Part shown: in pieces, positions 1-64,000 of the stretch
How positions within the stretch are numbered: position 1 is the first letter of the stretch
Layout: each line of letters begins with the position of its first letter
DNA from: Pseudochrobactrum kiredjianiae
GTDB taxonomy: Bacteria; Pseudomonadota; Alphaproteobacteria; Rhizobiales; Rhizobiaceae
Reading direction: 5' to 3'
Assembly (NCBI RefSeq): GCF_030362795.1
Contig: NZ_JAUCBM010000004.1
Location: 248,001 to 312,000 of the forward strand
DNA: 64,000 nucleotides
The notes under the pieces: model-generated
Seen by the model: only the letters and a program-made list of their open reading frames with translations
Told to the model about the DNA's origin: nothing
Databases searched by the model: none
Translations under genes and position numbers: made by a program

Positions 1-5
1 GCCAT
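1..5 (-). CDS. nuoJ: NADH-quinone oxidoreductase subunit J, first codon only (partial)
   Basis: The window edge shows an ATG on the minus strand at 5-3 followed by GC. A GGAGC Shine-Dalgarno-like sequence lies about ten bases upstream (near 17-21). nuoJ normally follows nuoI in this operon and nuoJ proteins often start Met-Ala, which fits. Only the start codon is visible, so the identity rests on position alone. Confidence 0.4.
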
Positions 6-50
6 GAGCAGTAAAAAGCTCCGGCTATTGCACCAACTTAAATATTAGCC

Positions 51-67
51 CTGCCCTCTTTGGGCAG
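51..67. other. Small hairpin in the nuoI-nuoJ gap
   Basis: Six-base arms CTGCCC (51-56) and GGGCAG (62-67) surround a five-base loop. There is no T-run after it on the minus strand, so it is not an obvious terminator. It may be an mRNA processing or stability element inside the nuo transcript. Confidence 0.4.
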
Positions 68-104
68 AGGAAGTCACCTTACGATCAGGTGGGCTACGCC
101 CACG

Positions 105-596
105 TTAGCGATAAGGTGCATCCATTGCGATGTTGCGCGCAAGTTCGCGTTCCCAACGGTCACCATTCGCGAGCAGCTTTTCTTTATCATAGTAGAGCTC
201 TTCGCGAGTTTCCGTGGCGAATTCGAAATTCGGCCCTTCAACAATAGCATCAACCGGACAAGCTTCCTGACAGAAACCGCAATAAATGCATTTGACCATA
301 TCAATGTCATAACGCACGGTGCGGCGGGTTCCGTCATTGCGGCGCGGACCAGCTTCAATTGTAATTGCCTGTGCCGGACAGATCGCTTCGCAAAGCTTAC
401 AGGCGATGCAGCGTTCTTCACCATTCGGATAGCGGCGCAGAGCATGTTCACCGCGGAAGCGCGGTGAAACAGGACCTTTTTCATGCGGGTAGTTCAATGT
501 TGCCTTAGGCGCAAAGAACTGACGCATGGAGAGAAAGAATGCTCCGACGAATTCTTTCAGAAGCAGTGATTTAGCGGCTTGAGCGATAGAAGCCAT
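105..596 (-). CDS. nuoI: NADH-quinone oxidoreductase subunit I
   Basis: Subunit of the peripheral arm of complex I; it carries two [4Fe-4S] clusters (N6a/N6b) that pass electrons towards NuoB. The 163-residue protein has two ferredoxin-type motifs, [12 protein letters not shown] and [12 protein letters not shown], as expected. The start chosen is the ATG at 596 ([10 protein letters not shown]), which gives the usual family length. An ATG at 689 in the same frame would add 31 residues that overlap nuoH and look unrelated. It lies 11 bases downstream of nuoH on the same strand. Confidence 0.96.
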
Positions 597-607
597 GTGA
601 TGTCTCC

Positions 608-1654
608 TTAACCTACGAGGCCGGTAAATTTGAGGAATGCAGCGGTCGCCACAACCATGAACAATGAGATCGGCAGGAATACTTTCCAACCCAGACGCAT
701 CAGCTGGTCATAACGGTAGCGTGGTACAAATGCCTTCACCATCGCGAACATGAAGAAGCACATGCAGAGCTTCAGCATAAACCAGATGATGCCCGGCACC
801 CATGCGAGGAACCATACATCCACGATTGGCAGCCAGCCGCCAAGGAACAGCACGGTCATCAGGGCGCACATCAGAGTGATGGCAACATATTCACCGAGGA
901 AGAACAGCAGGAACGGTGTCGACGAGTATTCGATCATGTGACCGGCAACAAGTTCTGACTCCGCTTCAACCAGATCGAACGGCGGACGGTTGGTTTCAGC
1001 CAGTGCCGAGATGAAGAAGATCACGAACATCGGGAACAGCACGAGCCAGTTCCAGTCGAGGAACGAGTTCGGCAGACCAAGCATTGTACCAAGACCGGTT
1101 GACTGCGACAGCACGATATCGGTGAGGTTCAGCGAACCGGCAACCAACAGAACAGTCACGATCACCAGACCGATAGACACTTCATAAGAAACCATCTGTG
1201 CTGCGGAGCGCAATGCACCGAGGAACGGATATTTCGAGTTTGAAGCCCAGCCACCCATAATCACGCCGTAAACTTCCAGAGAAGAGATAGCGAGAATATA
1301 AAGAATGCCGACATTGATATTGGCGATTGCCCAGCCTTCACTGACCGGAATAACCGCCCATGTGGCCATTGCCAGCAGTGCCGAAATAAACGGCGCCAGC
1401 AGGAACACTGCCTTGTTTGCACCCGATGGGATGATCGGCTCTTTAAATACGAATTTCAAAAGATCCGCAAAAGCCTGAAACAGTCCCCAAGGGCCGACAA
1501 CGTTTGGTCCCCGACGCAACTGTACCGCAGCCCAGATCTTACGATCCGCATAAAGCAGATAGGCTACAACAATCAGCAATACGACGAGCAGAACGACCGA
1601 CTTCAGCGCTATAATCAGCGCTGGTAAGACGTAAGCTGCAAAAATACCGTCCAT
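608..1654 (-). CDS. nuoH: NADH-quinone oxidoreductase subunit H
   Basis: Membrane subunit of complex I at the junction with the peripheral arm, forming part of the quinone-binding chamber. The 348 residues begin [11 protein letters not shown] and contain many hydrophobic segments. The conserved family stretches [19 protein letters not shown] and [20 protein letters not shown] are both present. The length is normal for alphaproteobacteria. It is separated from nuoG by a 223-base gap holding a dispersed repeat and a hairpin, unusual inside this operon. Confidence 0.97.
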
Positions 1655-1726
1655 TTTCCCGTCTCTCTCTTACAGCACTGCGTGGATTTGAAACCGCGCA
1701 AGGGCAAGCTGTAAACCTTATTTTAT

Positions 1727-1826
1727 CAGAGCATTTCCAAATTAATGAAAATGTGAAAATGCTCTGTTTTTTGTTGACGCAATTTCGGACGGAAAACCGG
1801 TTCCCACTTTTCCTGAAATTGCTTTG
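1727..1826. repeat. Dispersed intergenic repeat, family A (head hairpin plus tail)
   Basis: The head is an imperfect hairpin opening CAGAGCATTTCC and closing GAAAATGCTCTG (1727-1766). The tail contains GGAAAACCGGTTCCCACTTT (1791-1810) followed by TTCCTGAAATTGC. Related tails occur near 29421, 55703 and 61861, and related heads near 13739, 55649 and 60317. It lies in the nuoG-nuoH gap and would be transcribed with the operon. Confidence 0.75.
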
Positions 1827-1832
1827 CAATAT

Positions 1833-1864
1833 CAGCTCCTTAAACCCGAAAGCTTAAGGAGCTG
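1833..1864. other. Perfect 11-bp stem-loop just after nuoG
   Basis: Arms CAGCTCCTTAA (1833-1843) and TTAAGGAGCTG (1854-1864) with a ten-base loop. It starts 13 bases beyond the nuoG stop. There is no T-run on the minus strand, so it looks more like a processing or stability hairpin than a terminator. Confidence 0.5.
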
Positions 1865-1877
1865 TATGCATCAATGC

Positions 1878-3959
1878 TTATTCGGCTGCCTGCTGGAAGC
1901 CGCCCTTTGCCAGCGCGGAACATTCAGCCATAACAGCTGATGCACGGGCAATCGGGTTTGTCAGATAAAAATCTGTGACCGGCGAAACAAACGTAACGCC
2001 TTTTACCGGTGCTGCTTTTGCGCCGAGAGCGGTAAGGTCTGCAACCTGTCCTGCTGCCACTGCGTCAATCTGCGCCATATGCGGATAGTCTGCATAAAGT
2101 GCCGAGCGCAGCTGTGTCAGATTATCAAATGGCAGTTTCGCACCCAGTACATCAGACAATGCACGCAGGATCGCCCAGTCTTCCTTGGCTTCACCCGGAG
2201 CAAAACCGGCACGGTTTGCCAGCTGAACGCGGCCTTCCGTATTCACATAAGTACCGGATTTTTCTGTATAGGTAGAACCTGGCAGGATCACATCAGCAGC
2301 GTGAGCACCGGCATCACCGTGGGTGCCGATATAAACCACGAAGCTTGAACCTTTGTTCGACAGATCAAGTTCATCTGCACCGGCAAGGAACAGCACATCC
2401 ATCTGGCCGACCATGTCGAGCGCCTTAACGCCGCCCTCACCCGGCACAAAGCCGAGATCCAGTGCGCCAACGCGTGCAGCAGCGGTGTGCAGAACTGCAA
2501 AGCCGTTCCACTCTTCGCTCAACGCGCCAACAGCATTTGCCAGCTGCGCGGCCTGAGCCAGTACAGCTTCACCGGTTTCACCGATAAGCGCACCCTGACC
2601 GATCAGGATCAGCGGACGTTTTGCATTCTTCAATGTATCGAAGAATTTGTCTTTGCCGCTTGCTAGCTGAGCCAGCGTATCAGAACCGGCGCCGAGATAG
2701 TTGTAAGCATAACGCAGGTCTGTCTGTTCACCGATCAGACCAATCTGCAAACCACCCTGACGCTGACGCTTCAGAATGCGTGCATTCAAGACAGAAGCTT
2801 CAAAACGCGGGTTGGAACCGATGATCAGGATCGCATCAGCCTGTTCAATACCTTCAATCGTCGGATTGAAGATGTAAGAAGCGCGGCCGAATTTAGGATC
2901 GAGCGCAACACCATCCTGACGGGCGTCAATATTGACGGAACCGAGTTTGGTCATCAGGCTCTTCAGTGCGTAGAGTTCTTCCACATTGGCCAGATCACCG
3001 GCAATCGCACCGATCTTGGCAGAGGAAGTCTTGGCAACCGCAGCTTTAACCGCAGCAAATGCTTCAGACCAGCTTGCAGCCTGCAGACGGCCATTAACAC
3101 GAACATACGGGCGATCCAGACGCTGTGTGCGCAGACCATCCCAGATGAAACGGGTCTTGTCGGAAATCCACTCTTCGTTCACCTGTTCGTTCAGACGCGG
3201 CATAATACGCATCACTTCACGACCACGGGTATCAACGCGGATGTTTGAGCCGAGAGCATCCATCACGTCGATAGATTCAGTCTTGTTCAACTCCCAAGGA
3301 CGTGCCTGAAACTCGTAAGGCTTGGATGTCAGCGCGCCAACCGGGCACAGATCAATCACATTGCCCTGCAGCTCAGAGGTCATTGCGCGTTCGAGATAGG
3401 TGGTGATTTCAGCATCTTCACCGCGACCTGTGAGGCCGAGTTCAGAAATACCGGCAACTTCCGTGGTGAAACGAACGCAGCGCGTGCAGTGAATGCAGCG
3501 TGTCATGATCGTTTTGACAAGAGGGCCGATATATTTATTTTCAACAGCACGTTTGTTTTCGCGGTAACGCGAACCATCTGTACCGAAAGCCATTGCCTGA
3601 TCCTGAAGATCGCACTCACCGGCCTGATCGCAAATCGGGCAATCCAGCGGGTGGTTGATCAGCAGGAATTCCATCACACCTTCACGGGCCTTTTTGACCA
3701 TAGGTGTGTTGGTGAAGATTTCAGGTGTTTCGCCATTCGGACCCGGACGCAGATCGCGCACGCCCATGGCGCAGCTTGCTGCCGGTTTTGGCGGTCCGCC
3801 TTTAACTTCAACCAGGCACATGCGGCAGTTGCCAGCAATAGAGAGGCGTTCGTGGAAACAGAAACGCGGCACGGTAGCGCCAGCCTCTTCGGCTGCCTGA
3901 AGAAGCGTGTAGTGATCGGGTACTTCGATCTCGTTACCGTCAACTTTGATCTTTGCCAT
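1878..3959 (-). CDS. nuoG: NADH-quinone oxidoreductase subunit G
   Basis: Large iron-sulfur subunit of the complex I electron-input module. At the N-terminus there is a [2Fe-2S] ferredoxin domain ([15 protein letters not shown]), then the His-Cys3 cluster region ([17 protein letters not shown]), then a [4Fe-4S] motif ([10 protein letters not shown]). A long molybdopterin-oxidoreductase-like domain without catalytic role follows. At 693 residues it matches alphaproteobacterial NuoG. The start [10 protein letters not shown] is the only sensible one. The upstream gap to nuoF is 127 bases and holds a hairpin array. Confidence 0.97.
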
Positions 3960-3973
3960 CGCTTGTCCAAACC

Positions 3974-4043
3974 TGCGGCATCTGCCGCATTCTTTTAAAC
4001 CCGCGGCATTTGCCGCATCATACTAAATCCGCGGCCAAGCCGC
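3974..4043. repeat. Three hairpins with a 28-base period in the nuoF-nuoG gap
   Basis: Three short palindromes follow one another: TGCGGCA-TC-TGCCGCA (3974-3989), GCGGCA-TT-TGCCGC (4003-4016) and GCGGC-CAA-GCCGC (4031-4043). The GCGGC starts at 3975, 4003 and 4031 are exactly 28 bases apart, separated by A/T-rich linkers. Loops differ while stems pair, suggesting an RNA role between nuoF and nuoG translation. A fourth hairpin, CGGGCAG with CTGCCCG-like bases, lies at about 4056-4080. Confidence 0.7.
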
Positions 4044-4086
4044 ATAATTATTCAGCGGGCAGACCGTCTCCGGCCTGCCCTGAAGC

Positions 4087-5394
4087 TTATTCCGCAGCCT
4101 CGAGCCGGATATTACGGCTCTGAACAGCATTGCGGGTATAATCATCAATACGCTTTTCGATTTCCGGACGGAAATTGCGGATCAGACCCTGAATTGGCCA
4201 TGCAGCCGCATCACCCAGCGCACAAATAGTGTGGCCTTCGATCTGCTTAGTCACGTCGAACAGCATGTCGATTTCGCGCTTTTGCGCATTACCGGTAACC
4301 ATGCGTTCCATCACGCGCCACATCCAGCCTGTGCCTTCACGGCAAGGCGTGCACTGGCCGCAGCTTTCATGCTTGAAGAAGGCTGACAGCCGGGCAATCG
4401 CTTTGATGATATCCGTTGACTTATCCATGACGATAAGACCACCGGTACCGAAAGACGATTTAACATCGCGCATACCGTCGAAGTCCATGATGGCATCCAT
4501 CATGTTTTCAGCGGTCACCACAGGACAGGATGCACCACCTGGAATAACCGCAAGCAGATTGTCCCAACCGCCGCGGATACCGCCGGCATGTTTTTCAATC
4601 AGTTCGCGGAACGGAATACCGAGCGCTTCTTCCACTGTACATGGTGTGTTTACATGACCGGAAATCTGGAACAGCTTGGTGCCGACATTGTTCGGGCGGC
4701 CAATAGCCGAGAACCATGCACCGCCGCGACGCAGAATGGTCGGAGCAACTGCAATCGATTCCACGTTGTTCACTGTGGTCGGGCAGCCATAAAGACCCAT
4801 ATTCGCAGGGAATGGGGGTTTAAGACGCGGCTGACCTTTTTTGCCTTCAAGGCTTTCGAGCAGCGCAGTTTCTTCACCGCAGATATAAGCACCGGCACCA
4901 TGGGAGACGTAAACATCCATATCCCAGCCGCACTTATTATTCTTGCCCAAAAGACCGGCTTCGTAGCATTCATCAATTGCAGCCTGCAATGCTTCACGCT
5001 CACGCATGAATTCGCCACGGATATAGATATAGGCAGCATGAGCGCCCATAGCACAACCGGCAAGAACACAGCCTTCGATCAGCGTGTGCGGATCGTGACG
5101 CATAATATCACGGTCTTTACAGGTACCAGGCTCGGATTCATCAGCATTAACAACTAGATAATGCGGACGACCGTCGCTTTCCTTCGGCATGAAAGACCAT
5201 TTCATACCGGTCGGGAAGCCCGCGCCGCCACGGCCGCGAAGACCAGAGGCCTTCATCTCGTTGATGATCCAGTCACGGCCTTTTTCAACCAGACCACGGG
5301 TATTATCCCAGTGACCACGGGACATAGCGCCTTTCAGCGACTTGTCTTTCAGGCCATAAATATTTGTAAAGATACGATCTTTATCAGCCAGCAT
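4087..5394 (-). CDS. nuoF: NADH-quinone oxidoreductase subunit F
   Basis: NADH-binding subunit of complex I, holding FMN and the N3 [4Fe-4S] cluster. The glycine-rich stretch [13 protein letters not shown] (NADH/FMN site) and the cluster motif [12 protein letters not shown] are present. The start taken is the ATG at 5394 (MLADKDRIF), giving 435 residues. A TTG at 5397 is in frame immediately before it but is less likely. The nuoE stop ends three bases upstream, so the genes are translationally close. Confidence 0.97.
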
Positions 5395-5397
5395 CAA

Positions 5398-6027
5398 TCA
5401 GCCCTCCGCTTTCGGATTGCTTGTCGTCAAAGATGTCAAACCACCGATCGGTGCCGAGAAATCGCGATCGATCTGCGGGCCCGGCTTGATGGTGTCGCCT
5501 TTGCCTGCCTCAAAAGCATCAATGATTTCTTCAAGACGTTCAGGTGTCAGATCTTCATAAGCATCTTTGAAGATCATGACCATCGGCGCATTGACGCAAG
5601 CACCCTGACACTCAACCTCTTCCCAGGACAAAGTGCCTTCAGCATTGAGCGTCTGCGGGTCATGATGAATTTTGTGTTTGCACACTTTCATCAGCTCTTC
5701 AGCGCCGCGCAAGGCGCACGGCGTTGTGCCGCAAACCTGAATATGAGCGCGTGTGCCAACCGGCTTGAGCTGGAACTGCGTATAGAATGTTGCCACTTCC
5801 AGAACGCGGATCAACGGCATTTCCAACATCGCAGCAATATGCTCGATGGAAGCCTTAGTGACCCAGCCATCCTGTTCCTGCGCACGCATCAGCAGCGGAA
5901 TAACCGCGGACTGCTGGCGACCTTCAGGAAATTTCTTAATTGTCTTTTCAGCCCAAGCCTGATTTTCCGCATTAAACGAAAAGCTGGCCGGCTGAACGGA
6001 ATCATCTGCGAGACGACGGACGGACAT
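5398..6027 (-). CDS. nuoE: NADH-quinone oxidoreductase subunit E
   Basis: The 24-kDa-type subunit of complex I, carrying the [2Fe-2S] cluster N1a beside NuoF. The thioredoxin-like fold ligands are seen as CGTTPC and VECQGACVNAPM. The 209-residue length is normal for alphaproteobacteria, which carry a short C-terminal extension. The ATG shares one base with the nuoD stop (TGATG), a sign of coupled translation. Confidence 0.97.
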   Translation of the reverse strand: MSVRRLADDSVQPASFSFNAENQAWAEKTIKKFPEGRQQSAVIPLLMRAQEQDGWVTKASIEHIAAMLEMPLIRVLEVATFYTQFQLKPVGTRAHIQVCGTTPCALRGAEELMKVCKHKIHHDPQTLNAEGTLSWEEVECQGACVNAPMVMIFKDAYEDLTPERLEEIIDAFEAGKGDTIKPGPQIDRDFSAPIGGLTSLTTSNPKAEG

Positions 6028-7220
6028 CAGCGGTCTACCTCACCAAACACAATATCGAGCGAACCAAGGATCGCGGAGACGTCGGCCAGAAGATGACCGC
6101 GACAAATGAAATCCATGGCCTGAAGATGAGCAAAACCCGGTGCACGCAATTTGCAACGATACGGTTTATTCGTGCCGTCAGACACGAGATAAACACCGAA
6201 TTCACCCTTCGGTGCTTCAACTGCGGCATATACCTCGCCTTCCGGCACATGGTAACCTTCAGTGTAAAGCTTGAAATGATGGATGAGAGCTTCCATCGAG
6301 CGTTTCATTTCGCCGCGTTTTGGCGGAACAATTTTATTATCTGTATTCGACACAGGGCCGACGCGCTCTTTGCCGAGCAGCAGTTCACAGCACTGGCGCA
6401 TAATAGAGGCGGACTGGCGCATCTCTTCCATACGGATCAGATAGCGGTCATAGCAGTCGCCGTTCTTGCCGATCGGAATATCGAATTCCATCTCGTTATA
6501 GCATTCATAAGGCTGGCTCTTGCGCAGATCCCATGCGGCACCCGAACCACGCACCATAACGCCGGAGAAGCCCCATGCCCATGCATCATCAAGACTGACA
6601 ACACCGATATCGACGTTACGCTGCTTGAAAATACGGTTGCCGGTAATCAGGTTATCGAGATTGCTCAGCGTGGTCTTGAGGAACGGGTCGATCCAGTTTG
6701 CAATATCCTGGATCAGCTGTTCAGGCAGATCCTGATGAACACCACCCGGACGGAAATAAGCAGCATGCATACGGGCACCACAAGCGCGCTCGTAGAATAC
6801 CATCAGCTTTTCACGTTCTTCAAAGCCCCAGAGCGGCGGCGTCAGCGCACCAACGTCCATGGCCTGCGTGGTTACGTTCAGAATATGATTAAGAATACGA
6901 CCAATTTCCGAGAACAGTACACGGATCAGCTGACCGCGCTTCGGCACAGTAACACCGAGCAAGCGTTCAACTGCCAGCGCATAGGCATGTTCCTGATTCA
7001 TCGGCGCCACGTAATCAAGACGATCGAGATAAGGAACAGCTTGCAGATAGGTTTTGGTTTCCATCAACTTTTCGGTGCCGCGATGCAGCAGGCCGATATG
7101 CGGATCAACACGCGCCACCACTTCACCATCCAGCTCCAGCACCAGACGCAAAACGCCGTGCGCCGCCGGATGCTGCGGGCCGAAGTTGATATTAAAATTT
7201 CTTACTTGTGTCTCAGCCAT
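6027..7220 (-). CDS. nuoD: NADH-quinone oxidoreductase subunit D
   Basis: The 49-kDa-type subunit of complex I, lining the quinone site with NuoB. It has the family signature [18 protein letters not shown] near the N-terminus and [16 protein letters not shown] soon after. The start is the ATG at 7220 (MAETQVRNF, 397 residues), preceded by AGGA eight bases upstream. The frame stays open to 7244, but the extra eight residues are not typical. The first eight bases overlap the end of the GFA-family gene, whereas nuoD normally follows nuoC directly. Confidence 0.97.
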
Positions 7221-7653
7221 TGTCGGCATCCTGTGTAGAGGCATACGCTGCCAGAAACTCTGCTTCCGTCATTTTGCCTGTATCATTGGCAAAAGCGTAA
7301 TTTTCAGGCTTACTGTCGATGAAAATTTCAGTCGTAAACCTGAATTGCGCAGGATTTTCAAACGCCTGAATGGAAACGACACTGTGGGAACCATCCTGCA
7401 TACGCCACATCAGCGTAGAACCGCAGGCCTTGCAAAAACCACGCTCGCCCCATTGGGAAGAGCTGTAAAATGCAAGATCATCACCATTGGTGATTTCAAG
7501 GCTGTCGCCGCAATCCACACTCAGAAACACGCCACCAGACCATTGGCGGCACATCGAGCAGTGGCAGGCACCCATCTCGTCATTTACAGGCTTCGCCGAA
7601 AAGCGCACCGAGCCACAGAGGCAGCGACCTTCCAACTTAGCACAATCAGACAT
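7213..7653 (-). CDS. GFA/CENP-V family zinc protein inserted in the nuo operon
   Basis: A 146-residue protein of the glutathione-dependent formaldehyde-activating (GFA, or CENP-V) fold. The zinc ligand pattern is complete: C11/C13 (CLC), C30/C32/C35 (CHCSMC) and C74/C77 (CKAC). The late family stretch [11 protein letters not shown] is also present. Family members bind glutathione adducts or have unknown roles; the name does not prove formaldehyde activity. The start has a GAGGAT ribosome site seven bases upstream. The gene lies 54 bases after nuoC and its last eight bases overlap nuoD, so it must be transcribed with complex I. I do not know this insertion from the standard nuo order. Confidence 0.88.
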
Positions 7654-7707
7654 TCTTCAATCCTCACGTTTGACGTAGCAGATTAATTAATTCCAGCTTT
7701 TATCAGC

Positions 7708-8316
7708 TTAGTTCGTTTTGGCTTTCTCATCGCCCGGAAGCACATAGTCAGTCGCTTCCCATGGAGACAAGAAGTCAAAATTACGGAATTCCTGACGCAA
7801 CTCAACCGGCTCGTAAACCACGCGCTTGACCTGATCATCATAACGGACTTCAACGAAGCCTGTCAGAGGGAAATCCTTACGCAGCGGATGTCCTTCAAAA
7901 CCATAGTCAGTCAAAAGACGACGCAGATCCGGATGACCGGAGAACAGAATACCATACATATCGTAGGCTTCACGCTCGAACCACAATGCACCGGCATAAA
8001 CACCGGTAATTGATGGCACTGGTGTATCTTCATCCGTAACGACACGAATGCGTATACGCAGATTGTGACGTGGCGACATCAGCTGATAGACCACATCGAA
8101 ACGGTTAGCGCGCCCTGGATAATCCACGCCGCTCAAATCGGTAAAGTTTACGAACTGGCACTGCACATCATCACGCAGGAATGTCAGAACGGAAATGATC
8201 TGATTACCCGGAACAGTAATGCTCAGCTCACCGTAACGCAGCGAAGTGGTTTCGATTTTATTGCCGAGACGCTCAACCAGATAGCCTGAGAGTTCATTGA
8301 GAGCTTCTTCTGTCAT
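7708..8316 (-). CDS. nuoC: NADH-quinone oxidoreductase subunit C
   Basis: The 30-kDa-type subunit of complex I, contacting NuoD and NuoB. It contains the family signature ERE(A)YDMYGI followed by [26 protein letters not shown]. Two ATGs follow each other (8319 and 8316), with a TTG further up at 8328. The GGGGGA sequence sits about five bases before the second ATG, which I chose ([10 protein letters not shown], 202 residues). nuoB ends 12 bases upstream. Confidence 0.95.
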
Positions 8317-8328
8317 CATATCCCCCAA

Positions 8329-8949
8329 TCAACGCTCAATCGTACCGGTGCGGCGAATCTTCTTCTGCAGCATCAAAATGCCATAGAGCAGCGCTTCAGC
8401 GGTCGGAGGACAGCCCGGAACATAGATATCAACCGGAACAACACGATCACAACCGCGCACCACAGAATAGGAATAATGGTAATAACCACCACCATTCGCG
8501 CAGGACCCCATCGAGATCACATAGCGCGGCTCAGGCATCTGGTCGTAAACCTTGCGCAGAGCCGGTGCCATTTTATTGGTCAGCGTACCCGCAACGATCA
8601 TCACGTCGGACTGACGTGGTGATGCACGCGGCGCAATACCAAAACGCTCGGCATCATAGCGCGGCATAGAAATATGCATCATTTCAACGGCGCAGCAGGC
8701 AAGACCGAAGGTCATCCACATCAATGAGCCGGTACGGGCCCAGGTGATGAGTGCATCTGCAGACGTAACAATAAAGCCCTTATCGGACAGCTCATTGTTC
8801 AACTCACCGAAAAACGCATCGTCCTGACCGATCAACTTACCTGTGTTCGGATCAATAATGCCCTTAGGGCGGGGAGCAATCAGCGTCCCGCCTGCCGGAT
8901 TATTTGCAGACATAGCGTTTGCGGTGTTTTGGCCAGAGGTCAATCCCAT
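8329..8949 (-). CDS. nuoB: NADH-quinone oxidoreductase subunit B
   Basis: Subunit holding the N2 [4Fe-4S] cluster that reduces quinone. The cluster ligands appear in [26 protein letters not shown] and [13 protein letters not shown]. The ATG at 8949 ([10 protein letters not shown]) has GGGAG about eight bases upstream and gives 206 residues; an ATG at 8970 adds seven unlikely residues. The residues before the conserved core are slightly longer than in Brucella homologues. It overlaps the nuoA end by ten bases. Confidence 0.96.
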
Positions 8950-9305
8950 TCGAGGGCTCCCTTCTTCCATTCATAAATGAAGCCGATGGTCAGAATGCCG
9001 AGGAAGACCATCATGGACCAAAATCCGAACATACCGATTTCACCGAAGGACACAGCCCACGGGAACAAGAATGCGACTTCAAGGTCGAAGATGATGAAAA
9101 GAATGGATACCAGATAGAAACGCACGTCAAACTTCATGCGTGCATCATCGAATGCGTTAAAACCGCACTCGTATGCAGAGAGTTTCTCTGGATCCGGCTG
9201 TCTGTACGCGACCAGGAATGGCGCTACCAGCAACGCAATTCCGATCACCATTGCCACGCCAATAAAAATGACGATCGGCAGATAGGAACTTAAAAGCTCG
9301 TTCAT
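8940..9305 (-). CDS. nuoA: NADH-quinone oxidoreductase subunit A
   Basis: Small membrane subunit of complex I with three predicted helices (about residues 8-30, 63-83 and 90-112). The signature [25 protein letters not shown]-type stretch that follows helix 1 is intact. At 121 residues it is full length. It is the first gene of the operon, so the promoter should lie in the gene-free DNA just to its right. Confidence 0.96.
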
Positions 9306-10141
9306 TACCCTATTTCCGGCTTCAAGATGTAAAGTTGTGCACTACATAAGCCATTTGACGGCTACAGCCATGTGACACATTGCACCTTACTATCAATCTC
9401 GCCCAAACAGCTTCAAATGGCGTGCCGTGCGAATACAGTGCTTTGTATGGGGACGGTTATCGCAGTCGACCGGATTGCGCAAGCCTTTATAGCGCATGTC
9501 TCCTATGCGCTCACACGGATATGATTAATAAAAGCCAGCCTGTTAACAACTCAAGGCAACCCGACGCGTCCTACAAAACAATCCGCCCGAGAACTGAATC
9601 TCCGGCACAGTGACTTGTCAATTATATCTGAAAAGAATCAAAACGACATCAGGGCATCGTAACGCACATAAATCGCGTGCCATATGGCGCCCGACCAGCT
9701 CACATTTAATTGAACCCGCAATGCACGCTCTCATGTTTTTGAGCCACCCAATATTGGTAGGCACTCAATAAACGCAACAAAACAGAACAGCCCGCCAACT
9801 CTGACAATCTGAGCGTTAAAAAAGAAAGTCAGCACTCTTTATATACAAGGAGAGATAAGAGCTTGCCCCGAATACGATCTGCGCAGCTCAAACCAGCACA
9901 GACCACCCTCACCCCGACAAGACAAGCGTGGGGATTCGCGCATCGATATAATGTGCATACATCCAAGCTTTGAAGCACCAATGATTCACGCAGTGCAAAT
10001 GCATATGTTTAAATATGAATCAGATGACCGTGCACAACATGCATTTCATGGCACCGGCACTCCACATCAATAAACAGTACAGCGAATGCGCACTTAAACT
10101 TGCGGAACAAATAAGAGATAAAGAGGATTTATTGGCGGGGT
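9306..10141. other. Gene-free stretch right of nuoA
   Basis: No reading frame here looks like a protein. The nuo promoter should be in its left part, reading leftwards. A TTGACA is visible on the minus strand at 9621-9616, but I see no good -10 box at the right distance, so I do not call a promoter. Confidence 0.5.
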
Positions 10142-10186
10142 GCGCCACTTTCTCCGATTTCGATTTTAAAGAAGAGAAAGTGGCGC
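10142..10186 (-). other. Hairpin joining the 3' end of tRNA-Asp copy 1 to its trailer
   Basis: A perfect 13-base inverted repeat: GCGCCACTTTCTC (10142-10154) and GAGAAAGTGGCGC (10174-10186). The right arm covers the last six bases of the tRNA, including CCA. In the precursor RNA the trailer could therefore pair with the acceptor 3' strand. No T-run follows, so it is not a standard terminator. Confidence 0.7.
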
Positions 10187-10257
10187 GAGTGACGGGGCTC
10201 GAACCCGCGACCTCCGGCGTGACAGGCCGGCACTCTAACCAACTGAGCTACACCCGC
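10181..10257 (-). tRNA. tRNA-Asp (anticodon GTC), copy 1
   Basis: The 77-base cloverleaf reads, on the minus strand, GCGGGTG TA GCTCAG at the 5' end. The anticodon stem is CCGGC/GCCGG around CTGTCAC, giving anticodon GTC. The T arm is GCGGGTTCGAGCCCCGT, and the acceptor closes with CACTCGC, then G and an encoded CCA. Its RNA would read leftwards. A second copy lies 199 bases to the right with nearly identical flanks. Confidence 0.96.
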
Positions 10258-10415
10258 GCAGTACTTCATGTGCTGAAGTGATTTTGTATGTACCCTGATT
10301 CATTTTTAAAATCAAAGGGTTTTCTTATAAAATTCACAAATAAATGAAAAATTTTTCATTTAAAAACAAAAGGTTAAATATGGACATGAAAGGTAAATTA
10401 TAAAGCAGGCGGGGT

Positions 10416-10462
10416 GCGCCACTTTCTCTGATTTCAAATTTTTAAAGAAGAGAAAGTGGCGC
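10416..10462 (-). other. Hairpin joining the 3' end of tRNA-Asp copy 2 to its trailer
   Basis: The same 13-base arms as at copy 1 occur at 10416-10428 and 10450-10462. The loop between them differs in sequence and is two bases longer. The arm again includes the tRNA CCA end. Retention of the stem while the loop drifts argues that pairing matters, although recent duplication is an alternative. Confidence 0.7.
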
Positions 10463-10533
10463 GAGTGACGGGGCTCGAACCCGCGACCTCCGGCGTGACA
10501 GGCCGGCACTCTAACCAACTGAGCTACACCCGC
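10457..10533 (-). tRNA. tRNA-Asp (anticodon GTC), copy 2
   Basis: Identical in sequence to the first copy over all 77 bases, including the encoded CCA. It has the same GTC anticodon in a CTGTCAC loop. Both copies are on the minus strand and may share one promoter in the gap to their right. Confidence 0.96.
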
Positions 10534-10942
10534 GCAGTATTTCAGATTTAATCTGAAGACCTTAAGCTATTCGCTTGAGGCACCGTAACGTTTCCGTCCG
10601 GTATGGGCGCTGTCTAATGGGTTCCCTGTGAACTGTCAAGCGAGCTTTTAAAAGTTTTTCATCAAAAATGAGATAAAATACGCGAAGCTGCATAAGGCTG
10701 TCTTTATATATATAGGACGCTCTCAGAGAATAAATTTTATACATAAATCTGTATGAATTTCTGCCTCCCCTCCTCCCTATAAGCATCTGAAATCTAAGAA
10801 TCATCCGAAACGGCGCACTGCACACATGTCAGGAATGTGAACAAACAAAAAATAATGCACATTTCTGTTTTATTTTGATTTTTGCTCTTGCGCTGAATCA
10901 AAGAATTCCGTAAACGAGCCTCACAGCCGCTGCAAAGCGAGC
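10534..10942. other. Divergent intergenic DNA between tRNA-Asp and tRNA-Val genes
   Basis: This A/T-rich stretch separates the leftward tRNA-Asp genes from the rightward tRNA-Val genes, so promoters for both directions are expected here. I see no protein-coding frame and no convincing -35/-10 pair. Confidence 0.45.
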
Positions 10943-11018
<76 letters not shown>

Positions 11019-11120
11019 TTTATTTCTCTGAGAAGTCAGATTGATAAATGAGAATATAAATATGTAGTGCTCATATTTATGTTCGATGATAAAAAGCAGC
11101 ACAAACCGCTTTTAGCGAGC

Positions 11121-11196
<76 letters not shown>

Positions 11197-11251
11197 TTCC
11201 TTTCCCCTTTGAATATCACATACTACATATAGACTGATGATACTAAATCAT

Positions 11252-11338
11252 TAGAGCATATCGTGTTTATCGTACCCACAGCGCTCGCTCTATCTATCTG
11301 TTTTGCGCATGTCGTTATCGCATGAAGTGATTCATGCC
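11252..11338. repeat. Dispersed intergenic repeat, family B, copy 1
   Basis: Starts TTAGAGCATATCGTG, then carries CGTACCCACAGCGCTCGCTC, and ends with a hairpin GCATGAA/TTCATGC (11320-11337). Its reverse complement matches the element at 63868-63961 in order: hairpin, ACATGCG, AGAGCGAGCGC, GTGGGTACGAT and the closing GCTCTA. Confidence 0.7.
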
Positions 11339-11627
11339 ACACGATGTCGGGTATGGCTCATTATCAATTAGCAATAAAATTATTTTGTTTGGCTGGCTCA
11401 ACCGAATTTCAAAAAAGAATCGTGAGCCCGTTCCGGCGCTTTTGTAAAGCAAAGAATCTGCCTGCAAACCGCAAAGATTCAACCCCAAAAGCGCTTGTTT
11501 CTTATATATTGCAGATAAGAATCATATGCACCGGCGGCACCCTGCCCTCATGCCAGATCTATGCCTCATGGCCTCTCTCCCGGATATTTATACAGCCCTG
11601 TGTATAGCGGGTAAAAATAAATCAGAG

Positions 11628-11676
11628 ACACCATAGGTATTGACGAAAAATTCATAACATATACCATATATAGTGT
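11628..11676 (+). promoter_or_regulatory. Candidate NrdR-box pair overlapping a promoter
   Basis: The right box ATACCATATATAGTGT (11661-11676) matches 14 of 16 positions of the NrdR consensus ACACWATATATWGTGT. The left box ACACCATAGGTATTGA (11628-11643) is weaker, about 11 of 16. They start 33 bases apart, close to three helical turns, as is typical of NrdR pairs. A TTGACG (11640-11645) can serve as the -35 box. The expected target nrdHIEF starts 1.1 kb downstream with no gene between. NrdR itself is encoded at 59707-60189. Confidence 0.5.
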
Positions 11677-12530
11677 CTTAAGCAGACCCCACGATTCTGC
11701 GACCGCAGATTCGAAACGGCGCTTAAAACGACTTTATCAGGTGCGTTGAATACGGAAATACCGAGTGTAATCTGGATCAGTCACGCCTGTTCTTTGCTGA
11801 AAACGGAGAATCTCTCCTGCCCAGTGAAGAAACGGAACTTGGTGCCAGTCATTAAGGTCCAGAGCATTGCATAATACACAGGCGCCAACCGGTTTTCTGT
11901 GTGTATGCAGCAAATGTAAGAAGCCAGAGCGGGCGCAACGAAAAAATGAAATGCGATACGCTCCGGTCATGTTGAAGACGGAAGAAATGTGTTGAGCCGG
12001 CCTGCATTATACACAAGCCAGCAAATCACATTTTCACAAGGCAACAGGAATCAGGTTGTGCGCAAGGTCAGAGCTGCTTTTCAGGTATCGGGTTACAAAC
12101 AGGCTTCAGAGTCTGTGTTTCAACATACCGCGTCAGCAGATAACTCACCGCAGGCATCTATGTCAGCCACACCAGCCGCCAGAGCGCAGCTGCGCCCAAT
12201 GGCTTTATATGACCATCCGTGAAACCGGCTCCGGAGCTTCTCGCAAGTTTTCCGGATCTCCTTTTCTGCCTCTACCGTCATTCAGTCCGTATCATCAGTT
12301 TTAAAGTACAGCATGCGTTTTGCGGATTAACCGCAGTTTGTGCAGCACATGAAAGGCGCGAATAAAGCGCGCCATAAATTTCGTCGCCCTTCTGATCGCA
12401 AGGTGACGGAACCATAGTGCTCGGATTTATCGCTGGTAACAGTCTCTGCAGAGGCAGCCAGCGGGGAATACAGGGAAGCGTCAAACGCACCGTTTTTTGA
12501 GGGCAAAAAGCTCCGGAGAACAGAGGATAC
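11677..12530 (+). other. Long non-coding stretch, possible nrd leader
   Basis: About 850 bases with no convincing gene on either strand; the short frames here have no recognisable content or ribosome sites. An imperfect stem GCATAATACACAG/CTGTGTGTATGC lies at 11869-11908. I looked for a cobalamin riboswitch (B12 box) and did not find one. If the NrdR-box promoter is real, this is transcribed as the 5' leader of nrdH. Confidence 0.45.
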
Positions 12531-12643
12531 CGCACCGTCAGGTGCAAAAAAGAAGCGCACCGTCAGGTGCAAAAACGAAGCGTACCGTCAGGTGCAAATG
12601 AATGCCGCACCGAAAGGTGCAAAAAACAAGCACCATCCGGTGC
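12531..12643 (+). repeat. Tandem array of five small hairpins upstream of nrdH
   Basis: Five units of about 25 bases, each with a 14-base palindrome GCACC-NNNN-GGTGC followed by an A-rich linker. Palindromes lie at 12532-12545, 12557-12570, 12582-12595, 12607-12620 and 12630-12643, with periods of 25, 25, 25 and 23. Loops are GTCA three times, then GAAA, then ATCC. The third stem has GTACC opposite GGTGC, which keeps pairing in RNA through a U-G pair. The array ends 137 bases before the nrdH start. It is not a CRISPR array and no frame runs through it. Function unknown. Confidence 0.8.
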
Positions 12644-12780
12644 AGCCATTTGAAGCCCTGCAAAGGGAAACGTAGCCCCCGCTACACTGCCTGCGGCAAG
12701 TTCCGAGCGGAACAAGCAACAGACAGACACCATAGAGAAAGCTCTGAAAAATATCAGGGCGTCAAGAAACGAGGAATCCG

Positions 12781-13002
12781 ATGTCCATTACCGTTTACAG
12801 CAAGCCAGCCTGTGTTCAGTGCACCGCCACCTACCGCGCTCTGGAACGTCAGGGAATCGATTTCAATATCATTGATATTTCTGCCGATACAGAAGGCTTC
12901 GATACAGTTAAGCGTCTTGGTTACATGCAGGTTCCGGTTGTTGTTGCCGGTGACACCCATTGGGCCGGTTTCCGTCCGGATATGATCAGCGCTCTGGCTT
13001 AA
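12781..13002 (+). CDS. nrdH: Glutaredoxin-like protein NrdH
   Basis: Small thiol protein that reduces the class Ib ribonucleotide reductase NrdE. The 73 residues contain the redox motif CVQC (residues 11-14) and the NrdH-type ending GYMQVPVVVAGDTHWAGFRPD; most family members have WSGFRPD. GAGGAA lies six bases before the ATG. It opens the nrdHIEF cluster, but a 251-base gap separates it from nrdI. Confidence 0.96.
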   Translation: MSITVYSKPACVQCTATYRALERQGIDFNIIDISADTEGFDTVKRLGYMQVPVVVAGDTHWAGFRPDMISALA

Positions 13003-13054
13003 TCAACAGCGCTGGCAGTCCGCCTGTTGTGCGGATGTTTTCCCGCGAACGAAC

Positions 13055-13085
13055 CTGCCCGTCTACACTCAATGGTGACGGGCAG
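13055..13085 (+). other. Hairpin in the nrdH-nrdI gap
   Basis: Arms CTGCCCGTC (13055-13063) and GACGGGCAG (13077-13085), nine perfect pairs with a 13-base loop. No T-run follows, so it may adjust nrdH versus nrdIEF mRNA levels by processing rather than termination. Confidence 0.5.
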
Positions 13086-13253
13086 TCGCGACCGGCAAAC
13101 AAATCACCTTCAGGCAAATGCCAGAAACCTTACGCCCTCTTTCTTATATGTCCTGCAATCACACGGGCTGAAATGCCTGACCGGCAGCATTATATAGAGA
13201 GGGTCTTTGTTTGACTTCAGTACGTCACTGAGGCTTTGACATAGGAAGTGGCT

Positions 13254-13664
13254 ATGAGCATGCTCGTCTATTTTTCAAGCGGCACGCAAAATACGCATCG
13301 CTTTGTTACCAAAACCGGACTGCCTGCTCTGCGTATAGCGTGCAGCATGAAGGAAGAAATTCTGCTGGTTACTCAGCCATTTGTTCTAGTTGTGGCAACC
13401 TATGCCGGAGGAGACGGACGCGGTGCGGTTCCTAAACCCGTCATACGTTTCCTCAATGACAGTTCTAACCGTTCATTGATCCGTGGTGTGATTGCCGGTG
13501 GAAACCGTAACTTTGGTTCTACCTATTGCCTCGCAGGTACAGTCATTTCTGAGAAGTGTCAGGTGCCGTTTCTATACCGCTATGAATTAGCCGGTACTGA
13601 TGACGACGTGATCAATGTGCGTAATGGTCTGCACAGATTCTGGCAGCAGGCCCAGGCGGCGTAG
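13254..13664 (+). CDS. nrdI: Ribonucleotide reductase flavodoxin-like activator NrdI
   Basis: Flavodoxin-like protein that helps assemble the dimanganese-tyrosyl radical of NrdF. The FMN phosphate loop is seen at the start ([15 protein letters not shown]) and the family stretch [22 protein letters not shown] follows. The ATG at 13254 has AGGAAG five bases upstream and gives 136 residues; a GTG at 13248 is a weaker alternative. It normally overlaps or abuts nrdH; here it does not. Confidence 0.95.
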
Positions 13665-13738
13665 CCGCTGTCTAGTAAAAAACACCGGCCTAGCCATAGG
13701 TCTACGAACTAACGGCATAACCGCCGGGCTTTTAAACA

Positions 13739-13777
13739 CCAGAGCATTTTTAATAATGCGAATTAAAAATGCTCTGG
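13739..13777. repeat. Perfect 16-bp head hairpin of family A
   Basis: CCAGAGCATTTTTAAT (13739-13754) pairs perfectly with ATTAAAAATGCTCTGG (13762-13777) around a seven-base loop. The GAGCATTT...AAATGCTC arms match the heads of the family A repeats elsewhere in the window. It lies in the 240-base gap between nrdI and nrdE. Confidence 0.65.
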
Positions 13778-13904
13778 CGGTTTAACGAATACAAATTGAA
13801 TAACTGTCCGCTTTTACGAGAAAAGCAGGGGCAGTATCCTGAACAGGTGTGTAAACGAAGCCGGGACTTTGTTTGCCAGACCCGAAAGATGAATTGGAAA
13901 AACT

Positions 13905-16094
13905 GTGGCGACTCTTGAGCTTGAACGATCAGACAAAACCAATACCAACAGTTCAAACAGCGGGAGTTCTAACAAGGATGCTCCGGCGATGGATTATCAC
14001 GCGCTGAATGCCATGCTGAACCTGTTTGGCCCGAATGGTGAGATCCAGTTTGATATGGATCGTAAAGCCGTTCGCCAGTATTTTCTTCAGCATGTGAACC
14101 AGAACACGGTTTTCTTCCACAATCTGGAAGAGAAACTCGATTATCTGGTCACCCAGAATTATTATGAAAAAGAAGTTCTGGATCAGTACTCATTCGAGTT
14201 TGTGCAGAACCTCTTCAATCTCGCTTATAAAAAGAAATTCCGCTTCCCGACCTTCCTCGGCGCGTTCAAATATTACACCAGCTATACGCTGAAAACATTT
14301 GACGGTCTACGCTATCTGGAACGCTATGAAGATCGCGTCTGCATGGTCGCGCTGGCACTGGCCGACGGCGATGAAGCTCTGGCGATCTCGATCATGGAAG
14401 AAGTGCTGTCCGGCCGTTTCCAGCCTGCGACACCAACCTTCCTCAACGCCGGTAAAAAACAACGCGGCGAGCTGGTTTCCTGCTTCCTGCTGCGTATGGA
14501 AGACAATATGGAATCGATCGGCCGCTCGATCAATTCCGCACTGCAGCTTTCCAAGCGCGGTGGTGGTGTTGCTTTTGCACTGACTAATATTCGTGAGCAT
14601 GGCGCGCCGATCAAAATGATCGAGAATCAGTCTTCCGGTATTATTCCGATCATGAAGCTGCTCGAAGACGCTTTCTCCTATGCCAATCAGTTGGGTGCGC
14701 GTCAGGGTGCCGGTGCGGTTTATCTTAATGCCCACCATCCGGACATTATGCGCTTCCTCGATACCAAGCGCGAAAATGCCGATGAAAAAATCCGCATTAA
14801 AACTCTGTCGCTCGGCGTAGTGATTCCGGATATCACTTTTGAACTGGCGAAAAATGACGAGGATATGTACCTGTTCTCGCCATATGATGTGGAACGCGTT
14901 TACGGCGTGCCTTTCACTGAAATTTCGGTTTCAGACAAATATCGCGAAATGGTTGATGATGGCCGTATCCGCAAGCAGAAGATCAAAGCGCGCGCTTTCT
15001 TCCAGACTTTGGCGGAAATTCAGTTTGAATCCGGCTATCCGTACATCATGTTCGAAGATACCGTGAATGCAGCCAATCCGATTGCCGGTCGCATCAATAT
15101 GAGCAATCTCTGCTCGGAAATCCTTCAGGTCAGCGAAGCCAGCACCTATAAAGACGATCTGAACTACGAGCATATCGGCAAAGATATTTCCTGCAACCTC
15201 GGCTCGCTCAATATTGCGATGACCATGGACTCACCGGATTTCGGTAAAACCGTTGAAACATCGATCCGTGCACTGACTGCTGTGTCGGATATGAGCAAGA
15301 TCAATTCCGTGCCTTCCATTGCCCGTGGCAATGACGAATCACACGCAATTGGCCTTGGTCAAATGAATCTGCATGGTTATCTGGCACGTGAGCGCATTTA
15401 TTACGGTTCAGAAGAAGGCGTGGATTTCACCAATATCTACTTCTACACCGTGGTCTATCACGCGATTAAAGCCTCGAACCGCATTGCTATGGATCGCAAG
15501 TCGAGCTTCGTTGGTTTTGAAGATTCAAAATATGCTGACGGTACTTTCTTCGACAAATATACGATCAAGCTCTGGGAGCCGGAAACAGCGCGCGTTCGTG
15601 AATTGTTTGAAACATCCGGCGTTGCGATTCCAACGCAGGCAGACTGGGAAGAGTTGCGCAAATCAGTGATGGCGCATGGTATGTATAATCGTAATCTTCA
15701 GGCGGTTCCGCCGACAGGTTCGATTTCTTACATCAACAACTCGACCTCTTCGATCCACCCGATTGCATCCAAGATTGAGATTCGCAAAGAAGGTAAGATC
15801 GGCCGCGTTTATTACCCTGCCCCGTTTATGAGCAATGATAATCTGGAATATTATCAGGATGCTTATGAAATCGGTGCAGAGAAAATCATCGACACTTATG
15901 CAGCGGCAACGCAGCATGTGGATCAGGGCCTGTCCCTCACCTTGTTCTTCCGTGATACCGCCACAACACGCGATATCAACAAGGCGCAGATCTATGCATG
16001 GCGCAAGGGAATCAAAACAATCTACTATATCCGCCTGCGCCAGATGGCTCTGGAAGGGACACAGGTAGAAGGCTGCGTTTCCTGTTCCCTGTAA
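13905..16094 (+). CDS. nrdE: Class Ib ribonucleoside-diphosphate reductase alpha subunit
   Basis: Catalytic subunit converting ribonucleoside diphosphates to deoxy forms. Active-site stretches LVSCFLL and NLGSLNIA are present, and the C-terminal redox pair is GCVSCSL. The 729-residue protein starts with GTG at 13905 and has a serine/asparagine-rich N-terminal tail of about 25 residues before the conserved [14 protein letters not shown] start at that internal ATG is possible, so the tail is uncertain. It is followed by nrdF after 73 bases. Confidence 0.96.
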
Positions 16095-16110
16095 TCATCG
16101 TCACGTTTGA

Positions 16111-17142
<1,032 letters not shown>

Positions 17143-17200
17143 TATATTCTTCAAATAAAGAAGAAAATTCATCTGAAAATACTTCTTTTGCGAACATAAA

Positions 17201-17250
17201 AAATAAACAAGCCCCAGAGCCGACAAACCGGCTCTGGGGCTTGTTTATTT
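17201..17250. terminator. Terminator after nrdF
   Basis: A perfect 22-bp stem (17201-17222 with 17229-17250) and a six-base loop. The GC-rich core GCCCCAGAGCCG is flanked by AAATAAACAA and TTGTTTATTT. It can end transcription in either direction. Confidence 0.9.
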
Positions 17251-17468
17251 TAGGGAGTTTTTTAACGCGTTGAAATCAATATAATATCCATTGTTTTCAA
17301 TCCATGTAATTGAGCAAAGCCTTCTAAACAGCAGCATTTTATTAAGCAAGAACAACACTTAATTTTCATTTACTATGTAATTTAAGTCTTGAAAAACAAT
17401 CTGTGCGCTATAAATCAAAACAGGTCAGCAAGACCATAACAAATAAAGAACTATCTGGAGTTAAGGCA

Positions 17469-17642
17469 ATGAAAGCAATTTTCAAACGTTTCGCTAAAAG
17501 TGAATCCGGCGCAACTGCAATCGAATACGGTCTGATTGCAGCGCTTATCGCTGTTGTGATTATCGGCGCTGTAACAGCACTCGGAGATAATATCTCGTCC
17601 ACATTCCAGACCATTGCAGATAAAATTGGTACTGGTGAGTAA
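17469..17642 (+). CDS. Flp/Fap-type pilin, first of two
   Basis: A 57-residue type IVb pilin subunit. A short basic leader MKAIFKRFAKSESG precedes the processing site, then the hydrophobic stretch ATAIEYGLIAALIAVVIIGA with the conserved glutamate at position 5. The ATG at 17469 lies after GGAGTTAAGG; the frame extends further upstream but without a leader-like sequence. No Tad/Cpa assembly genes are nearby, so export would need genes elsewhere. Confidence 0.92.
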   Translation: MKAIFKRFAKSESGATAIEYGLIAALIAVVIIGAVTALGDNISSTFQTIADKIGTGE

Positions 17643-17684
17643 TCTAAAAATTTCAAAGGCTGAAAATCTAGCCAATGAAATTAC

Positions 17685-17708
17685 ACCGTCCGGCCAAGGC
17701 CGGACGGT
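17685..17708 (+). terminator. Terminator between the two pilin genes
   Basis: Arms ACCGTCCGGCC (17685-17695) and GGCCGGACGGT (17698-17708) with a two-base turn, followed by TTTTCTT. This is a textbook rho-independent terminator and suggests the first pilin is made at a higher level than the second. Confidence 0.88.
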
Positions 17709-17750
17709 TTTCTTAAATATTGTTGCCCACATTTTTATTTGGTGAGGCTC

Positions 17751-17915
17751 ATGAATAAATCTCGGTTCTGGCAATCCCAGACTGGTGCAACGGCTATTGA
17801 ATATAGTCTGATTGCTGCATTTATCGCTTTAATGATAGTGGGCTCGCTTCTCGCTCTGGAGCCAATGCTGACTGAACCGTTAGACACTGTCAGCAATACG
17901 TTAAACAAACAATAA
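17751..17915 (+). CDS. Flp/Fap-type pilin, second of two (54 residues)
   Basis: Short frame beginning MNKSRFWQSQTG, then ATAIEYSLIAAFIALMIVGS, matching the pilin processing site and helix of its neighbour including the glutamate at +5. GGTGAGG lies a few bases before the ATG. The leader is less basic and the C-terminus differs (ending TVSNTLNKQ), so it may be a minor pilin. It sits downstream of a terminator and is easily missed because of its size. Confidence 0.85.
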   Translation: MNKSRFWQSQTGATAIEYSLIAAFIALMIVGSLLALEPMLTEPLDTVSNTLNKQ

Positions 17916-18020
17916 TTCTTTCATTTTCATAGCCATGCCGCGCTTTGTCACGCTGCACATCTCCCTCATCTGCTTCTATAGTCGCATCATCAATCTGAAT
18001 AGCAATGCGATGAAAGCCTG

Positions 18021-19277
18021 ATGAATCACATACAAAGCGCCCCTGTAAAACCCGACTATCTCCATTTTGATCCTGCGACCCGCCGCGTGCGTATTGATCC
18101 GCACCAGCCGGAATTTGTGCAGAATCCTTATGCCGCTTATGCATGGCTGCATCACAATGCGCGGGTGTTTTTCTGGGAAGATTACGGTTTCTGGTGTTTT
18201 GCCGGTTATGACGATATCAACAAGCTGTTCCGCGACCGCCGTTTTGGCCGTGAAGAACCGGGCGGTTATCGTGCTAATGCAATCAACCGCGAACACCTCA
18301 AAGATTTTGATGGCGTAGAGCGTCACTCCATGCTGGAGATTGAGCCGCCGGTGCATACCCGTCTGCGCACTCTCGTCAACCGTGCTTTCGTCTCCCGTCA
18401 GGTTGAACGCCTGCGCCCGCGTATTGAAAAGCTCGCTAATGAGCTGATTGACGGTTTTGAACACCAAGGTCATGTCGACCTGATGCCAGCCTTCGCCACT
18501 CCTATTCCGGTGGTAGTGATTGCGGAAATGCTCGGTGTACCCACCGACAATGCCCCGCAACTGCTCGACTGGTCGCATCGCATGGTCAACATGTATATGC
18601 ACAATGCCACGCGTGAAGTGGAAGACAGTGCTAATCAGGCGGCCAAAGAGTTTTCCGATTATTTGCGTGACTACGCTGCACAGCGCCGCAAAAATCCGGG
18701 TGATGACCTGCTGAGCCTGTTACTGGCCGCTGAGGAAAATGGCGCCAAGCTCTCGGAAGATGAGCTGATTACCACCTGTATCTTGCTGCTCAATGCCGGA
18801 CATGAAGCAACGGTCAATCAGACCGGTAATGCGGTTAAGAGCATTCTACAAAGCGGTCTGGATCATCGCGATCTGTTTGCAACGCCGGAATCAACCGCTG
18901 CCACGGTTGAGGAAAGCCTGCGCTTTGATGCGCCGCTGCATATGTTCACCCGTTATGCCTATAATGAGACTGAAATTGCCGAAGGTGTAATACTCAAAGC
19001 CGGTGAACAGCTCGGTCTTTTGCTTGGTTCCGGCAACCGCGATTATCAGGCTTTCGAGCAGCCGGACCGCTTCTGGCCGGAACGTCCGGATCAGAAGAAT
19101 GTTTCCTTCGGTGCGGGTATTCATTTCTGTATCGGCGCACCGCTGGCACGTCTGGAAATGCAGGTGTCTCTGGCAACATTGTTCAAGCGTCTGCCGAATA
19201 TCCGCTTTGCCGAGCCGCCACTTTATGACGATACCTATCATTTCCACGGTATGCAAAGCCTGAAACTGGAATGGTAA
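18021..19277 (+). CDS. Cytochrome P450
   Basis: Soluble bacterial P450 of 418 residues. The heme loop FGAGIHFCIGAPLARLE places the ligand cysteine at residue 370. The I-helix AGHEAT is at 259-264 and the K-helix ESLR at 298-301. Substrate cannot be told from sequence. No ferredoxin or ferredoxin reductase gene is adjacent, so electrons must come from partners elsewhere. A hairpin terminator follows. Confidence 0.95.
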   Translation: MNHIQSAPVKPDYLHFDPATRRVRIDPHQPEFVQNPYAAYAWLHHNARVFFWEDYGFWCFAGYDDINKLFRDRRFGREEPGGYRANAINREHLKDFDGVERHSMLEIEPPVHTRLRTLVNRAFVSRQVERLRPRIEKLANELIDGFEHQGHVDLMPAFATPIPVVVIAEMLGVPTDNAPQLLDWSHRMVNMYMHNATREVEDSANQAAKEFSDYLRDYAAQRRKNPGDDLLSLLLAAEENGAKLSEDELITTCILLLNAGHEATVNQTGNAVKSILQSGLDHRDLFATPESTAATVEESLRFDAPLHMFTRYAYNETEIAEGVILKAGEQLGLLLGSGNRDYQAFEQPDRFWPERPDQKNVSFGAGIHFCIGAPLARLEMQVSLATLFKRLPNIRFAEPPLYDDTYHFHGMQSLKLEW

Positions 19278-19284
19278 AAACAAA

Positions 19285-19312
19285 AACGCCGCGTCTATCA
19301 AGACGCGGCGTT
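19285..19312. terminator. Bidirectional terminator between P450 and cupin genes
   Basis: AACGCCGCGTCT (19285-19296) pairs with AGACGCGGCGTT (19301-19312) around ATCA, with A and T runs outside. It serves the converging P450 and cupin transcripts. Confidence 0.9.
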
Positions 19313-19334
19313 TTCTATTCCAGACAATATAACT

Positions 19335-19676
19335 TTAAAGCTTTATCACATAGGTTTTACGAGTCGTTTCAATCACTTCCCACGTGCCTTTAAAGCCCGG
19401 TCTGATGATGAAACTATCGCCTGCCCGCAAAGTGACCGGCTCTTTGCCTTCTTCTGTGACCACAGACACACCGCTGATCAACTGGAAGAACTCCCACTCA
19501 TCATAAGCGACATGCCATTTACCAACAGTAGACTCCCAGATACCGGCATAAAGCCCGTCTGAGGTCTCTTCCACATTCCATGTTTTGAACTGCGGATCGC
19601 CGGAAATGATGCGCCCTTCAGCGGGCGCACCAAGTTCCGGTTCAGACTCTGTGTTTACAGGCAGCAACAACGACAT
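19335..19676 (-). CDS. Cupin domain protein
   Basis: A 113-residue single-domain cupin of the type often labelled ethanolamine/ureidoglycine cupin (Cupin_3/DUF861). The segment GKWHVAYDEWEFFQLISGVSV holds the first cupin motif and LRAGDSFIIRPGFKGTWEV the second. The biochemical role is unknown. Its ATG shares one base with the metY stop (TGATG), so the two are translated together, and a link to sulfur amino-acid metabolism is inferred only from that. Confidence 0.85.
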   Translation of the reverse strand: MSLLLPVNTESEPELGAPAEGRIISGDPQFKTWNVEETSDGLYAGIWESTVGKWHVAYDEWEFFQLISGVSVVTEEGKEPVTLRAGDSFIIRPGFKGTWEVIETTRKTYVIKL

Positions 19677-20962
19677 CAGGCGATCTTCGCCAAAGCCTGT
19701 TCAAGATCAGCGATAATATCGTCAGCATCTTCAATACCGATCGACAGACGCACCACTTCAGGCCCTGCACCGGCAGCAACTTTCTGCTCATCAGTCAACT
19801 GACGATGGGTTGTCGAAGCCGGATGGATAACCAGCGAGCGAGTATCGCCAATATTGGCCAGCAGCGAGAACAGTTCCAGCGAGTTAGCGAAAGTCTTACC
19901 GGCTTCATACCCACCCTTCAGACCGAAAGTGAAAACCGCGCCACCGCCCTTTGGCGAATATTTCTGCTGCAGAGTGTGATATTTGTCGGTTGGCAGACCG
20001 GCATAACGCACCCATGAAACTTTCTCGTGCTTTTCCAGCCACTGAGCTACTTTCAGTGCATTGTCGCAATGGCGCTGCATACGTAGTGGCAGAGTTTCAA
20101 TACCGGCCAGTATCTGGAACGAGTTGAACGGAGAAATCGCCGGACCAAAATCGCGCAAACCAAGTGTGCGTGCTGCAATGGCAAAAGCAATATTGCCGAA
20201 AGTTTTGTGCAGTTCCGCACCGGCATATTCAGGACGTGGCTCGCTCAGCATCGGGTAATTGCCGGATTTCGACCAGTCGAAAGTACCGCCATCAACCAGA
20301 ATACCGCCCATGGAATTGCCATGACCGCCAATAAATTTGGTCAGCGAGTGCACAACGATATCTGCACCATGTTCAATCGGGCGGATCAGATATGGCGATG
20401 CCATTGTATTATCAACGATCAGCGGCAGACCATGCTTATGTGCGATTTCTGCAATAGCAGCGATATCAACAACGATACCACCCGGATTAGCCAGACTTTC
20501 AATGAAAATCGCACGGGTCTTGTCGTCGATCTGTTTCTCAAAGCTGGAAACATCATCTACGTCACCCCAGCGCACTTCCCAGCCGAAAGACTTGAAGGCA
20601 TTTCCAAACTGATTAATCGAACCGCCATAAAGCTTGTTCGCAGCAACAAAGTTGTCACCGGTGCGCAGCAGATTATGGAAAACCAACAGCTGTGCAGCAT
20701 GGCCGGATGCGGTGGCAACCGCAGCTGTACCACCTTCAAGCGCTGCAACGCGTTCCTCGAGAACGGCTGTCGTCGGGTTGGTCAGACGGGTATAGATATT
20801 ACCGAATGCCTGCAGGCCGAACAGAGCGGCGGCATGGTCAACATCGTCAAAAACATAAGATGCTGTCTGATAAATCGGCGTGGTGCGGGCACCGGTTGTC
20901 GGATCCGGCTTTGCGCCTGCATGAATGGCAAGGGTATCAAAACCGGGGCTGCGCTTAGACAT
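19676..20962 (-). CDS. metY: O-acetylhomoserine sulfhydrylase/aminocarboxypropyltransferase
   Basis: PLP enzyme making homocysteine from O-acetylhomoserine and sulfide (or cysteine-related thiols). The 428 residues show the Cys/Met-metabolism PLP fold; the lysine that binds PLP is K209 in VHSLTKFIGGHGNSMGG. The C-terminal STTHRQLT and SIGIED stretches are typical. A GGGAG ribosome site lies before the ATG and may be partly hidden in a hairpin. The cupin gene is coupled downstream. Confidence 0.94.
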   Translation of the reverse strand: MSKRSPGFDTLAIHAGAKPDPTTGARTTPIYQTASYVFDDVDHAAALFGLQAFGNIYTRLTNPTTAVLEERVAALEGGTAAVATASGHAAQLLVFHNLLRTGDNFVAANKLYGGSINQFGNAFKSFGWEVRWGDVDDVSSFEKQIDDKTRAIFIESLANPGGIVVDIAAIAEIAHKHGLPLIVDNTMASPYLIRPIEHGADIVVHSLTKFIGGHGNSMGGILVDGGTFDWSKSGNYPMLSEPRPEYAGAELHKTFGNIAFAIAARTLGLRDFGPAISPFNSFQILAGIETLPLRMQRHCDNALKVAQWLEKHEKVSWVRYAGLPTDKYHTLQQKYSPKGGGAVFTFGLKGGYEAGKTFANSLELFSLLANIGDTRSLVIHPASTTHRQLTDEQKVAAGAGPEVVRLSIGIEDADDIIADLEQALAKIA

Positions 20963-20970
20963 TCTCTACT

Positions 20971-21020
20971 CCCAAGATAAAAAATTTGGGACAGGTTAGA
21001 ATTTTACTTTCCCACAAGCA
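20971..21020 (-). promoter_or_regulatory. metY: metY leader with alternative pairings around the ribosome site
   Basis: On the minus strand a CCCAA (just left of 20990) can pair with TTGGG, which overlaps the GGGAG ribosome site. The same CCC region, as TGTCCCA, can instead pair with an upstream TGTGGGA-like stretch (about 21012-21020). Two exclusive foldings around a ribosome site could regulate translation. It does not match the SAM-II riboswitch pattern I know. This is inference only. Confidence 0.3.
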
Positions 21021-21107
21021 AAGAAAAAGATTCCGCTTAACCCTATAATTCACGCAAACTATTATCTTTTTCCGTTTCACGCAGACACCGGTTACTCATA
21101 AATGTGT

Positions 21108-21524
21108 TTATGCTCCGATCAGGCGCTGATGCTGCTGTTTGGTGCACATATTGGTCACCACCTTTATTCCGGCAGCACGCGCTTTGGCTTCGGCCTCTTC
21201 ATGGCTAATTTCGAGCTGTAACCACAAAACATCCGGTTGTGTTTTCAGCGCCAGAACCTCATCAACAATGGCAGGCACTGCGTTAGAAGCGCGGAAAACA
21301 TCAACAATATCGATCTTCTCAGGTATATCTGCCAGTGAAGCATAAACTGTCTGGCCGAGTATTTGTTTCCCCGCCTGCCCCGGATTAACCGGAAAAACCT
21401 TGTAACCATGCTCCAGCAGATATTTCATCACGCCAAAGCTCGGGCGATCTTCATTCGGAGAAGCCCCGACCAGTGCAATCACATGCTTGGTTTGCAGGAT
21501 GGATTTCACTTGTTCATCATTCAT
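21108..21524 (-). CDS. CoA-binding domain protein (YccU-like)
   Basis: A 138-residue single Rossmann CoA-binding domain. Family stretches are HVIALVGASPNEDRPSFGVMKYL near the N-terminus, YKVFPVNPG, and the C-terminal GIKVVTNMCTK. Homologues are widespread but mostly uncharacterised. The ATG at 21524 has GGAGAG four bases upstream and was preferred over an ATG at 21542. It sits 145 bases upstream of metY on the same strand. Confidence 0.88.
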   Translation of the reverse strand: MNDEQVKSILQTKHVIALVGASPNEDRPSFGVMKYLLEHGYKVFPVNPGQAGKQILGQTVYASLADIPEKIDIVDVFRASNAVPAIVDEVLALKTQPDVLWLQLEISHEEAEAKARAAGIKVVTNMCTKQQHQRLIGA

Positions 21525-21714
21525 GACGCTCTCCGTTTTCATACTTGTTTATATAAATCCTAATCTAGGTTCATATCTGTGATAATTAAAGAGACACGCC
21601 CTGCGGCGCTCTATAAGTGTTAAAACCAGCGATAATTAATAGGGTAACATATTACCCCGCTTTCAAATCATTGATTTTGCTTAATAATTTCAAAAACACT
21701 CCAATTTACTACAC

Positions 21715-21743
21715 TTGACGGTCTATCATCTGCACTGTATTGG
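21715..21743 (+). promoter_or_regulatory. Possible promoter for rplM-rpsI
   Basis: TTGACG (21715-21720), a 17-base spacer, then TATTGG (21738-21743). The -35 box is good and the -10 box is poor. It lies about 150 bases before rplM in the gap between the divergent CoA-binding gene and rplM. Confidence 0.35.
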
Positions 21744-21889
21744 ACAGCCAGAAAGCATGCATCCTTCAAAGATGAGTGTTTTTTATTTGTTACGTGCGGA
21801 TTTCCGCCGGAACACAAGCAACAAAAAAAGCCTTGCACCCGTTTCTGGTCATCAGTCTCAGTCGCAAGGATTATTCAAGGATAACTTCA

Positions 21890-22354
21890 ATGGCAACTTT
21901 TTCTCAGAAGCCAGCAGAAGTGGTGAAGAAGTGGATCCTGATCGACGCTGAAGGCGTTGTTCTTGGTCGTCTCGCTTCTCAGGTCGCCAACATTCTGCGC
22001 GGTAAGAACAAACCAACTTTTACTCCACATGTTGACGACGGTGACAATGTCATCATCATCAATGCGGACAAAATTGTTCTGACCGGCAAAAAGTTTACCG
22101 ATAAGGTTTACTACTGGCACACTGGCCACCCAGGCGGTATTAAAGAACGTACAGCTCGTCAGATCCTCGAAGGCCGTTTCCCGGAACGCGTCGTTGAGAA
22201 GGCGATTGAACGTATGGTTCCGCGCGGTCCGCTCGGCCGTCGTCAGATGAAAAACCTGCGCGTTTATGCAGGCGCTGACCACCAGCACGAAGCACAGCAG
22301 CCAGAAGTCCTCGACATCGGCGCTTTGAACAGCAAAAATAAGAGGAACGCATAA
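21890..22354 (+). CDS. rplM: 50S ribosomal protein L13
   Basis: Large-subunit ribosomal protein of 154 residues. Typical stretches are [18 protein letters not shown] at the start, [16 protein letters not shown] in the middle, and [24 protein letters not shown] late. The ATG at 21890 follows AAGGATAACTTC; the longer open frame upstream does not resemble L13. Its stop shares one base with the rpsI start. Confidence 0.98.
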
Positions 22355-22833
22355 TGGCTGAGCAGCTCAACTCGCTCGAAGAACTTGGCACAGTTGCAGC
22401 AGCTGCTGCGCCTGAAGCTCCGGTTCACGTTAAAAAAGTCGACGCTCTCGGACGTTCTTATGCGACCGGCAAGCGTAAAGATGCGATTGCACGCGTTTGG
22501 GTAAAGCCAGGCACAGGCAAAATCGTCGTCAACGGCAAAGAGTTCAATGCATATTTTGCTCGTCCGGTTCTGCAGATGGTTCTGCAGCAGCCAATCGTTG
22601 CAGCAAACCGCGCGGGTCAGTTTGACATCGTTGCGACTGTTGCTGGCGGTGGTCTATCCGGTCAGGCCGGTGCAGTTCGTCACGGCATATCAAAAGCCCT
22701 GACCTACTACGAACCAGCTCTGCGCGCAGTCCTCAAGAAGGGCGGCTTCCTGACACGCGATAGCCGTGTTGTAGAACGTAAGAAATACGGTAAGGCGAAA
22801 GCCCGTCGTTCTTTCCAGTTCTCCAAGCGCTAA
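22354..22833 (+). CDS. rpsI: 30S ribosomal protein S9
   Basis: Small-subunit ribosomal protein whose C-terminal arm reaches the P site. After an N-terminal extension of about 35 residues rich in Glu and Ala (common in alphaproteobacteria) comes [18 protein letters not shown]. The end is the usual [17 protein letters not shown]. The start overlaps the rplM stop as TAATG, so the pair is coupled. Confidence 0.98.
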
Positions 22834-22858
22834 TATCTTTAGCACTTCCGATATTAAG

Positions 22859-22882
22859 AAAGCGGGTCTTCGGATCCGCTTT
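22859..22882 (+). terminator. Terminator after rpsI
   Basis: AAAGCGGGTC (22859-22868), a TTCG tetraloop, and GATCCGCTTT (22873-22882), running into eight or more T residues. Standard rho-independent terminator. Confidence 0.93.
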
Positions 22883-22970
22883 TTTTTATTTCATGCGACA
22901 GAGTAGCGGCTGTCACCTGCAACGCTTGGTCTTTATGCTTTCACATCACCAAGCCTCAGGATTCTGTCTC

Positions 22971-23330
22971 ATGCACAATCGCTCTCCGTTCGCCAATCTT
23001 CCCGATGCCCCTTATTATGTTGTCGCCTTTTCATCCCAGCGCACTGCGAATGATGATGCAGGCTATGGTGAGATGGCCGATCAAATGGTTGAACTAGCTG
23101 AAAAACAGGACGGTTTTCTTGGCGTCGAAAGCGTGCGCGATAGCAGCGGCTTCGGCATTACCAATTCTTACTGGCGCGATGAAGAAAGCATTCGTAACTG
23201 GAAGCGCAATGTCGATCATCTTGCCGCGCAGAAGCAAGGCCGTGCGATGTGGTATGAAACCTACGCTTTAAGGATTGCCCGTGTTGAACGCGCCTATGGT
23301 TTTCATACTGAAAGCCATAAAAGCAAATGA
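22971..23330 (+). CDS. ABM-domain protein (antibiotic biosynthesis monooxygenase-like)
   Basis: A 119-residue dimeric alpha-beta barrel-type protein. The stretch KQDGFLGVESVRDSSGFGITNSYWRDEESIRNWKRNVDH is typical of the family, including the aromatic W-x-D-E-E-S segment; the substrate is unknown. The start taken is ATG 22971 (MHNRSPFANL). The frame is open to 22893 but the extra residues are unlike the family. The stop overlaps the next gene by four bases (ATGA). Confidence 0.82.
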   Translation: MHNRSPFANLPDAPYYVVAFSSQRTANDDAGYGEMADQMVELAEKQDGFLGVESVRDSSGFGITNSYWRDEESIRNWKRNVDHLAAQKQGRAMWYETYALRIARVERAYGFHTESHKSK

Positions 23331-23785
23331 CAATCAACAACCACGCATTACGGCGCCTAGACTTGCAAGATATGGAACTCGCCTCCCGTATTCATAGAGC
23401 GTCCTTCAATGAACGCCTGCCATGGCTTAAAGGACTGCACACACCGCAAGAAGATCATTGGTTCTATGAAAACTGCATCTTTCCGCAATGTGAGGTCTGG
23501 GCAGTCTGCGCGCCTGAAATGGCTGGCATTATCGCCTTTAAGGCAGATTGGGTCGAACAGCTTTATATTCTGCCGGAGTTTCAAGGATATGGCATAGGCA
23601 GCGCCCTGCTCAAACAAGCACAGCAAACATTCCCGCATCTGCAATTATGGACATTCCAGCGCAATATTCAGGCGCAGAAATTCTACGAAAATCACGGCTT
23701 CATCGCAATCCGCGAGACTGATGGTCGTGACAATGAAGAAAAGGAACCGGATATTCTTTTTGAATGGCGAAAATCCGGCTTCTGA
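23327..23785 (+). CDS. GNAT family N-acetyltransferase
   Basis: A 152-residue acetyltransferase. The acetyl-CoA site is EQLYILPEFQGYGIGSALLKQA (motif A, Q/R-x-x-G-x-G/A), followed by the FYENHGFIAIRET beta-strand region. The acceptor is unknown. The ATG overlaps the ABM gene stop, so the two form a small operon. Confidence 0.9.
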   Translation: MTINNHALRRLDLQDMELASRIHRASFNERLPWLKGLHTPQEDHWFYENCIFPQCEVWAVCAPEMAGIIAFKADWVEQLYILPEFQGYGIGSALLKQAQQTFPHLQLWTFQRNIQAQKFYENHGFIAIRETDGRDNEEKEPDILFEWRKSGF

Positions 23786-23798
23786 AAGTTGTTATCTC

Positions 23799-24605
23799 TC
23801 AGTCTTTCCAGACCCGCAAATTCTCACGGTTGATTTCCAGCTGCCTTGCCGGAGTTTGCTTGTAATAATCAACAGCCATACCGCTGATCCAGTCGCCGTA
23901 AGCGGGATTGGGCAGCATTATGAATTTCGAACCGAATTGCTTCTGCTGCGCTGCAACCTGCAAACGGCGCTCACGATTATTCTTGCCATAATATTCAGTG
24001 CCAAAATCATTGAGATTGTCGCCGATATAAACCACCACATCATAGCCCTTTGATTTAACCAGATCAAAGCGCGCCTGCTTGTTGGACTGTGTTGTGCGCA
24101 GAAGAACCGTTTCGCGCGACACACCGGGAAAGCCAAGCTTTTGCAGGTTTTCAACTGTAGCCACGTAAGATGTGTCGTCGCGATTGGAGACATAAAACAT
24201 CCGTCCGCCGTGTGAATTGACATAACGGGCGAAAGAGACTGCGCCGTCAATCGCAACTGCTTGCTTCGCCTCCATCCAACGCGCCCATGTCGGCTTGGTA
24301 TAAGGCACGCCGTGCTCTATCCGCCAAGCGGCATAGGCAGAATTGTCGATCATTGTTTCGTCCAGATCAACGATAACTGCTTTCTTACGACCAGCTTGCG
24401 CCTTTGCCGTATCAAATGCACGGCGCGCTGTATTAAAAGCCTGATAGGCCAGCGCCTGATATTCACCGGATTGCTGCACCCAGTTTACTGCGAGAACCGC
24501 TTGCTGTTCCAGCTTCACTTGTGCTGCGTTCTGATCGGTTACGCACCCGGCTACAACGGTGGCCATTCCTGATAATACGACAACTCGCAATGCAGTGCTT
24601 TTCAT
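23799..24605 (-). CDS. 5'-nucleotidase, lipoprotein e(P4) family (HAD acid phosphatase)
   Basis: Outer-membrane-type lipoprotein phosphatase of 268 residues. The signal peptide ends in VVAGC with the lipidated cysteine at 21. HAD motif 1 is VDLDET (nucleophile D80, acid/base D82), motif 2 is YVSNRDD, and motif 4 is GDNLNDF. In Haemophilus the relative releases nucleosides from NMN or nucleotides; the same role here is inferred. It stands alone and converges with the GNAT gene. Confidence 0.92.
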   Translation of the reverse strand: MKSTALRVVVLSGMATVVAGCVTDQNAAQVKLEQQAVLAVNWVQQSGEYQALAYQAFNTARRAFDTAKAQAGRKKAVIVDLDETMIDNSAYAAWRIEHGVPYTKPTWARWMEAKQAVAIDGAVSFARYVNSHGGRMFYVSNRDDTSYVATVENLQKLGFPGVSRETVLLRTTQSNKQARFDLVKSKGYDVVVYIGDNLNDFGTEYYGKNNRERRLQVAAQQKQFGSKFIMLPNPAYGDWISGMAVDYYKQTPARQLEINRENLRVWKD

Positions 24606-24816
24606 GTCATCCCCTCAGACAAATCCAAAAAGCACTATCTGCGAGCAAAGCAACACGTTGCACAATCACAACTCTGCGCCCGATAATATGCAGAACTTAT
24701 AAAGCAATCGGCTTGTTATTATGCCGATATAACAAGCATTGCGGAGACAGCAGTTGCCATGCATTATCCTATATATCCGGCAGGATGTCTGGCTGGAAAA
24801 GATAGTACCTGACAGA

Positions 24817-24846
24817 ATGAATCAACTGCTTTACAGGTTGATTCAT
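24817..24846 (+). other. Stem-loop in the argC leader
   Basis: ATGAATCAAC (24817-24826) pairs perfectly with GTTGATTCAT (24837-24846) around a ten-base loop, about 50 bases before argC. It is also a DNA palindrome and could be an operator. No regulator is known to me for it. Confidence 0.4.
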
Positions 24847-24894
24847 CAAAAATCTCTAACCGCATGAATTCTCTACCTATAAGGCAAAATTCAA

Positions 24895-25827
24895 ATGAAA
24901 CCGAAAATCTTTATTGACGGCGAACATGGCACAACGGGTCTACAGATCCGCACACGTCTTGCCGGTCGCACTGATCTGGAAATCCTGTCTATTCCGGAAG
25001 AAGAGCGACGTAATAAAGACCTGCGCGCTGATCTGCTGCGCTCGGCTGACATTGCAATTCTCTGCCTGCCTGATGATGCTTCGCGTGAGGCCGTTATTCT
25101 GCTTGAAGGTCATGCCACCCGGATTATCGACACGTCCACTGCACACCGCACCCACTCCAACTGGGTCTATGGTTTTGCAGAGCTGGAAGCTTTGCAGGCA
25201 CAGCGCATCCGTGAAGCACGTCTGGTGGCCAATCCTGGTTGCTATCCGACGGGCGCAATTTCTCTCATCCGCCCTTTGCGTGATGCAGGGCTGATGGGCG
25301 GTGATTATCCGGTAACTGTTAATGCAGTGTCCGGTTATACCGGCGGCGGCAAGCAAATGATTGCCCAGATGGAAGAGGTGAACCATCCGGAACATATGAA
25401 GGAAAACAACTTCCTCTATGGCCTGACACTCAAGCACAAGCATCAGCCGGAAATGCAGGTATATGGCAAGCTGGATCAGGCACCGATTTTTGCACCAAGC
25501 GTCGGCCGTTTCCCGCAGGGCATGATTGTGCAGGTTCCGGTCTACCTCGACCTGCTCAAAGGCAAGCCGACACTGGCAGATGTACATAAAGAGCTCACCG
25601 CTCATTATTCCGGCCAGAAGATTGTGCGTGTTGTGCCTCTGGAGGAAAGCGCTGCATTGGCGCGTGTAGATGCGGAAATGCTGGCTGATACTGACGGCAT
25701 GAACCTCTATGTCTTCGGCACTGAAGGCGGCAAGCAGGTCAATCTGGTGGCTGTGCTGGATAATCTCGGCAAGGGTGCATCGGGTGCAGCCGTGCAGAAT
25801 ATGAACCTGATGCTGGGTCTGAGCTAA
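24895..25827 (+). CDS. argC: N-acetyl-gamma-glutamyl-phosphate reductase (type 2)
   Basis: NADPH-dependent enzyme of arginine synthesis reducing N-acetylglutamyl phosphate to the semialdehyde. The N-terminal [14 protein letters not shown] is the type 2 form of the nucleotide-binding loop. The active-site cysteine is C116 in [11 protein letters not shown]. At 310 residues it fits the shorter type 2 class. It follows rplM-rpsI as in many alphaproteobacteria. An APH-like gene starts six bases later. Confidence 0.96.
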
Positions 25828-25833
25828 GCCATT

Positions 25834-26682
25834 ATGAAGCAACGGCATGTGATGCGACCGGATTTTCCGGCACAATGGCAGATTACCTCTGCAACACTGC
25901 TGGCTGACACCAATTCCAGTCATATCTGGAAAGCAATCGCCGGAGAGGAGAACTCTCCGGTGATTGTAAAAATACTGAAACCCGCTGGTCATGAAGAGCT
26001 ACGGGGCGCTTATTATATGCGTGAGCGCGATGGTCACGGTTCTATCCGGCTTCTCGATCTCCAGCTTGATCCAACCATGATGCTGCTCGAATATGCTGGC
26101 GACTATGATCTTAAAGCGCATCTGGATGCCGGACATGATGCGGAAACAATCCGCATCGCTGCGGATTTGATCCGCGCTTTGCACAGTCCTTCCGGTCAGG
26201 CTCTGCCGAATGAATTGCAGCCTCTGCGCAAGCATTTCAAAAGCCTGTTTGATCTGGCCGGGACCGCACAGGATATTTATGCCGATGCCGCAAAATTAGC
26301 GTTGCATTTGCTCGATCAGCCGCATGAGATTATCGCCCTTCATGGTGACCTGCATCATGAGAATATTATTCAGAGTTCGCGTGGCTGGCTGGCCATTGAT
26401 CCGCACGGGTTGTGCGGTGATGCAGCTTTTGACTGCGCCAATCTTTTTTACAACCCGCTTGGCCGTGATGATCTTTGCCTTGATGAGCATAGAGCTTTGA
26501 CTATGGCTGAGACTTTTTCAGAGGTTATTGGCAAGCCTGCCTCGTATATTCTCGACTATGCCTTTTGCTATGGTTGCCTCTCGGCTGCATGGCACCGCGA
26601 GGACGGCAATGATGCGGACGAAGCGCGGGAGCTGAAAATAGCATTTGCATTGCGCAAACTACGCATTGAAACTTACCCATAA
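25834..26682 (+). CDS. APH(6)/streptomycin phosphotransferase-family kinase
   Basis: A 282-residue small-molecule kinase. Candidate ATP lysine K46 lies in SPVIVKILKP, the catalytic loop is ALHGDLHHENII (D172), and the metal-binding aspartate is D189 in WLAIDPHGLCGD. The pattern fits the aminoglycoside/hydroxyurea APH(6) family. Chromosomal members need not confer resistance. It sits six bases after argC and probably shares its mRNA. Confidence 0.86.
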   Translation: MKQRHVMRPDFPAQWQITSATLLADTNSSHIWKAIAGEENSPVIVKILKPAGHEELRGAYYMRERDGHGSIRLLDLQLDPTMMLLEYAGDYDLKAHLDAGHDAETIRIAADLIRALHSPSGQALPNELQPLRKHFKSLFDLAGTAQDIYADAAKLALHLLDQPHEIIALHGDLHHENIIQSSRGWLAIDPHGLCGDAAFDCANLFYNPLGRDDLCLDEHRALTMAETFSEVIGKPASYILDYAFCYGCLSAAWHREDGNDADEARELKIAFALRKLRIETYP

Positions 26683-26684
26683 AA

Positions 26685-26709
26685 AAAAGCCCGCATCTTG
26701 CGGGCTTTT
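26685..26709. terminator. Bidirectional terminator between APH-like gene and ctaA
   Basis: AAAAGCCCGCA (26685-26695) pairs with TGCGGGCTTTT (26699-26709) around TCT. It begins three bases after the stop of the rightward gene and lies at the end of the leftward ctaA. Confidence 0.93.
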
Positions 26710-26712
26710 GTT

Positions 26713-27798
26713 TTAGGTATGACGCACGGCATAGGCGCCTTTACAGGCGCGCCAATGCGCAACTGCAAAGCTCAGCACCACCAGCGCAAAGCCTTGATGC
26801 GCCAGCCCCCACTCAATCGGCACCATGGTCAGCAAGGCGATAATGCCGATCGCTGCTTGCATCAAAATCAGACCAAGCAGCAGTAAAGAACGTCGTGCAT
26901 GCGTTGTGCCTGCGGCATGGCGGTGGGTCTGCACAACATGCAACACTGTCAGCACCAGCACCGTATAGGCGAACATGCGGTGAATGAACTGTACAGTCTT
27001 CGGGTTCTCAAACAGGTTGCGCCAATAAGGCTGGTTGGTAAACAGATCAGACGGGATAATCGCACCATCCATCAGCGGCCATGTATTATAGGTCAGGCCG
27101 GCATGAAGTCCCGCAACCAGACCGCCGAGATAAATCTGCACTAAAACCGCGAAAACCAGCCATCCGGCAAAGCGTTGCACATTTTTCTGCGCTGGTTTTT
27201 CCGTATATTCAGCCAGCCCCCGCGCCACATAAAACACTGCAACAATGATGATACAGGCCATTGTGAGATGCACAGCCAGCCGATATTGGCTCACAGATGT
27301 CAGCACGCTCAGACCCGATGCCACCATCCACCAGCCGATTGCGCCCTGCAAACCGCCAAGTGCCAGAATGCCGAGCATCCGCGCTTTCAGACCATCCTGC
27401 AAACGACCTGTCACCCAGAAGAAAATCAGCGGAATTGCCACCAGAAAGCCAACAAAACGCGCCAGCATACGATGCGCCCATTCCCACCAGAAAATGAACT
27501 GGAACTCTTCCAGCGCCATACCTTTATTGATCTGCTGATATTGCGGGATCTGACGGTATTTATCGAATTCTTCAAGCCACTCCGCATGATTAAGCGGCGG
27601 AATAACACCGTGGATCGGCTTCCATTCCGTAATCGACAAGCCGGAACCGGTCATACGCGTTGCGCCGCCCACCATAACAATGGCAATCAGCACCACAAAC
27701 ACCGCATAGAGCCACCACCGCACCAGTTTACGGTTTTTATCGTGGTTGGCACTAACCGGCTGTTGTTTTGCCGGTAATGCGGCATAATCTGTAATCAT
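26713..27798 (-). CDS. ctaA: Heme A synthase (CtaA/COX15)
   Basis: Membrane enzyme oxidising heme O to heme A for cytochrome aa3 oxidases. About eight transmembrane segments are visible, with conserved stretches [41 protein letters not shown] and QFIHRMFAY that carry the heme-ligand histidines. The ATG at 27798 ([10 protein letters not shown]), preceded by GGAG, gives 361 residues; an upstream start at 27843 is open but atypical. Confidence 0.95.
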
Positions 27799-27998
27799 CA
27801 ATTCTGCTCCGCCTGAATTCCGCCCCGCATTTACATGCCGCATACACCCAGTGAATACAAGACAACAGCACGCGACACGCAGACGCTGTTTTTATTTACC
27901 ACGTCAATTTACGGTGACCTGCCGGTTATCAACAATGGATTAAAACATTTCAGATTTAAATCTGTCTGGTGTATGAGAGAACAGACGGAGTGAGAAAT

Positions 27999-28211
27999 AT
28001 GCCTGTACGCCTGAAAAAACTAATCGGAACTTTTCTGCTTGTTGTGCTGATTGCAGTTTATGCACTGCTGGCAACCATTATTGCGGTTGCACATCTTGGC
28101 CAATCGTCCGTCTGGGTGCAGCTTGCCTATTTCTTCTTCACTGGCTTTCTTTGGATTCTGCCTGCGATGTATCTGCTATGGTGGATGGTTCAGCCACCCA
28201 AAACTCGCTAA
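27999..28211 (+). CDS. DUF2842 small membrane protein
   Basis: A 70-residue protein with two predicted membrane helices and the alphaproteobacterial DUF2842 pattern (MPVRLKKLIGTFLLVVL and the end WWMVQPPK). GGAG lies about ten bases before the ATG at 27999. The frame extends to a GTG at 27969 without family-like residues. Divergent from ctaA and four bases from the next gene. Function unknown; a tie to heme or oxidase assembly is only suggested by position. Confidence 0.82.
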   Translation: MPVRLKKLIGTFLLVVLIAVYALLATIIAVAHLGQSSVWVQLAYFFFTGFLWILPAMYLLWWMVQPPKTR

Positions 28212-28214
28212 ACC

Positions 28215-29357
28215 ATGTTTCAAACGGTCTGCTTCACCAATATTGCTGATGCTTTGCCGCTCTGGAACAGCAATGATGCGACTGTGCATGGCATTGCTCA
28301 ATCAGCACTCTGGACAAAGCTCTGGCAACAACACGTCAATTCTGACTGTTTAGTGCTGACTCTGTATATTGATGACAACCCTGCTCTGCTGCTGCCGCTT
28401 GAGGTCATTAAGCAGAAACAACAGGTCATTGCACGCTTTGCCGGTGGCTCTCATGCCAATTGTAATTTTCCGGTGCTGTTTCCGGCTCTTGCAAACAAGA
28501 TCGCCCCCGAGCATATCACCGCGCTGATTGCCTGCCTTAAAGAGGCTCGGCCTGATATCGTCCTGCTCTCACTGACACGTCAGATGGAAAACTGGCTGGG
28601 TTTCAGCAATCCGTTGCTGAGCCTGCGCCACCAGCTTAATCCGAATCCCGCATTAACCGCATCTCTGCCGGATAATTTCGATAGCGTACTTGAGCGCAGC
28701 AATGCATCGCGCAAACGCAAAAAACATCGCCAACATAGCCGTCGTTATGATGAAACAGGTGCATGGCGCATATATACAGCCGATACGCCAGAGGAAAACA
28801 TAGCCGCTTACGATGCTTTTTTCACCATGAAAAGCCAGCGCTTTGCCAATCAGGGTATTGCCAATAGTTTTGCCGGTGATGCTCTGACAGGCTTCTTCCG
28901 CAATCTTTTCGCAGCCGCTGAAAATGACGGAGCAAGACAATATCGTCTGCATGTACTGGAAGTGGCAGACAAACCGCGCGCGGTGATCGGCTGTTCTTAC
29001 TGGCAAAGTCCTGAAACCACGTCAGTACCGGTAAAACGTGGACTGACTGTTGAGTTTGGCGCTTTTGCTGATGATGAACTGGTAACAGCCAGTCCCGGTG
29101 ATTTCCTGTTCTACGAAGCCATTCTTACGGCTATCAATGAAGGGCTGGATTATTTCAGCTTTGGCATTGGCGAGGAAAAATACAAGCGCGACTGGTGTGA
29201 CATTGAGCAAGCACTTTATGACAGCCATATTGCGCTGACATTTGGCGGGCGCTTGAGCGCAACTGCCAATCAACTGCGCTCCGGTCTTGTCTATCGTATT
29301 AAAACCAATCGCCATCTCTGGCCACTGGTTAAAAAACTACGGCAGAAGCTTCGCTAA
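28215..29357 (+). CDS. CelD/BcsL-family GNAT acetyltransferase
   Basis: A 380-residue protein of the large GNAT type (Acetyltransf_6) named after CelD of cellulose clusters. The second half shows the acyltransferase pattern: KSQRFANQGIANSF, then HVLEVADKPRAVIGCSYW, and a late YFSFGIGEEKYKRDWCD. No signal peptide. Such proteins are thought to modify polysaccharides or lipids; the actual acceptor is unknown. The exopolysaccharide genes begin next door on the other strand. Confidence 0.82.
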   Translation: MFQTVCFTNIADALPLWNSNDATVHGIAQSALWTKLWQQHVNSDCLVLTLYIDDNPALLLPLEVIKQKQQVIARFAGGSHANCNFPVLFPALANKIAPEHITALIACLKEARPDIVLLSLTRQMENWLGFSNPLLSLRHQLNPNPALTASLPDNFDSVLERSNASRKRKKHRQHSRRYDETGAWRIYTADTPEENIAAYDAFFTMKSQRFANQGIANSFAGDALTGFFRNLFAAAENDGARQYRLHVLEVADKPRAVIGCSYWQSPETTSVPVKRGLTVEFGAFADDELVTASPGDFLFYEAILTAINEGLDYFSFGIGEEKYKRDWCDIEQALYDSHIALTFGGRLSATANQLRSGLVYRIKTNRHLWPLVKKLRQKLR

Positions 29358-29363
29358 ACGCTT

Positions 29364-29407
29364 TACAGCGGCTCCAGTTAAGACTGAATCGTTGGAACCG
29401 CTGTAAC
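29364..29407. other. Stem-loop between the CelD-like and GumC-like genes
   Basis: TTACAGCGG (29364-29372) pairs with CCGCTGTAA (29399-29407), extended by further partial pairing inside. It lies right after the rightward stop and before a family A repeat tail, at a convergent junction, so it may act as a terminator despite lacking a clean T-run. Confidence 0.45.
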
Positions 29408-29420
29408 TGTTTGTTTTTAC

Positions 29421-29468
29421 GCATTATCCAACGCAAAACCGCTTCGCACTTTTGCTGGAAATGCTATA
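29421..29468. repeat. Dispersed repeat family A, tail copy
   Basis: CGCATTATCCAACGCAAAAC (29421-29440) continues CGCTTCGCACTTTTGCTGG and ends AATGCT. It resembles the tails at 1791 (CCGGTTCCCACTTTTCCTG) and 61876, and its first part matches the copy near 47550 (CGCATTATCCCGACG). It abuts the end of the GumC-like gene. Confidence 0.65.
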
Positions 29469-29477
29469 AGTCAGCCC

Positions 29478-31736
29478 TTACGCGTGCGGAACCATCAGAA
29501 TGGTCACATCTTCCTGACCTGCCTCATGGAAAGCCAGCGCGGTTTGCGCTACAATCTGATCTTCACTGTCAAACACATTCATCACGAAAAGCGATGCGTC
29601 ACTATCGAGATTAAGTGCCTGCTCAGCTGTTGATGCACCGATTTCCACCAGCACAAAATCATAGGCTGTTTCCAGTGCTTCAAAAATCACGGGCAGCCGT
29701 TCGGCCTCTGCCATTGCTGCTTTCGGGTCAGAAAGACCCGTCGGAATAACATCCGCGTCAGAATAAAGATCGCCGTGAATAATATCAGTGAACTGCTTCA
29801 CATTGAGCAGCAGGTCAGTAATGCCTGCAGGTTTACCACCGTCGAGCATGGCCTGACCAATGGCTCCGCTACCAGTCATATCCATCAGCAGCACCCGCAG
29901 ACTGCGATCTGCCAACTCACGCAGCAAATGCACACTCCCCGCTGAACCGGCATCACCCTCCGGCGAAATCAGGATAATGCGACGGCGCTCTTGCAGCATT
30001 AAACGGCTGGCAATCGCAGCAACACCATTTGGCGCATAAATATCATCGGTTTCAGCAACGACCTCAGCTGCCACGTTCTCAGATACTGTGTAGCTGTCAT
30101 AAATACGCTGAATTGTTTCGACATCAATTTCAGGACGGGCCATCGGACGCTCAATCATCTCATCATTCGCTACAACAGGCTCAGATACCGGCTGCGCAAT
30201 CAGTTTATCATCAATCTGTGCGATTCTATTATGTGCGGGGGCAAAATTTTGTGTGGTGCGACTATCTTCATCACCCCAGATATTTTGTCCCCTGACAGTT
30301 CTGTCAGGACTTGCCGTCAAAGCGCGACCACTGAAAAGCTCACGCAACAGCACAAAAACCGACAGCAGTAACAGAGCAGCAACAAAGCTCATGCCGACCA
30401 TTGGCAGAACTTTAGGAAAATACGGCGCGCCTGCAACTGTTGCTTCAGAGAAAATACGCGCATCAGCAGGCTGATCAACACGATCCGCACGGCTAGAAGC
30501 CTCACGGAAACGTGCCAGATACGTTTGTAACAGGTCACGCTGGGCAGCGGCTTCACGCTCCAATGCCCGTAGTTCAACTTCCTTACTGCCAGCTTCTGCC
30601 GCTTGTGCTTTTAAGCGGTTCAACTCGCGCGTCTGCTCCTGCTCAAGACTGCGGGCAGTATTCACCTCATTATCGAGGCTCTTGAGAATCGTATTCCCTT
30701 CTTGCCGAATCTGCCGGTCGAGATCAGCCAGCTGCGCACGCAAGCCCTGAAGGCGCGGATGCCCGTCGAGCAATGTGGTCGACAGATTGGCAATCTCAGC
30801 CATCAAAGCACCGCGGCGCTCATTGAGCTGCTGCATGATGCCTGAGGACATTACCTCCGGCAAACTATTGACCGAAACACCCTTTTTGAGTGCAGCGCGA
30901 ATGCTTTCAGCTTTGGCCTCACTCGCGGCACGCTGCGCTTTTAAACGCGAAAGTTCCGACGAGATATCGGACATCTGCTGTGTCGCAAGAGAGGTATTAT
31001 TACTGGTATTGAGCAAGTCCGTAGCCGCACGGAAATCCGCAATTTTGCTTTCCGCTTCACGAACCTTTTTGGTCAGCTGATCGATTTCCGGTGCCAGCCA
31101 GCCTGTTGCATCACCCGTCAGCTGACGCTTGGCTGCAACCTGTGTGGCAATATATTCATCCGCGATTTTATTGGCCACATCGGCAGCAATCTGCGGATTT
31201 TTCGCAGAAAATTCAACGACAATCACCCGTGAACCGGTCACAGTATAGACCTGCAAATTCTCACGCATGCGGGTGAGTACCTGCTCCGACACCGGAATAG
31301 TGCGCGGATCAGGGCGCAGCCCCAGCATCACCAGCACCTGCTTTATCGGCGACGCGGTTTTCGGATAGAATTCTGCGTAATCAGCTAGTTTCAGATCAGT
31401 TGCAACTTTCGCCAGCACCTGCGCGGAGCCAATCAATTCGACCTGCGACTTTACAGCCTCAGAATCCAGCAGCGGGCGATCATTATCTGATACAGCATTC
31501 GGGCGCGTGAAAACCGATTCACGCGTTTCAATCAGAATACGCGCTTCAGAGCGATAATAAGGCGTCAGAAATTGCGCCACACCCCATGTCAGCACGGCAA
31601 ATAAGATCGCCCCCAGCACTATAAACAGCCAGTTGCGTTTCAGAGCTGCAAAGAGCGCTCCGATATCAATATCCGCATTTTCCGCTGTCTCGCGCATAAC
31701 TGAACCGACCCCAATACTCCTGAACAGAGCTGACAT
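29478..31736 (-). CDS. Exopolysaccharide chain-length/tyrosine-kinase-like protein (GumC/ExoP type)
   Basis: Inner-membrane polysaccharide co-polymerase. A first membrane helix (about 36-58) is followed by a Wzz domain, a long coiled-coil periplasmic region and a second helix near 440-460 (VLPMVGMSFVAALLLLSVFVL). The cytoplasmic C-terminal domain resembles a BY-kinase but is degenerate. The Walker A region reads SPEGDAGSAGSV without the GK[ST], Walker B lacks the aspartate (VLVEIGAS), and no tyrosine cluster ends the protein. It is probably a structural regulator rather than a kinase. Start uncertain: 31736 as given, or ATG 31697. Confidence 0.85.
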   Translation of the reverse strand: MSALFRSIGVGSVMRETAENADIDIGALFAALKRNWLFIVLGAILFAVLTWGVAQFLTPYYRSEARILIETRESVFTRPNAVSDNDRPLLDSEAVKSQVELIGSAQVLAKVATDLKLADYAEFYPKTASPIKQVLVMLGLRPDPRTIPVSEQVLTRMRENLQVYTVTGSRVIVVEFSAKNPQIAADVANKIADEYIATQVAAKRQLTGDATGWLAPEIDQLTKKVREAESKIADFRAATDLLNTSNNTSLATQQMSDISSELSRLKAQRAASEAKAESIRAALKKGVSVNSLPEVMSSGIMQQLNERRGALMAEIANLSTTLLDGHPRLQGLRAQLADLDRQIRQEGNTILKSLDNEVNTARSLEQEQTRELNRLKAQAAEAGSKEVELRALEREAAAQRDLLQTYLARFREASSRADRVDQPADARIFSEATVAGAPYFPKVLPMVGMSFVAALLLLSVFVLLRELFSGRALTASPDRTVRGQNIWGDEDSRTTQNFAPAHNRIAQIDDKLIAQPVSEPVVANDEMIERPMARPEIDVETIQRIYDSYTVSENVAAEVVAETDDIYAPNGVAAIASRLMLQERRRIILISPEGDAGSAGSVHLLRELADRSLRVLLMDMTGSGAIGQAMLDGGKPAGITDLLLNVKQFTDIIHGDLYSDADVIPTGLSDPKAAMAEAERLPVIFEALETAYDFVLVEIGASTAEQALNLDSDASLFVMNVFDSEDQIVAQTALAFHEAGQEDVTILMVPHA

Positions 31737-32023
31737 GGTAAATCGTCAAGGTAACTATAGCGTTAAATTACCAAAAATCAGCCACCCTCTTCTGCCGCGT
31801 AGATTCAAATCTTTACTTTAGAAGATTGTATTTTATGACAATTTTGTTCCGTAGCTTGAATTATTATAACCGCCTTTACGCCATATTAACCCTAATAATT
31901 CAATAATCGCACTCAGTCTAAGGCTGCTCCGTTCCAACTGGCGCGCCGATTATTGAAGTTATGCGCGACAACTAGCTTTATGCAGCCGAAAAATGCTGAA
32001 AGCGGTATGAGGATAAGAGCAGA
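31737..32023. other. Divergent promoter region of the exopolysaccharide locus
   Basis: A/T-rich gap between the leftward GumC-like gene and the rightward export gene. Both need promoters here. I see no clear sigma-70 boxes or operator repeats. Confidence 0.4.
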
Positions 32024-32587
32024 ATGAAAACACAAGTTTTTATGGCAGCTTTGGGGATAACCGGCCTGATCCTTTCAGGTTGCTCCAGCTATCAGCCTGC
32101 TCCGCCCGCTTTTCATGAAGCTCTCAACCAGCCTTATATTCTAGGCTCCGGTGATCGCCTGCGTATTACAGTGTTTGAACAGACAGGTCTCAGCAATACT
32201 TATTCGGTTGACCAGTCCGGCTATATTGCTTTTCCGCTGGTTGGCAGCATTCCTGCCCGTGGCAAAACTGCAAAGCAGCTTGAAACGGCAATCGCCGCGA
32301 AATTGCGCGGCGGCTATATCCGCAATCCTGATGTCAGCGTGGAAATCGACCGTTATCGCCCTGTCTTCATTATGGGTGAAGTCGGCGGCGCCGGACAATA
32401 TTCCTATGTACCGGGCATGACGGCTCAGACCGCAATTGCGGCTTCTGGCGGTTTCACGCCACGTGCCAATCAGGAAAGCGTTGACATTACCCGCCAGATT
32501 AACGGTAAGATCTTTACCGGACGTGTGCGTATTACCGACCCTATTCTGCCAGGCGATACCATTTATGTCCGTGAACGGCTATTCTGA
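32024..32587 (+). CDS. Polysaccharide export lipoprotein (Wza/ExoF-like)
   Basis: A 187-residue outer-membrane export protein. The lipobox LSGC puts the lipidated cysteine at 20. The Poly_export domain YILGSGDRLRITVFEQTGLS follows, then an SLBB-type segment (VFIMGEVGGAGQYSYVPGMT). It ends soon after the SLBB, like the shorter members without a C-terminal helix. It faces the GumC-like gene across a shared promoter region, a standard pairing. Confidence 0.9.
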   Translation: MKTQVFMAALGITGLILSGCSSYQPAPPAFHEALNQPYILGSGDRLRITVFEQTGLSNTYSVDQSGYIAFPLVGSIPARGKTAKQLETAIAAKLRGGYIRNPDVSVEIDRYRPVFIMGEVGGAGQYSYVPGMTAQTAIAASGGFTPRANQESVDITRQINGKIFTGRVRITDPILPGDTIYVRERLF

Positions 32588-32606
32588 TAAGAAAATGGGT
32601 GAGATT

Positions 32607-32711
32607 ACAGCATAATTCTTTAAACCTGAATCCGTTTCAGGAAAAATTATGCTGTATATATAAAGAGTTAGAGCGACCTTTGTGCATCCAAGAGGACGCA
32701 CGACGCTCTAA
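32607..32711. repeat. Dispersed intergenic repeat, family C, copy 1
   Basis: A hairpin ACAGCATAATT...AAATTATGCTGT (32607-32655) is followed by a short linker and a second unit TTAGAGCGACCTTTGTGC...GACGCTCTAA (32668-32711). The second unit has inverted ends TTAGAGCG/CGCTCTAA-like. Further copies lie at 39551 and 57536. Confidence 0.8.
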
Positions 32712-32737
32712 TACCCACAAGCTAAGTTGAGGGTGTT

Positions 32738-33883
32738 GTGAAGCAGCAATCTTTGCGGATTATCCATTGCTTCCGCTCGCCTGTTGGCGGCGTGTTCCGG
32801 CACATTCGCGATCTGGCAGCAATGCAAAAGGCTGCCGGTCATCAAGTCGGGGCCATCTGCGAATTATGCGAAGACGGCGCACTGGAACAGGCACAATTCG
32901 CATCACTGCTGCCTGATCTGGCACTGGGGCTGCACCGCATCCCTATCAGTCGCAAAATAGGCCTCAGCGATATTGGCGCTATCCTCGCAACGCATAAATT
33001 ACTCAAACAGCTAGAGCCGGATATTATGCATGGTCACGGCGCTAAAGGCGGCACATATGCCCGCCTTGGCTGTTTCTTAGCGCGTGAAAAGCGCAATCAG
33101 ATTTCCCGCCCGCTACGGTTTTACTCTCCGCATGGCGGCAGCCTGCATTTTGATGCCACATCCCTTGCAGGCAAAGTCATGTTCACCGCCGAGCGTTGGC
33201 TGGAAAATATGACGGACGGCCTGATTTTCGTATCGGCCTATGAAGAAAATACCTATCGCGCCAAAGTCGGTAATCCGCGCTGCACCTATGCGGTGATCCG
33301 CAACGGTATTAGCAAAGACGAGTTTGAACCGGTGGATTTGGCTGCTGATGCCGCAGATTTTTTATTCACCGGTATGATGCGCGATTTAAAAGGGCCGGAC
33401 TTGTTCATCCGCGCATTGGCAGAGCTGAATCTCGCAGCAAAAGCCGGCAACCGCCCGCCGGTTACCGGCACTATGGTCGGTGATGGCCCGCAAAAACAGC
33501 AATACCAAGCCTTGGCTGAACAATTGGGCTTATCGCAGCATATCCGTTTTTATCCGGCGATGCCCGTTCGTGAAGCGCTGGCGCTTGGCCGGATATTTGT
33601 ATTGCCATCGCGCGCTGAATCCTTGCCCTATATTGCACTCGAAGTTCTGGCAGCAGAACGCAGTGTTATTGCGACCCGTGTTGGTGGTTTGGCAGAAATC
33701 TTCGGCGAAGACAGCAATGCATTAAGTAAACCCGATGCAACCGCCATCGCAGCCAAAATGCATGAAGCATTGACCGATCCGTGCGGTTTCTACGAGAGTA
33801 TGCCTGATCCGCTCCTGCTGCGCTCCTTATTCAGCCGTGAAAATATGGCTGCGGCAGTTGAACAATTCTACAGAAGCTACTAA
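32738..33883 (+). CDS. Glycosyltransferase, GT4 family
   Basis: A 381-residue GT-B fold enzyme adding a sugar to a growing lipid-linked polysaccharide. The N-terminal domain begins IIHCFRSPVGGVFRHIRDLA. In the C-terminal domain the nucleotide-sugar motif E-x7-E is ESLPYIALE, preceded by RIFVLPSRA. It starts with GTG at 32738, with GAGGGT a few bases upstream. Donor and acceptor cannot be deduced. Confidence 0.9.
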   Translation: MKQQSLRIIHCFRSPVGGVFRHIRDLAAMQKAAGHQVGAICELCEDGALEQAQFASLLPDLALGLHRIPISRKIGLSDIGAILATHKLLKQLEPDIMHGHGAKGGTYARLGCFLAREKRNQISRPLRFYSPHGGSLHFDATSLAGKVMFTAERWLENMTDGLIFVSAYEENTYRAKVGNPRCTYAVIRNGISKDEFEPVDLAADAADFLFTGMMRDLKGPDLFIRALAELNLAAKAGNRPPVTGTMVGDGPQKQQYQALAEQLGLSQHIRFYPAMPVREALALGRIFVLPSRAESLPYIALEVLAAERSVIATRVGGLAEIFGEDSNALSKPDATAIAAKMHEALTDPCGFYESMPDPLLLRSLFSRENMAAAVEQFYRSY

Positions 33884-34134
33884 ATTACCCCTGCTCTCAT
33901 AATTAAAATTATGTTGCAGCAAGCAAAGCTGTCGTTTCCATCCAAATAAAAATCAAAATAATCGGCTTTCAGCTATTAAACTAACATTGCGGATACATTT
34001 ACTATCCGGCAACCACGATCTATGAAAAAGCCTGTATATGGCGCGATAATACGAATTGCCTCGCAAAAATAAGAAAATAACAACTCTCATAGCCGATAAA
34101 TTGCATATATTTTCTTGTGAGAGAAATCCCAGAT

Positions 34135-35694
34135 ATGCCGGTAGATCCTATGCGTGAGAAAAAAACCAACGGAAATTTTGACAGGAAGGCGCTGCTGAAG
34201 CAGTCCAACTCCGATCAGCCGCTCGTGCCCGCTGAAAAGGTTGAGCTCAGCCCCCTTGCTATCAAAGTTGCTGCTAAATATCGCAATGAGAGTATCTCTC
34301 CGGCGCTTTTCACCGGATTGATGCGCATATGGGAATTTCTGATTGTTTTTCTCTGTGGCATTGGCGTGTATTTTGCCTATGTCGGCATTCAGGAAGCGCA
34401 TCTCCTTGAATATTTCATGGCAAATACACTGGCCGCCTCGCTCTATGTTATCTTTGCGCAGTTTAGTTCAGGCTATCGCCCGTCAGTTTTGCGTAAACCG
34501 TTTCGCTATCTTGGCCGTTTGATTATCAGCTGGGCAGGTGTTTTTGCGACCATGGCTATTCTGGCCTTTTTGCTGAAAATTTCTGCTGTTTATTCCCGAG
34601 TCTGGTTTGCCGGATTTGCAGTTTCCGGCTTTGTCATTCTTGCGCTGTCTCGTATTCTTGCTGCCAAATTGATGCGTATATTGGCGCGTAGCGGACGTAT
34701 GGAACGCCGTGCTGTGATTGTTGGCGGTGGTCAGAATGCGGAAGATCTTATTCTGGCGCTCAACCAGCAGCCGGATAATGATATTCGCATTTGCGGTATT
34801 TTTGATGATCGCGGCGACCGTCGCTCACCGCCTGTGGTGGCGGGCTATCCAAAACTCGGCAATATTTCCGAACTGATTGAATTCGCCCGCGTTGCCCGCA
34901 TTGATATGCTGATTGTCTCCCTGCCGATTTCGGCAGAAGAGCGTGTTCTGACGTTGATGCAAAAGCTCTGGGTACTGCCGGTTGATATTCGTCTTTCCGC
35001 ACATGCTGCCAATATGCGCCTGCGTCCGCGTGCTTACTCCTATATCGGCTCGGTACCGATGCTGGATATTCTCGACAAGCCGATCAACGATTGGGATGCT
35101 ATCGCCAAGCGTATGTTCGATATCGTGTTTAGCCTGTTCGGGATTGTGCTGTTTTCCCCGATTATGCTGGCGACCGCGATCGCCATTAAACTCGACAGCA
35201 AAGGGCCGGTTATTTTCAAACAAAAGCGTCACGGCTTTAATAATGAAGTGATCAATGTCTGGAAATTCCGTTCCATGTATGTGGATCAGTGTGACCCGAC
35301 CGCAAAATTGGCTGTGACTAAAAATGACAGCCGCGTCACCCGTGTCGGCCGCATCATTCGCAAGACTTCTATTGATGAGTTACCGCAGTTTTTCAACTCC
35401 CTCACCGGCAGTCTCTCATTGGTAGGGCCACGCCCTCATGCCGTCAGCGCCAATTCAAACAACATGCTTTATAATGATGTGGTTGACGGTTATTTCGCAC
35501 GTCACAAGGTGAAACCGGGTGTAACCGGCTGGGCGCAAATCAATGGCTGGCGCGGTGAGATCGACAAGCCGGAAAAAATCGTCATGCGTACAGAATATGA
35601 CCTGAATTATATTGAAAACTGGTCGCTGTGGTTTGATCTGAAAATTCTGTTCCTAACCCCTGTGCGTCTGTTGAACACGGAAAATGCCTATTGA
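34135..35694 (+). CDS. Undecaprenyl-phosphate sugar phosphotransferase (WcaJ/EpsB type)
   Basis: Starts polysaccharide synthesis by moving a sugar 1-phosphate to undecaprenyl phosphate. The N-terminal half has four or five membrane helices and a nucleotide-binding-like CoA/Rossmann domain (RRAVIVGGGQNAEDLI). The C-terminal catalytic domain carries VIFKQKRHGFNN, WKFRSMYVD and the signature RKTSIDELPQFFNSL followed by LSLVGPRPHA. I chose ATG 34135 (519 residues); a GTG at 34117 is equally possible, as neither has a strong ribosome site. Confidence 0.92.
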   Translation: MPVDPMREKKTNGNFDRKALLKQSNSDQPLVPAEKVELSPLAIKVAAKYRNESISPALFTGLMRIWEFLIVFLCGIGVYFAYVGIQEAHLLEYFMANTLAASLYVIFAQFSSGYRPSVLRKPFRYLGRLIISWAGVFATMAILAFLLKISAVYSRVWFAGFAVSGFVILALSRILAAKLMRILARSGRMERRAVIVGGGQNAEDLILALNQQPDNDIRICGIFDDRGDRRSPPVVAGYPKLGNISELIEFARVARIDMLIVSLPISAEERVLTLMQKLWVLPVDIRLSAHAANMRLRPRAYSYIGSVPMLDILDKPINDWDAIAKRMFDIVFSLFGIVLFSPIMLATAIAIKLDSKGPVIFKQKRHGFNNEVINVWKFRSMYVDQCDPTAKLAVTKNDSRVTRVGRIIRKTSIDELPQFFNSLTGSLSLVGPRPHAVSANSNNMLYNDVVDGYFARHKVKPGVTGWAQINGWRGEIDKPEKIVMRTEYDLNYIENWSLWFDLKILFLTPVRLLNTENAY

Positions 35695-36983
35695 CCGCGA
35701 AGGCGCAATATCCGGTTTCCGGAGGTTTTAAACCGCCTGCCCACAACAATCAGCAAGCCGTACTCCCATGGCTTGCGCGATTGTCTCTGGGTACAGGCGT
35801 GTTTTTCAGCGGTTTTGTTCTGTTTGAGCCGGGTCCTTATGAAATTCTGATGCTGGCACTGATGGGGCTGTGGTTGATTTCCGGCCTCAGGCTCAGCATC
35901 CATGCACTCACATTGCTACTGCTGTTTACACTGTTTAATATTGGCGGCGTTCTTTCGATTTTTCAGATGGATGATCTGAAAAAAGCCCCGCTTTATATCG
36001 CAGTTTCTTATTTCCTTGCACTGACTGCGGTATTCTTTGCAGCCGTGACTGAAAGCAATTGGCGAAGATTGCAGCCGCTTTTCACCGGCTATCTGACTGC
36101 CGCCACCATCACCGGTCTGCTGGGTATCGGCGGCTATCTCAATCTGATACCGGCAGCGGATTTGTTTACGCTTTATGGCCGCGCTAAAGGCGCTTTTCAG
36201 GATCCGAATGTCTTCGGCCCTTTTCTTATTCTGCCGATTAATTGGTGCATTTATCAGGTTCTGACCCGTCCATTCAGCAAAAGCCTGCTTTATTGGGCGC
36301 TGTTTCTGATATTAACACTGGCCGTACTACTATCTTTTTCCCGTGCGGCATGGGGCATGTTTGCCATATCTTTGCTGGTCATCCCGTCCATATTGTTCAT
36401 ACGCAGCTCCGACCAACGCTTGCGCGGCAAAATCATTCTCATCAGCGTCACAGTGATTATTCTGCTGGCACTGGCTCTGCTGATTGCGTTACAAATCCCG
36501 CAGATCAGCGATATTTTCTATCAACGTGCCCGTCTTGATCAGGATTACGACAATGCGCGCACAGGGCGATTTGCACGGCATTGGCTGGGACTTCTGCTAT
36601 CAATGGAAGAACCATTTGGTATCGGCCCGTTGGAATTTGGTCCGATGTTCGGCGAAGATACACATAACATCTGGTTGAAAGCACTGCTCGACTATGGCTG
36701 GCTGGGCTTCATCGCCTTTATCATTTTGACAATACTGACGCTCGCTTTTGGCTTTAGGCTGATGCTGCGCGACCGGCCATGGCAGCCCTATCTTCTATGT
36801 AGTTACGTTGCCTTTATCGCTCATATTCTCATCGGCAATGTGATTGATATAGACCATTGGCGGCATTTTTATCTGCTTATTGGTATTATCTGGGGGTGTA
36901 CCGGACTGGAACACCGCTATCAGCAAGAATTGCGCTCACAATCACCACGTATAGTCATTCCGCAAAAGATTTTAGGGAACTAA
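35691..36983 (+). CDS. O-antigen ligase/polymerase-family membrane protein
   Basis: A 430-residue polytopic protein with about eleven hydrophobic segments. It has the Wzy_C loop RTGRFARHWLGLLLSMEEP, then GEDTHNIWLKALLDYGWLGF, typical of ligases and polymerases that handle undecaprenyl-linked glycans. The only reasonable start is TTG 35691, which overlaps the previous stop by four bases (TTGA). It is the last recognisable gene of the locus. Confidence 0.85.
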   Translation: MTAKAQYPVSGGFKPPAHNNQQAVLPWLARLSLGTGVFFSGFVLFEPGPYEILMLALMGLWLISGLRLSIHALTLLLLFTLFNIGGVLSIFQMDDLKKAPLYIAVSYFLALTAVFFAAVTESNWRRLQPLFTGYLTAATITGLLGIGGYLNLIPAADLFTLYGRAKGAFQDPNVFGPFLILPINWCIYQVLTRPFSKSLLYWALFLILTLAVLLSFSRAAWGMFAISLLVIPSILFIRSSDQRLRGKIILISVTVIILLALALLIALQIPQISDIFYQRARLDQDYDNARTGRFARHWLGLLLSMEEPFGIGPLEFGPMFGEDTHNIWLKALLDYGWLGFIAFIILTILTLAFGFRLMLRDRPWQPYLLCSYVAFIAHILIGNVIDIDHWRHFYLLIGIIWGCTGLEHRYQQELRSQSPRIVIPQKILGN

Positions 36984-37030
36984 ACAAACGGTCATCGCGT
37001 TACTCCTTTATAAAAACAAGGAGAACAAAG

Positions 37031-37108
37031 ATGCTGAGAGCCGGTATTTTATGGATGATGGGCGTACCGTTTTTTGTTGTGGTGCTGATCTGGTATTTCT
37101 TCTTCTGA
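37031..37108 (+). CDS. 25-residue small membrane protein
   Basis: A very short frame starting MLRAGILWMMGVP and ending in a run of aromatic and aliphatic residues (WYFFF). AAGGAG lies eight bases before the ATG, one of the best ribosome sites in the window. The product is essentially a single membrane helix. It sits 47 bases after the ligase gene. I do not recognise the family. Too short for most automatic gene calls. Confidence 0.7.
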   Translation: MLRAGILWMMGVPFFVVVLIWYFFF

Positions 37109-37227
37109 TTACACCTGTAGCAATGAACATGTAAGCGCATAGCGCTAAAGCGAAGCATGCGCTTATATGACAGAACCAATGCTCTGATTTTTCTCACAAG
37201 ATTTAATAGTGAATACGGAGAATATAA

Positions 37228-37521
37228 ATGGCTGATAATGCAGACAATGCCCGTCAGGCGATGGAAGAACAAATCGCAGAACTACGTCAGCAGATCGATA
37301 CAATGAGCAAGTCGCTCAAGCAGCGCAGCGAGGAAGCGGCTGAAGAAGCCGGCACCCGTCTCAATCGTGCCGCCTCAACCATCAAGGAACAGGGGCAGGC
37401 AACGGTATCTGCAATCCGTGAAAATCCGGGCACAGCAACGACTATTCTTAGCACGGCTGGTATTGCCGGTTTTGTTCTGGGTTTTCTCGTTGCCAGCTGC
37501 CGTAACGATACACGCTGGTAA
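37228..37521 (+). CDS. DUF883-like (ElaB/YqjD-type) membrane-anchored protein
   Basis: A 97-residue protein. An amphipathic, probably coiled-coil region (EEQIAELRQQIDTMSKSL onward to about residue 65) is followed by ENPGTATTILSTAGIAGFVLG and a short hydrophobic C-terminal helix. Relatives in enterobacteria are inner-membrane, stationary-phase proteins that bind ribosomes; that role is not shown here. A terminator follows directly. Confidence 0.8.
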   Translation: MADNADNARQAMEEQIAELRQQIDTMSKSLKQRSEEAAEEAGTRLNRAASTIKEQGQATVSAIRENPGTATTILSTAGIAGFVLGFLVASCRNDTRW

Positions 37522-37534
37522 AATTGCCAAGTTG

Positions 37535-37567
37535 AACAAAGCTCCGGAAATTTTCCGGAGCTTTGTT
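37535..37567. terminator. Terminator between DUF883-like gene and eptA
   Basis: AACAAAGCTCCGG (37535-37547) pairs with CCGGAGCTTTGTT (37555-37567), with AAA/TTT extending the stem inside. It lies between converging genes and can serve both. Confidence 0.88.
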
Positions 37568-37574
37568 GTATGAA

Positions 37575-39209
37575 CTAGTTTGCGGTTTCAACACTCCGGC
37601 AAATATTGAATATATCTAGTTTCTCGTCATAAACACTGGTCTTCACATCCATTAATCCCAGTGCCAGATGAAACAGATCGTCATGAGAAGCCGGTTTATC
37701 CGTTTGCTGTCTCAGGCAAGCCATATCCAGATTATTCTGTTTCAGAAACTCCGGAGAAAACCAGCTGAAGAACGGAATAGAAGTCTGCTCGCGCGGTGCT
37801 ATAAAATAAGGCATCCCGTGGAGGTAAAGCCCCTTCTCGCCCAAAGATTCCCCGTGATCGGACATATAGATCATTGAGGATGCAAACTCCCCTTCTTTCG
37901 CTTTCAGAAGATCAATGATCTCTGCCAGAATTTTATCCGTATAAAGGATAGAGTTATCATAGGCATTGATGATCTCCTGCTGCGTGCATTCAGAGAAATT
38001 GGATGTGTGGCAGGCAGGTTTAAAAACTTCTTCGTTCGCGGGATAGCGCCGGTAATAAGCAGGGCCATGACTGCCAAGCATGTGCAGAACAACCACCGAA
38101 TTGGACTCAAAGCTGTCAATCCGTGCTGCAAGCTGATCAACCAGCACCTGATCGTAGCATTCGCCGCCCTCACAATTGGGATTGTCTGCCTGCATCTGAC
38201 TGAGATCAATTGTTTCAATACGATCCGCAACACGTTTGGTGCCGGTATTGTTTTCTATCCATAGAGGTTTCAGACCTGCATGGTTCAGTACATCCATCAG
38301 GTTTTCTGACTGCCTGAACTTTTTACTGCTATAGTCTGTCCGCGGAAATGGCGAGAACATGCAAGGCACGGACACGGCCGTCTCTGTGCCGCAACTGGTC
38401 GTATTGCTGAAATTCAAAATATCCCGCGCGCGTAATTGCGGATTAGTATCATGCGCATAGCCGTTGAAGTTGAAATTCTGCGCACGCGCTGTTTCTCCAA
38501 CCACAATCACCGTCAGACGTTTTTTATCACCATCACCTTTATAAGGTTTAAGCTGCTCTGCATCTGCTCCCAGCGGCTCTGCAATATAAGTGCGCTCATT
38601 ATTCGCTTTAACCAGATATCGAATGCTGCTGCTGACAGGTGCCAGAGGATTTATCCTTGCAACAATCTCTTCTTTTTTGTCACGAAACATCGATGAAATT
38701 GTACCAAAATTGCTCATAATCAAAGCTAAAGCAGCAATCAGACACGTTGAGATCAACGCTGTATTGACCCATAATTTCTGCACAAAAGGCCGGTGTTTAA
38801 TCTTAACCCAGAGTATCAGGGCTGTCGGCAGGCCGGCATAGAGCAGCATGTTGAGAATAAAATGCCCGTTAATCAGATGTCCGGATTCTGCTCGCGTCGT
38901 GGTGGCAGCATTTTCAATCATATTTGGCGTAATAAAAACACCGAAATGGTCGATAAAATAAGCTGACGATGCCGAGACGACTATAAAGAAAATCAGTGCA
39001 GGCTTGATGAGATAGGGCGCTGAAAACAATATGAGAAGGCAATAAATCAGCAAAAATATCGCTGAAATGATTATTCCGACAATCAGATAATCTCCATTCA
39101 GATAGTCTGACATAAATGCAAAAACGGTTCTGTTAAAAAAAATCGCGATATAAATAGCTGAAATAAAGCATAATAAGTTACTTGCTACAGAAATTCTTTT
39201 GAATTTCAT
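37575..39209 (-). CDS. Lipid A phosphoethanolamine transferase, EptA/MCR family
   Basis: Inner-membrane enzyme moving phosphoethanolamine onto lipid A or another acceptor. Five N-terminal helices (to about residue 170) precede the periplasmic sulfatase-fold domain. Zinc and catalytic residues are E239 (VVGETARAQNF), the nucleophile T277 (GTETAVSVPCMFS) and D451/H452 (YMSDHGESLGEKG). Several cysteines fit the usual disulfides. Members lower polymyxin binding; whether this one does depends on acceptor and expression. A long A/T-rich gap follows on its 5' side, which might reflect acquisition. Confidence 0.93.
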   Translation of the reverse strand: MKFKRISVASNLLCFISAIYIAIFFNRTVFAFMSDYLNGDYLIVGIIISAIFLLIYCLLILFSAPYLIKPALIFFIVVSASSAYFIDHFGVFITPNMIENAATTTRAESGHLINGHFILNMLLYAGLPTALILWVKIKHRPFVQKLWVNTALISTCLIAALALIMSNFGTISSMFRDKKEEIVARINPLAPVSSSIRYLVKANNERTYIAEPLGADAEQLKPYKGDGDKKRLTVIVVGETARAQNFNFNGYAHDTNPQLRARDILNFSNTTSCGTETAVSVPCMFSPFPRTDYSSKKFRQSENLMDVLNHAGLKPLWIENNTGTKRVADRIETIDLSQMQADNPNCEGGECYDQVLVDQLAARIDSFESNSVVVLHMLGSHGPAYYRRYPANEEVFKPACHTSNFSECTQQEIINAYDNSILYTDKILAEIIDLLKAKEGEFASSMIYMSDHGESLGEKGLYLHGMPYFIAPREQTSIPFFSWFSPEFLKQNNLDMACLRQQTDKPASHDDLFHLALGLMDVKTSVYDEKLDIFNICRSVETAN

Positions 39210-39548
39210 ATGTCACCTGTTCAAAATAAAAAAACTACATCTTATATATCCGTCAAGAAATCATGTGTTTTTAGATAATTTACGATCCGTGCATAAGCCG
39301 CATAAATTTAGAACAATAAAATTAATAATATAATTCATAAAAAACCAATCATTACATGAATTTATGAATTTTTAGTTCGAAGACACTGTATAATACCAAG
39401 CATCCGTCTTCAGACCAAATTATGACATTAAAGGCAAGTTTTTGGATAAAGAGCAGCTTTACTCCTATTGTGCCGCTTCAAAAAGTCTTGTTTCAACCGA
39501 CTGAAACTACGTTATGATACAAGAAATAAGGCTTTGTTTCTCAAAACC
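39210..39548. other. A/T-rich gap upstream of eptA
   Basis: Very A/T-rich and without a plausible gene. It should hold the eptA promoter reading left and possibly one reading right. I see no clear operator or two-component binding site. Confidence 0.4.
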
Positions 39549-39550
39549 TT

Positions 39551-39607
39551 ACAGCATAAAGTGTTAGAGCGACCTTTGTGCGCTCAAGAGGACGCACGGC
39601 GCTCTAA
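39551..39607. repeat. Dispersed intergenic repeat, family C, copy 2 (short)
   Basis: ACAGCATAAAGTG is followed by TTAGAGCGACCTTTGTGCGC, then GGACGCACGGCGCTCTAA. It keeps the second unit of copy 1 almost exactly but has only the closing end of the first hairpin. Confidence 0.8.
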
Positions 39608-39660
39608 GGCACGTTTTGAGCCTACCCAAGACATATCCCAGCCAAAAGGACAGACTTGTG

Positions 39661-39960
39661 ATGATTACCGGCCCGCAATGTAAAGCTGCCCGCACCTTAA
39701 TTGAACTTAGCCGTGAAAGACTATCCTCATTTTCAGGCATTGAAATTGGTGTGATCGAGTTGTTTGAGCGTAAGCTTGATACCCCGGACAATGCTGTGCT
39801 GGAGGCATTGCAAAAAGCGCTTGAAGATGCCGGAGCAGTTTTCATTCCTGAGAATGGCGGCGGTATCGGCGTCCGGTTGAAATTCACCCGTTCGGAAGCC
39901 AAGCGTATCTCTGCTCTCGAAGCAGAAGGCGGCATAGTCGGTTATGACGACGTGCCCTAA
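39661..39960 (+). CDS. Small XRE-type helix-turn-helix protein
   Basis: A 99-residue protein beginning MITGPQCKAARTLIELSRER and with an HTH of the XRE kind (residues about 8-55). Its second half (AGAVFIPENGGGIGVRLKF) is a widespread rhizobial arrangement. The start could be ATG 39661 or the GTG three bases earlier; AAAGGA lies upstream. DNA target unknown. A terminator follows. Confidence 0.85.
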   Translation: MITGPQCKAARTLIELSRERLSSFSGIEIGVIELFERKLDTPDNAVLEALQKALEDAGAVFIPENGGGIGVRLKFTRSEAKRISALEAEGGIVGYDDVP

Positions 39961-39980
39961 AGAGCTGCATAAGAAGCGAT

Positions 39981-40008
39981 AAAAAGCGGGCTCAACGGCC
40001 CGCTTTTT
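39981..40008 (+). terminator. Terminator after the XRE-type gene
   Basis: AAAAAGCGGGC (39981-39991) pairs with GCCCGCTTTTT (39998-40008) around six bases. Rho-independent type. Confidence 0.92.
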
Positions 40009-40141
40009 GCATTATCCAACAGGAACACGCCACCAACGCCTATTGCAAATGAGATATCCAAGGGCGTTTTACTTATGCTGAGAATAAATGTATCGGTGCT
40101 TTGTCGATCCTGACGCTCCTGACGGTATATTGAGGCATAAA

Positions 40142-40486
40142 ATGGCTGACTATCTCAAGCCGATCCTGCTGCTCTGCGCATCCAATATTTTTATGACTTT
40201 TGCCTGGTACGGGCATCTGAAATTCACAAACAAACCGCTGATGCTCGTGATCCTTGTCAGCTGGCTGATTGCTTTTTTTGAATATTGCCTTGCCGTTCCA
40301 GCCAATCGCATGGGGCACGGCATCTATAGTGCCGCAGAACTGAAAACCATTCAGGAAGTCATTACACTCAGCGTATTTGCAGGATTTTCCGTGCTATATC
40401 TGGGTGAAAGTCTGACAATCAATCATATAATTGGCTTTGGCTTCATCTGCCTCGGTGCATTTTTTGTTTTTAAAGGCCCCTTCTGA
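40142..40486 (+). CDS. DUF486 membrane protein
   Basis: A 114-residue protein with four predicted helices, matching DUF486 (NIFMTFAWYGHLKF near the start, then AFFEYCLAVPANRMGHG). The family is related to small multidrug-type transporters but is uncharacterised. GAGG lies seven bases before the ATG at 40142; an earlier ATG at 40088 has no such site. Confidence 0.88.
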   Translation: MADYLKPILLLCASNIFMTFAWYGHLKFTNKPLMLVILVSWLIAFFEYCLAVPANRMGHGIYSAAELKTIQEVITLSVFAGFSVLYLGESLTINHIIGFGFICLGAFFVFKGPF

Positions 40487-40586
40487 CGATAATCCGGCCT
40501 CAATAAAAACGCCCATTCATTTTTCTGAACGGGCGTCTGTCTTAGCAAAACACTGCGCTGCCTCGCGTAAAGTCCGGCATTAGCTC

Positions 40587-41243
40587 TCAAGCCTGGTTTT
40601 CATCATATAGCTTTGCAGCCTCCATCAACTTATCAATATCATCCGAGCAAATATATTGCTTCAATGCAACGAATTTAGCTTTCTCCCATTGATAGATTTT
40701 CAATGCCAGCAGTTGTTCCGTTGTTGCAGCAGAAAAGCGTTGTTTAATCGGCGCAGCAGGATTACCGGCAACTATCGTGTAAGGCGCTACAGATTTCGTG
40801 ACCAATGCGCCTGATGCAATAATTGCACCCTCACCGATGGTCACCCCTGGCATAATCATCGCCCGCATGCCGATCCAGGCACCGTCCTCAATAACGGTAT
40901 CGCCTTTAGCGAGATAGGCTTCTGCAATCATTTCAGGAAACGGATAAAGGCCGAACCAATCAGTCCTATGGGTGTGATTGCCGCCCATCAAAATGACGGC
41001 TTCTGCACCGATACAAACGTAATCACCGATATAAAGCTGGTCGATTTCCCACAATGTTTCCCAATGTGCGAGACTATATTCATCACCGTAGTGATAGCGA
41101 ACAACACTTTCCTCGAAACTTCCAGTCCAGGCATTGCTATAATAACTATTTTTACCGCGGATATGAATATTAGGATTTTTAACGGTATCGGCCAAAATTT
41201 CGACTTTTGACCAATGTTTTTCCGTATCCTGATGTCCCGACAT
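40587..41243 (-). CDS. CatB-related xenobiotic/hexapeptide acetyltransferase
   Basis: A 218-residue left-handed beta-helix enzyme. Hexapeptide turns are seen in YIGDYVCIGAEAVILMGG and again in IEDGAWIGMRAMIMPGVTIG, and GNHTHRTDW (H90/H92) carries the likely catalytic histidine. The trimeric CatB/Vat-type family acetylates chloramphenicol, streptogramins or unknown molecules. The substrate here is not predictable and resistance should not be assumed. Confidence 0.88.
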   Translation of the reverse strand: MSGHQDTEKHWSKVEILADTVKNPNIHIRGKNSYYSNAWTGSFEESVVRYHYGDEYSLAHWETLWEIDQLYIGDYVCIGAEAVILMGGNHTHRTDWFGLYPFPEMIAEAYLAKGDTVIEDGAWIGMRAMIMPGVTIGEGAIIASGALVTKSVAPYTIVAGNPAAPIKQRFSAATTEQLLALKIYQWEKAKFVALKQYICSDDIDKLMEAAKLYDENQA

Positions 41244-41380
41244 AAAGCTTCACCTCATATAAATTCTGAGTGCGTACTTTAGCCTCTGTCAGCGGATAAT
41301 GTAATATTATAATTTATCAAGGGCGGCTTATGTTTGAACAAGCCGGCACCCAAACTCAGCCAAGAATATAGAACAGGATA

Positions 41381-41653
41381 TCAGTGCATACCTTTACTTA
41401 GTTCCCGTTTTGGGAAACCAGTCAAGCGCAAATCTCCCGGTTTAAACCCGCCCTTCAGACGCCCCTCATTATCCAGCACAGTGATATTTGGTATAGCAAT
41501 CTCACTGGATTTCAGCTGCTGGAGTTCAATGCCGACAACAATTCCTTCAGTCTGATCTTGGTGTTCTGATGTCTCAGCAATCACTTTATCACCAAGTTTG
41601 AAATGATTGAGTTCCGGAATATCAATTAGCAAGTTTATTTGTGTCAGCTTCAT
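41381..41653 (-). CDS. Hypothetical protein (90 residues)
   Basis: Not recognised. It is soluble, rich in beta-type residues, with GDKVIAETSEHQDQTEGIVVGIE and a C-terminal GFKPGDLRLTGFPKR. This looks like a small beta-barrel binding protein, but that is a guess. The ATG at 41653 follows GGGGGT by eight bases; an ATG at 41674 would add seven residues. Confidence 0.6.
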   Translation of the reverse strand: MKLTQINLLIDIPELNHFKLGDKVIAETSEHQDQTEGIVVGIELQQLKSSEIAIPNITVLDNEGRLKGGFKPGDLRLTGFPKRELSKGMH

Positions 41654-41702
41654 TCTGTATACCCCCGTCGACAATATTTAAGGGAGTTGTCTCCTGTCTA
41701 TA

Positions 41703-41888
41703 TCATTGATCTAAAAAGATTGTTTTGCGTGTTTTTAAAAAATCATCTCTGACTTGAAAGGTAATATCGAGCGTTCTGGGAAGATAAGAGCTTGCAATTG
41801 CATCATTCAATAAAGTCCGGATTTGCCTCATATTTAGAAATACATTTTTATACGAGCCAAACATATTAACGGCAAAGGAAGCTCTCAA
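41703..41888 (-). pseudogene. Short unrecognised frame, possible gene remnant
   Basis: The 61 residues (end TRKTIFLDQ) look protein-like in composition, but the only start is a TTG and no ribosome site is visible. The frame is closed by a TAA six codons further up. It may be the leftover C-terminus of a lost gene or chance. Confidence 0.25.
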
Positions 41889-41916
41889 GTTACTGAAGCC
41901 TGATTAAGCAGAAGCA

Positions 41917-42159
41917 TTAGTTTTTTACAGCTTCTCCGGTTTTAGGATCAATCTTGATCTCAACCTTTGCGCCGCTGTTCAGATAATACTCAACTTCGTA
42001 ATATCCGCGGTCGTTCCAATCAACTTCGTCGACATATTTAACATCAGCTGTGCTCTCGATTTTTGCAATAATCTCTGACAGCTTTGTACCTTCCGGTACC
42101 GCTGCATAAGCGCTCAAAGCAGTGAATGTTAAAATCGTAGCCGCAATGATTGTTTTCAT
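41917..42159 (-). CDS. PepSY-domain periplasmic protein
   Basis: An 80-residue secreted protein. A signal peptide of about 19-20 residues ends SAYA, then a single PepSY-type domain with YYEVEYYLNSGAKVEIKIDPKTGEAV. Such small proteins are common in rhizobia; function unknown, possibly a protease inhibitor or envelope sensor. An AAGGAG ribosome site lies before the ATG. Confidence 0.85.
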   Translation of the reverse strand: MKTIIAATILTFTALSAYAAVPEGTKLSEIIAKIESTADVKYVDEVDWNDRGYYEVEYYLNSGAKVEIKIDPKTGEAVKN

Positions 42160-42335
42160 ACCAAACTCCTTTGTTATTCAGAGGATATGGGAGGATAGCA
42201 GCAAAATTCAATAATTTTTAGAATAGGGTTATGAATTTTTTTTAAAGGTCATTATTTAATGTAATTTGTATATATAACTTTCGAAAACCACCCGGATAAA
42301 TATGGCTCTCAAAAAAGCTAAAACCTTTGAAATCA

Positions 42336-42412
<77 letters not shown>

Positions 42413-42571
42413 ATCACCTAAAAGCCTTAGAATATAAAGGTTTTATTGGCAAGACTATTAAATCTCCGAAAATATCATAAAGCCCATTTACCAATAAATC
42501 CGCTCTCTCTCATAGCTCTTGACAATGATTTAAAAAACAGAACATAGTGTGAACATAAAGGAGATTCCACT

Positions 42572-42823
42572 ATGTCTCTCACAGTGGCCAATTCAGAGAA
42601 ATACATCATCATGCCGTTTCGCAAAAACAAGCAGAAACTTGTTGCTGCGGAAATGCGCCCCGCCTCCAGCGAAGCCGGTGCCATAAAAATCGCTACCTCT
42701 ATGTCTGCACGCTATATTGGCGTCGCTGCCTATGCAGTGCAGGTAGATGAAGAAAGCGGTGATATGAATACGCCGCGTCTGCTTGCCAGCTTTGGTGAAA
42801 TACCTGATTTCAGTGACGACTAA
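42572..42823 (+). CDS. Hypothetical protein (83 residues)
   Basis: Not recognised. Soluble, with a basic N-terminal half (MPFRKNKQKLV) and an acidic tail (FGEIPDFSDD). A strong AAGGAG lies nine bases before the ATG, which supports a real gene. No neighbour suggests a role. Confidence 0.65.
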   Translation: MSLTVANSEKYIIMPFRKNKQKLVAAEMRPASSEAGAIKIATSMSARYIGVAAYAVQVDEESGDMNTPRLLASFGEIPDFSDD

Positions 42824-42893
42824 ATTCAACCTGGCACTTGTATTGTAAACCTGTAAGTTGCGACACTGCCTATCCACTGAAGGATCAAATGAA

Positions 42894-43205
42894 ATGCGTA
42901 ATCTCTCGATAAAGCTGATCTTCGCTGTTGTTATGCTGTCAGGTTTCAGTACCGTTTCGATGGCAGCACTGGCTCCGCAATATCAGCGTGCCAATGAGCT
43001 GAACGCTGTTATCACGGCCGTCACTGAAACGCTTTCTCCCTACCAGCCTATCACTAAGATTATTTATCAAAAGGATGATCAATATCTGGTGGTTGCCGGT
43101 AACTGCTCTATCTCTGCCAAGATTGTTTCTCAGCCGGTAAAACCCGGTATTGTCGGGGCTCGCCAATTCAACGTGCAGCTTGGCAAGCAGCGCTGCAAAA
43201 AATAA
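42894..43205 (+). CDS. Hypothetical secreted protein (103 residues)
   Basis: A signal peptide (MRNLSIKLIFAVVMLSGFS to about residue 24, ending SMAA) precedes a small periplasmic domain with two cysteines (C69-region GNCSI and the final RCKK) that could form a disulfide. AAGGA lies before ATG 42894. Family not recognised. Confidence 0.65.
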   Translation: MRNLSIKLIFAVVMLSGFSTVSMAALAPQYQRANELNAVITAVTETLSPYQPITKIIYQKDDQYLVVAGNCSISAKIVSQPVKPGIVGARQFNVQLGKQRCKK

Positions 43206-43540
43206 ATAACCGCTTCAGCCTGCCTCATTAAATCTGCGCATCTAGTGAATATAGTCCGGCTCCAAAGCATAGAAAGCTTTATCAGGTTGCGAGAGCGGCT
43301 TTACGCGCTAATACATATAAATGTCTGCGGTGTGTTTTTGTTGAGGTTCATGAAATATAGAAACCTTCGCACCCTGCACTTTTATCCACTGCATAGCATG
43401 ATGAGAAAGGCGTGAAGGGCCTTTCTTACGACCCAACATGGATACCATATAAAAACGATAACTGACGATATCGCGGATCGTCAGTTACACCTCCAGCTTG
43501 CGTAAACTATATTCCTGCACTCTGTCCGCATTACCAACGG
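43206..43540. other. Gene-free gap left of emrA-like gene
   Basis: No gene, clear repeat or terminator recognised. It lies between a rightward small gene and the end of the leftward efflux operon. Confidence 0.4.
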
Positions 43541-44587
43541 TTATTCAGTCTTCGCTTTGGTATCGACTTTAACAATGACTGACATGCCCGGTGCAAGGCG
43601 CTCTTCTTGTGGCTGTCCTTCATCAATAGCAATACGAACCGGCAAACGCTGTGCCACCTTGATAAAGTTTCCTGTTGCATTATCAGCTTTCAAGACACTG
43701 AATTCCGACCCTGTTGCCGGTGAAAAGGCTTCAATACGGCCAGTCATTTTGCCATAACCGAGTGCATCCACCGTAAATGTTACCGGCAAGCCAACTTTCA
43801 TGCCATCGAATTGGGTTTCCTTAAAATTCGCAATCACCCACTTCTTATCAGGAACCAGTGAAGTCAGCTGCGCTCCGATATTTACATATTGGCCGGGTTT
43901 CGCGCCAATTTCACCAAGACCGCCATCCTGTGGTGCAATGATTTTCGTGTTACTCAGGTCAATTTTTGCAAGATCGACCGCTGCTTCTGCATTGGTAACT
44001 GCGGCTTCAAGCGAATGACGGCGCACAACAATCGACTGCACATCCTGCTTATTCACTTCCAGCGCAGCCTCAGCCTGACTGACCGAGCCGCGCGCCTGCT
44101 CAAGAGCGGAAAGTGACTGATCTTCATTGCTCTGGGTCATCACCCCGCTTTTGCGCAAAGGTGTAACACGATTATAATTTGCCATTGCGACAACTAACGC
44201 TGCTTTTGCACTGTTCAGTACGGCCTCGCCGGAACGCGTCCGCGCTTCTGCTGCGAGACGATCCTGCTCAGAGTTCGCCAAAGCAGCTTTTTGCGTCAAT
44301 AGCATAGCTTCAGCCTGTTTCAGCTTCTGAACATAAATACGATCATCCAGCGTAAACAGTACGTCGCCCTTTTTTACCCGTAAATAATCGCGTTCCGGTA
44401 CATCCTCGACATAACCGGCAAGCTGCGGACTGACGATAGTCACCTGCCCGCGCACATAGGCATTCTCCGTCATCTCAACCGAAGAACGGAAGGGCGGTAA
44501 CTGCCATGCGTAAAGAATGAACAATACGCCGCAAAGCCCGATGGCCAGAATGAATAATGTGGCTGAGTTACGAAAAATCTTCTGCAT
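43541..44587 (-). CDS. Efflux periplasmic adaptor (HlyD/EmrA family)
   Basis: Membrane-fusion protein of a drug efflux pump. One N-terminal helix (about 8-28) is followed by a biotinyl-lipoyl-like half (MTENAYVRGQVTIVSPQLAGYV), a long coiled coil, the second lipoyl half (IIAPQDGGLGEIGAKPGQYV) and a beta-barrel. 348 residues from ATG 44587. A TTG start five codons earlier is possible. It lies 22 bases after the DHA2 transporter. Confidence 0.92.
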   Translation of the reverse strand: MQKIFRNSATLFILAIGLCGVLFILYAWQLPPFRSSVEMTENAYVRGQVTIVSPQLAGYVEDVPERDYLRVKKGDVLFTLDDRIYVQKLKQAEAMLLTQKAALANSEQDRLAAEARTRSGEAVLNSAKAALVVAMANYNRVTPLRKSGVMTQSNEDQSLSALEQARGSVSQAEAALEVNKQDVQSIVVRRHSLEAAVTNAEAAVDLAKIDLSNTKIIAPQDGGLGEIGAKPGQYVNIGAQLTSLVPDKKWVIANFKETQFDGMKVGLPVTFTVDALGYGKMTGRIEAFSPATGSEFSVLKADNATGNFIKVAQRLPVRIAIDEGQPQEERLAPGMSVIVKVDTKAKTE

Positions 44588-44609
44588 TTCAGATACTCTC
44601 AAATCAAAA

Positions 44610-46436
44610 TCAGTTTACGGCAAGCTGTTCAGAAGCGGGTGTATGACCCGACAAAAAGTGCCAGATCCTCATCAACACAGGCACCACAACCCGCCGGATA
44701 ATCAGAATAGCCAGTGTCATCGCAGCAATGGCAGACACCAGCAAAAACAGATCATTATAGGATAGAACGGTTGCCTCTTTCACAATCTGCTGACCGAGCA
44801 AAACAGCACCTTCAGCCTTCACATAGACCGGATCTGTGACGACCTTCGACACAGACGCAGACAGCTGGGCAACCCGCTGCGCCACCAAAGGATCAGTCAG
44901 CACAATCTGATCATAGAGAGCCCGCATATGATGTTGTTGGCGCCATGTCACGAAGCTGCCGAATACCGCAGATCCGAACAACCCGCCCACACTTTGTGTG
45001 AAAATAAAAATCACGATAAAGCTGGTGATATAGGTCGGGCCATTTTTCAACGCGCTGACCAGACCTGCCGCCATGGCAGGCGGCAAGAATAATGCTCCGC
45101 CGAATGAAATCATTGCCTGACTGAGATACATCATCTCTGGGCGGATCAGATTATTGGCATGTCCGTCCATGAAAGCGCCGGTCATAATCAGCAGTAGCGC
45201 AATAGTATAAATATAAGCTTCCCTGCCCGGCCGGATGACCATTGCGCAGACAATTCCGCCCAGAACAGAACTGACTATCAACACCCAATAAAGGCCCGTG
45301 CTCTGCTCATTATAAATCCCGAGTGCCTGAAACATACCGGTAGCACCCGCTGTTTGCTCTGAAAGAACTAAGCGGAAAACCAACAACATACCGGCGAAGG
45401 TCAATGTCTGACGACTTGTCAGCCAGCGGATGTTGAGCAACGGATTTTCACGGTTGAACTCGATGGCTGCGGCCAATGCCAGCGCAGCAAAAGCAACGGC
45501 GAGACAAATACCGATCCATGGCGCTTCCAGCCACCAGTACAGGCGCCCGACAACCAGCATCATCGCCAGCAAGCCAAAACCAAGAGCAATCAGCGGATAG
45601 CTGATAAAATCAAGCTTTTCGAGGACTTTCTGGTGCGGAATAGGTGTCAATTTGAGTGTATAAACAGTGGCGAAGCACATCATTGCCAGACCGATCTCCA
45701 GCATATAAAGCTGCGGCCAAAGCCCTATTCCGAGCAAACTCGGCGAGATAATCCGCGCTAATGGCGCACCGATTGTTGTGCAGGTCAGAGCCAGACACAG
45801 ACCCCAGCTCATCTTCTTGCTCGGCGGAAACGCTTCCAGCATATAGAAGAAACCAAGTGTCGACATAGGCGACGCCGCAGCACCGGAAAAGAACCGCACG
45901 ATCAGTGCCGAGTTCAGATCATGAATGAACCAGTGCAGTGATGTAACAAGCACGAAAGCCAGCAGACCAAGCTCGGTAAACAGACGCAGACCATATTGCG
46001 TGCGGATTTTCATCAGAAACAATGTCAGGCTGACATTCGGTGCCATATAGGCGGCCAGCAGCCATGTTGTTTCTGCCGTTGTTGCGCCAAGCCCGCCCTG
46101 TAATTGCGGAATGTTCACCGCAACCATGTTCAGACCAATGCCCTGTGTAATCCACATCAGCAGAGAGGCGCACACGAAGGCCGCAGAAAGCAAAAAGGGT
46201 TTTGTTGGCGGCAATGGCGGAGCAGCCGGTGCCTGTGGTGCAGGCTCTTCAGAGGCTTCCATCTCGTCTTCAACAGTACCCGGCTTATTCTCCGGCAGAG
46301 TATCAGATGCACCCGCTTTATCGGATGCGACTGGTCTTACAAGCTGTATATCGGCTTTCGCCGGAAGCAGCACTGCGTCAGCATCATCATGAGCTTCTCT
46401 CTGCTCATCCTTCTGTTTTAATTGTATATCTGCCAT
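44610..46436 (-). CDS. DHA2-family MFS efflux transporter (EmrB-like) with N-terminal extension
   Basis: A 608-residue 14-helix proton-driven exporter. The first helix begins near residue 82 and is followed by the usual TTAETTWLLAAYMAPNVS segment. Before it is an unusual hydrophilic tail of about 80 residues, acidic and Ala/Pro-rich (PAPQAPAAPPLPPTKP), with no known domain. It forms an operon with the MarR gene (7 bases upstream) and the EmrA-like gene. Confidence 0.92.
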   Translation of the reverse strand: MADIQLKQKDEQREAHDDADAVLLPAKADIQLVRPVASDKAGASDTLPENKPGTVEDEMEASEEPAPQAPAAPPLPPTKPFLLSAAFVCASLLMWITQGIGLNMVAVNIPQLQGGLGATTAETTWLLAAYMAPNVSLTLFLMKIRTQYGLRLFTELGLLAFVLVTSLHWFIHDLNSALIVRFFSGAAASPMSTLGFFYMLEAFPPSKKMSWGLCLALTCTTIGAPLARIISPSLLGIGLWPQLYMLEIGLAMMCFATVYTLKLTPIPHQKVLEKLDFISYPLIALGFGLLAMMLVVGRLYWWLEAPWIGICLAVAFAALALAAAIEFNRENPLLNIRWLTSRQTLTFAGMLLVFRLVLSEQTAGATGMFQALGIYNEQSTGLYWVLIVSSVLGGIVCAMVIRPGREAYIYTIALLLIMTGAFMDGHANNLIRPEMMYLSQAMISFGGALFLPPAMAAGLVSALKNGPTYITSFIVIFIFTQSVGGLFGSAVFGSFVTWRQQHHMRALYDQIVLTDPLVAQRVAQLSASVSKVVTDPVYVKAEGAVLLGQQIVKEATVLSYNDLFLLVSAIAAMTLAILIIRRVVVPVLMRIWHFLSGHTPASEQLAVN

Positions 46437-46443
46437 GATGATC

Positions 46444-46887
46444 TCAGCTGATCGCTTCCATATTCTTCAAAATCACCCGCAAAATATGCAATCCATGATC
46501 CAGATCTTCCTCAGTCAGATCCTGCATAATGCGAATACGCAGCACTTCCGCGACACGTTGCAGTTCTTCAACATGATCATGGGCAGCTTCTGTGAGAATG
46601 ATATGCTTGGCACGCCGGTCGCCCGCAACAGCACGTCGCGTGACCAGCCCCTGCTTTTCCAGCCCATCAATCAACCGCACTAAAGTCGGTGTTTCAATTT
46701 CAAGCGCGGCAGCAAGCTCGGTCTGAGTCATGCATTTATGGTTGGACAGCAGAAACAGAGCCCTCGCCCGTGGCAGCGTCATGCCATGCTCTTTGGCAAA
46801 AACATCAAATAATGTACGCAGCTTTCTGCCTGCCACGGACATGTCCGTCAGAAAATCAGCGCGCTTTTGTACAATTGCAGCTTTCAT
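46444..46887 (-). CDS. MarR-family transcriptional regulator
   Basis: A 147-residue winged-helix repressor. It has the HTH LAAALEIETPTLVRLIDGLEKQGLV and the wing RRAVAGDRRAKHIILTE. It begins at ATG 46887 (MKAAIVQKRADF); the frame is open further upstream but the extra residues are not MarR-like. It probably controls the downstream pump and responds to a phenolic or drug ligand, as for other MarR-EmrAB sets. Confidence 0.92.
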   Translation of the reverse strand: MKAAIVQKRADFLTDMSVAGRKLRTLFDVFAKEHGMTLPRARALFLLSNHKCMTQTELAAALEIETPTLVRLIDGLEKQGLVTRRAVAGDRRAKHIILTEAAHDHVEELQRVAEVLRIRIMQDLTEEDLDHGLHILRVILKNMEAIS

Positions 46888-46895
46888 GAGTACAC

Positions 46896-46930
46896 ATATA
46901 GATAGAGTGCTAATAATTGCTATTCTATAT
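46896..46930. promoter_or_regulatory. Candidate operator upstream of marR
   Basis: ATATAGATAG (46896-46905) and CTATTCTATAT (46920-46930) form an inverted repeat with one extra base and a 14-base spacer. Its place next to the MarR start suits self-repression. Not tested. Confidence 0.3.
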
Positions 46931-47047
46931 AATTTTATTTCCGCCTTAGTGCAACCCAATATGTTGGATAAACGTTCTTGCAATATCCGCAGAATTGCGG
47001 AACCTGAAGAAGATTGCCTTCATGCGAATATTTTTACGAGGACAGTT

Positions 47048-47467
47048 ATGCCATTTAACTTCACTAAGCTCATTCAGCCTGCCGCACTCTCTGCCGGTCT
47101 TATGCTCGCAAGTTTCGGTGCAGCTCACGCTGCAGAAACAGGCATCTATGGAAACTGGGTTACAGAGCGCATTCAAGGCCATAAAGTCAGTGGAAAAATC
47201 CAATCCACATTGGATATTGCAAAGGATGGCAACATTTCCGGCAGCGGTGGCTGCAATCGTTATATGGGCGGAATGGAGATTAAAGGTGAGAAAATCAAAG
47301 TATTGCCAGGCGGCGCAACACTGATGGCTTGTCTGCCAGCGATGATGAAACAAGATTCCCAGTTCCATACCGCACTCGGCATGGTAACAAGCTGGAAAAT
47401 CAGTAATGGCAAACTGATCCTGATTGATTCAAAAAATCGTGAAATACTGCGTTTAAAACGTGCGTAA
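47048..47467 (+). CDS. META-domain secreted protein (HslJ-like)
   Basis: 139 residues. A signal peptide ends GAAHA near residue 28, then a META domain with IYGNWVTERIQGHKV and the hallmark SGSGGCNRYMGG, closed by the late C in ATLMACLPAM. Relatives include heat-shock HslJ. GAGGA lies seven bases before ATG 47048. Function in the envelope unknown. Confidence 0.88.
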   Translation: MPFNFTKLIQPAALSAGLMLASFGAAHAAETGIYGNWVTERIQGHKVSGKIQSTLDIAKDGNISGSGGCNRYMGGMEIKGEKIKVLPGGATLMACLPAMMKQDSQFHTALGMVTSWKISNGKLILIDSKNREILRLKRA

Positions 47468-47468
47468 T

Positions 47469-47607
47469 AAAAAAGCGGGGCGCATCAGAGTGGTTTACGT
47501 TCATGTTGGATCGCATTGCCCGCTCTAGATTCTTTAGTTTGTCGCATTATCCCGACGTCAAGTTGATCCAACTTGACTGTGAAATGCTCTAGCAGCCCCG
47601 TTTTTTT
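47469..47607 (+). terminator. Terminator of the META gene, split by a repeat element
   Basis: AAAAAAGCGGGGC (47469-47481) and GCCCCGTTTTTTT (47595-47607) are complementary arms of a rho-independent terminator. They are separated by about 113 bases. Without the insert the loop would be only a few bases. See the repeat entry for the inserted piece. Confidence 0.7.
47485..47591. mobile_element. Short repeat element inserted in the terminator loop
   Basis: Runs from TCAGAG to GCTCTA and is flanked by the three bases GCA on both sides (47482-47484 and 47592-47594), which may be a target duplication. The inside carries CGCATTATCCCGACG, as in the family A tail at 29421, and a 21-base perfect palindrome GTCAAGTTG-ATC-CAACTTGAC. 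No gene inside, so it would need a transposase elsewhere. Confidence 0.55.
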
Positions 47608-47626
47608 ATTTTGAATATATTAAGTG

Positions 47627-48151
47627 TTAGCGCACCTGATCGAGAAGGCGCTTACACTCCAACAGGTCAAATAATGCCTCCTGTAAGAGTGTGCGGTTAT
47701 CTTTGTTCAGGCGCTTAGAATCAGCGCTCGTAGGCCCCTCTTCATCGCCGCGCAACAATCCGAATAATTTTCTCCCGCCTGATGACTGGCGCGGCTCTTC
47801 CGGATCATAATCCTCAATTGCGGCATCCTGCGCAGCAGTCGCCTGTTTTTGACGGGTAATCGCTTCAACGGCGGCGACATCACCATTACCAAGCGCAATG
47901 ATGAACTGCGCGTTATTTTCACGCAACAGACGCTGCACACCTTTAATCGTATAGCCTTGATCATAAAGCAGATGGCGGATACCCTTGAGCAACTCCACAT
48001 CCAGCGGGCGATAATAGCGACGGCCACCGCCACGCTTCATCGGTTTGATTTGTGTGAAACGGGTTTCCCAAAAGCGCAGCACATGTTGCGGCAGATCCAG
48101 ATCTTCCGCTACCTCACTGATCGTCTTAAACGCATCAGGACTCTTATTCAT
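47627..48151 (-). CDS. MerR-family regulator next to ihfA
   Basis: A 174-residue protein. The MerR HTH is at the N-terminus ([25 protein letters not shown]), with [30 protein letters not shown] after it, and an unannotated Gln/Ala/Asp-rich linker region in the second half. No cysteine ligand set is visible. The gene follows ihfA in many alphaproteobacteria, but its targets are unknown to me. Confidence 0.9.
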
Positions 48152-48459
48152 GGTCTGCCCCTTTCCGGTCGTAAAGGAGTATCACTCAAACGATACATTT
48201 ATTCGGATGAATCACATTTCCAGCGAAAGCAAGGCGTGGCGCTAATAAACACGTAAAATACAGGTCTTCCCGCGAGGAAAGAAAGAAATAACCGGCTTAA
48301 ATGAGCGTCGCCCTGGTCAGCATCTGCAATGATTCTTATTATCAGCGAGCATAAAGCAAAATTGACCCGCTGCATAACGCCTTAAAAGGAATGCGAAACA
48401 GGGTTAAATTTCAGTAAACGGGTGCTTTTCGCTGAAAATCCAGAAAGAAGGCGCAAAGC
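48152..48459. other. Gap between merR and the ihfA terminator
   Basis: No gene recognised. It should contain the merR promoter reading leftwards. No clear motif seen. Confidence 0.4.
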
Positions 48460-48491
48460 AAAACACCGGCCACAAATGCAGCCGGTGTTTT
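48460..48491 (-). terminator. Terminator after ihfA
   Basis: AAAACACCGGC (48460-48470) pairs with GCCGGTGTTTT (48481-48491) around ten bases. On the minus strand it ends in a T-run, 16 bases after the ihfA stop. Confidence 0.9.
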
Positions 48492-48506
48492 AAAATTTCT
48501 GTTCAA

Positions 48507-48833
48507 TCAGGCTTTAGCCTTTTTGCCCTGACGTGCAAGGTGCTGATCCAGAATGCGCTGCTTCAGCACATTGGAAGCCTTGAAAGTCATGACCCGTCGC
48601 GGAAGAATTGGAACTTCCTCACCAGTTTTCGGGTTACGGCCAATACGCTCATTCTTGTCTCTGACCTGAAATGTTGCGAAGGATGAAAGCTTAACAGTTT
48701 CACCATTCACAATGGCATCACAGACTTCGTCAAGAATCATTTCTACCAGCGATGCAGATTCAGTACGTGACAGCCCTACCTTGCGATAGACAGCTTCAGC
48801 CAGATCGGCACGCGTGACAGTCTTACCCCCCAT
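48507..48833 (-). CDS. ihfA: Integration host factor alpha subunit
   Basis: DNA-bending nucleoid protein, 108 residues. Family features: [18 protein letters not shown] at the start, [30 protein letters not shown] (the DNA-binding arm with RNPKTG), and [14 protein letters not shown]. The alpha rather than beta or HU assignment rests on this pattern and on its place beside merR and fabH. Confidence 0.95.
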
Positions 48834-48980
48834 GATGAACCTACTCGGCTAGCGTTAAAGGTGATAATCTCTTGTATGTGCAACAGGTTACACAGATGCA
48901 ACGCCGATGGTCAAGCAGACTTTTACTTAAGATTGAACTTCTTTTCAGTCATCACAGCATTGAAATGCCGTTTATGCGCC

Positions 48981-49952
48981 CTACCAGCGCAACAAAACGG
49001 CACCCCAGGTAAAGCCGCCGCCCATTGCTTCAAGCAAAATCAAGTCGCCTTTTTTGATGCGACCGTCATTAACGGCAGTCGCCAAGGCCAGCGGCACAGA
49101 TGCCGCGGATGTATTGCCATGCTGATCGACAGTAATCACCACTTTATGCTCGGCAATATTCAGTTTCTTCGCGGAAGCATCAATAATACGCTTATTGGCC
49201 TGATGCGGCACAAACCAATCAATATCCTCAGCAGTCAGACCGGTAGTCGCAAAAGACGCCTCAATCACATCCGTGATCATCCCGACCGCATGTTTGAAAA
49301 CTTCACGGCCTTCCATACGCAAATGACCGACTGTTCCTGTGGTTGAAGGACCGCCATCAACATATAGCTTTTCTTTATGCGAACCGTCCGAACGCAAATT
49401 GGCTGTCAGCACACCGCGATCAGATGTCAGGCCATTGCCTTCGGCTGCTTCCATAATAATTGCGCCAGCACCATCACCGAACAAAACACAGGTTGTGCGG
49501 TCTTTCCAGTCGAGAAGACGCGAGAATGTTTCCGCACCAATCACGATAACGCGCTTCGCCATACCACTCTTGATATACATATCTGCGGTGGTCACAGCAT
49601 AAACAAAGCCGCTGCACACTGCCTGCATATCGAAAGCGAAGCCATGCTTCATGCCCAGCGCATTCTGGATTTCAACCGCACTGGCAGGGAATGTATGATT
49701 TGGCGTGGAAGTCGCCAGAATAATCAGATCAATATCATCTACGGTCAGACCGGCATTTTCCAAAGCAGCCTGAGCTGCCTTGGTACCGAGCGATACTGTG
49801 GTTTCATGCTCACCGGCGATATAACGCTGACGGATACCTGTACGCTGAACGATCCATTCGTCGGATGTCTCAACAACACCTTCCAGCTCTGCATTTTTAA
49901 CAACGCGCTCCGGTGTAGCTGCACCAATGCCTTTAACGACGGATCTGATCAT
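48981..49952 (-). CDS. fabH: 3-oxoacyl-ACP synthase III
   Basis: Starts fatty-acid synthesis by condensing acetyl-CoA with malonyl-ACP. The catalytic triad is C113 (QAVCSGF), H250 (VPHQANKR) and N280 (DQHGNTSAA). 323 residues, full length. It follows plsX in the usual order, but a 253-base gap lies between, longer than I expect for coupled genes. Confidence 0.97.
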
Positions 49953-50052
49953 CAGTAATTTTCCTGTCTGACATATCGGGCATCTTGTCGGTCATCTGGC
50001 GCAAAGCAAGCCATCCGACGACACCGGATACATATTTTGATTTTGTGCGCCT

Positions 50053-50089
50053 ACCCGATGATCTGCTCACATTCGTCAGCTCATCGGGT
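50053..50089. other. Stem-loop in the plsX-fabH gap
   Basis: ACCCGATGA (50053-50061) pairs perfectly with TCATCGGGT (50081-50089). No T-run, so probably a stability or processing hairpin inside the plsX-fabH mRNA. Confidence 0.45.
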
Positions 50090-50205
50090 GGCAACACTAT
50101 AATAGCAGTCATTACAAATGCCTGAGCAGAAAGCAATAACCGACAAATTCAGCGCTTATATGAAAATCATATAAGGCAATTTTACGATAGCGAAAGTGCC
50201 AATGC

Positions 50206-51282
50206 TCACGCAGGCTTGACTGTTGGCTCCGCAGTCTCGTCGCCACTTTCCGCTGTTTCCGCCTTATAGTGACTATAAAATGTGGTCAGATCCGCTTCGA
50301 TTTTTTGCATCAGGCCGTTGCGCACCATGTCATAGCCAACCTCAATCGCCGAGCAGAACCCTTCACTGGTTGCGCCGCCATGGCTTTTAATCACCACGCC
50401 ATTGAGGCCGAGAAAGACACCGCCATTGACCTTGTTCGGGTCCATTTTTTCCCGCAACCGGTCAAATGCGCCCTTCGCCAGAATATAGCCCAGCTTCGCC
50501 ATCCATGTGCGATTGATCGCACCACGCAGATAAGCGGCTATTTGCTTTGCAGTGCCTTCAGCTGTTTTCAGCGCGATATTGCCGGTAAAGCCTTCCGTGA
50601 CAACAACATCCACAGTGCCCTTACCGATATCGTCACCTTCAACAAAACCTTTGTATTCAAAGCCCTGCAAAGGCGTTGCTTTCAAAGCGGCACCAGCCTC
50701 TTTAATGGCATCCAGACCTTTGACTTCCTCAACACCAACATTGAGCAGACCAACTGTCGGGCGCTTAATCTCGAACAAAGCACGTGCCATACCGGCACCC
50801 ATAACAGAATAATCAATCAGCTGACGGGCATCTGCACCAATACTGGCACCCACATCGAGCACAATACTGTCACCACGCGCTGTCGGCCAGATTGCTGCGA
50901 TCGCCGGACGTTCGATATTCGCCATCATACGCAGGCAAAATTTAGCCATTGCCATCAGCGCACCGGTATTACCGGCAGAAACACAAACATCGGCCTCGCC
51001 GTTTTTAACGGCCTCAATCGCCTGCCACATCGTGGATTTGCCACGGCCATTGCGCAAAGCCTGACTCGGCTTGTCATCCATCTGCACTGCGGTTTCACTG
51101 ATATGCAGGACCGAGGCAGCCTTTAACTTGGGAAATTTATCCAAAAACGGTTCGACCTTGCCGGCCAGACCATAAAAAATAAACCGGATGTCAGGATGAC
51201 GCTCCAGTGCATTCGCTGCGGCGGGGATAACCACTTCAGGGCCAAAATCGCCCCCCATAGCGTCAATAGAAATTGTGACCAC
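50206..51282 (-). CDS. plsX: Phosphate acyltransferase PlsX
   Basis: Peripheral membrane enzyme making acyl-phosphate from acyl-ACP for phospholipid synthesis. It begins [19 protein letters not shown] and holds [29 protein letters not shown] and [20 protein letters not shown], all typical. 358 residues. Expected to start in the gap shared with the upstream YceD gene. Confidence 0.96.
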
Positions 51283-51617
51283 TTGATCGTCCTATACCGG
51301 TCTTCACAAACCATACGGGTTTACTATCAGAGCCTGCTTGCCCGGCATGATTTAAATGCGTATTCAGCCGCCCGAAAAGCTGCATGAATATCTTCGTCTT
51401 TTCTTTAGCGATGCTGCGACTTCAACAGAAGTTCACAACACGCCCTGAAGTGCGCAAAATAACTTTTTTGCCTGCGCGCACAACTTAAATTTAATTTTGC
51501 CACGCAGACACGCTTTCGCAACATTGCAGCTATCACACCATGTTTTTGAATATAAAGCACTTTAGCGGCTTTGCCTATTCAAATTCCAAGCATGCATGTG
51601 CAGCATAAAACCGTGTT
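51283..51617. other. Gap between plsX and the YceD-like gene
   Basis: No gene recognised. In many bacteria rpmF (L32) sits between YceD and PlsX; I see no L32 frame here. Confidence 0.4.
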
Positions 51618-52193
51618 TCAGTTTTTGTCACGCAATTTAGCAAGACCGGCAAATGGCGAATCCGGCTTCACTTCATCCTCAGCCTCTTCTTCATCTTCCT
51701 CGATGATTTCGATATATTCGGCTTCGGTTTTACGCGGATAAGGATCAATCGCCAGCTCAAAGAACTCTTCGGCTACCGCACCAATATCAATGTGATCGCC
51801 TTCAAAAGTTTCCGGCATATCCGGCCCTTCTGCATCAATCAGCATCTCACCGCTTTCATCAAGACGGATACGCGCAAGACGTGAATTTTCCGGCACAAAC
51901 ACCGTATCCACATCTTCACTGATCTTTGTTTCAATCGGCTCAAGGGTAGCAACACAAGACTGCACAATCTGCGCTTCAATATGGCCGCGCAATTTGAGGC
52001 CGTCTTTTTTCCACTGGGTGATTACAAAATCAGCCGTAAAGGAACCAACCGACAGCAATTCGTGGTTTTTAGCCAGTTGGGCACGTTCTTTTTCGTCAGC
52101 TTCAATCTTTACAGTCAGGCCTTTGCTTGGCACATGAGCCACAGAAACCGGAAATTTAAGCCCTGCGTCACCCGACCCATTATATTTCGTCAT
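51618..52193 (-). CDS. YceD-like DUF177 protein
   Basis: A 191-residue protein of the YceD/DUF177 family, linked to 23S rRNA or L32 processing in other organisms. Key features are VQSCVATLEPIETKISEDVD in the middle and EEFFELAIDPYPRK later, with an acidic linker (IIEEDEEEAEDE) near the end. The gene order before plsX-fabH is the usual rhizobial one. Confidence 0.9.
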   Translation of the reverse strand: MTKYNGSGDAGLKFPVSVAHVPSKGLTVKIEADEKERAQLAKNHELLSVGSFTADFVITQWKKDGLKLRGHIEAQIVQSCVATLEPIETKISEDVDTVFVPENSRLARIRLDESGEMLIDAEGPDMPETFEGDHIDIGAVAEEFFELAIDPYPRKTEAEYIEIIEEDEEEAEDEVKPDSPFAGLAKLRDKN

Positions 52194-52251
52194 GATAAGT
52201 CCATCTACATTTCTGAAATTGCTGATTTAATAGCAATGATATCCCGCTTAC

Positions 52252-52791
52252 TTATGCAAAGCTGAAGTGACCTTCAAGGAAGTTGCTGTCAGGCTGCCCG
52301 CGCAAATACACATAAGTTTGCATCGCATAAGCAGCCATGGCTCCGCTTTGCTCCCAGCTTTGTCCCGCTTCAGTCAAATCCGGCCGCACATTACGGCTCA
52401 ATGCAAGCGCCAGTTCGGCCTCATCATTGTTATCAATGGCCTCAGCATAACTCAGCACCCGCCCATAATACATGCGCGCCAGCTTCTTCATACGTTTAGG
52501 CACGCCCTGATCGCCGATCCCAAGCTCACGCAGTGAGTGATCAACATCCTTGAAAAACTCTTCAGCAACATCCTGCGTCAGTTCTTTCAGCGCCGGATCT
52601 TCCGATTTCAACCGGTGCATCAGCAAAAACACATGCAATGACAGCATTTCGTAACGCCCGATTGGTGTATCCGGCACAAGAAATTCCGCGTAAAAGCGTT
52701 TTTGTCGTGCTGCCGCCACGATTTTTTCATAAGCAGACAGAGTAATTGCTTCATTTACTCGGGATTTGCGTCTTAATAAATTAAGAATCAT
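52252..52791 (-). CDS. Cytochrome bc1 assembly chaperone (CBP3/UQCC1-like)
   Basis: 179 residues of the ubiquinol-cytochrome c chaperone family, needed for cytochrome b synthesis or assembly in mitochondria. Family signs are PDTPIGRYEMLSLHVFLLMHRL and GDQGVPKRMKKLARMYYGR. The start is ATG 52791 (MILNLLRRKS); the frame runs on to 52848 with atypical residues. It diverges from the BamE-like gene, as often seen in this order. Confidence 0.9.
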   Translation of the reverse strand: MILNLLRRKSRVNEAITLSAYEKIVAAARQKRFYAEFLVPDTPIGRYEMLSLHVFLLMHRLKSEDPALKELTQDVAEEFFKDVDHSLRELGIGDQGVPKRMKKLARMYYGRVLSYAEAIDNNDEAELALALSRNVRPDLTEAGQSWEQSGAMAAYAMQTYVYLRGQPDSNFLEGHFSFA

Positions 52792-52880
52792 GATTAAACG
52801 CCCATGCTTTTGTTGCATCCGGATGCAAGGTGGTTTACCCAAGTTCATCAGGTTACGGAAGTACCGTTGGGATAATGCTT

Positions 52881-53393
52881 ATGGAGATGTCGTCGTTGCA
52901 GCGTATTTTCGCACAAAACCGCAGCAGAAGCTTGCTCATTACGGGCGCAGCCGTGCTTTTTTCGCTCGGACTTGCCGGTTGCAATACCGCAAGCATGCTC
53001 AATCCTTCAGAAACTTTGACAGAAGGCTATGTCCTTGATGAACAGGCGCTTGATTCTGTTCCTGTTGGTTCCAGTCGTGAACAGGTCTTGCTGACACTCG
53101 GCACACCGTCCACAACGGCAACATTTGATAATGAAGTTTTCTATTATATTTCGCAAAAGCGCTTCCGCGCTGCGCAATTCATGAAACCAAAAATTATCGA
53201 CCGCCGCATTCTGGCTGTTTATTTCGGCAAGGACGGTAAAGTTTCTCAGATCGCCCATTATGGCCTGCAGGATGGTAAAGTCTTTGACTTTGTTGCCCGC
53301 ACCACACCGACCGGCGGTAAAGATCAGACTTTTGTTGGTCAGCTTATGCAGGGCGTTGGCAAATTGCCAACCTCGCTGCCAGGCACGATGTAA
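52881..53393 (+). CDS. BamE/OmlA-family outer-membrane assembly lipoprotein
   Basis: About 170 residues. Signal peptide with the lipobox GLAGC, then the SmpA/OmlA-type domain: TLTEGYVLDEQALDSVPVGSSREQVLLTLGTPSTTATFDNEVFYYI. A part of the BAM complex inserting outer-membrane proteins. ATGs at 52875, 52881 and 52887 are candidates; GGGA spacing favours 52881. Confidence 0.88.
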   Translation: MEMSSLQRIFAQNRSRSLLITGAAVLFSLGLAGCNTASMLNPSETLTEGYVLDEQALDSVPVGSSREQVLLTLGTPSTTATFDNEVFYYISQKRFRAAQFMKPKIIDRRILAVYFGKDGKVSQIAHYGLQDGKVFDFVARTTPTGGKDQTFVGQLMQGVGKLPTSLPGTM

Positions 53394-53423
53394 AATCTTA
53401 TTACATAAGAGCCGATACAAATT

Positions 53424-53458
53424 AAAAACGCCGGTGAGATGCTCTCACCGGCGTTTTT
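53424..53458. terminator. Bidirectional terminator between bamE-like gene and hppA
   Basis: AAAAACGCCGGTGAGA (53424-53439) pairs perfectly over 16 bases with TCTCACCGGCGTTTTT (53443-53458) around TGC. It serves the converging genes. Confidence 0.95.
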
Positions 53459-53460
53459 CT

Positions 53461-55602
53461 TTATTGATGCGCCAATACGGCCAGCAGTAACAGTGCCACA
53501 ATATTGGTAATCTTGATCGCCGGATTAACGGCAGGCCCTGCCGTATCCTTGTAAGGATCACCAACCGTATCACCGGTCACCGAGGCTTTATGCGCTTCTG
53601 AGCCTTTCATGTGCTTCACACCGTCTGCATCGGTAAAGCCATCTTCAAAGCTCTTCTTCGCATTATCCCAAGCACCGCCGCCGGATGTCATTGAGATGGC
53701 CACGAACAAGCCGTTGACGATAACACCGAGCAATGAGGCACCGAGTGCCGCAAAAGCAGACGCCTTAGAACCGGAAATCAGCAACACGCCGAAATAGACC
53801 ACCAGAGGCGCCAATACCGGCAACAAGGACGGAATTATCATTTCCCGAATAGCAGCTTTGGTCAGAATATCCACCGCACGGGCATAATCCGGCCGTTCCG
53901 CGCCACTCATGATTCCCGGCTTTTCACGGAATTGCCTGCGCACTTCCTGCACAACCGATCCGGCAGCACGACCGACCGCAGTCATAGCAATACCGCCAAA
54001 CAGATAAGGGATCAGACCACCAAAGATCAGACCTGCAACCACATAAGGGTTAGACAGATCAAAGGAGACTGCCCCCATATCGGCGAAATATGGGTAGTTC
54101 TGACTATTGGCAGCGAAAAATGCCAAATCATTGGAATAGGCCGCAAACAGCACCAAGGCGCCAAGACCAGCCGAGCCAATCGCATAGCCCTTGGTCACGG
54201 CTTTGGTCGTATTGCCAACCGCATCCAGTGCATCTGTCGCCTTGCGCACTTCGGGATCAAGGCCCGCCATTTCCGCAATACCACCGGCATTATCGGTTAC
54301 AGGTCCGAAAGCATCCAGCGCCACAATCATACCGGCAATACCGAGCATGGCTGTCACAGCAATGGCCGTGCCGAACAATCCGGCCAACTGATAGGTTGTG
54401 ATAATCCCAAACACGATGACAATGGCAGGCAATGCTGTTGATTCCAGCGAGACGGCCAGCCCTTGAATCACATTGGTGCCATGTCCGCTGACAGAAGCCT
54501 GTGCGATGGAATTGACCGGACGCTTATTGGTGCCGGTATAATATTCCGTAATCACCACGATCAGACCGGTAACGATCAAGCCGATCAACCCGCAGATAAA
54601 CAGATTACTTCCGGTAATTGAAATACCGGCGACCGTGCCGATCTCTCCCCATCCGATTGTTATTGTTGTCGCCAGCGCCAGACCAACCACCGACAACAAG
54701 CCGGTGGCAATCAGACCTTTATAGAGCGCGCCCATGATGGAATTGTCTGTGCCTAAGCGCACAAAGAATGTCCCGGCAACAGATGTAAGAATACACAAGC
54801 CGCAAATCGCCAGCGGATAGAGAATGATTACCGGCAGTGACGGCGCACCAGCGAAGAAGATTGCCGCCAGCACCATGGTCGCAACAACCGTCACGGCATA
54901 AGTTTCAAACAAATCCGCAGCCATACCAGCGCAGTCACCGACATTATCGCCGACATTATCGGCAATCGTTGCCGGATTGCGTGGATCATCTTCGGGAATA
55001 CCGGCCTCAACCTTGCCGACCAGATCGCCGCCGACATCCGCGCCCTTGGTGAAAATACCGCCGCCAAGACGGGCAAAAATCGAAATCAGCGAGGCCCCGA
55101 AACCGAGTGCGACCAATGCATCGATCACCATACGATCACCGGACGCATAGCCCATACCAGCCGTGAGGAACGTGTAATAACCGGCAACGCCAAGCAGCGC
55201 GAGACCTGCCACCAGCATGCCGGTGACCGCACCGGCTCGGAATGCAATTTCCAAACCACCTGCAAGGCTCATCGAGGCGGCTTGCGCCGTGCGCACATTC
55301 GCACGCACAGAGACGTGCATACCGATGAAACCGGCAACACCGGACAGAACCGCGCCGATCAGAAAGCCGAAAGCCGCATAAGCGCCCAGCAGCCACCATG
55401 TAATGATAAAGACCACCGCACCAACGAAAAAGATCGTCATATACTGGCGCGCAAGATAGGCCTGCGCACCCTCGCGGATTGCACCTGCGATTTCCTGCAT
55501 CCGCGCATTACCCGCATCTGATGCCAACACGGAACGGATCGCCCAGCCTGCATAGACCAGAGCCAGAACGCCGCAAATAAGAATAAGTATGAGAACTGCC
55601 AT
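53461..55602 (-). CDS. hppA: Membrane-bound proton-translocating pyrophosphatase
   Basis: Polytopic pump (about 16 helices) that hydrolyses pyrophosphate and exports or moves protons. The active-site stretches [20 protein letters not shown] and [20 protein letters not shown] are intact, and the C-terminal [19 protein letters not shown] is present. [19 protein letters not shown] has Lys where potassium-dependent forms have Ala, so it should be the potassium-independent type. 713 residues. Confidence 0.96.
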
Positions 55603-55648
55603 GCATCTTCCCCTTTATATTTCCGGCAGTTTGACCGGAATATTACGC

Positions 55649-55750
55649 TAGAGAATTTTCAGTTTATTTTGGATCTTAGAAAATGCTCTATCTCTTTGTT
55701 ATTGCGCGTATCTTACCCGAAAACTGCTTCACACTTTTCGGGATACGCTT
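55649..55750. repeat. Dispersed repeat family A, copy upstream of hppA
   Basis: Head TAGAGAATTTTC...GAAAATGCTCTA, then the tail GCGCGTATCTTACCCGAAAA followed by CTTCACACTTTTCGGGATACGC. Its tail is close to that at 61861 (GCGTATCTTATCCGAAAACC). Confidence 0.7.
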
Positions 55751-56056
55751 TAACGGAGAACGGCTAGGAGCAAGGCACAGCAAAGATTGAAAGCGCAGAG
55801 GGCGCTTCAGAAAATGCTCACAGTCTGCTCAGACAGAAACAGAAGGCAGTCACTTCAAATCAGAGTCCGGTCGTTCGATTTACCCTACAATCCTGTTCTG
55901 AAATCGCTCAGTCATCAGGATTATGTTTTCTTTTAGCATCTGTCTGATCAGCATGCTTCAGGCTTGTCTTCCGGTATTCTGGTTGCAGGATGCGAAAGCC
56001 GGAGACAAAGGTCAAGTGCCTGTTTTAAAAACAGACAAAGCTACAATTGGCATAGA

Positions 56057-56086
56057 AAAAGCCGGTACAGAATTGTACCGGCTTTT
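56057..56086 (-). terminator. Terminator after nusB
   Basis: AAAAGCCGGTAC (56057-56068) pairs with GTACCGGCTTTT (56075-56086) around six bases. It lies about 50 bases beyond the nusB stop on the minus strand and ends the ribH-nusB mRNA. Confidence 0.88.
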
Positions 56087-56135
56087 AAAATGCATAATAT
56101 GCACGGCAGAGAGTGCCGCCACCATCAAATCTGTA

Positions 56136-56642
56136 TCAACGCGGCGCTTTTCGGTTGCCACGGCTCTCACCGCGGATCTCAAATGCTAAGCGATCGAGAA
56201 CGGCATTGACCAGTTTCGGCTCGTCTTCTTCGTAAAATGCCTTGGCAATATCGACATATTCCGAGACGATCACTGCGGTCGGCACTTCTTTTTTGGTGCG
56301 CAATTCCCAGATACCTGCACGAAGAATCGCACGCAGTGTCGAATCAAGACGTGACAACGGCCAGTCTTCGGTCAGCGATTGGCGGATCATCGGGTCCAGA
56401 ACGCGCTGGTCAGCAACAACACCGGCGATGATCGCACGGAACCATTGCGGATCGGCATCCAGATACTGATCACCGTCGATGTCTTTACCCAGACGGAAGT
56501 TCTCGTATTCAGCAGCGATGTCCAGCACGCCGGTGCCGGTTACTTCCATCTGATACAGTGCCTGAACGGCAGCAAGACGGGCTACGCCTCGCTTATTGGC
56601 GGTGCGCGGCGCATTCTGCGGCGTCGCATGTGGGGCGGTCAT
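56136..56642 (-). CDS. nusB: Transcription antitermination factor NusB
   Basis: RNA-binding all-helical protein that works with NusE on rRNA operons. 168 residues. After an alphaproteobacterial N-terminal tail it has [16 protein letters not shown], and later [18 protein letters not shown] and [29 protein letters not shown]. Starts at ATG 56642 after GGAG; upstream open frame disregarded. The ribH stop is one base upstream. Confidence 0.95.
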
Positions 56643-56643
56643 A

Positions 56644-57105
56644 TCAGACTCCAAATTTTCTTTGTAAATCAATCATTGTCAGGGCAGCGCGTGCAGCAAA
56701 ACCGCCCTTATCTTTTTCACTGCGTTTGGCGCGGGCCCAAGCCTGCTCTTCATTTTCCACAGTGAGAATACCATTACCGATCGCAATGCTCTCTGACACC
56801 GACAGGTCAATCAGCGCACGGGAAGATTCATTCGCAACAATTTCAAAATGATAGGTCTCGCCGCGAATGACCGTGCCAAGCGCAACATAACCATCATATT
56901 CGGTGCCGCCACCTGCCTCTGCATCGAGAGCGAAGGAGATAGCCGCCGGAATTTCAAGCGCACCCATAACAGTCACAACTTCATAAGTTGCACCAACATC
57001 ATCGAGTGCGGCTTTGGCGCCGTCCAGTAGTGCATCAGAAAGCGCATCGTAAAAACGGGCTTCAACAATCAGAATATGCGGCTGATAAGCCAGAGTTCCG
57101 GTCAT
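56644..57105 (-). CDS. ribH: 6,7-dimethyl-8-ribityllumazine synthase
   Basis: Penultimate riboflavin step: joins dihydroxybutanone phosphate to the pyrimidine. Features include [15 protein letters not shown], the loop [22 protein letters not shown] with the catalytic histidine, and [15 protein letters not shown]. The ATG at 57105 with GGAG six bases upstream gives 153 residues; ATGs at 57117 and 57138 are alternatives. Confidence 0.95.
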
Positions 57106-57633
57106 CTCATTCTCCATAATCAATTGCCATTCCAGCAAACCAAGTCACTACAACCAGAGCGGTTTTATCCGAAACTGCTGCAGGTCAAGAACACTGTATT
57201 ATCTTCCGCAAACGCATCGCCTTCACGGAAACATATATAAAGCATATTCTATAGAAACCTGCGGCACTTACAATGTAAGCAGTCATAGATTTTTCAATAG
57301 CGGCTTTTGTCCGACAACGACGACAACCCCTGCTGTGGCAGATAAATCTCTGCACAACGGAGGTAAAGCAAATGGCTGAACGGTAATAAATGCTGATCTA
57401 CAGCATTATGCTTAAAAAGTAAGCCCTTTTTGCAGCATTTCTGTAATTTTGTCGTCACTGAACGTCAAAGGCACAGCGCGGTTTCCCTGCGCTGTGCCTT
57501 GAATCTCTCTGCACATTACAATGCGTATTTATACCTTAAAGCGCCGTTCGCCCTCTTGGGCGCTACACAAGGTCGCTCTAACACTTTATATTCACAGCAT
57601 AATTTTAGCTTAAACTGATTCAAGTTTAAGGAC
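57106..57633. other. Gap between ribH and ribE
   Basis: No gene recognised. It has a strong hairpin at 57468-57500 and a family C repeat that runs into ribE. I looked for an FMN riboswitch and saw none. ribH probably has its own promoter here. Confidence 0.45.
57468..57500. terminator. Stem-loop between ribE and ribH, possible terminator
   Basis: AAGGCACAGCGC (57468-57479) pairs perfectly over 12 bases with GCGCTGTGCCTT (57489-57500). It lies downstream of ribE on the minus strand. T-run is short, so termination is possible but not sure. Confidence 0.5.
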
Positions 57634-57640
57634 TTATGCT
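57536..57640. repeat. Dispersed intergenic repeat, family C, copy 3 (overlaps ribE end)
   Basis: On the minus strand: hairpin AGCATAAGTCC...AAATTATGCTGT, then GTTAGAGCGACCTTGTGTAG and GGGCGAACGGCGCTTTAA. It is the same two-part structure as at 32607. Its first bases include the ribE stop codon (57634-57636) and last codons, so the element forms the 3' end of the gene. Confidence 0.78.
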
Positions 57641-58242
57641 TTAAACTGCGCCAGACGCGCGGCATAACGCGCGAGCTGATCAATTTCGACATTGATTTTA
57701 TCGCCGACCTGACGGGATCCCCATGTGGTTACTTCCAGCGAATGACGGATCAGCAGCACGTCGAATTCATTGCCATCAACGCCATTCACAGTCAGCGATG
57801 TGCCATCCAGCGCCACAGAACCCTTCTGGGCAATGAAAGGTGCCAATGTTTCAGGCGCGCGAATGGTGAAACGAACCGCCTCACCTTCCGCCTGAATTTT
57901 GATAATTTCCGCCATCGCATCGACATGACCGGAAACCAGATGGCCGCCCATCTCATCTCCGAGCTTCAGCGAGCGTTCCAGATTGATTTTACGGCCGGAC
58001 TTCCATTCGCTGATTGTGGTCAGACGCAGGGCTTCTTCCCATGCTTCCACTTCAAACCAGCGGGCATTGCTTTCAAGATCAGGCAAGCGCGTCACGGTCA
58101 GACAAACACCGGAGCAGGCAATAGAGGCACCGATCTCAATAGTTTTCGGGTCATAGGCTGTATCAATACGCAACAGCACACCTTCATCCAGGACTTTAAC
58201 GTCCGAGACTTCGCCGATATCAGTCACAATACCTGTAAACAT
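57634..58242 (-). CDS. ribE: Riboflavin synthase, alpha subunit type
   Basis: Final riboflavin step: converts two lumazine molecules to riboflavin. Two similar barrel halves are seen; the start MFTGIVTDIGEV is diagnostic, and the second half repeats as TLAPFIAQKGSVALDGTSLTVNGV. 202 residues. It follows ribD by 66 bases. The stop lies in a dispersed repeat, so its last residues (AQFKA) may differ from relatives. Confidence 0.96.
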   Translation of the reverse strand: MFTGIVTDIGEVSDVKVLDEGVLLRIDTAYDPKTIEIGASIACSGVCLTVTRLPDLESNARWFEVEAWEEALRLTTISEWKSGRKINLERSLKLGDEMGGHLVSGHVDAMAEIIKIQAEGEAVRFTIRAPETLAPFIAQKGSVALDGTSLTVNGVDGNEFDVLLIRHSLEVTTWGSRQVGDKINVEIDQLARYAARLAQFKA

Positions 58243-58308
58243 CCGTCATTCTCCGATTATTACAATGCAGCAGCACTGTGGTCAGCCGCAATGCATTCAT
58301 GCCAATCT

Positions 58309-59481
58309 TTATTTACGTTTATATTCACACAGACGGTCAGACGCAAAATGGCTCTCGCCGGTTTTGACAAAGTCCGCATCAATAAACGCCTGCAAGCCTT
58401 CAACAGCCAGAGCCTGTCCGTCACCATTGGAGAGGATCGGATTTGGCCCGTCAAACATCATCAGCTTGTCGACCAGACTATGCGCCAGAAAAGCCTGCGC
58501 AACCACCGCACCGCCCTCGACCATCAGGGTTGCGATGCCCTGTGCAGCCAAATCATCCAGCAATTCCGGCAGCGCGATTTTCTCATCTTCGCACTCGGTT
58601 GCGAGAATACGGCAACCGGCTTCAATCAATTGCTGACGTTTAACCGGATCAGCATCATTGCGGGCGGCAATCCACAATGGCACCTGACGTGCAGACCGCA
58701 CCAACTTCGAGGTCAGCGGCGTACGCAATTCGCTATCAAGGATAACGCGGATCGGTGAACGATCCTGCAAGCCCGGCAAGCGGACATTGAGAATTGGATC
58801 ATCGGCAATCACTGTGCCGACGCCAATCATGATTGCATCGGTCTGTGCGCGGCGCATATGCACCTGCGCTATACTCACGGCACCGGTAATGGCGATCTGG
58901 CCACGTCCGACACAGCCGACATAACCATCCACCGACAGAGCCAGCTTCAGCAAAACTTCAGGACGTTTGCGGAAAGAGCGCGACAGATAACCGGCCAGCT
59001 CATCATCGCCCTGCTCACGGCAGACATCGGTGACAACTTCCAGACCTGCATCGCGCAAAATCTGATAGCCCCGCCCTGCAACACGCGGATCAGGATCGCT
59101 GCTGGACGCAACAACACGCTTGATACCTGCGGTGACCAGCGCACTGGCACAAGGCGGCGTATGACCATGATGGGCACAAGGTTCCAGCGTGACATAGGCT
59201 GTAGCGCCTTTTGCCAGCTCGCCCGCTTCAGCAATTGCCTGCGTTTCCGCATGCGGACGACCACCTTCCGCGGTAACACCACGACCGACAATCACCGGCC
59301 CAAAGCCGTTATCCGCCACAATCAGCGTCGCCACAGAAGGATTGGTTCCCGTAATACCAAGATGGCGGCGTGAATAGCGGATTGCAGCCGCCATAAAGCG
59401 CTTATCCAGCTCCGAGGCAATTCCTTCGCCAGAATGGATCTGATGGTTCTGGCGAGCTGTCGCGTTCTGAGGTTCATTCAT
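58309..59481 (-). CDS. ribD: Bifunctional pyrimidine deaminase/reductase of riboflavin synthesis
   Basis: Two early steps of riboflavin synthesis. The deaminase domain (to about residue 150) has the zinc motif HAETQAI and EPCAHHGHTPPC. The reductase domain has VLLKLALSVDGYVG, MIGVGTVIADDPILNVR and ATLMVEGGAVVAQAFL. The start is set at ATG 59481 (MNEPQNATA, 390 residues); an ATG at 59526 and one at 59559 are open but atypical. Confidence 0.94.
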   Translation of the reverse strand: MNEPQNATARQNHQIHSGEGIASELDKRFMAAAIRYSRRHLGITGTNPSVATLIVADNGFGPVIVGRGVTAEGGRPHAETQAIAEAGELAKGATAYVTLEPCAHHGHTPPCASALVTAGIKRVVASSSDPDPRVAGRGYQILRDAGLEVVTDVCREQGDDELAGYLSRSFRKRPEVLLKLALSVDGYVGCVGRGQIAITGAVSIAQVHMRRAQTDAIMIGVGTVIADDPILNVRLPGLQDRSPIRVILDSELRTPLTSKLVRSARQVPLWIAARNDADPVKRQQLIEAGCRILATECEDEKIALPELLDDLAAQGIATLMVEGGAVVAQAFLAHSLVDKLMMFDGPNPILSNGDGQALAVEGLQAFIDADFVKTGESHFASDRLCEYKRK

Positions 59482-59706
59482 ATGCCAAATTCCAGTACGG
59501 AGTGTTTTATGTCTGTCCGGTTTCATCAGGATAAACGCAAAACCTATATATTTTAACAATCATCTGATCTGAAAAAACTGACGTCATTTCAGCAAACAGT
59601 CTGTTCAATGAGGCACTACGTTCGGCTTGATCGGTCTGATGCCTCAGAGTTTCATTCAAAGCAGGAAACCTGCAAAATCCCAACGGCGACTTATGCCGCC
59701 TGAACT

Positions 59707-60189
59707 TTAATCATCTGTATCAGGAGATACCGGAGTTTCCATCTGTCCCAGCTCATCAATGACATTATGGAAATCTTTGGCAACACTGAAATTGCGATAT
59801 ACGGAAGCAAAGCGGATATAGGCAATATCATCGACGCCTTTCAACGCCTCCATCGCCAGCCGGCCGATTTCCTCTGACGGAATCTCAACCTCGCCGGAGC
59901 TTTCCAGTTGTCGGACGATTCCCGATACTGCCCGCTCCACGCGATCACTATCAACCTCGCGTTTGCGAAGCGCCACTTGTATCGAGTGCATCAGCTTATC
60001 ACGGTCAAACACCACGCGGCGGCCGCTTTTCTTAACCACCATCAATTCGCGCAATTGCACGCGCTCAAAAGTAGTGAACCGGCCAGCACAATCCGGACAG
60101 ACGCGACGTCTGCGGATAACCGCTCCATCCTCTGCCGGACGGGAATCCTTAACCTGCGTATCTTCGGACTGGCAAAACGGGCAGCGCAT
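59707..60189 (-). CDS. nrdR: Transcriptional repressor NrdR
   Basis: Zinc-ribbon and ATP-cone repressor of ribonucleotide reductase genes. The ribbon is [18 protein letters not shown] with CPDC completing it; the ATP-cone starts [17 protein letters not shown]. 160 residues. It sits between glyA and ribD, the usual place in rhizobia. Its likely target nrdHIEF is in this same window, with a candidate box pair at 11628-11676. Confidence 0.97.
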
Positions 60190-60316
60190 GGTGAAACTCT
60201 CAACCTTCTGCCTCGCTCACAGCGCGGCAGCCGCTCCGTCTGTTTTTCAGCCGGAAACGACGATAAATTACTCAGATCAAAATTATCTAAAGCAGATGGA
60301 ACCTTTTGTCATCAGC

Positions 60317-60358
60317 TAGAACATTCTCCTTTCAATTGTATCATTGAAACATGCTCTA
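60317..60358. repeat. Head hairpin of family A between glyA and nrdR
   Basis: TAGAACATTCTCCTTTCAAT (60317-60336) pairs imperfectly with ATTGAAACATGCTCTA (60343-60358). The ends match the TAGAGCAT...ATGCTCTA heads of other copies; no tail is seen. Confidence 0.55.
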
Positions 60359-60383
60359 TTGTGGACAATCCCATCCAAAAAAA

Positions 60384-60415
60384 ACGCCGCGTAACACGAA
60401 TGTGATACGCGGCGT
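60384..60415 (-). terminator. Terminator after glyA
   Basis: ACGCCGCGTA (60384-60393) pairs with TACGCGGCGT (60406-60415). On the minus strand a run of T follows. It is 28 bases beyond the glyA stop. Confidence 0.92.
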
Positions 60416-60443
60416 CATTTTTTACAATATCCGCAAAGCAAGC

Positions 60444-61751
60444 TTAGCCCTGATAGCCATACATCGGGAAGTTTGCTGTCAGCTCAATAACCTTCTTCTG
60501 AACGGCAGCTTCAACAGCAGCATTGCCTTCATCAGAATTGGCTGTTTTCAGACCATCGAGCACTTCGGTAATCATATCGCCGATCTGTTCGAATTCCTTG
60601 ATGCCGAAGCCACGGGTTGTACCTGCCGGTGTGCCGAGACGGATACCGGAGGTTACAAAAGGCTTTTCAGGATCAAACGGAATACCGTTTTTATTTGTCG
60701 TGATATTGGCACGGCCTAACGCTGCTTCAGCGCGCTTACCGGTTGCATTTTTCGGACGCAGATCAACCAGCATCAAGTGGTTGTCGGTACCGCCGGAAAC
60801 GATATCAAGACCGTTCTTCTTCAGGTTCTCTGCGAGAGCTTTGGCATTCGCCACAACATTCTGAGCATAGAGCTTGAATTCAGGCTGCAGCGCTTCTGCC
60901 AGTGCAACCGCTTTACCGGCGATAACATGCATCAGCGGGCCGCCCTGAAGACCAGGGAAGACAGCCGAGTTGAACTTCTTGGCCAGATCACCATCATTGG
61001 TCAGGATCATACCACCGCGCGGACCGCGCAGGGATTTGTGCGTGGTAGTGGTGCAAACATGCGCATGCGGCACTGGTGACGGATGAACACCGGCAGCAAC
61101 CAAACCAGCAATGTGCGCCATATCAACCATCAGATAAGCACCGACTTCATCGGCGATCTCACGGAAGCGCTTCCAGTCCCAGATGCGGGAATAAGCAGTA
61201 CCGCCGGCCAGAATCAGCTTCGGTTTTGTTTCACGGGCAAGGCGTGCCACTTCGTCCATATCCAGCAGGTGATCGTCTTCACGCACACCATAGGATACAA
61301 CATTGAACCATTTACCGGACATATTGACCGGAGAACCGTGTGTCAGGTGACCACCGGAATTCAGATCCAGACCCATGAATGTATCGCCCGGCTGCAACAG
61401 CGCGAGGAAGACTGCCTGGTTCATCTGGCTGCCGGAGTTAGGCTGCACGTTAACGAACTCTGCACCGAAAAGCTTTTTCGCACGTTCAATCGCCAGTTCT
61501 TCGACGATATCCACATACTGGCAACCGCCGTAATAACGCTTGCCCGGATAACCTTCGGCATATTTGTTCGTGAGGATTGAACCCTGAGCTTCAAGCACTG
61601 CGCGGGAAACGATGTTTTCCGATGCAATCAGCTCGATTTCGTGACGCTGACGGCCAAGCTCCTTGCGGATTGCGCCGAAAATATCAGCATCCGCTTCTTC
61701 AAGACCCTTATTAAAGAATGCTTCGAGAGAAGCACTGTTCGCCTGCGACAT
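60444..61751 (-). CDS. glyA: Serine hydroxymethyltransferase
   Basis: PLP enzyme interconverting serine and glycine and charging tetrahydrofolate with one carbon. The PLP lysine is K239 in [14 protein letters not shown]. Other stretches are [20 protein letters not shown] and [11 protein letters not shown]-type ([17 protein letters not shown]). 435 residues, full length. A dispersed repeat lies in its upstream region. Confidence 0.97.
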
Positions 61752-61835
61752 ATCCTATTCCTTCCGGTTCCCAGTCAATTTCCCAGTCAAAAGTCAATCA
61801 GACACCATTCCCGCCGCCTGTTTGCGACGATCATG

Positions 61836-61904
61836 GAATTCCTCGCTATTTGTTTTTGACGCGTATCTTATCCGAAAACCGGTTCCCACTTTTCGGGATA
61901 CGCT
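61836..61904. repeat. Dispersed repeat family A, copy upstream of glyA
   Basis: GCGTATCTTATCCGAAAACC (61861-61880) continues GGTTCCCACTTTTCGGGATACGCT. The tail forms a long imperfect hairpin through GCGTATC/GATACGC. Close match to the copy at 55703 and partial match to that at 1791. Confidence 0.75.
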
Positions 61905-62087
61905 CAATGCCAGTCCGCATATCAAAATGCAGAACAAAAAGCACGTAAATTCAATGTAGCTTGCGGCTTAGCGCATTCCCATATCGGGTGGCAATATCAC
62001 ACTTGTCATGTTGGCTCCATGGCCAGCAGGCGATATGTCATGACGCAAAACGGTCAAAGTCCGATTTATATCGTTTAAGATACAGAA

Positions 62088-62107
62088 AAGCCGCCCAAAG
62101 GCGGCTT
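62088..62107 (-). terminator. Terminator downstream of the L,D-transpeptidase gene
   Basis: AAGCCGCC (62088-62095), loop CAAA, GGCGGCTT (62100-62107), followed on the minus strand by TTTTC. It lies about 100 bases beyond the stop. Confidence 0.7.
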
Positions 62108-62134
62108 CTTCAATAAACGATCTTTTGCACAGAA

Positions 62135-62179
62135 GGCAGTTTTGGTTGCAAACCGGCTGCAATCTTTTTCAAAACTGCC
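62135..62179 (-). other. Second stem-loop after the L,D-transpeptidase gene
   Basis: GGCAGTTTTG (62135-62144) pairs with CAAAACTGCC (62170-62179), with an inner TTGCA/TGCAA pairing. Together with the next hairpin it makes a double structure at the end of the mRNA. Confidence 0.55.
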
Positions 62180-62210
62180 CTGCTGTTTTTGTGTCTCGAG
62201 ACTAAAATTC

Positions 62211-63518
62211 TCAGATCACAGTGCCGATAGCCAGTTCCGAAGCGCCGTCCATCTTGTAAATATCATCGCGGAACTGCGGAATACCGTCACCGGTTGACCA
62301 TGCTGAGATATAAACAAAATACAGCGGCACAGGATCAGCAAGCTGAATCGGATTGTTCTGACCGCTCTTGATTGTTTCCTCAATGCTATCGCGCGACCAG
62401 CCATTGGTGTTCTTCAACAGCCACACATCCAGATCGCGGATATTCTGCACACGGATACAACCGGATGAGTCAAAACGCATCAGATTGTTGAATGTGCCCT
62501 TTTGCGGCGTGTCATGCATATAAACAGCATGGGCATTGTGGAAATTGATCTTGGTCGATGCCATCGCATTGATTTTGCCCGGATCCTGACGGAACATCAG
62601 CTTCACAGCATCTTCCGTATTCCAGTCAACGGTTTCCGGCGGAACTTCCTGTCCCTGACCATTGTAAAGACGGATTTTGTTCTTGGTCAGATATTGCGGG
62701 TCTTTACGCATCAAAGGAATGATGTCTTTGCGGATAATCGACTTTGGTGCTGTCCAATACGGATTGAGGATCACTTCATGGATTTTCGATGTCAGGATCG
62801 GAGTCTGACGGTCAATCTTACCAACAACGGCTGTATGGCGCTGCACAACGCGGCCGTTTTCAATAGCTTCAATCTGTGCTGCCGGAATATTGACCATCAC
62901 AAAACGGGTCTGATCCACATTGGCCAATGAGCCAAGACGTTGCAGATTGGTATTCAGCTGACCAAGACGCACATCGGCGCTGACATTGAGCGCCTTATAG
63001 GTCATGTCGCCCATAACACCATCGGCAGGCAAACCATGACGCGCCTGAAAACGCTTCACGGCAGCATCAACATAAGTATCAAAGGAGGTAGAAGAACCAA
63101 TACCCTCCGGCAGATCACCGGAGATCATCAGACGCTGGCGCAAAATCGGCACAACCTGACTTTTCATGCCCAGACGCAGGCGCTCATTGCCCGGCACTAT
63201 CGGCCAGCCGCCATTGGCAACAATCATATTATACTGATTGATTGCCGCGCTGATATAATTCAGCGTCTGCGGGCTCATGATTGGCTGGTTGGTGGCAATT
63301 GCTTTGGCACCACCGGTACCGCGCGCATCAAATGTATCGCTCCAGTTACCGCGACGACCGGATGACAGCACATCATTCAGACCCACAGCCTGAGCAAATG
63401 CAGCGGAAGAAACCGCAGGCACCGACAAAGCAGCCAGTCCCAGACCGGCAGCGCCGCGCAAAAACAAACGGCGATCAAGCGCCTTAACTGTTTTTCCGTC
63501 TTTTACACTATGCTTCAT
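62211..63518 (-). CDS. L,D-transpeptidase (YkuD/LdtD-like) with Tat signal
   Basis: Peptidoglycan cross-linking enzyme, 435 residues from ATG 63518. A twin-arginine signal (DRRLFLRGAAGLG, arginines 16-17) suggests folded export. A peptidoglycan-binding domain lies near 140-178 (VKRFQARHGLPADGVMGDMTY). The YkuD domain has H335 (YMHDTPQKG) and the nucleophile C354 (RFDSSGCIRVQN). The ribosome site is GAGGAT. It makes 3-3 cross-links or attaches proteins; which is not predictable. Confidence 0.92.
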   Translation of the reverse strand: MKHSVKDGKTVKALDRRLFLRGAAGLGLAALSVPAVSSAAFAQAVGLNDVLSSGRRGNWSDTFDARGTGGAKAIATNQPIMSPQTLNYISAAINQYNMIVANGGWPIVPGNERLRLGMKSQVVPILRQRLMISGDLPEGIGSSTSFDTYVDAAVKRFQARHGLPADGVMGDMTYKALNVSADVRLGQLNTNLQRLGSLANVDQTRFVMVNIPAAQIEAIENGRVVQRHTAVVGKIDRQTPILTSKIHEVILNPYWTAPKSIIRKDIIPLMRKDPQYLTKNKIRLYNGQGQEVPPETVDWNTEDAVKLMFRQDPGKINAMASTKINFHNAHAVYMHDTPQKGTFNNLMRFDSSGCIRVQNIRDLDVWLLKNTNGWSRDSIEETIKSGQNNPIQLADPVPLYFVYISAWSTGDGIPQFRDDIYKMDGASELAIGTVI

Positions 63519-63867
63519 TTTATCATCCTCACTCCGCAGCAACAAAGTTTGCCCACCGGAATTCACATCGCAAGACTGTGCGACACAGGCCGTATCAACA
63601 GAAAAGCTATTTAGCTTTCCCTGCTCACATTTCAACTCTGAAACAATAATCAACCTGAATAGCAGTGTAACTGATCAAACTCACATCAGTTGCCTATAGG
63701 CAAACATCCTGCCGGACTTAACCGCTATAAACAGTTTTGTGGCTTAAACATGTCTGCGAGCATTCCGGCAAGCTCTTATCATTATAAGGAGCTAAAAATG
63801 ACTATCATAAATATGCTTAATTCGGAATTGTGGCGATTCAGCAACGATAAAGGCTAAAGCATGTCTG
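63519..63867. other. Promoter-side gap of the L,D-transpeptidase gene
   Basis: No gene recognised. It should hold the leftward promoter of the transpeptidase gene; no clear boxes are seen. Confidence 0.4.
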
Positions 63868-63961
63868 GCTCAAATGTATTCATTTGAGCTACCGCGAACA
63901 TGCGATAATTAAAAAAATCTAGAGCGAGCGCAGTGGGTACGATTAAACGCAACACGCTCTA
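63868..63961. repeat. Dispersed intergenic repeat, family B, copy 2
   Basis: Hairpin GCTCAAATG/CATTTGAGC (63868-63889), then GAACATGCGATAA, then AGAGCGAGCGCAGTGGGTAC (63921-63940) and GCTCTA at 63956-63961. Same order of parts as the reverse complement of the copy at 11252-11338, with a different hairpin sequence. Confidence 0.7.
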
Positions 63962-64000
63962 GCCATTCGTGGCGTTTTATACGGCACTGGCTTTGACGAG

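Follow-up and report, generated by a model that had tools for sequence, protein, structure and literature searches.

A conserved array of mini-hairpins in the predicted nrdHIEF mRNA leader of Pseudochrobactrum

Upstream of nrdH in Pseudochrobactrum kiredjianiae, five units of the type GCACC-N4-GGTGC follow one another on the + strand, and the way in which their stems have changed among relatives makes it very probable, as judged from sequence comparison, that they form short hairpins in RNA, within the nrdHIEF mRNA leader. The explanation put forward here, taken as a whole, is that these hairpins lie in a ~1.1-kb leader driven by an NrdR-type promoter, where they armor an attenuator that relies on a leader peptide and Rho; we rate it at slightly short of an even chance, and its mechanistic core, an armored attenuator, is more tentative than that. 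The window (the whole stretch of DNA analyzed, 64,000 nucleotides) is part of contig C4 in a 4.46-Mb genome. On its + strand, nrdH (12781–13002), nrdI (13248–13664, with the start codon taken from the list of open reading frames), nrdE (13905–16094) and nrdF (16168–17142) matched TIGR02194, TIGR00333, TIGR04170 and TIGR04171, respectively, each above cut-off. The supply of ribonucleotide reductase is essential. After nrdF, at 17200–17251, several unrelated miRNA models matched on both strands, so that a strong inverted repeat is probable in this segment; it may be the terminator of the operon.

The array occupies positions 12532–12643, with start-to-start distances of 25, 25, 25 and 23. Hairpins 1 (12532–12545), 2 (12557–12570) and 3 (12582–12595) have the loop GUCA, hairpin 4 (12607–12620) has GAAA and hairpin 5 (12630–12643) has AUCC; in hairpin 3, a single C to T change (GTACC arm) leaves one U-G pair. 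The number of units, their spacing, their loops and this one change are all as an earlier, sequence-only reading of the region had stated them. A half unit, GCACCGTT (12487–12494), which lacks a 3′ arm, stands upstream of the array and does not enter the unit count. With at most one mismatch, the pattern matched seven times in the window, compared with a mean of 1.86 in shuffled sequence (the largest of 100 shuffles gave 4), and five of the seven matches are packed within 112 bases; chance is an unlikely source of the array. Genome-wide, the exact pattern was found in 16 places (four in the array, the other 12 scattered), against three for the reversed control pattern. A degenerate three-hairpin pattern, which missed four of the six array-bearing genomes (either its linker limit is too narrow or their stems differ) and was used for the source genome only, matched there nowhere but in the array (three overlapping matches).

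An array of three to five units stands before nrdH in six of the seven genomes of the Pseudochrobactrum group, the one without the region (G005) being 61% complete. The counts are five in G000, G001 and G003, four in G004 and G006, and three in G002, and the start-to-start spacing within arrays varies from 22 to 26 across the genus. The loop of unit 5 is AUCC also in G001 and G003, GCAA in G002 and G006, and GUCA in G004. Two genomes, G001 and G003, have one of their five units set apart, upstream of a conserved hairpin that corresponds to 12492–12521; in both, a unit is flanked by near-identical direct repeats (CGCACCGTT, with a single base change in G003). Thus, when sought in relatives, as had been proposed from the single sequence, the array proved present and paired in all six genus genomes that hold the region; the same array was found in L066 and L074, records of Pseudochrobactrum asaccharolyticum and P. 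saccharolyticum. A model of the 3′ part of the leader (R1) matched the own genus only, that is, 6 of 394 family genomes from 109 genera, under strict filters that lose weak matches. A two-unit pattern was found in 55 stretches of genome contigs and 35 of viral contigs; among these 90 loci, only L066, L074 and L097, all of the Pseudochrobactrum group, matched NrdH, NrdI, NrdE or NrdF (E up to 1e-4). For several of the arrays elsewhere, the period is a multiple of three, as would be expected if they were coding repeats. Four GCACC-N4-GGTGC hairpins with a period of 29 occur between two genes in an Oligoflexia MAG (L070:1285–1385); judging from their translations, we take the flanking genes to be sucD-like and ndk-like, which would place this array before another gene of nucleotide metabolism. 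Three such hairpins with a period of 25 and A-rich linkers lie between convergent frames in a Lachnospiraceae MAG (L080:7600–7680) and are apparently a repeated terminator.

A promoter block at 11626–11677 (+ strand) consists of an NrdR box 2, a degenerate box 1 and a −35-like hexamer, TTGACG (11640–11645). The boxes were compared by eye with the expression C.[AT].A[AT].[AT].G, which is given, together with a distance of 14–17 bp between two boxes, in PMC12051234: the core of box 2, CCATATATAG (11664–11673, + strand), fits it, and that of box 1, ATAGGTATTG (11633–11642, + strand), departs from it at two of the six fixed positions. Provided that the degenerate box 1 counts as a box, the cores are 21 bases apart, which falls within the range that PMC12051234 equates with 14–17 bp. 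Only one base of the block differs, in one of the six genus genomes, and box 2 starts 948–1125 nt upstream of nrdH across these six. Among 11 nrdH loci of other genera, nine show an NrdR box with TTGAC arranged in the same way, L019 and L020 being those without. Between 11700 and 13300, neither a promoter-like site (in a simple sigma-70 scan, which covers one promoter type) nor, on the + strand, a terminator-like site was detected. In the source genome, the block lies ~0.85 kb upstream of the array, so that the latter is expected in the transcript, within a leader of ~1.1 kb, and would be transcribed from the NrdR-type promoter. A start of nrdH transcription downstream of 12643 had been named beforehand as the observation that would speak against an RNA array; at the sequence level, the conserved promoter block sits before the array instead.

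Evidence for RNA comes from the stems. In 26 units from six species, all 130 pairs are kept on the + strand (126 Watson-Crick, four G-U) and none is broken, whereas on the opposite strand 4 of the 130 would become A-C mismatches. Units were at first listed by being paired; in the alignment, with the half unit left aside, none of the units within the arrays is unpaired. Four of the 16 distinct units have changed a pair on both sides. This corresponds to two-sided change in 4 of 80 cells, a value reached in none of 500 shuffles, and the cells are 100% paired, compared with 95.8% in the shuffles. The covariation score, 0.277 against 0.184 in shuffles, was likewise reached in none of 500, and pairing fell to 21–22% when the 3′ partner was shifted by one base. 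Two of the five measures were not unusual, namely, the number of pairs with two-sided change (two, reached in 39 of 500 shuffles) and that of further pair types (five, reached in 255 of 500). Related units are not independent, and the shuffle counts for the array stems are therefore not probabilities. Covariation and the G-U direction of the one-sided changes together favor RNA in the sense of nrdH over a DNA operator, and the preference for RNA expressed in the sequence-only reading is upheld, on the + strand, by stems that keep pairing through compensatory, strand-specific change. To that reading, the present analysis adds the distance of the promoter, the leader ORF and the probable loss of a riboswitch. 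For the 401-nt region, folding gave z = −6.2; the opposite strand is almost as stable (z = −5.4). In thermodynamic folds, the probability was near 0 for two of the five units in the source genome and for two of the four in G006, and low for others; some units are predicted to be unformed because alternative pairings compete.

Between promoter and array lies a conserved leader ORF (12058–12222, + strand) of 54 codons, which begins with GTG in the source genome and ends LRPMALYDHP-stop. Across the six genus genomes, it comprises 45–54 codons; start, stop and frame are kept in all six, the ORF carries an in-frame 27-nt indel between relatives, and the LRPMALYDH before the last residue is invariant. 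In 14 of the 15 pairwise comparisons, change is greatest at third codon positions, and the other is a tie; against the most distant genome, G004, the third-position excess is slight or lacking for G006 and G002. Among the 394 family genomes, the ORF was matched in six, all of the own genus, and the peptide matched no Pfam or PHROGs family. A C-rich, G-poor stretch at 12213–12303 (+ strand) resembles, by base composition, a Rho utilization site. The leader-wide maximum of C minus G begins, in five of the six species, 10–11 nt upstream of where the ORF stop codon ends; in the source genome, the window with the maximum starts 102 nt before that end, inside the ORF, and a further C-rich window lies at 12226–12303. 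From the C-rich stretch, it is ~230 nt to the beginning of the array, and the untranslated bases between leader ORF and nrdH number 507–562. ORF and C-rich stretch together would have the anatomy of a leader-peptide attenuator that acts via Rho.

The proposed explanation joins these elements. The nrdHIEF mRNA would start at the NrdR-type promoter, and its ~1.1-kb 5′ leader would include the array. This leader would work as an attenuator, with a leader peptide and, at the stop codon of the latter, a C-rich stretch for the loading of Rho. Joined by A-rich linkers, the stable hairpins may together help to close the long untranslated portion to Rho and nucleases; as to its function, we infer that the array acts as armor or spacer, not as a sequence-specific operator, and that the transcript thereby survives to nrdH. 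Unit number (three to five), loops and linkers differ between genomes while folding is retained, as a generic structural role predicts.

Armor is not the only role that hairpins in RNA could have. The main rival, unlikely but serious, is a multivalent RNA site, in which a protein or ligand recognizes the 5-bp stem, the GNNA loop and the 3′ flanking A, and several units tune translation or decay of nrdHIEF. The stems stay near GCACC/GGUGC, although pairing alone would permit more drift, a constancy that may reflect either recognition of the sequence or recent duplication; the loop is GNNA in 20 of 26 units (nine of them true GNRA), and an A directly follows the stem in 25 of 26. However, the middle loop bases vary, the last unit has AUCC in three species, copies range from three to five, and Rfam searches gave no family that scores meaningfully across the array. 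To our knowledge, no known type of RNA-binding site fits the units.

Improbable, by comparison, is tandem duplication without function, with recombination between units keeping the hairpins alike. Units do resemble each other within one species, copy number differs and direct repeats flank a unit in G001 and G003, but the stem changes are paired within one unit without any broken pair, an outcome for which random transitions give P = 0.0015 (distinct changed units treated as independent), and the array is found in six of six genomes holding the region. DNA operators for a dimeric regulator are very improbable: perfect dyads upstream of an operon would suit them, and palindromes also resemble hairpins, yet all four one-sided stem changes are of the G-U type on the + strand while the other changes are paired, a spacing of 22 to 26 keeps no constant helical phase, and the promoter block is as remote as described above. 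Least credible of all are weak terminators on the opposite strand directed against antisense transcription, that is, hairpins followed by T-rich tracts, for even though all five terminator-like sites in 11700–13300 lie on the minus strand (shuffle mean 1.8), three of them overlapping array units and one just upstream of the array, that strand is the one that bears the A-C mismatches, the stems have ~5 bp and some of the T tracts start several bases off.

The predicted leader contains further conserved structures, all on the + strand. The hairpin just upstream of the array (12492–12521) appeared in the consensus fold (columns 122–151). Downstream of the array, a strongly conserved core (12656–12685; alignments A1 and A5 and consensus fold) comprises the hairpins CCCU/AGGG (12656–12667) and GUAGC-CCCC-GCUAC (12672–12685), and the hairpin GUUCC-GAGC-GGAAC follows at 12700–12713 (columns 334–347); three relatives have one of its pairs changed on both sides, and one relative has lost a pair. 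By pair probability, 12421–12428 may be a 5′ arm that pairs with the ribosome-binding site and start codon of nrdH (12774–12781, a partner also in the consensus fold). The mean pair probability was 0.87–0.94 in five of six species and 0 in G004; in the four of the six species taken into the comparison, G000, G001, G006 and G004, shuffled leaders reached the pairing observed for the start region in 4, 14, 7 and 51 of 60 cases, respectively. Occlusion of the nrdH start is thus not clearly above shuffles and fails in G004, and is kept only as a tentative idea, under which the array would be part of a closed domain.

What other genera have in the place of this leader puts it into context. An Rfam search at gathering score over 16 loci revealed a cobalamin riboswitch upstream of nrdH in seven, all of them from other genera (L010, L011, L012, L014, L015, L016 and L018). 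NrdJ scored above its model cut-off in exactly the seven genomes of these loci among 18 searched, so that the riboswitch is present at the nrdH locus in 7 of 7 genomes with NrdJ versus 0 of 10 without NrdJ above cut-off (six of the own genus, G087, G097, G011 and G012). G011 has a second, sub-threshold reductase-like match in a frame of 1,528 codons, and the incomplete G005 gave no reductase match. In the six genus genomes, NrdE was the only reductase large subunit matched in the search with the NrdJ model, which leaves out class III. The riboswitch model RF00174 did not match in the source locus, neither in 9000–20000 (E up to 1) nor in 12000–12800 or 11640–12080 (E up to 10), nor in the genus loci L002–L006, and its matches in genus genomes all sit elsewhere than in the nrdH leader. 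Because similar words catch the eye just past the promoter and within the core, a riboswitch remnant was considered; it was rejected, as even the permissive search of the short stretches gave no match. As cited in PMC5962746, reductase operons that carry a B12 riboswitch are known in Streptomyces.

The joint absence of riboswitch and NrdJ makes sense because switching off a B12-independent enzyme pays only beside a B12-dependent one. As the promoter is shared with other genera, the genus appears, on the comparison of loci, to have lost both rather than never to have had them, and the leader-peptide/Rho attenuator would have taken the place of the riboswitch. A bolder version, to which we give rather little credence, holds that the GNNA-capped hairpin chain of variable copy number and the leader peptide constitute a new cis-regulatory RNA that replaced the B12 riboswitch upon the loss of NrdJ and senses a different signal (e.g., through a multivalent RNA-binding protein). 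Within one family, the riboswitch is absent together with the enzyme that makes it useful, and a long new leader with ORF and array is present instead. The locus is thus a clean comparative case for the rebuilding of mRNA leaders, and it poses a testable question, namely, whether repeated small hairpins shield long untranslated leaders from Rho.

No family of Rfam 15 fits the array, overlapping matches being far below gathering scores and on the minus strand, and nothing on such an array was found in open-license papers. A weak resemblance to nrdJ RNA (RF03034) directly before nrdH (12689–12763; E = 0.095) was rejected; it scored 22.6 bits against a gathering score of 40.3 and is not shared by the genus, five other genus loci giving no match at E up to 10 (under filters made stricter by the larger amount of sequence). 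RF03034 was found in none of 297 genomes of the order, no control genome being positive either. Multi-hairpin leaders and sponges that bind proteins are known from CsrA/RsmA and TRAP, CsrA/RsmA sites being GGA in hairpin loops, and the mini-ykkC (guanidine-II) riboswitch consists of two hairpins with ACGR loops. All of these resemble the array in having short hairpins or motifs repeated in a leader or RNA. Among the 26 loops of the array, ACGR occurs in none and GGA in one, and no family of these kinds was matched in Rfam. Attenuators that combine a leader peptide with Rho, such as tnaC, have in common with the nrdH leader a short ORF, conserved C-terminal codons and an adjoining C-rich, G-poor stretch before the structural genes; unlike them, the leader of Pseudochrobactrum is much longer and contains a hairpin array, and its peptide falls into no Pfam or PHROGs family. 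A further counterpart is the cobalamin riboswitch RF00174 of other genera of the family, which, in the same operon and likewise downstream of the shared NrdR-type promoter, stands where Pseudochrobactrum has ORF, array and core. The array leader is filed as a structured mRNA leader, a known kind, in a new form.
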